Origin: an uncultured Acidimicrobiales bacterium
GTDB taxonomy: Bacteria > Actinomycetota > Acidimicrobiia > Acidimicrobiales > Aldehydirespiratoraceae
Reading direction: 5' to 3'
Assembly (NCBI GenBank): GCA_938091985.1
Contig: CALKOE010000347.1
Location: forward strand, 1 to 17,563
Length of the DNA: 17,563 nt
Position 1 is the stretch's first letter, and the number at the start of each line of letters is the position of its first letter. Made by a program: the position numbers and the translations under genes. Positions 1-17,563 of this stretch are shown here, one piece after another. The notes below the pieces were generated by a model. That model was not told where the DNA came from. It did no database searches and saw only the letters and a program-made list of their open reading frames with translations.

Positions 1-407
1 AAGTCCCGCTGGCAATCCAGAAGGGCACCGAAGAGGCACGCCGCAATTTGTTCTCTGTCGCGATGGCCGGTTCGACCATCGTGCATGAGACCGTCGGCGA
101 GATGGGTGCAGGTCGCGTCATGCTGAAGCCGGCTGCCCCCGGTACCGGCGTGATCGCCGGTGGCGCCGCTCGTGCCATCCTCGAAGAGGCTGGCATTTCC
201 GACGTGCTGTGCAAGTCGCTCGGTTCGGCCAACCACATCAACGTCGCTCGTGCGACGATCAATGGCCTGATGGGTCTTCGTCGTCCCGACGAAATCGCTC
301 GTCTTCGTGGCCTCGATCCCGACGAGTTCCTGCCGGCTGGTCTCTGGGCCGCCTACCAGGAGAGCGAACGCGGCGACGCGGCTCCGGCTGCGCCTGAGGC
401 ATCGTGA
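1..407 (+). CDS. rpsE: 30S ribosomal protein S5, 3' part (5' end outside window)
   Basis: This is the C-terminal 134 residues of ribosomal protein S5, read in the frame that begins at base 3. S5 sits in the small subunit near the mRNA entry and helps decoding accuracy. The visible part starts within [14 protein letters not shown] and continues through the conserved C-terminal domain ([20 protein letters not shown], then [16 protein letters not shown]). A short Ala/Pro-rich acidic tail ends the protein, a common variable end in actinobacterial S5. The stop TGA (405-407) shares its A with the ATG of rpmD, so translation is probably coupled. It belongs to the spc operon with rpmD, rplO and secY. 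Identification is by the conserved motifs and the gene order; the N-terminal RNA-binding domain cannot be judged because it lies upstream of the window. Confidence 0.97.
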
Positions 408-592
408 TGGCATCGATCAAGGTCACCCAGGTTCGCTCCGCGATCGGCACCAAGCCGAAGCAGCGCGGCACCCTGCGCGCCCTCGGGTTGCGTGGCATCG
501 GCAAGAGCAACACATTCGAAGACCGGGCGGAGATCCGCGGCATGCTTGCCCGCGTGCCGCACCTCGTGAAAGTCGAAGAGGTCGACTCATGA
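407..592 (+). CDS. rpmD: 50S ribosomal protein L30
   Basis: This 61-residue protein is L30, a small one-domain protein of the large subunit. The sequence has the family pattern: an early strand (ASIKVTQVRSAIG), a basic segment (KPKQRGTLRALGLRGIGKSN) and a final strand LVKVEE. The ATG at 407 overlaps the rpsE stop as TGATG and is preferred over the in-frame GTG at 404, which would add one residue and sit inside rpsE. The end overlaps rplO as ATGA (589-592). The length is typical for bacterial L30. The order rpsE-rpmD-rplO-secY is the standard spc operon order, which makes the assignment secure. Confidence 0.96.
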   Translation: MASIKVTQVRSAIGTKPKQRGTLRALGLRGIGKSNTFEDRAEIRGMLARVPHLVKVEEVDS

Positions 593-1083
593 TCAAGCTC
601 CATGATCTGCAGCCCCCAGACGGATCCAACAAGCGCGGCAAGCGCAAGGCTCGCGGCATCGGTGGCAAGGGCGGCAAGACTGCCGGCCGTGGCACCAAGG
701 GTCAGCGCGCTCGTAACACCGTGCCGATCGGCTTCGAGGGTGGCCAGATGCCGCTCCTGCAGCGCATCCCCAAGCTCCGTGGTTTCACCAACCCGTTCCG
801 CGTTGAATACCAGGGCATCAACCTCGACACCCTCGACGAGACCGGACTCACCGAGATCTCCCCGGAGATTCTCCTCGAGAAGGGCCTCGTTTCGAAGGGC
901 GCCCTCTTGAAGGTCCTCGGTCGCGGTGAAGTGACCAAGGCGATCACTGTGCGGGCCCACGGGTTCTCGAAGTCAGCCGAGGCAGCTATCACAGCGGCCG
1001 GAGGTACTGTCGAGACCCTGCCGCTTCCGTGGGGCGATCGTCGTCCTCCGCACGGCAGCTTCAACCAACACACCAATCGCTGA
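589..1083 (+). CDS. rplO: 50S ribosomal protein L15
   Basis: L15 is a large-subunit assembly protein that threads a long basic N-terminal extension into 23S rRNA. The 164-residue product shows this Gly/Arg/Lys-rich extension (residues 14-45, with GKGGKTAGRGTKGQ), the signature FEGGQMPLLQRIPK and then the globular domain ending near VETLPLP. A further stretch of about 17 residues (WGDRRPPHGSFNQHTNR) extends beyond the usual L15 end. The start chosen is the ATG at 589, overlapping the rpmD stop as ATGA. The frame stays open upstream, but that part is out of frame with rpmD and not L15-like. The stop at 1081-1083 is followed by a hairpin that covers the secY ribosome binding site. Confidence 0.96.
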   Translation: MIKLHDLQPPDGSNKRGKRKARGIGGKGGKTAGRGTKGQRARNTVPIGFEGGQMPLLQRIPKLRGFTNPFRVEYQGINLDTLDETGLTEISPEILLEKGLVSKGALLKVLGRGEVTKAITVRAHGFSKSAEAAITAAGGTVETLPLPWGDRRPPHGSFNQHTNR

Positions 1084-1086
1084 TTT

Positions 1087-1100
1087 CCCCATCGGGGAGG
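1087..1100 (+). promoter_or_regulatory. secY ribosome binding site inside a small hairpin
   Basis: The sequence CCCC-ATC-GGGG (1087-1097) forms a short stem, which U:A and G:U pairs can extend to 1084-1100. The downstream arm contains GGAGG (1096-1100), a strong Shine-Dalgarno placed 9 bases before the GTG start of secY at 1110. The hairpin starts just after the rplO stop codon (1081-1083). A ribosome finishing rplO would melt it. The sequence and pairing are seen directly; the coupling role is inference. Confidence 0.5.
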
Positions 1101-1109
1101 GAGAACACC

Positions 1110-2429
1110 GTGCTGTCGCGGGTATTGAACATGTTCCGGGTCGCAGACCTGAGGAACAAGATCATCTTCACCCTGGCCATGATCGGTCTGTACCGACTCG
1201 GCTCGTTCATCCCTGCCCCTGGCGTCGACATCGAGGCCGTGCAGGACTTGCGCGACCAGGCCAACACCGGCGGCATCCTCGGCTACATCCAGCTGTTCTC
1301 CGGCGGTGCGCTCACCCAGTTCGCGATCTTCGCGCTGGGGATCATGCCGTACATCACCTCGTCGATCATCATGCAGATCCTCGGCGTCGTGATTCCGAAG
1401 ATCGAGCAGTGGCAGCAGCAGGGTGCAGTCGGTCAGCGCAAGATCACCCAGTGGACTCGTTACCTCACGATCTCGATCGCAGTGGTGCAGTCCACGTCGT
1501 TCGCCTTCCTGTTCCACAACGGTGGGCTCGTCGGCAGCGTCGACCTGCTTCCCAAGTTCAGCGCCTGGACCGTCTTCGTGGTGGTCCTCACTCTCACGAG
1601 CGGCACGGCACTGCTGATGTGGATGGGTGAGCTCATCACCCAACGTGGCATCGGCAACGGCATGTCGCTGCTCATCTTCACCAGCGTCGTCTCGACGTTG
1701 CCCGCACAGGGAACCCTCGTCCAGGCCGAGAACGGCAACCTGGCGTTGATCGCACTGATCGCCGTCGCCGTCATGCTCCTTGTCGCCATCGTGTTCGTCG
1801 AGCAGGGTCAGCGCCGCATTCCGGTGCAGTTCGCCAAGCGGGTCGTCGGTCGACGAATGTACGGCGGCCAGTCCACCTACATCCCGCTGAAGGTCAACCA
1901 GTCGGGCGTCATCCCGATCATCTTCGCCAGCTCGGTGCTCTATCTTCCCAACCTGATCGCTGTGGCATTGCCCGACGACGGCTGGGGCGGAAGCGTGCAG
2001 CGCTGGGTCGACAACAACCTCGCGAACCCCGCAGCCATCACCTATCTGGTTTTCTTCGGTCTGTTGATCGTCGGCTTCGCCTACTTCTACACCGCGATCA
2101 GCTTCGACCCGGCCAAGCAGGCCGACACGATCCGCAAGCAGGGTGGCTTCATCCCCGGCATCCGTCCGGGTCCGCAGACCGAGCGCTATCTGGCCCGCAT
2201 CCTGAGCCGCATCACCTTCCCGGGCGCCATGTTCATTGCCGGCGTCGCGCTGATCCCGTCGATCCTCATCAACCAAACGCTCGAGACCGGTACCGGCGGC
2301 GGTGGTGGTGCCGGCGGGTTCGCATTCGGCGGCATCTCTCTGCTGATCGCTTCGGGCGTTGCGCTCGAGACGATGAAGCAGATCGACAGCCAGCTGATGA
2401 TGCGCAACTACGAAGGCTTCCTGAAGTAG
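1110..2429 (+). CDS. secY: protein translocase subunit SecY
   Basis: SecY is the channel-forming membrane subunit of the SecYEG translocon, which exports unfolded proteins and inserts membrane proteins. The 439-residue product matches family length and begins with the typical N-terminus (LSRVLNMFRVADLRNKIIFT, then YRLGSFIPAPGVD). About ten hydrophobic segments can be seen. The segment ALGIMPYITSSIIMQIL is a family signature, and the cytoplasmic loop QRRIPVQFAKR and the C-terminal FPGAMFIAGVALIPSIL follow. A glycine-rich stretch (near residues 393-403) lies in a late external loop. The GTG at 1110 is chosen because it begins the conserved N-terminus and has GGAGG 9 bases upstream; the longer in-frame reading from 1029 overlaps rplO. 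The stop TAG abuts the ATG of adk. Confidence 0.97.
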   Translation: MLSRVLNMFRVADLRNKIIFTLAMIGLYRLGSFIPAPGVDIEAVQDLRDQANTGGILGYIQLFSGGALTQFAIFALGIMPYITSSIIMQILGVVIPKIEQWQQQGAVGQRKITQWTRYLTISIAVVQSTSFAFLFHNGGLVGSVDLLPKFSAWTVFVVVLTLTSGTALLMWMGELITQRGIGNGMSLLIFTSVVSTLPAQGTLVQAENGNLALIALIAVAVMLLVAIVFVEQGQRRIPVQFAKRVVGRRMYGGQSTYIPLKVNQSGVIPIIFASSVLYLPNLIAVALPDDGWGGSVQRWVDNNLANPAAITYLVFFGLLIVGFAYFYTAISFDPAKQADTIRKQGGFIPGIRPGPQTERYLARILSRITFPGAMFIAGVALIPSILINQTLETGTGGGGGAGGFAFGGISLLIASGVALETMKQIDSQLMMRNYEGFLK

Positions 2430-3017
2430 ATGAGCGCTCCTGTCACTACCGCAAAGCGTCTCGTGATTCTGGGCCGCCAAGGCTCCGGAAAAGGCACGCA
2501 AGCGGTGCGGATCGCCGAGAGCTTCGGCTGCGTCCACATCTCGACCGGCGACATGCTTCGCGCTGCCGTCAGCGCCGGCACCGAGCTCGGCAAGCAGGCT
2601 GAGGCGGTCATGAACAGCGGCGGCCTCGTCGGTGACGACATCATGAACGGGATCGTCGCAGAGCGCCTTGCCGCCGACGACATCATGACCAACGGGGTGC
2701 TCCTCGACGGTTTTCCCCGCACGTCGGACCAAGCCGACGCTCTCGAACGAATCTTTGCCGACCAGGGTGTTGCCCTGGATACGGCCATCAATCTCGATGT
2801 TCCGGTGGAAATTGTGACCGAACGCATGCTGGCTCGCCGGCGTGTTGACGACACACCCGAGGCCATCGAGCGCCGTCTGTCGCTCTACGAAGAGCAGACG
2901 GCACCCCTTCTCGACTGGTTCGGCGCCCGAGACCTCCTTGTGGCGGTCGATGGTGTCGGGTCGGAAGACGAAGTGTTCGCCCGGCTCAGTGAAGCGATCG
3001 ACAGGTCGCAGCAGTGA
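2430..3017 (+). CDS. adk: adenylate kinase
   Basis: Adenylate kinase interconverts ATP + AMP and 2 ADP in the cytoplasm. The 195-residue protein has the P-loop GRQGSGKGT (residues 15-23). The usual Pro of GxPGxGKGT is Gln here, a modest deviation. The AMP-binding parts HISTGDMLR and LLDGFPRT follow. The LID is the short kind: RRRVDDTPEAIERRL follows RMLA directly, without the Cys4 zinc insert of long adenylate kinases. Mycobacterial Adk has the same form. The ATG follows the secY stop with no gap, and no strong Shine-Dalgarno is visible, so translation is likely coupled to secY. After it comes the infA promoter rather than the commonly seen map gene. Confidence 0.96.
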   Translation: MSAPVTTAKRLVILGRQGSGKGTQAVRIAESFGCVHISTGDMLRAAVSAGTELGKQAEAVMNSGGLVGDDIMNGIVAERLAADDIMTNGVLLDGFPRTSDQADALERIFADQGVALDTAINLDVPVEIVTERMLARRRVDDTPEAIERRLSLYEEQTAPLLDWFGARDLLVAVDGVGSEDEVFARLSEAIDRSQQ

Positions 3018-3029
3018 TGCCGCGGCGGG

Positions 3030-3058
3030 TTGGTCGCCTACCGCGCGTCCGGTAGCGT
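3030..3058 (+). promoter_or_regulatory. promoter for infA and the alpha operon
   Basis: A -35-like TTGGTC (3030-3035) is separated by exactly 17 bases from a -10 TAGCGT (3053-3058), which fits the TAnnnT pattern of actinobacterial sigma-70 promoters. The predicted transcript start is near 3065, leaving a leader of about 70 bases before infA. The TTG of the -35 box is also the only ordinary in-frame start codon upstream of infA. That argues it is a promoter element rather than a start. Seen in sequence; not proven experimentally. Confidence 0.6.
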
Positions 3059-3066
3059 AGTCAGCT

Positions 3067-3086
3067 GGCCTGGGTCCACCCAGGTC
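3067..3086 (+). promoter_or_regulatory. leader hairpin upstream of infA
   Basis: GGCCTGGG (3067-3074), loop TCCA, CCCAGGTC (3079-3086) forms a continuous 8-bp stem with one G:U pair. It lies right at the predicted 5' end of the infA transcript and about 50 bases before the start codon. No U-tract follows, so it is unlikely to be a terminator. It could stabilise the 5' end or be a regulatory structure. Confidence 0.5.
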
Positions 3087-3134
3087 ATTCCGCGTGCGAG
3101 CAACCAGCTCGTCGTTTTCGAAGAGGTTTCCGCC

Positions 3135-3359
3135 ATCGCAAAGCCCAAGGAAGATGCGATCGTTCTCGAGGGGACGGTCACCGAGTCGCTCCCCAATGCC
3201 ATGTTCCGCGTGGAGTTGGAGAACGGCCCAGAGGTGCTCGCACACATCAGCGGCAAAATGCGAATGCACTACATCCGCATTCTTCCTGGCGATCGCGTCC
3301 AGGTGGAACTCACCCCATACGACCTCCAACGGGGCCGTATCACCTACAGGTATAAGTAG
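3135..3359 (+). CDS. infA: translation initiation factor IF-1 (apparent AUC start)
   Basis: IF-1 binds the 30S A site and works with IF-2 and IF-3 to select the initiator tRNA and start codon. The 74-residue product is one OB-fold, with the family's conserved stretches [33 protein letters not shown] and [15 protein letters not shown]-1 normally begins Met-Ala-Lys. Here the codon at that place is ATC (3135-3137), followed by GCA AAG CCC. A good Shine-Dalgarno, AAGAGG (3121-3126), lies 8 bases before it. The only ordinary in-frame start upstream is TTG at 3030, which adds 35 unrelated residues and coincides with a -35 box; ATT at 3087 is another non-standard option. An AUC start is therefore inferred; a G-to-C base error would look the same. 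rpmJ follows after 6 bases. Confidence 0.93.
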
Positions 3360-3365
3360 CTCTCC

Positions 3366-3479
3366 ATGAAGGTTCGACCAAGCGTCAAGAAGATCTGTGA
3401 CAAGTGCAAGGTGATTCGTCGCCACGGCCGTGTCATGGTCATCTGCGAAAACCCGCGTCACAAGCAGAGGCAAGGCTGA
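3366..3479 (+). CDS. rpmJ: 50S ribosomal protein L36 (zinc-binding form)
   Basis: This 37-residue protein is L36, the smallest large-subunit protein, which stabilises 23S rRNA folding. The sequence begins [19 protein letters not shown] and keeps all zinc-ribbon ligands: Cys11, Cys14, Cys27 and His32. It is therefore the C+ (zinc-binding) paralogue type, not the zinc-independent form some bacteria induce under zinc limitation. The ATG at 3366 follows the infA stop after 6 bases, and rpsM starts one base after the TGA. infA-rpmJ-rpsM is the standard order. The gene is easily missed because of its size. Confidence 0.96.
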
Positions 3480-3480
3480 A

Positions 3481-3858
3481 ATGGCACGCATTAGCGGCGT
3501 CGACATCCCCCGCGACAAGCAGGTAGGGATCTCGCTGACTTACATCTACGGCATCGGCCGCACCACCGCACTTCACGTGTGTGAGGCAACCGATATCGAC
3601 ACCACCACTCGAGTTCGGGATCTCACCGACGACGAAGTCGCGAAGATCCGCGGCTACATCGAGTCTGACCTCCAGGTCGAAGGTGACCTCCGCCGTGAGG
3701 TCAGCCAAGACATCAAGCGCAAGATGGAGATCGGCTGCTACCAAGGCCTGCGTCACCGTCGTGGTCTGCCCGTCCGTGGCCAGCGCACCCACACGAACGC
3801 TCGCACCCGGAAGGGACCGAAGAAGACGGTCGCCGGGAAGAAAAAGGTGATGAAGTAA
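3481..3858 (+). CDS. rpsM: 30S ribosomal protein S13
   Basis: S13 sits in the head of the small subunit and makes bridges to the large subunit and contacts with P-site tRNA. The 125-residue product starts [13 protein letters not shown], the standard N-terminus. It has the helix-hairpin-helix [10 protein letters not shown], then [24 protein letters not shown], the family signature, and a lysine-rich tail reaching into the P site. The ATG at 3481 is chosen because it gives the family start; an in-frame reading from 3430 overlaps rpmJ. The stop overlaps the rpsK start as TAATG (3856-3860). Length is typical. Confidence 0.97.
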
Positions 3859-4256
3859 TGGCAACTCCAGCCGCAGGCGGTCGTCGACCGCGCAAGCGTG
3901 AACGCAAGAACGTCACGCACGGAATCGCTCATATCAAGAGCTCGTTCAACAACACGATCATCGCGATCTCCGACCAGCAGGGCGACATCATCGCCTGGGC
4001 GTCGGCCGGCAATGTCGGGTTCAAGGGCTCTCGCAAGTCCACCCCGTACGCCGCACAGATGGCCGCCGAGCAGGCTGCTCGTCGGGCGATGGAGCATGGC
4101 GTCCGCAAGGTCGACGTGCAGGTGAAGGGTCCCGGCTCCGGCCGTGAGACCGCGATCCGCTCGATTCAAAACGCAGGCATCGAAGTGACGGGTATCAAAG
4201 ACGTCACCCCGATTCCGCACAACGGTTGTCGCCTCGTCAAGCGGCGGAGGGTCTGA
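3858..4256 (+). CDS. rpsK: 30S ribosomal protein S11
   Basis: S11 forms part of the platform of the small subunit near the mRNA exit and the Shine-Dalgarno helix. The 132-residue product has a basic N-terminus ([13 protein letters not shown]), then [31 protein letters not shown] sequence ([20 protein letters not shown]) and the C-terminal block [13 protein letters not shown] typical of S11. The start ATG overlaps the rpsM stop. The gene is followed by one base and then rpsD. All conserved parts are intact, and nothing unusual was noted. Confidence 0.97.
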
Positions 4257-4257
4257 C

Positions 4258-4872
4258 ATGTCGCGCTACACCGGTCCGAGGGCACGCGTTTCGCGTCGTC
4301 TCGGCACCAACATCTGGGGTACCAAGGGCGAGACAGTTGCGCTCGACAAGCGTCCCTACCCGCCAGGCGAACACGGTCGTTCCCGTCGCCGTGGTTCCGT
4401 TTCTGAGTTCCTCGTGCAGCTGCAGGAGAAGCAGAAGGCTCGCTTCACCTACGGCCTGACCGAGCGTCAGTTCCGCAACCTCTTCGCCGAGGCAAGCCGC
4501 CGTCAGGGCGTCACCGGCGAAAACATGCTGCGCTTCCTCGAGCTTCGTCTCGACAACGTGGTGTACCGCGCCGGCTGGGGTGCAACCCGTCCGCAGGCAC
4601 GCCAATTCGTCAACCACGGACACCTCAACGTCAACGGTCGCCGGGTCACCATCCCGAGCTACCGCGTGCGCAAAGGCGATGTCATCGAGCTGCGTACCAA
4701 GGCTCGTGACTTCACCGTCGTCCAGTGGAACTCCGACGTTCTCGATCGCACGCCTCCGGCGTGGCTCGAGGTCGGCGAAGACTTCCAGATCACCGTTCGT
4801 GAGCTCCCGATTCGTGAGCAAATCGACATTCCCGTCCGCGAACAGCTCATCGTTGAGCTGTACTCGAAGTAG
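4258..4872 (+). CDS. rpsD: 30S ribosomal protein S4
   Basis: S4 is a primary binder of 16S rRNA that nucleates assembly of the small-subunit body; in some bacteria it also represses the alpha operon. The 204-residue protein starts [20 protein letters not shown]. An S4 RNA-binding fold follows ([20 protein letters not shown], then [22 protein letters not shown]). The N-terminal zinc-site cysteines found in some S4 proteins are absent, so this is the C-minus form, in contrast to the C+ form of L36 in the same operon. The start ATG follows the rpsK TGA after one base. Identity is secure. Confidence 0.97.
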
Positions 4873-4884
4873 CTGAGGTCAACG

Positions 4885-5823
4885 ATGCTCGTCATTCAGC
4901 GTCCCACCGTCGAAGCCATCGATGAGCCAGAAGGCAACCTTCAGCGGTTTGCCATCGGGCCCCTCGAGCCAGGTTTTGGCCACACCATCGGCAACTCGAT
5001 TCGGCGGACCCTGCTGTCGTCGATTCCCGGCGCCGCCGTCACCCAGGTTCGTTTCGACGATGCCCTCCATGAGTTCGACACCATCACCGGTGTTGCGGAG
5101 GATGTCACCGACATCATCTTGAACCTCAAGGACCTCGTGCTCGCGGTCCACAGCGAGGAGCCCGTCACACTGCGGCTCGACTCGCGTGGCCCTGCCGAAG
5201 TCTCTGCCGCCGACATCCAACCCCACCCCGACGTCGAGGTGCTCAACGGTGATTTGGCCCTGGCCAACATCAACGGCAAGGGCCGCCTCGCCATCGACAT
5301 CACGGTGCAGACCGGCCGCGGCTACGTCTCGGCCGACAAGAACAACACCAGCACCACCATCGGTGTGATTCCGGTCGACTCGATCTACTCGCCCGTTCGT
5401 CGGGTGTCGTTCGAGGTCCTGCCCACCCGTGTCGAGCAGTCGACCGACTTCGATCGCCTCGTGATCGAGATCGAGACCGACGGTTCCATCACTCCTCGCG
5501 ACGCACTGGCATCCGCCGGTGGCACGTTGCGGGCACTCGTCCAGCTGGTCGAGGAGATGAGTGATGAGCCCCAGGGTCTGGAACTCGGCGAAGCCGTCCA
5601 GGTCGCCACCGGCGGCCCCGACATGGATCTGCCCATTGAAGACCTCGAGCTCTCCGAGCGTCCTCGCAACTGCCTCAAGCGCGCCCAGGTCAACACCGTC
5701 GGCGAGCTGCTGCTCAAGAGCGAAGACGACCTGTTGGCAATCACCAACTTCGGCCAGAAGAGCCTCGACGAAGTCATCGCCAAGCTCGACGAGCGTGGCC
5801 TGACGCTGCGAAACCGAGACTGA
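4885..5823 (+). CDS. rpoA: DNA-directed RNA polymerase subunit alpha
   Basis: The alpha subunit dimerises to start RNA polymerase assembly, and its C-terminal domain contacts UP elements and activators. The 312-residue product has the N-terminal domain with FAIGPLEPGFGHTIGNSIRR and LLSSIPGAAVTQVRFDD, and the second part with GYVSADKNN and PVRRVSFEVLPTRVEQ. A short acidic linker follows (about residues 230-250), then the C-terminal domain with LSERPRNCLKRAQVNTVGEL and FGQKSLDEVIAKL. The ATG at 4885 has GAGG (4875-4878) 6 bases upstream and starts at the conserved MLVIQRP. Length is close to the usual value. rplQ follows after one base. Confidence 0.97.
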   Translation: MLVIQRPTVEAIDEPEGNLQRFAIGPLEPGFGHTIGNSIRRTLLSSIPGAAVTQVRFDDALHEFDTITGVAEDVTDIILNLKDLVLAVHSEEPVTLRLDSRGPAEVSAADIQPHPDVEVLNGDLALANINGKGRLAIDITVQTGRGYVSADKNNTSTTIGVIPVDSIYSPVRRVSFEVLPTRVEQSTDFDRLVIEIETDGSITPRDALASAGGTLRALVQLVEEMSDEPQGLELGEAVQVATGGPDMDLPIEDLELSERPRNCLKRAQVNTVGELLLKSEDDLLAITNFGQKSLDEVIAKLDERGLTLRNRD

Positions 5824-5824
5824 C

Positions 5825-6178
5825 ATGCCTGGAAGACCACGCAAGGGCAAGCGCTTCGGCGGTAGCTCACAGCATCACAAGCTCATGATGGCCAACCTGG
5901 TTGCGTCGCTGATCGCGGCCGAGGGCATCACGACCACCGAAGCAAAGGCGAAGGCGCTCCGGCCCGTCGCCGAGAAGATGATCACGAAGGCCCGTAAGGG
6001 TGGCGTGCACAATCATCGTCAGGTTGTGAAGTTCCTGGGCGATCGCGAGATGGCGACGAAGTTGTTCGACGAGATCGGTCCTCGCTACGAGGAGCGTCAC
6101 GGCGGCTACCTTCGCATCATCAAGCTCGACAACCGCTCGGGCGACAACGCCCCGATGGCGCGCATCGAGTTCGTCTGA
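5825..6178 (+). CDS. rplQ: 50S ribosomal protein L17
   Basis: L17 lies near the polypeptide exit tunnel of the large subunit. The 117-residue product shows the family sequence: MPGRPRKGKRFGGSSQHHK, then ANLVASLIAAEGITTTEAKA, then EIGPRYEERHGGYLRIIKL and the final PMARIEFV. The ATG is one base after the rpoA stop. Some actinobacterial L17 proteins have long acidic tails, but this one stops at the minimal family end. It is the last gene of the alpha operon here and is followed by three hairpins, the last a strong terminator. Confidence 0.97.
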   Translation: MPGRPRKGKRFGGSSQHHKLMMANLVASLIAAEGITTTEAKAKALRPVAEKMITKARKGGVHNHRQVVKFLGDREMATKLFDEIGPRYEERHGGYLRIIKLDNRSGDNAPMARIEFV

Positions 6179-6194
6179 TTCATCCTGCGAGTTC

Positions 6195-6213
6195 GCGACA
6201 CCTACGGTGTCGC
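6195..6213 (+). repeat. inverted repeat 1 after rplQ
   Basis: GCGACACC (6195-6202), loop TAC, GGTGTCGC (6206-6213) is a perfect 8-bp inverted repeat 17 bases after the rplQ stop. It has no U-tract after it. It may protect the 3' end of the alpha operon mRNA or be an RNA processing site. Confidence 0.55.
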
Positions 6214-6234
6214 TCATGCGCAGACCATGACTCC

Positions 6235-6260
6235 GCTCGACCGGCGAAGCCGGACCGAGC
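6235..6260 (+). repeat. inverted repeat 2 after rplQ
   Basis: GCTCG-A-CCGGC, loop GAA, GCCGG-AC-CGAGC forms two 5-bp stem segments separated by a small internal loop. It sits between the first inverted repeat and the terminator. The structure is seen directly by pairing; the function is unknown. Confidence 0.5.
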
Positions 6261-6275
6261 TACCAAACGCTGATC

Positions 6276-6315
6276 GAATGCCCCGCCGGGTCACCGGCGG
6301 GGCATTCGCCGTTTT
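6276..6315 (+). terminator. intrinsic terminator of the alpha operon
   Basis: A 14-bp perfect stem runs from 6276-6289 to 6294-6307 with the loop GTCA, and one more C:G pair (6275:6308) is possible. The core is GCCCCGCCGG / CCGGCGGGGC. It is followed after a few bases by TTTT (6312-6315). This is by far the strongest hairpin in the window. It ends the infA-rplQ transcription unit and separates it from truA. Confidence 0.85.
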
Positions 6316-6323
6316 CGAACCCG

Positions 6324-6329
6324 TATCCT
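6324..6329 (+). promoter_or_regulatory. -10 element of a likely leaderless truA promoter
   Basis: TATCCT fits the TAnnnT -10 consensus and lies 8 bases before the truA ATG (6338), the spacing expected for transcripts that begin at or very near the start codon. No clear -35 is seen; the terminator arm occupies that place. No Shine-Dalgarno precedes the ATG, which fits leaderless translation. Confidence 0.5.
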
Positions 6330-6337
6330 TGAGCGTC

Positions 6338-7132
6338 ATGGTCGAGCGCTTGCCGGAACCTCCCGCCGACGGATATGTCAGGATCCGGATGCGGGTCGCC
6401 TACGACGGCAGCGGCTTCTCCGGCTTCATGAAGAACCCCGAGGCGCGCACGATCGAACAGACACTCGAGACCGCCCTCTTCGAGTCATTGCGCCATCCGG
6501 TGAAGCTCAGCTGTGCCGGGCGCACCGACCGGGGCGTCCACGCCCGAGCCCAGGTCATCGCACTCGACGCCGACGCGCGTCACTTCGATGCGCATGCGCT
6601 TGGTCGCGCCCTCAACCGCAAGCTGGGACCCGAAATCGCCGTCGACCAGATCGAGGAAGCACCGCCCACGTTCGATGCTCGCCTGAGCTGCACCGCGCGT
6701 AGCTATCGCTACCACGTCCTCAACCGACCGGTCGGCGACCCACTGCGCCGGCATGTGACGTGGCACGTGACCGAGCCTCTCGACATCGACGCGATGAACG
6801 CTGCGGCGGAACCGCTGATCGGTCTGCACGACTTCACCGCGTTCAGCAAGAAGAACAAGTCGCGGCCCACCGAGGTGTTTCTTCGCCGCGTGCACAAGGC
6901 CGGGTGGGTGCGTCGCGGCGACGTCATCCGCTTCGATATCACGGCGAATGCGTTCACTCATCAGATGGTGCGCAGCCTGGTCGGAATGTTCGTCGCGATC
7001 GGTCTCGGCCGGCGCGAGATCTCCGACCTCGCGTCGGTTCTGGAGGGTATGGACCGCAGCGTTGCGCCGAGTCCGGCGCCTCCCACTGGTCTCGTTCTTT
7101 GGGACGCGCACTACGACGAACCCAGGAAATGA
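6338..7132 (+). CDS. truA: tRNA pseudouridine(38-40) synthase
   Basis: TruA converts uridines 38, 39 and 40 in the anticodon arm of many tRNAs to pseudouridine. The 264-residue product starts the enzyme fold at VRIRMRVAYDGSGFSGF. It carries the catalytic motif CAGRTDRGVHARAQV with Asp64 as the nucleophile, then RALNRKLG, RLSCTARSYRYHVLN, DFTAFSK and the final FTHQMVRSLVGMFVAIGLGRR, all typical. An in-frame ATG at 6227 would make 301 residues, but that reading crosses the terminator and shows no family similarity. ATG 6338 sits 8 bases after a -10 element and is preferred; the ATG at 6392 is another, shorter possibility. TruA commonly follows rplQ in Actinobacteria. Confidence 0.94.
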   Translation: MVERLPEPPADGYVRIRMRVAYDGSGFSGFMKNPEARTIEQTLETALFESLRHPVKLSCAGRTDRGVHARAQVIALDADARHFDAHALGRALNRKLGPEIAVDQIEEAPPTFDARLSCTARSYRYHVLNRPVGDPLRRHVTWHVTEPLDIDAMNAAAEPLIGLHDFTAFSKKNKSRPTEVFLRRVHKAGWVRRGDVIRFDITANAFTHQMVRSLVGMFVAIGLGRREISDLASVLEGMDRSVAPSPAPPTGLVLWDAHYDEPRK

Positions 7133-7155
7133 CGCGTTTTCGCGCGGCAGAGTGT

Positions 7156-7184
7156 TTGTCGTTCCTGAATGCGCGCCCTAGCCT
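7156..7184 (+). promoter_or_regulatory. promoter for rplM-rpsI
   Basis: TTGTCG (7156-7161) and TAGCCT (7179-7184) are separated by 17 bases, giving a good sigma-70-type promoter. The predicted transcript start is near 7191, leaving a leader of about 40 bases before the rplM GTG. Confidence 0.6.
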
Positions 7185-7195
7185 TGAACGGTCCT

Positions 7196-7213
7196 ATCCG
7201 ATCTTCATCGGAT
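7196..7213 (+). promoter_or_regulatory. hairpin in the rplM leader
   Basis: ATCCGA (7196-7201), loop TCTTCA, TCGGAT (7208-7213) is a perfect 6-bp inverted repeat in the short leader, 19 bases before the rplM start. rplM-rpsI is known to be controlled by a leader in E. coli (L13 autoregulation). Whether this hairpin does that here is inference. Confidence 0.45.
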
Positions 7214-7232
7214 CTCAGTCTCGGAGAGTTCC

Positions 7233-7688
7233 GTGTCCACCACCTCAATCAAAGCCAGCGAGATCAAGCGCTCCTGGCACGTCGTCGATGCAGAGGGTCT
7301 CGTCCTCGGCCGGCTTGCGACTGAAGTCGCCAACATCCTGCGCGGCAAGCACAAGGCGATCTACACGCCCAACCTCGATACCGGCGATCATGTGATCATC
7401 ATCAACGCCGACAAGGTCGTGCTCACCGCCGGTAAGGCCGAGAAGAAGCTCGTGCACCGTCACTCCGGCTACCCGGGTGGCCTGAAGAGCGAGACCTACG
7501 CCCAGAAGATGGCCCGCAAGCCCGAACAGGCCGTGCAGGACACCATCAAGGGCATGATCCCCAAGACCCGCCTCGGTCGCGCCCAGATCAAGAAGCTGAA
7601 GGTCTACGCCGGCCCGACGCACCCACACGCTCCCCAGAACCCCCAGCCGCTCGAGATCGCCCACGCTGTGGCGCGGCCGCGGGCCTGA
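7233..7688 (+). CDS. rplM: 50S ribosomal protein L13
   Basis: L13 is an early-assembling large-subunit protein that binds 23S rRNA. The 151-residue product shows the family blocks [49 protein letters not shown] and [18 protein letters not shown], ending with a short Pro-rich AHAVARPRA tail. The GTG at 7233 is preceded by GGAGA (7222-7226), at usable spacing. rpsI follows after 14 bases in the standard L13-S9 pair. Length is slightly above the E. coli value because of the short N- and C-terminal additions. Confidence 0.97.
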
Positions 7689-7702
7689 CGAGGAATCGCT
7701 CG

Positions 7703-8095
7703 ATGACTTCACCCCTCAGCCAAACCACCGGTCGCCGCAAGAAGGCTGTCGCTCGCGTTCGTCTTCGTCCGGGCACCGGCGTCGTGATCGTCAACGGCCA
7801 GCCGCTCGACGAGTACTTCCCGTCGCGCACGCACCGCCAGAACTCCATCCAGCCGCTCGCCATCGTCGAGCTGAGCGAGGCCTACGACGTCGATGCCACC
7901 ATCCACGGTGGCGGCACCACCGGCCAGGCCGGTGCGCTGCGCCTCGGCATCGCCCGTGCGATCATCGAGCTCGATCCCGAGCATCGCCCTGCACTCAAGA
8001 GCGCCGGATTCCTCACCCGCGACCCGCGGAAGAAGGAGTCCAAGAAGTACGGCCTCAAGAAGGCCCGCAAGGCGCCGCAGTACAGCAAGCGCTAG
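7703..8095 (+). CDS. rpsI: 30S ribosomal protein S9
   Basis: S9 lies in the head of the small subunit; its C-terminal tail contacts the P-site tRNA anticodon loop. The 130-residue product starts the fold at [17 protein letters not shown]. It has the conserved [20 protein letters not shown] and [20 protein letters not shown], and ends with the universal tail QYSKR, whose terminal Arg touches tRNA. The ATG at 7703 has GAGGAA (7690-7695) 7 bases upstream. It is co-transcribed with rplM. No clear terminator with a U-tract follows, so read-through into glmM is possible. Confidence 0.97.
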
Positions 8096-8126
8096 TCGCG
8101 GTCTCGCTGTTGCGAGCCATTACTGT

Positions 8127-8147
8127 CGGCGGGGACTTCCCCGGCCG
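8127..8147 (+). promoter_or_regulatory. hairpin just before the glmM ribosome binding site
   Basis: CGGCGGGG (8127-8134), loop ACTT, CCCCGGCCG (8139-8147) pairs over 8 bp with one bulged G. It ends 2 bases before the GGAG (8150-8153) of glmM. A weaker CTCGC-TGTT-GCGAG hairpin lies at 8103-8116. Neither is followed by a U-run. They may act as a U-less terminator for rplM-rpsI or affect glmM translation. Confidence 0.45.
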
Positions 8148-8158
8148 ATGGAGACGCC

Positions 8159-9481
8159 GTGAGCCTTCGCTTCGGCACTGACGGAATCCGAGCTGACGCT
8201 CGCGACGTACTGACCGCCCCCGTGGTGGCCGCCCTCGGGCGCGCCGGCGCAGAGGTGCTCGGTGCCGACGGCCTCGTCGTCGGTCGCGACACCAGAGAGT
8301 CGGGCCCCTCCCTCGCGGCCGCGTTGCACGCGGGCGTGCAGGCGGCGGGGGGAGGGTCCGTCGACCTGGGCGTGGTTCCAACTCCTGCCGTCGCCCTGTG
8401 GTGCGCCCAGGAAAACGTTGCCGGCGCAGTCGTCTCTGCCAGTCACAATCCTTGGCACGACAACGGGATCAAGTTCTTCGCTGCCGGTGGCCGAAAGCTC
8501 TCCGACGACGTGCAGGACCGCATCCAGGTGCGCTTCGATCAGCTGCTCGTCTCCGGCGACACACCGGTGCAGGCGCAGGGCGACGATCGCCACGCGGCAG
8601 CAGTGATTCGCCATGTCGACAATGTCGTCGGCAGTCTGCAGGGCCGGTCGCTCGAAGGGCTGCGCGTCGTGGCCGACGCCGCCAACGGCGCGGCATCGAC
8701 AGTCGCCGCTTCGGTCTTCGAGCAACTCGGAGCCGACGTCACAGTGATTCACGCCGACCCGAACGGTCGCAACATCAACGACGACTGTGGCTCGACCCAT
8801 CCGGCAACGCTGCAGGCGGTCGTACGCGAAACCGGTGCCGACCTGGGAGTCGCGTTCGACGGCGATGCCGACCGTCTCGTGGCTGTCGACGGCGCGGGCG
8901 AGATCGTCGACGGCGATCAGATCATCGCGATCTGCGCCCTCGATCGTCAGCAGAGAGGCACGCTCGCGGGTGACGCCGTGGTCGTCACCGTGATGACCAA
9001 CCTCGGATTTCGACGATCGATGGCCGATGCCGGCATTCGAGTCATCGACACCAAGGTGGGCGACCGCTACGTCCTCGAAGCGCTCGCTGCCGGTGGCTAC
9101 AGCCTCGGCGGTGAGCAGTCGGGTCATGTGATCTTCCATGAAATCGCCTCGACCGGTGACGGTGTGTTGAGCGCGGTCCAGCTTCTCGACGTCGTGGTCC
9201 GCACTGGGCGCACTCTCGGCGATCTTGCCGAGTCCGCGATGACTCGTCTCCCGCAGGTGCTGCGCAATGTGCGAGTGGCCGATCGTCCCGACGACGTCGA
9301 TACCGCCCTCGCCCCGTTCGTTGAGGCCGCAACCGCGCGCATGGCCGATCGTGGTCGGGTGTTGATCCGGCCGTCGGGAACCGAGCCCCTCATCCGGGTG
9401 ATGGTCGAGGCCGAGACCGATGAAGAGGCCCAACAAGAGGCCGACGCGCTGGTGGCCGCGGTCGAATCGCTCTTCAGCTGA
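8159..9481 (+). CDS. glmM: phosphoglucosamine mutase
   Basis: GlmM converts glucosamine-6-phosphate to glucosamine-1-phosphate on the way to UDP-GlcNAc for peptidoglycan. The 440-residue protein shows all four domains of the alpha-D-phosphohexomutase family. They are RFGTDGIR near the start, the phosphoserine loop SASHNPWHDNGIKFF (active Ser95), the metal-binding DGDADR (residues 234-239), the sugar-binding GGEQSGHV and the phosphate-binding RPSGTEPLIRVM near the end. GIKFF after SASHNP separates it from other mutases of the family. The GTG at 8159 is preceded by GGAG (8150-8153), 5 bases away. The next gene encodes the enzyme for the step before it, as in many actinobacteria. Confidence 0.96.
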   Translation: MSLRFGTDGIRADARDVLTAPVVAALGRAGAEVLGADGLVVGRDTRESGPSLAAALHAGVQAAGGGSVDLGVVPTPAVALWCAQENVAGAVVSASHNPWHDNGIKFFAAGGRKLSDDVQDRIQVRFDQLLVSGDTPVQAQGDDRHAAAVIRHVDNVVGSLQGRSLEGLRVVADAANGAASTVAASVFEQLGADVTVIHADPNGRNINDDCGSTHPATLQAVVRETGADLGVAFDGDADRLVAVDGAGEIVDGDQIIAICALDRQQRGTLAGDAVVVTVMTNLGFRRSMADAGIRVIDTKVGDRYVLEALAAGGYSLGGEQSGHVIFHEIASTGDGVLSAVQLLDVVVRTGRTLGDLAESAMTRLPQVLRNVRVADRPDDVDTALAPFVEAATARMADRGRVLIRPSGTEPLIRVMVEAETDEEAQQEADALVAAVESLFS

Positions 9482-9510
9482 GCGGAACTCCTATGGCCGC
9501 CGCGGCGCCA

Positions 9511-9535
9511 CGCCTTCCCGTTTTGGGGGAGGGTG
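9511..9535 (+). terminator. candidate U-less terminator hairpin after glmM
   Basis: CGCCTTCCC (9511-9519), loop GTTTTGG, GGGAGGGTG (9527-9535) forms a 9-bp stem with two G:U pairs, 30 bases after the glmM stop. No U-tract follows. Hairpins of this kind are proposed as terminators in actinobacteria, so the call is tentative. Confidence 0.4.
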
Positions 9536-9560
9536 ACCGAGGCATCACCGGCAGGGTCCC

Positions 9561-9587
9561 TAAACTGCGTTGGCCTGGCGGCCGACG
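9561..9587 (+). promoter_or_regulatory. candidate glmS promoter -10 with adjoining inverted repeat
   Basis: TAAACT (9561-9566) matches TAnnnT. It is followed at once by CGTTGGCC (9568-9575), loop TGGC, GGCCGACG (9580-9587), an 8-bp inverted repeat with one G:U pair. The repeat covers the predicted transcript start, so it could be an operator or a 5' stem. No good -35 was found. Confidence 0.4.
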
Positions 9588-9618
9588 GGCGTAGAAGCCT
9601 TGTATTGGAGACAAACGC

Positions 9619-12600
9619 ATGTGCGGGATCATCGCCGTTGTTCGGCGGCCCTCGACTCGATCCACGCCGACGGGGATCGAAGTCGTCACGCCTGTGATCG
9701 GTCTCGCAGCGACGCTGCGAGATGCCGACGACGTCACTGCAGCGCTTCGAGCGGCTGCCGATGAACTCTCGATCGTCGACGCGCTTCTGCGTGGCGTTCC
9801 GGGCGTGCGGCTACTGCTCGAGGATGCAACCGTCGCTCCTGCGCTCGCCCATCACTGTGGCGAGGTGCATGCGGCGGTCGAGGCGATCGAAGCGGCCATG
9901 GAGGCCGGCGCGGCGCTGCCGACCGCCGAGCTCGAACGCCGAAATCACGAACTGATCCGAGTGCGCGACGGTGTTTGGGCAATCACCCGTGACCGCCTGC
10001 GGGCGGCGGAGACCGTGGCGATGCTGGCCGGTGACAGCCGCGGCGCCGGTGCGCTCGAGGCGCTCCTCTCGGTTCATCAGGCTCTGAGCGCGATCGATCG
10101 CCTCGAGGTACGTGGCCGTGACTCCGCCGGTCTACACCTGCTTGTCCACGACCACGCCCTCGATCTCGACGATCCCGCGCTCCTGGCCGCCATCGAGGCG
10201 CGCTCCGGCGACGAGAACTTTGGCTCGGGCAGCGTTCGAATTGTCGACGGCGTGTTGAGTGTTGTGCACAAGACGGCCGCCGAGATCGGCGAACTCGGCG
10301 ACAACTCATCGGTCATTCGCAAGGCGATCGCCGAGGACGAGATCCTTCGAGCGGCGCTTGCCAACGACACCGCCCGGACCCTGGTACTCGGCCACACTCG
10401 CTGGGCGTCGATCGGCATCATCAGCGAACCCAACGCTCATCCGCTCAACAGCGAGCTCGTCGGCGCGTCCGGCCCGTACGTGGTCGGCGCGCTCAATGGC
10501 GATGTCGACAACTTCGCCGATCTCATCGCCGAAGAGGGCGTCACGATCGCCCCTTCGATCACCACCGACGCGAAGGTCATCCCGAGTCTGATGAGCTGTC
10601 GCCTCGCCGACGGGCTCGAATCAGCCGAAGCGTTTCGGCGCACCGTCGCCACGTTCGAAGGCTCCGTCGCGATCGGCGCCTCCACCGCCAGCGCACCCGA
10701 TCGCCTTCAGCTGGCCCTGCGGGGAAGCGGCCAGGCGCTTTACGTCGGACTTGCCGAGGACGCCTACATAGTGGCGAGCGAGCCCTACGGCGTGGTGGAA
10801 GAGACCGCCCGCTACATCCGTATGGATGGCGAAACTCCCGGCAATCTCGAGAACCCCAACGCGAGCCGAGGCCAGATCATCGAGCTCGACGGCAACGCCG
10901 CCGGCTCGCTGTCGGGCATCCTGCGCAAGTCCTACGACGGCACCGACCTGCCGGTCCACGAAGACGATGTGGCGGTGGCCCAGATCACCACACGCGACAT
11001 CGACCGCGGTGATCACCCTCACTACTTGATGAAGGAGATCGGTGAAGCACCGACCTCGTTCCGCAAGACGCTGCGCGGCAAGGTCATCGAGGGCCCTGAT
11101 GGTCCCGAGGTCTCTCTGGGCCCCGAGATCATGCCCGCCGACGTGCGGGCTGGGCTCGCCGACGGTTCGATCTCGCGGGTCCTCGTGATCGGGCAAGGCA
11201 CTGCCGCAGTTGCCGGCCAGTCGCTCGCGGCCGCACTCGCGGTGCTGGTGCCTGATGGCCAGATCTTGAGCCAGGCCATCCTCGCCACCGAACTCTCCGG
11301 CTTCTCGCTGCGCGCTGACATGAGCGACACGCTCATCGTTGCGGTGAGCCAATCGGGAACCACCACCGACACCAATCGCACCGTCGACATCGTCCGCAAC
11401 CGCGGCGCGAAGGTGATCGCCATCGTGAACCGCCGCGGAAGCGACCTCACCGATCGCGCCGACGGTGTGCTCTACACATCCGATGGCCGAGACGTCGAGA
11501 TGTCGGTGGCCTCGACCAAGGCCTTCTACAGCCAGATCGCCGCGGGGCTCCTGTTGGCCATCGCCATCGCCGATGAGTTGTTGGGAAGCGTTGGGGCTGA
11601 TGACCGTCGAGTCCTCCTCGAGGGCATTGCCGCGATTCCGACCGCGATGGAGACGGTGATCTCCCGCCGCGACGTGATCGGCGATTCCGCTCGCCAGTTC
11701 GCGCCGAGCCGCCGCTACTGGGCGCTCGTCGGCAACGGCAGCAACCGCATCGCTGCGCAGGAAGTGCGGATCAAGCTCTCCGAGCTCTGCTACAAGTCGA
11801 TCGCCGCCGACAGCACCGAAGACAAGAAGCACATCGATCTCTCGTCGGAGCCGCTGATTCTCGTCTGCGCAGCCGGTCTCTCCGGTTCGACCGCCGATGA
11901 CGTGGCCAAGGAAGTCGCGATCTTCCGTGCCCACAAGGCCGCCCCGATCGTCATCGCCGATGAGGGCGAAGGACGTTTCGACGCTGCGCTGGCGGTTCTG
12001 CCGGTTCCGGCCGTCGACTCCCGTCTCGGGTTCATTCTCTCGGCCATGGCCGGTCACCTCTTCGGCTACGAGGTGGCGCTTGCGATCGATGCGCAGGCAA
12101 TGCCGATGCGCGAGGCCCGCAGCGCGATCGAACAGGTTGCCGCTCGCGTCGACGTGAATGGTGAAGCCGCCCTCGCTGTGGTGGAGCCTGTGCTCGAGCG
12201 GACTGCCGCGGCCTTCTTCGACGGCGCGCGTACCGGTGCCTACAACGGCCACCTCGAAGCCGGCACTGCGGTGAAGATGGGCTCCTTGCTGCGCTTCGCC
12301 CTCGGTTCGTCGCCGCTCGAGTCGTACCAGATCGAATACGGCAAGGTCGGCACGCCCGCGGTGGTGCTCGACGATCTCGCGGCTGCGCTCACCCTCGGAA
12401 TCGAAGAACTCACCCGTCCCATCGACGCCATCAAGCACCAGGCGAAGACCGTGACGGTCGGGATCTCCCGCTCCGACGAGACATTGCTCGAGGTCGCCCT
12501 GGCCCGGGCGGCGCTCGAGGCCGGAGCACCTCGCGACCGACTCAGCTACGCGTCATTGCGCACGCTGGCCGATCTCGATCCCGCTGTGGCAGAAGTGCTG

Positions 12601-13062
12601 GGCCACACCCGCTATCGCATCGAGGGTCTCGACGAAGACGGCGATGGCGAAGCGACGGCAGTCGTCGTCGACCGTGGCGGCATCAGCCAGGGCATCCCCT
12701 CACGCACCGACCGCTCGCCGACGTTGCGAGGCACCAAGCATCAGGTGGCGCTGGAGCGTCGTGTGTTCGTCGCACTCGGTCGCAGCGACGGGCGCTCCCT
12801 CGTGTTTGTGCCCGAGTTGAAGGACAACGTCACCACCGGGATGACGCTTCTCCAGGTGCGTTTCGCCGATGAGCTCTCGCCCGGGGCGGCCCGCGGTGTG
12901 CTCCAGGGATACCGCAATCGCTACTCCGCATTGCGTGACGCAGTGCTGGAGACCGAAGAGGCGTTCCGCGAAGACATCTTGGGCGAGCAGGAAGTCGCTG
13001 AGCTTCTGACCCTGCCGATCAACGTGCTGGCCGACCGCTGGCGCGTCGGCAACGGCGCATAG
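9619..13062 (+). CDS. glmS: enlarged glutamine-fructose-6-phosphate aminotransferase (GlmS-like)
   Basis: GlmS makes glucosamine-6-phosphate from fructose-6-phosphate and glutamine, the entry to UDP-GlcNAc. Usual length is about 610 residues; this protein has 1147. Cys2 of MCGII is the expected glutaminase nucleophile. The next family motif, RGRDSAG, comes only at 165-171 (near 26 in E. coli), so about 135 helical Ala/Glu-rich residues are inserted. GHTRWA (258-263), NAHP (272-275), Asn293-Gly294 and Asp317 follow. SIS domain 1 has SQSGTT (577-582) and VASTKAF (630-636). SIS domain 2 keeps equivalents of E. coli Glu481, Lys485, Glu488 and His504 as Glu715, Lys719, Glu722 and His738. The tail motif AKTVTVG (942-948; Lys943 like Lys603) lies about 110 residues late, and about 200 unrecognised residues follow. 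ATG 9619 has GGAG at 9607-9610. Being next to glmM supports the role; activity is inferred. Confidence 0.85.
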   Translation: MCGIIAVVRRPSTRSTPTGIEVVTPVIGLAATLRDADDVTAALRAAADELSIVDALLRGVPGVRLLLEDATVAPALAHHCGEVHAAVEAIEAAMEAGAALPTAELERRNHELIRVRDGVWAITRDRLRAAETVAMLAGDSRGAGALEALLSVHQALSAIDRLEVRGRDSAGLHLLVHDHALDLDDPALLAAIEARSGDENFGSGSVRIVDGVLSVVHKTAAEIGELGDNSSVIRKAIAEDEILRAALANDTARTLVLGHTRWASIGIISEPNAHPLNSELVGASGPYVVGALNGDVDNFADLIAEEGVTIAPSITTDAKVIPSLMSCRLADGLESAEAFRRTVATFEGSVAIGASTASAPDRLQLALRGSGQALYVGLAEDAYIVASEPYGVVEETARYIRMDGETPGNLENPNASRGQIIELDGNAAGSLSGILRKSYDGTDLPVHEDDVAVAQITTRDIDRGDHPHYLMKEIGEAPTSFRKTLRGKVIEGPDGPEVSLGPEIMPADVRAGLADGSISRVLVIGQGTAAVAGQSLAAALAVLVPDGQILSQAILATELSGFSLRADMSDTLIVAVSQSGTTTDTNRTVDIVRNRGAKVIAIVNRRGSDLTDRADGVLYTSDGRDVEMSVASTKAFYSQIAAGLLLAIAIADELLGSVGADDRRVLLEGIAAIPTAMETVISRRDVIGDSARQFAPSRRYWALVGNGSNRIAAQEVRIKLSELCYKSIAADSTEDKKHIDLSSEPLILVCAAGLSGSTADDVAKEVAIFRAHKAAPIVIADEGEGRFDAALAVLPVPAVDSRLGFILSAMAGHLFGYEVALAIDAQAMPMREARSAIEQVAARVDVNGEAALAVVEPVLERTAAAFFDGARTGAYNGHLEAGTAVKMGSLLRFALGSSPLESYQIEYGKVGTPAVVLDDLAAALTLGIEELTRPIDAIKHQAKTVTVGISRSDETLLEVALARAALEAGAPRDRLSYASLRTLADLDPAVAEVLGHTRYRIEGLDEDGDGEATAVVVDRGGISQGIPSRTDRSPTLRGTKHQVALERRVFVALGRSDGRSLVFVPELKDNVTTGMTLLQVRFADELSPGAARGVLQGYRNRYSALRDAVLETEEAFREDILGEQEVAELLTLPINVLADRWRVGNGA

Positions 13063-13090
13063 ACGCCGACACTCGGCGCAGCCCGCCGTG

Positions 13091-13107
13091 CCCGGTAGTG
13101 TCCGGGA
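13091..13107 (+). promoter_or_regulatory. likely leaderless promoter of acpS
   Basis: TAGTGT (13096-13101) matches the TAnnnT -10 and lies 6 bases before the acpS ATG, the spacing expected for a leaderless transcript. It is flanked exactly by CCCGG (13091-13095) and CCGGG (13102-13106), an inverted repeat around the -10. The repeat could be an operator or chance. Confidence 0.5.
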
Positions 13108-13479
13108 ATGATCGGCATCGGCACCGACCTCGTCGACATCGACCGCTTCCGTGAGGTGCTGCAACGCACCCCGGGAGTTGCGGGGCGGGTCTTTCGTGAC
13201 GGCGAGCGTGAGTATGCGAACCAAGCCGTCGACCCGACGGTTCGGCTCGCGGCTCGGTTCGCCGCGAAAGAGGCGACGCTGAAATCGCTCGGCCTCGGAC
13301 TCGGGGCGATGGCGATGTCCGACATCGAGGTCATCAAGCACGAGAACGGTCAACCCGAGCTTCGACTGCACGGCACCGCCGCCGAGGCCGCCGCAGCTGC
13401 CGGCGCCCACCGCTTCCTCCTGACGATCTCGCACACCGATCATCTCGCTCAGGCGACCGTGGTGGCGCTCGCCTCATGA
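13108..13479 (+). CDS. acpS: holo-[acyl-carrier-protein] synthase
   Basis: AcpS moves the 4'-phosphopantetheine group of CoA onto the serine of acyl carrier protein, making it active for fatty acid synthesis. The 123-residue product has the N-terminal MIGIGTDLVDIDR with the magnesium ligand Asp7. The second signature follows, RFAAKEATLKSLG, with Lys54 and Glu55. The C-terminal strand LLTISHTDHLAQATVVA is also typical. Length is normal. The start ATG lies just after a -10-like element, with no Shine-Dalgarno. The stop overlaps the next gene as ATGA (13476-13479). acpS next to nnr is a common actinobacterial arrangement. Confidence 0.95.
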   Translation: MIGIGTDLVDIDRFREVLQRTPGVAGRVFRDGEREYANQAVDPTVRLAARFAAKEATLKSLGLGLGAMAMSDIEVIKHENGQPELRLHGTAAEAAAAAGAHRFLLTISHTDHLAQATVVALAS

Positions 13480-14816
13480 TCCCGATCGTCACCCCGGCGA
13501 GGATGGCGGAGATCGACGAAGCCGAGGCCGCGCGGATCGACGAGCTGATAGATCGCGCCGGACGAGCGGTGGCCCTCACCGCGCTGGCGATGCTCGGCGG
13601 AACCTATGGCCGCCGGGTCATCGTGCTGGCCGGACCCGGCAACAATGGTGCCGACGGGCGCGTCGCTGCTCATCATCTGCGACGTCGGGGTGTGCGCGTT
13701 GAGATCGTCGATGCGCTCGCTGCGCCTTCTCGACTGTCGACCACCGATCTCGTGATCGATGCCGCATTCGGCAACGGGTTGCGTCGCCCCTATGAAGCGC
13801 CGACGGTCGAACGGGGCACTCCAGTTCTTGCTGTCGACATTCCCTCGGGCATCGACGGGCTCACCGGGGTGGCCCTCGGCCGGCCACTTCGGGCCGATCG
13901 AACGGTGACCTTCGCTGCGCTCAAGCCTGGCCTCGTGCTCGAGCCGGGCCGCAGCGTGGCTGGCACGGTCGAGGTGGTCGACATCGGGCTCGACCCCGGA
14001 GAGGTGCGCACACATGCGGTCACCGACGCCGACGTTGCCGAGATGCTCGCCGACCGGCCGGCCGACGACCACAAGTGGCGCAGCGGCGTCCGCATCGTCG
14101 GGGGATCGCCGGGAATGACGGGAGCGGCGGCGTTGGCCGCTCGATCTGCGCAGCGCGTGGGCGCCGGAATCGTCCAACTCGCCATGCCGGGCGCTCGGGG
14201 CGACGAGGGGCCGGTGGAATCCGTCGGTCATGCGATTCCTCTCCACGACTGGGCCGTGGCTGCGTTCTCGGAGATGGATGATCGAATACGGGCGCTGCTC
14301 GTCGGTCCCGGGCTCGGACTCGTCGATGCGGCGGCGCTCAAAGCTTCCTGCGCGGTGCAGTGTCCGCTCGTACTCGACGGGGATGCCCTTCAAGGCGAGC
14401 TCGTGGCGTTGCTCGCCCAACGCGCTGAGTCGACGGTGCTCACGCCTCACGATGGGGAGTGGCGACGCATGGCCGGCACCGACGACACCGACCGGCTCGC
14501 GGCGACGCAGGCGTTCGCTCAGGCGCAACAAGTGACGGTTGTCCGTAAGGGGCCGAGCACCGTCATCGCCGATCCCTCAGGTTCGGTGCGGGTTGTCACG
14601 TCAGGATCGGCGGCGTTGGCCACCGCCGGGACCGGAGATGTTCTGGCGGGAGCGGTGACCGCCCTGCTCGCCCGGGGCTACGAACCGTTCGACGCCGCCA
14701 CGATCGCCGCACATATCCACGGGATGGCCGGGACCCGACTCGGCCCCGGGCTCGTCGCCGGTGAAGTCGCCGATCTGTTTCCCGTGGTGATGGCCGATCT
14801 CCAGGCGCAGCGCTGA
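13476..14816 (+). CDS. nnr: bifunctional NAD(P)HX epimerase / ADP-dependent dehydratase
   Basis: This enzyme repairs damaged (hydrated) NADH and NADPH. An N-terminal YjeF-type epimerase interconverts the R and S hydrates, and a C-terminal ribokinase-like domain removes water from the S form using ADP. The 446-residue product has the epimerase motif GPGNNGADG (53-61), DAAFGNGL and VDIPSGIDG. The dehydratase part starts near residue 200 with IVGGSPGMTGAAALAARSA and has LVGPGLG, LDGDAL, LTPHDGEW, VRKGPSTVIADP and AGTGDVLAG (384-392, catalytic-type Asp388). The second Gly of the usual NNGGDG is Ala and the following Phe is Arg, so epimerase activity deserves a check. It overlaps acpS by 4 bases and is followed by a glycosyltransferase gene after 4 bases. 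Confidence 0.94.
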   Translation: MIPIVTPARMAEIDEAEAARIDELIDRAGRAVALTALAMLGGTYGRRVIVLAGPGNNGADGRVAAHHLRRRGVRVEIVDALAAPSRLSTTDLVIDAAFGNGLRRPYEAPTVERGTPVLAVDIPSGIDGLTGVALGRPLRADRTVTFAALKPGLVLEPGRSVAGTVEVVDIGLDPGEVRTHAVTDADVAEMLADRPADDHKWRSGVRIVGGSPGMTGAAALAARSAQRVGAGIVQLAMPGARGDEGPVESVGHAIPLHDWAVAAFSEMDDRIRALLVGPGLGLVDAAALKASCAVQCPLVLDGDALQGELVALLAQRAESTVLTPHDGEWRRMAGTDDTDRLAATQAFAQAQQVTVVRKGPSTVIADPSGSVRVVTSGSAALATAGTGDVLAGAVTALLARGYEPFDAATIAAHIHGMAGTRLGPGLVAGEVADLFPVVMADLQAQR

Positions 14817-14820
14817 TCCG

Positions 14821-15927
14821 ATGACGCTGACGGTCGACCTCGTCGAGCCGTTCTACGGCGGTTCGCATCAGGCATGGGCCGACGGTTGGGCATCCCACAG
14901 CGACCACGAGGTGCGATGCCACACGATGCCTGCGTCGGGATGGCGATGGAGGATGAGAGGCGCATCGTCGACTCTCGCCCCCATGCTCGTGGAGGCCCAT
15001 GAGCACCACCCCGCCGACCTCTTGGTGGTGTCGGACATGATCGACCTCGGCGACCTGCTCGCTCGAACGCGCACCACCCACATCGAGACACCGGTGGCGC
15101 TGTATCTCCACGAGAATCAGCTGACCTATCCGCGCCAGCCGGGCGAGGATCTCGACGCGGGACTTGCCTGGATCACGTGGCGCAATCTGACCCTCGCCGA
15201 CGAGATCTGGATCAACTCGGCCTTTCATCGCGACGAGCTGCTGGCGGCCCTGCCGCCGTTCCTCGAGGCCGTACCGGACCACAATCACCTCGACCTCCTC
15301 GAAGGTGTGGCCCAGCGAATCCGCGTGCTGCCCGTTGGCGTCGAGATTCCCGAGTCGTTGCCACGCACCGAGCCGCCCCTGATCCTGAGCAACCAACGCT
15401 GGCACCACGACAAGGACGTCGCATCGGTTGTCCGTGCGCTCCTTCGCCTGGCCGCGGACGGCGTGCCGTTTCGCGCCGCTGTGGTCGGCGATCATCGCGG
15501 CGGAAACGCGGACGAGATCGACCCGCTGCTCGACCGCCTCGGCGACCGGTTGGTTGCTCGCGGTCATCAAGATCGTGCCGCCTACGAGATGGTGGTCGGT
15601 CAGGCCGACATCGTGGTGTCGGCTGCCCGCAACGAGTTCTTCGGCATCGCCGTCGTAGAGGCACTCGGTGCCGGCGCCGTTCCCGTGTTGCCGAACGCGC
15701 TGGCCTACCCGGAGGTGGTCCCGGTGCAGTTCCACGCGTCGGCGCTCTACGAACGAGGCGAACTCCGCCCGGCGATCGAGCGTGCCATCAGCGATCTCTC
15801 GCTCCGTCGAGCTGCCGTCGCCGGGCTCGACAGAGCCATGGACAGGTTCCGCTGGGCAAACGTGGCTCCGGCCTACGACCGCGCGGCATCGGCTCTCGCC
15901 GCACCGGGCCACCCGGGCGAGCACTAG
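14821..15927 (+). CDS. DUF3524/GTDC1-type glycosyltransferase, tRNA-queuosine mannosyltransferase-like
   Basis: This 368-residue protein resembles the GTDC1/DUF3524 family, whose animal member attaches mannose to queuosine in tRNA-Asp. Family features seen are VEPFYGGSHQAWADG (8-22), the basic WRWRMRG segment and LHENQLTYP (96-104), the family's strongest signature. Then come INSAFHRDELLAALP, RVLPVGVE, the linker to the GT-B C-terminal half with NQRWHHDKD (191-199), and ARNEFFGIAVVEAL (269-282) with the EFFG of the donor site. No signal peptide or membrane segment is seen, so it should be cytoplasmic. The ATG is 4 bases after nnr. Being next to tsaE/tsaB, also tRNA-modification genes, is consistent with a tRNA role. 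The exact sugar and acceptor in bacteria are inference; a general GT4 role cannot be excluded. Confidence 0.82.
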   Translation: MTLTVDLVEPFYGGSHQAWADGWASHSDHEVRCHTMPASGWRWRMRGASSTLAPMLVEAHEHHPADLLVVSDMIDLGDLLARTRTTHIETPVALYLHENQLTYPRQPGEDLDAGLAWITWRNLTLADEIWINSAFHRDELLAALPPFLEAVPDHNHLDLLEGVAQRIRVLPVGVEIPESLPRTEPPLILSNQRWHHDKDVASVVRALLRLAADGVPFRAAVVGDHRGGNADEIDPLLDRLGDRLVARGHQDRAAYEMVVGQADIVVSAARNEFFGIAVVEALGAGAVPVLPNALAYPEVVPVQFHASALYERGELRPAIERAISDLSLRRAAVAGLDRAMDRFRWANVAPAYDRAASALAAPGHPGEH

Positions 15928-15928
15928 C

Positions 15929-16846
15929 GTGCAGCGCGTGAAGATTGCTGTCGACGGAGTGACCGTCGGTCATTGGACCGACCTCGAGGCCCGCACCGGA
16001 TGCACTGTCATTCGTCTGCCGGCAGAGACAGTGGCTTCCGGCGATATCCGGGGTGGCGCGCCGGCCACCCGTGAGTTCGCCCTGCTCGAACCCTCCCGGC
16101 TCGTTGCCGCGGTCGACGCAATCGTGTTGAGCGGGGGTTCTGCCTTCGGGCTCGCGGCGGCCGACGGAGTGATGTCGGTCCTCGAAGCAGAGAGTCGAGG
16201 CTTCCCGACGGCGAATGGACCGGTGCCGATCGTCGTCGCCATGTCGCTCTACGACCTCGCGGTCGGCTCGGCCGAGGTTCGACCCGACTCAGCGGCCGGC
16301 GCCGCGGCCGCTGAAGCAGCCGACACCGATCCAGCGACCGGCCGAGTCGGCGCGGGGACCGGCGCGATGGTGGGGAAGTGGCGCGGACCGCAGCACGCTC
16401 GGCCAGGCGGAATCGGCATCGTCAACGTGACCCGCGGCGAGCTCTCCCTCACCGCCATCGTGGCCAACAACGCGGCCGGTGAAATCGACGAAGGCCAGAT
16501 TGCGGCCACGGTGCTCGACGGGACCTTCGACGAGTGGCCCGACCGGGAGGCCTTTGCTTCCAACACTGCTTCTTCCAACACTGCTTCTTCAAACACTGCT
16601 TCTTCAAACACTGTGATCGGCGTGGTGGTGACCAACGCTCGGCTCGAAAAGACCGAGTGCCGCCTGATCGCCGAGGGAGCCCACGACGGACTCGCGCGCG
16701 CCGTGATCCCGCCGCACATGCGCAGTGATGGCGATGCCTTCGTGGCCGCCGCGACGGGGTTGGTCGAGGCTCATGTTGATGATGTGCGGCTGATGGCCGT
16801 CGTGGCGGTGGAGCAGGCCGTTCGGGAGTCCGTCGGTAGCATCTAG
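15929..16846 (+). CDS. P1/DmpA-family (S58) self-processing aminopeptidase
   Basis: The product belongs to the family of DmpA and mycobacterial Rv1333. These proteins cleave themselves into two chains and then act as N-terminal nucleophile aminopeptidases. The 305-residue reading has VTVGHWTDLEARTGCTV, RGGAPATRE (41-49), SGGSAFGLAAADGVM (68-82), GRVGAGTGAMVGKW and the C-terminal AHDGLARAVIPPHMRSDGD. By comparison with the NTTIGV-type site of relatives, cleavage should fall between Asn227 and Thr228 in SNTVIGVVVTNA, giving chains of 227 and 78 residues. Directly before it the pentapeptide NTASS is repeated three times. The start is taken as GTG 15929, one base after the previous stop; GTG 15938 is equally possible. 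A longer in-frame reading from 15668 lies inside the glycosyltransferase gene. The natural substrate is unknown. Confidence 0.88.
   Translation: MQRVKIAVDGVTVGHWTDLEARTGCTVIRLPAETVASGDIRGGAPATREFALLEPSRLVAAVDAIVLSGGSAFGLAAADGVMSVLEAESRGFPTANGPVPIVVAMSLYDLAVGSAEVRPDSAAGAAAAEAADTDPATGRVGAGTGAMVGKWRGPQHARPGGIGIVNVTRGELSLTAIVANNAAGEIDEGQIAATVLDGTFDEWPDREAFASNTASSNTASSNTASSNTVIGVVVTNARLEKTECRLIAEGAHDGLARAVIPPHMRSDGDAFVAAATGLVEAHVDDVRLMAVVAVEQAVRESVGSI
16562..16612 (+). repeat. 15-bp tandem repeat encoding NTASS next to the peptidase cleavage site
   Basis: Three full 15-base units start at 16562, 16577 and 16592 (AACACTGCTTCTTCM, where M is C or A). A fourth partial AACACT sits at 16607-16612, and GCTTCC just before resembles the end of a unit. 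The copies differ only in the last base of one Ser codon. They are richer in A/T and use TCT/TCA codons, unlike the surrounding GC-rich gene. The last Asn-Thr is the predicted autocleavage bond. Confidence 0.9.
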
Positions 16847-16848
16847 GG

Positions 16849-17340
16849 GTGAGTTCCGGCCCAGATGTTTCGTGCACGACCTCGGCTGCGGCCGACACTC
16901 AGGCCATGGCCGCGGCGATCGCACCGCTGATCACGGATGGCGATCTACTGGTGCTGGTCGGTGATCTCGGCGCAGGAAAGACCGCGTTCACACAGGGGAT
17001 GTGTGTCGAGCTGGGTGTCGACGAACCGGTCACGAGCCCGACGTTCACGCTCGCCAACCGCTACACCGGGCGTCTGACGGTAAACCACCTCGACGTCTAT
17101 CGAATCGAAGCGCTCGCCGAGGCCGAGGATCTGGCCATCGTCGAGCTGCTCGACGATGGCGTGACGCTCATCGAATGGGGTGATGTGATCCTGCCGGCCC
17201 TGCCCGCAGACCGCCTCGACATCCGCATCACATTCGGAGAAGGAGACGACGACCGCAAGCTCGAATTCACCACGGTCGGCGACCGATGGTCGGCTCGACG
17301 GGCCGAACTCCACGACGCCGTCGCGAAGTGGGCGACATGA
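16849..17340 (+). CDS. tsaE: tRNA threonylcarbamoyladenosine biosynthesis ATPase TsaE
   Basis: TsaE is a small P-loop ATPase that works with TsaB and TsaD to put threonylcarbamoyl on A37 of tRNAs reading ANN codons. The 163-residue product has the Walker A motif GDLGAGKT (38-45), the family signature VTSPTFTLANRY (61-72), HLDVYRIE and LIEWGD, with the conserved Glu of the VEW-type motif. The start GTG at 16849 is two bases after the peptidase stop; an internal ATG (residue 20) would leave the first helix out. The end overlaps tsaB as ATGA. The neighbour tsaB confirms the call. Confidence 0.94.
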   Translation: MSSGPDVSCTTSAAADTQAMAAAIAPLITDGDLLVLVGDLGAGKTAFTQGMCVELGVDEPVTSPTFTLANRYTGRLTVNHLDVYRIEALAEAEDLAIVELLDDGVTLIEWGDVILPALPADRLDIRITFGEGDDDRKLEFTTVGDRWSARRAELHDAVAKWAT

Positions 17341-17563
17341 CCGAGCCGTTGACACTGGCGATCGAGTCGGCCACGTCGTGCGTGGGCTGCGCGATCGGCT
17401 CGCCGAGCGGCGTTCTGGCATCCACCTTCTCGTCGCGCTCTCGCCGGCACGCAGAGTCGCTCGCGCCACAGATCGAGTTTCTCGTCGGCCAGGCAGGTGT
17501 GGAACTCGGCGACCTCGACTACATCGCGGTCGACGTCGGGCCGGGGCTCTACACCGGGCTGCG
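17337..17563 (+). CDS. tsaB: TsaB, tRNA threonylcarbamoyladenosine synthesis protein (5' part, cut by window end)
   Basis: TsaB is an inactive ASKHA-fold partner that holds TsaD and TsaE in the threonylcarbamoyl-transfer complex. The first 75 residues are visible: MTEPLTLAIESATSCVGCAI matches the N-terminal phosphate-loop strand, RRHAESLAPQIEFLV matches the family RxHSE..LP.I segment, and VDVGPGLYTGL matches the GPGSFTGLR motif, with Leu-Tyr instead of Ser-Phe. The ATG overlaps the tsaE stop by 4 bases. The rest of the gene, and probably rimI and tsaD, lie beyond the window. Confidence 0.92.
   Translation, partial: MTEPLTLAIESATSCVGCAIGSPSGVLASTFSSRSRRHAESLAPQIEFLVGQAGVELGDLDYIAVDVGPGLYTGL

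Follow-up and report, generated by a model that had tools for sequence, protein, structure and literature searches.

Non-canonical start codons on the initiation factor 1 gene of Acidimicrobiales and a possible feedback on initiation fidelity

Control of a gene by its own product through the start codon is textbook knowledge for IF-3, whose gene in Escherichia coli, infC, starts at AUU and is under translational autocontrol. In that bacterium CUG, AUC, AUU, AUA and ACG make up one class of codons rejected by IF3, with UUG, counted as canonical in bacteria, lying outside it; bacterial genes that avoid AUG are reportedly the subject of a survey deposited on arXiv. The available text of work on Staphylococcus aureus describes infC (AUA), ccpN (AUA) and cvfC1 (AUU) as having extended Shine-Dalgarno sequences (PMC13009471), and that of a study dealing with chloroplasts has infA, the gene for IF-1, using UUG there, with a change of UUG to AUG raising translation 300-fold in Chlorella (PMC9845219).

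The infA considered here is that of an uncultured member of the Acidimicrobiales, and it appears to start at AUC. Like E. coli infC it is a fidelity-factor gene under a non-canonical start, and infC of its own clade likewise starts at ATA or ATC; unlike E. coli infC the gene is infA, the common codon in its order is CUG, and the feedback is something we infer. A conserved non-canonical start, joined at the CTG sites of its order to a strong Shine-Dalgarno sequence, is what it has in common with the S. aureus set, as far as the available text of that study goes; the genes, infC apart, and the codons are different, and in S. aureus the effects were measured (PMC13009471). With chloroplast infA, as described in the text available, it shares being an IF-1 gene with a non-AUG start (PMC9845219). 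The lineage is nevertheless a different one, and the chloroplast codon is outside the IF3-rejected class. In a literature search that covered mainly open-access work, with few subscription papers and preprints, no paper was found that reports bacterial infA starting at CUG or AUC.

The window (the whole stretch of 17,563 nucleotides analysed) comes from a draft assembly of 507 contigs, 66% complete, in which a single infA was found. Its infA, counted from ATC, encodes 74 residues (3135..3359, + strand, stop TAG at 3357-3359), and the product is IF-1 by its match to TIGR00008 (128 bits against a curated cut-off of 61.15, residues 4-72). The original prediction had ATC in the Met place before Ala-Lys-Pro-Lys-Glu, and so it is: ATC at 3135-3137 (+) is followed by GCA AAG CCC AAG GAA. 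The AAGAGG claimed to stand 8 bases before it is there too (3121-3126), within the Shine-Dalgarno sequence GAAGAGG (3120..3126, +), as is the TTG at 3030, in frame with infA, which opens an ORF of 109 residues and would add 35 to the protein.

That TTG was further said to sit in the −35 box of a good promoter. A −35-like hexamer, TTGGTC (3030-3035), does indeed open with this TTG, and with a −10-like TAGCGT (3053-3058) at a distance of 17 nt it makes up a promoter-like element (3030..3058, +) whose conservation is seen in 33 of the 36 family leaders examined: the −10-like hexamer is present in 33 and the spacer is 17 nt in 31, with two leaders scored as 23 reading 17 by eye. The epithet ‘good’ fared less well, as a strict sigma-70 consensus scan found no promoter, and the element is read as a putative promoter because it is conserved in the family, not because it matches a consensus. 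Between it and the Shine-Dalgarno sequence two hairpins of the mRNA leader are predicted, at 3066-3087 and 3096-3112 (3066..3112, +; fold −31.7 kcal/mol, z −2.11), and the family has for the most part retained the first. Across 25 leaders from the family 86.7% of the cells of its stem are paired, which is better than slid versions of it achieve, but covariation in these leaders was not clearly above shuffles, RNAalifold retained 3 pairs and Rfam gave nothing above its gathering score on the leader; given these three outcomes, RNA structure of the leader as a regulator was set aside.

How far does the unusual codon extend among relatives? One search took in 61 relatives, 59 of which have infA, and another 158 genomes from the order, 152 of which have it; together they covered 190 genomes, 183 giving a match. 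The DNA of 179 of the 183 was read (G081, G111, G121 and G183 were left out), and 187 loci became 181 on merging identical ones. A script that allowed for N-terminal indels by an offset rule assigned the start codons, and the offsets it introduced were inspected by eye. The Met-place codon is CTG in 152 loci, ATC in 12, ATA in 1, TTG in 8, GTG in 5 and ATG in 1, with none in 2 (one of the TTG loci, L273, possibly having an ATG or GTG a few codons upstream, and the start in family f17 being perhaps the second of two ATC codons). A non-canonical start, CTG, ATC or ATA, is thus conserved in 165 of the 181, and, with L137 left out of the tally, 113 of the 121 genera have at least one such start, as do 56 of the 59 families. 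The class is not obligatory in the order: TTG or GTG accounts for 13 loci, and families f6, f35 and f59 have GTG/TTG only. Within the window's genus ATC is found in G000, G001, G003, G004 and G005, and CTG in G006, with G002 lacking an infA match; one of the four other congeneric genomes with ATC is a single-contig assembly. Of the closest named records, the 24 assigned by eye (L031-L054) have CTG in 22, ATC in one (L039) and TTG in one (L050); they stand outside the count of 181, and some are the same organisms as genomes counted there.

The two loci scored as ‘none’ are of different kinds. L137 (G028:C9) is a second IF-1-like copy in an AT-rich stretch; by eye it begins with an ATG that lies two codons later, and it is perhaps a paralogue or from a foreign contig. 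L267 (G108) has no known start codon at its infA Met place, and L134, of the same genus, has CTG.

Were IF-1 to have its start further upstream, at a codon of the ordinary kind such as TTG 3030 in the window, it would carry an N-terminal extension, as many database entries are annotated to do, and in 80 of the 165 CTG/ATC/ATA loci there is an in-frame ATG, GTG or TTG, 2 to 60 codons away, from which it might start. In 84 of the 165, however, an in-frame stop is encountered before any of these (in the remaining one the contig ends), and among the 84 is the congeneric G003 with TGA in frame 5 codons before its ATC and no ATG, GTG or TTG between. The extensions in 17 database entries read are, moreover, unrelated in length and sequence, and TTG 3030 belongs to the conserved promoter-like element. 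Extension was rejected on these three counts, and we consider it very improbable. The extensions in many database IF-1 entries (74 to 128 residues long among the best 120 matches, P0001-P0120, three being of 74) look instead like products of gene calling that refuses the true start, and many entries for IF-1 from Acidimicrobiales would then have wrong N-termini. A sequencing or assembly error at base 3137 has in its favour the draft state of an assembly in 507 contigs; against it the same codon is present in four other congeneric genomes and in other families, for which it was rejected as a general explanation and is given a negligible chance. The Met-place codon is, besides, ATG or one base from ATG in 179 of the 181 loci, and it is taken to be the start because a decoded Leu or Ile should show other synonyms. 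It is thus close to certain that infA starts at the ATC of 3135-3137, and the claim of an AUC start comes through well: relatives do not have ATG there, with the one exception counted above, and the stop in G003 excludes an extension from an upstream ordinary start.

The genes that follow provide a comparison from the same loci. For rpmJ, the next gene after infA (ATG start in the window, 3366..3479, +) and our internal control, the starts are ATG in 139, GTG in 25 and TTG in 6, ordinary in all 170 read, with 11 loci lacking a hit; for rpsM they are ATG in 145, GTG in 22 and TTG in 2, ordinary in 169 of 169, with 12 lacking a hit. Neither gene has CTG or ATC in the loci read, and the non-canonical start is specific to infA. 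At infA the mean Shine-Dalgarno pairing energy is −9.8 kcal/mol for CTG sites (n=151) and −7.4 for ATC sites (n=12), with the neighbours at −4.8 (rpmJ, n=170), −7.1 (rpsM, n=169) and −5.9 (rpsK, n=158). A weak codon coupled to strong pairing suggests a start that is codon-checked better than it does one that is merely weak, an argument from the strength of the site that holds for CTG and less so for ATC sites, the window's included, with energies near that of rpsM.

In 11 loci (L139, L140, L141, L285, L288, L289 and L291-L295) infA has no rpmJ nearby, and 7 of these have GTG or TTG, with family f16 (4 loci) retaining CTG; infA may tend to have an ordinary start once it has left the ribosomal cluster.

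To view the history of the codon, a single quick maximum-likelihood tree was used; it has 169 loci, of which 168 have a state (CTG 148, ATC 12, TTG 6, ATA 1, ATG 1); 11 loci short of shared genes, including all five with GTG, were left out, and in number and codons they match the 11 lacking rpmJ. At least 10 changes of state are required, and at least 6 between ATC/ATA and the rest, as parsimony minima on that one tree with no direction given. The ATC clade of the window's genus (support 93) lies inside a mostly CTG clade, the placement of G006 being weak (24); f18, f28 and f44 have CTG sisters at support 94 to 100, and f17 and f52 are firm groups weakly placed. From the spread of CTG we infer that it is the older state and ATC its replacement. 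The original prediction had named conserved ATC or ATT in relatives as what would support it. ATC is indeed present in the four congeneric genomes, but CTG is the commoner codon in the order at large, and that criterion was too narrow. A passage from CTG to ATC or ATA takes two base changes and one to ATG a single change. Since the one-base product ATG was found once, against at least 6 of the two-base exchanges, the pattern points to selection against AUG at the infA start. The sole ATG locus, L257, has a site without Shine-Dalgarno pairing.

The genes for the other initiation factors bear on how the codon is to be understood. Among 30 infC loci of the clade ATA is read in 25 and ATC in 4, with one lacking a reading, and infC of the window's own genome has ATA. 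For infB (L324-L353) 24 of 30 loci were readable, the other 6 being left out, and they have GTG in 16, TTG in 7 and either ATG or TTG in 1. The genes for IF-1 and IF-3 share the rejected codon class, and that for IF-2 is outside it. All three initiation factor genes of the clade, it may be added, largely avoid AUG (infB with GTG/TTG in 23 of the 24). In G004, where 45 tRNA matches were obtained and 30 were placed as loci, there are three distinct tRNA-Met genes, all with anticodon CAU, one of which (L495) has an initiator-like GGG/CCC anticodon stem; no special initiator tRNA for CUG or AUC was seen in the part of the 45 matches examined in this one genome.

What might such a codon do? Our preferred reading, which we hold to be rather probable though well short of assured, is that infA, like infC, stands under a start codon rejected by IF3/IF1 and that this would give feedback on the fidelity factors. 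With AUC as its start in the window and CUG in the greater part of the order, infA would have a codon that IF3 rejects; its Shine-Dalgarno sequence would recruit ribosomes to the site, and initiation would be efficient only when IF3, with IF1 as its partner on the 30S subunit, was scarce. Synthesis of IF-1 would then rise when fidelity factors were short and fall when they were plentiful and, because infC also starts at AUA or AUC in the clade, the levels of IF-1 and IF-3 might be set together. What the sequences show is the start site and its conservation, the rarity of ATG, the strong Shine-Dalgarno pairing at CTG sites and the starts of infC and infB; a sensitivity of infA to IF3/IF1 is proposed, like the feedback itself, and that CUG and AUC would be IF3-sensitive in Acidimicrobiales is an extrapolation from E. 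coli. As described in the available text of the papers concerned, initiation at non-canonical start codons is inhibited when IF3 is raised, canonical ones being affected only minimally (PMC2268962), and IF1 promotes movement of IF3 towards the P site (PMC8266586); as a counterpoint, the text available of another paper has CUG giving no reporter expression in E. coli or chloroplasts, and quotes it as the start of 0.024% of the ORFs of 69 genomes (PMC9845219). The proposal, a form of which was already called plausible in the original prediction, fits the comparative evidence, and derives support from CTG/ATC/ATA being present on infA throughout so much of the order while its neighbours start normally, from ATA/ATC on 29 of 30 infC loci, and from a separate actinobacterial family (f68, below) with ATT or ATC on infA in 30 of 30.

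Its main rival is that the weak codon simply lowers the output of IF-1 as against that of the ribosomal proteins encoded in the cluster with it, as a static tuning with no feedback. We think this rather unlikely, and yet it has something to commend it: non-AUG starts cut yield generally in S. aureus reporters, going by the available text (PMC13009471), and the single locus with ATG has lost its Shine-Dalgarno pairing as if to balance output. The strong pairing at CTG sites works against a mere lowering, and so does the record of exchanges, in which CTG has been swapped with ATC/ATA more often than with the mutationally nearer TTG or ATG. The same exchanges weigh on the notion that the codon is an inherited relic, with CTG fixed in an ancestor and drifting among tolerated codons without selection. 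CTG as the common state, with so few changes (at least 10 among the 168 loci scored), is what a relic would lead one to expect; drift would, however, have had the best of starts, ATG, one base away and reached it once, while going at least 6 times by two-base changes to ATC/ATA, and similar codons occur in other lineages. A relic is accordingly improbable.

Feedback through a rejected codon, the reading preferred above, can be set against other Actinomycetota. A search of the phylum covered 149 genomes, 147 with an infA match, and a part of these, about one per family, was read; starts assigned by eye, an assignment leaving out several families of other classes with longer N-termini, are mostly ATG, GTG or TTG. 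In f68 (hits labelled Candidatus Humimicrobiaceae; 35 genomes searched) the 30 loci have ATT in 28 and ATC in 2, an in-frame stop comes first in 26 of the 30, and the NCBI entry P0121 is annotated already with the short form. In f86 the start of both loci is ATA or the ATT/ATC before it, and probably ATA. In f78 (L444-L473; near Thermoleophilia by hit labels) the 30 loci have ACG in 18, ACC in 5 and GTG or TTG in 7. An ACG start is possible there; an in-frame stop comes first in only 3 of the 18 ACG loci, P0242, one of these 18, is annotated by NCBI with an extension, and in the five ACC loci an ATG lies in frame, seven codons upstream. From another order of the same class come L302, with GTA at the place, and L354, with GTG. 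Six infC loci of f78 (L520, L523-L527) all have GTG/TTG, with the infA place at ACG in 18 of 30, the reverse of the usual pattern. It is conceivable, and we put it forward tentatively as less than an even prospect, that IF-1 and IF-3 form a start-codon feedback circuit that arose independently in several lineages of actinobacteria, the rejected codons differing among them (CUG/AUC/AUA in Acidimicrobiales, AUU/AUC in the Humimicrobiaceae-like family, AUA in f86 and perhaps ACG in f78), and that in f78 the role of sensor may have passed from the IF-3 to the IF-1 gene.

The retention of such a codon on IF-1 across an order, and again in other lineages, would suggest that the two fidelity factors may be under the cell's control by way of the very reaction they govern. 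A core gene has here retained CUG, a codon rarely accepted as a start, across the order, and the infA genes of Acidimicrobiales offer a natural codon-swap series for testing the feedback.

Two further features of the window may be recorded. A GlmS-like protein of 1147 residues is encoded at 9619-13062, with a best NCBIfam match over residues 234-823 that scores 228 of 381 bits, below the cut-off; the usual GlmS enzyme has about 600 residues and the window's protein is much longer. In the ORF at 15668-16846 there is, at about 16540-16640, a short in-frame repeat in which Asn-Thr-Ala-Ser-Ser occurs three times.
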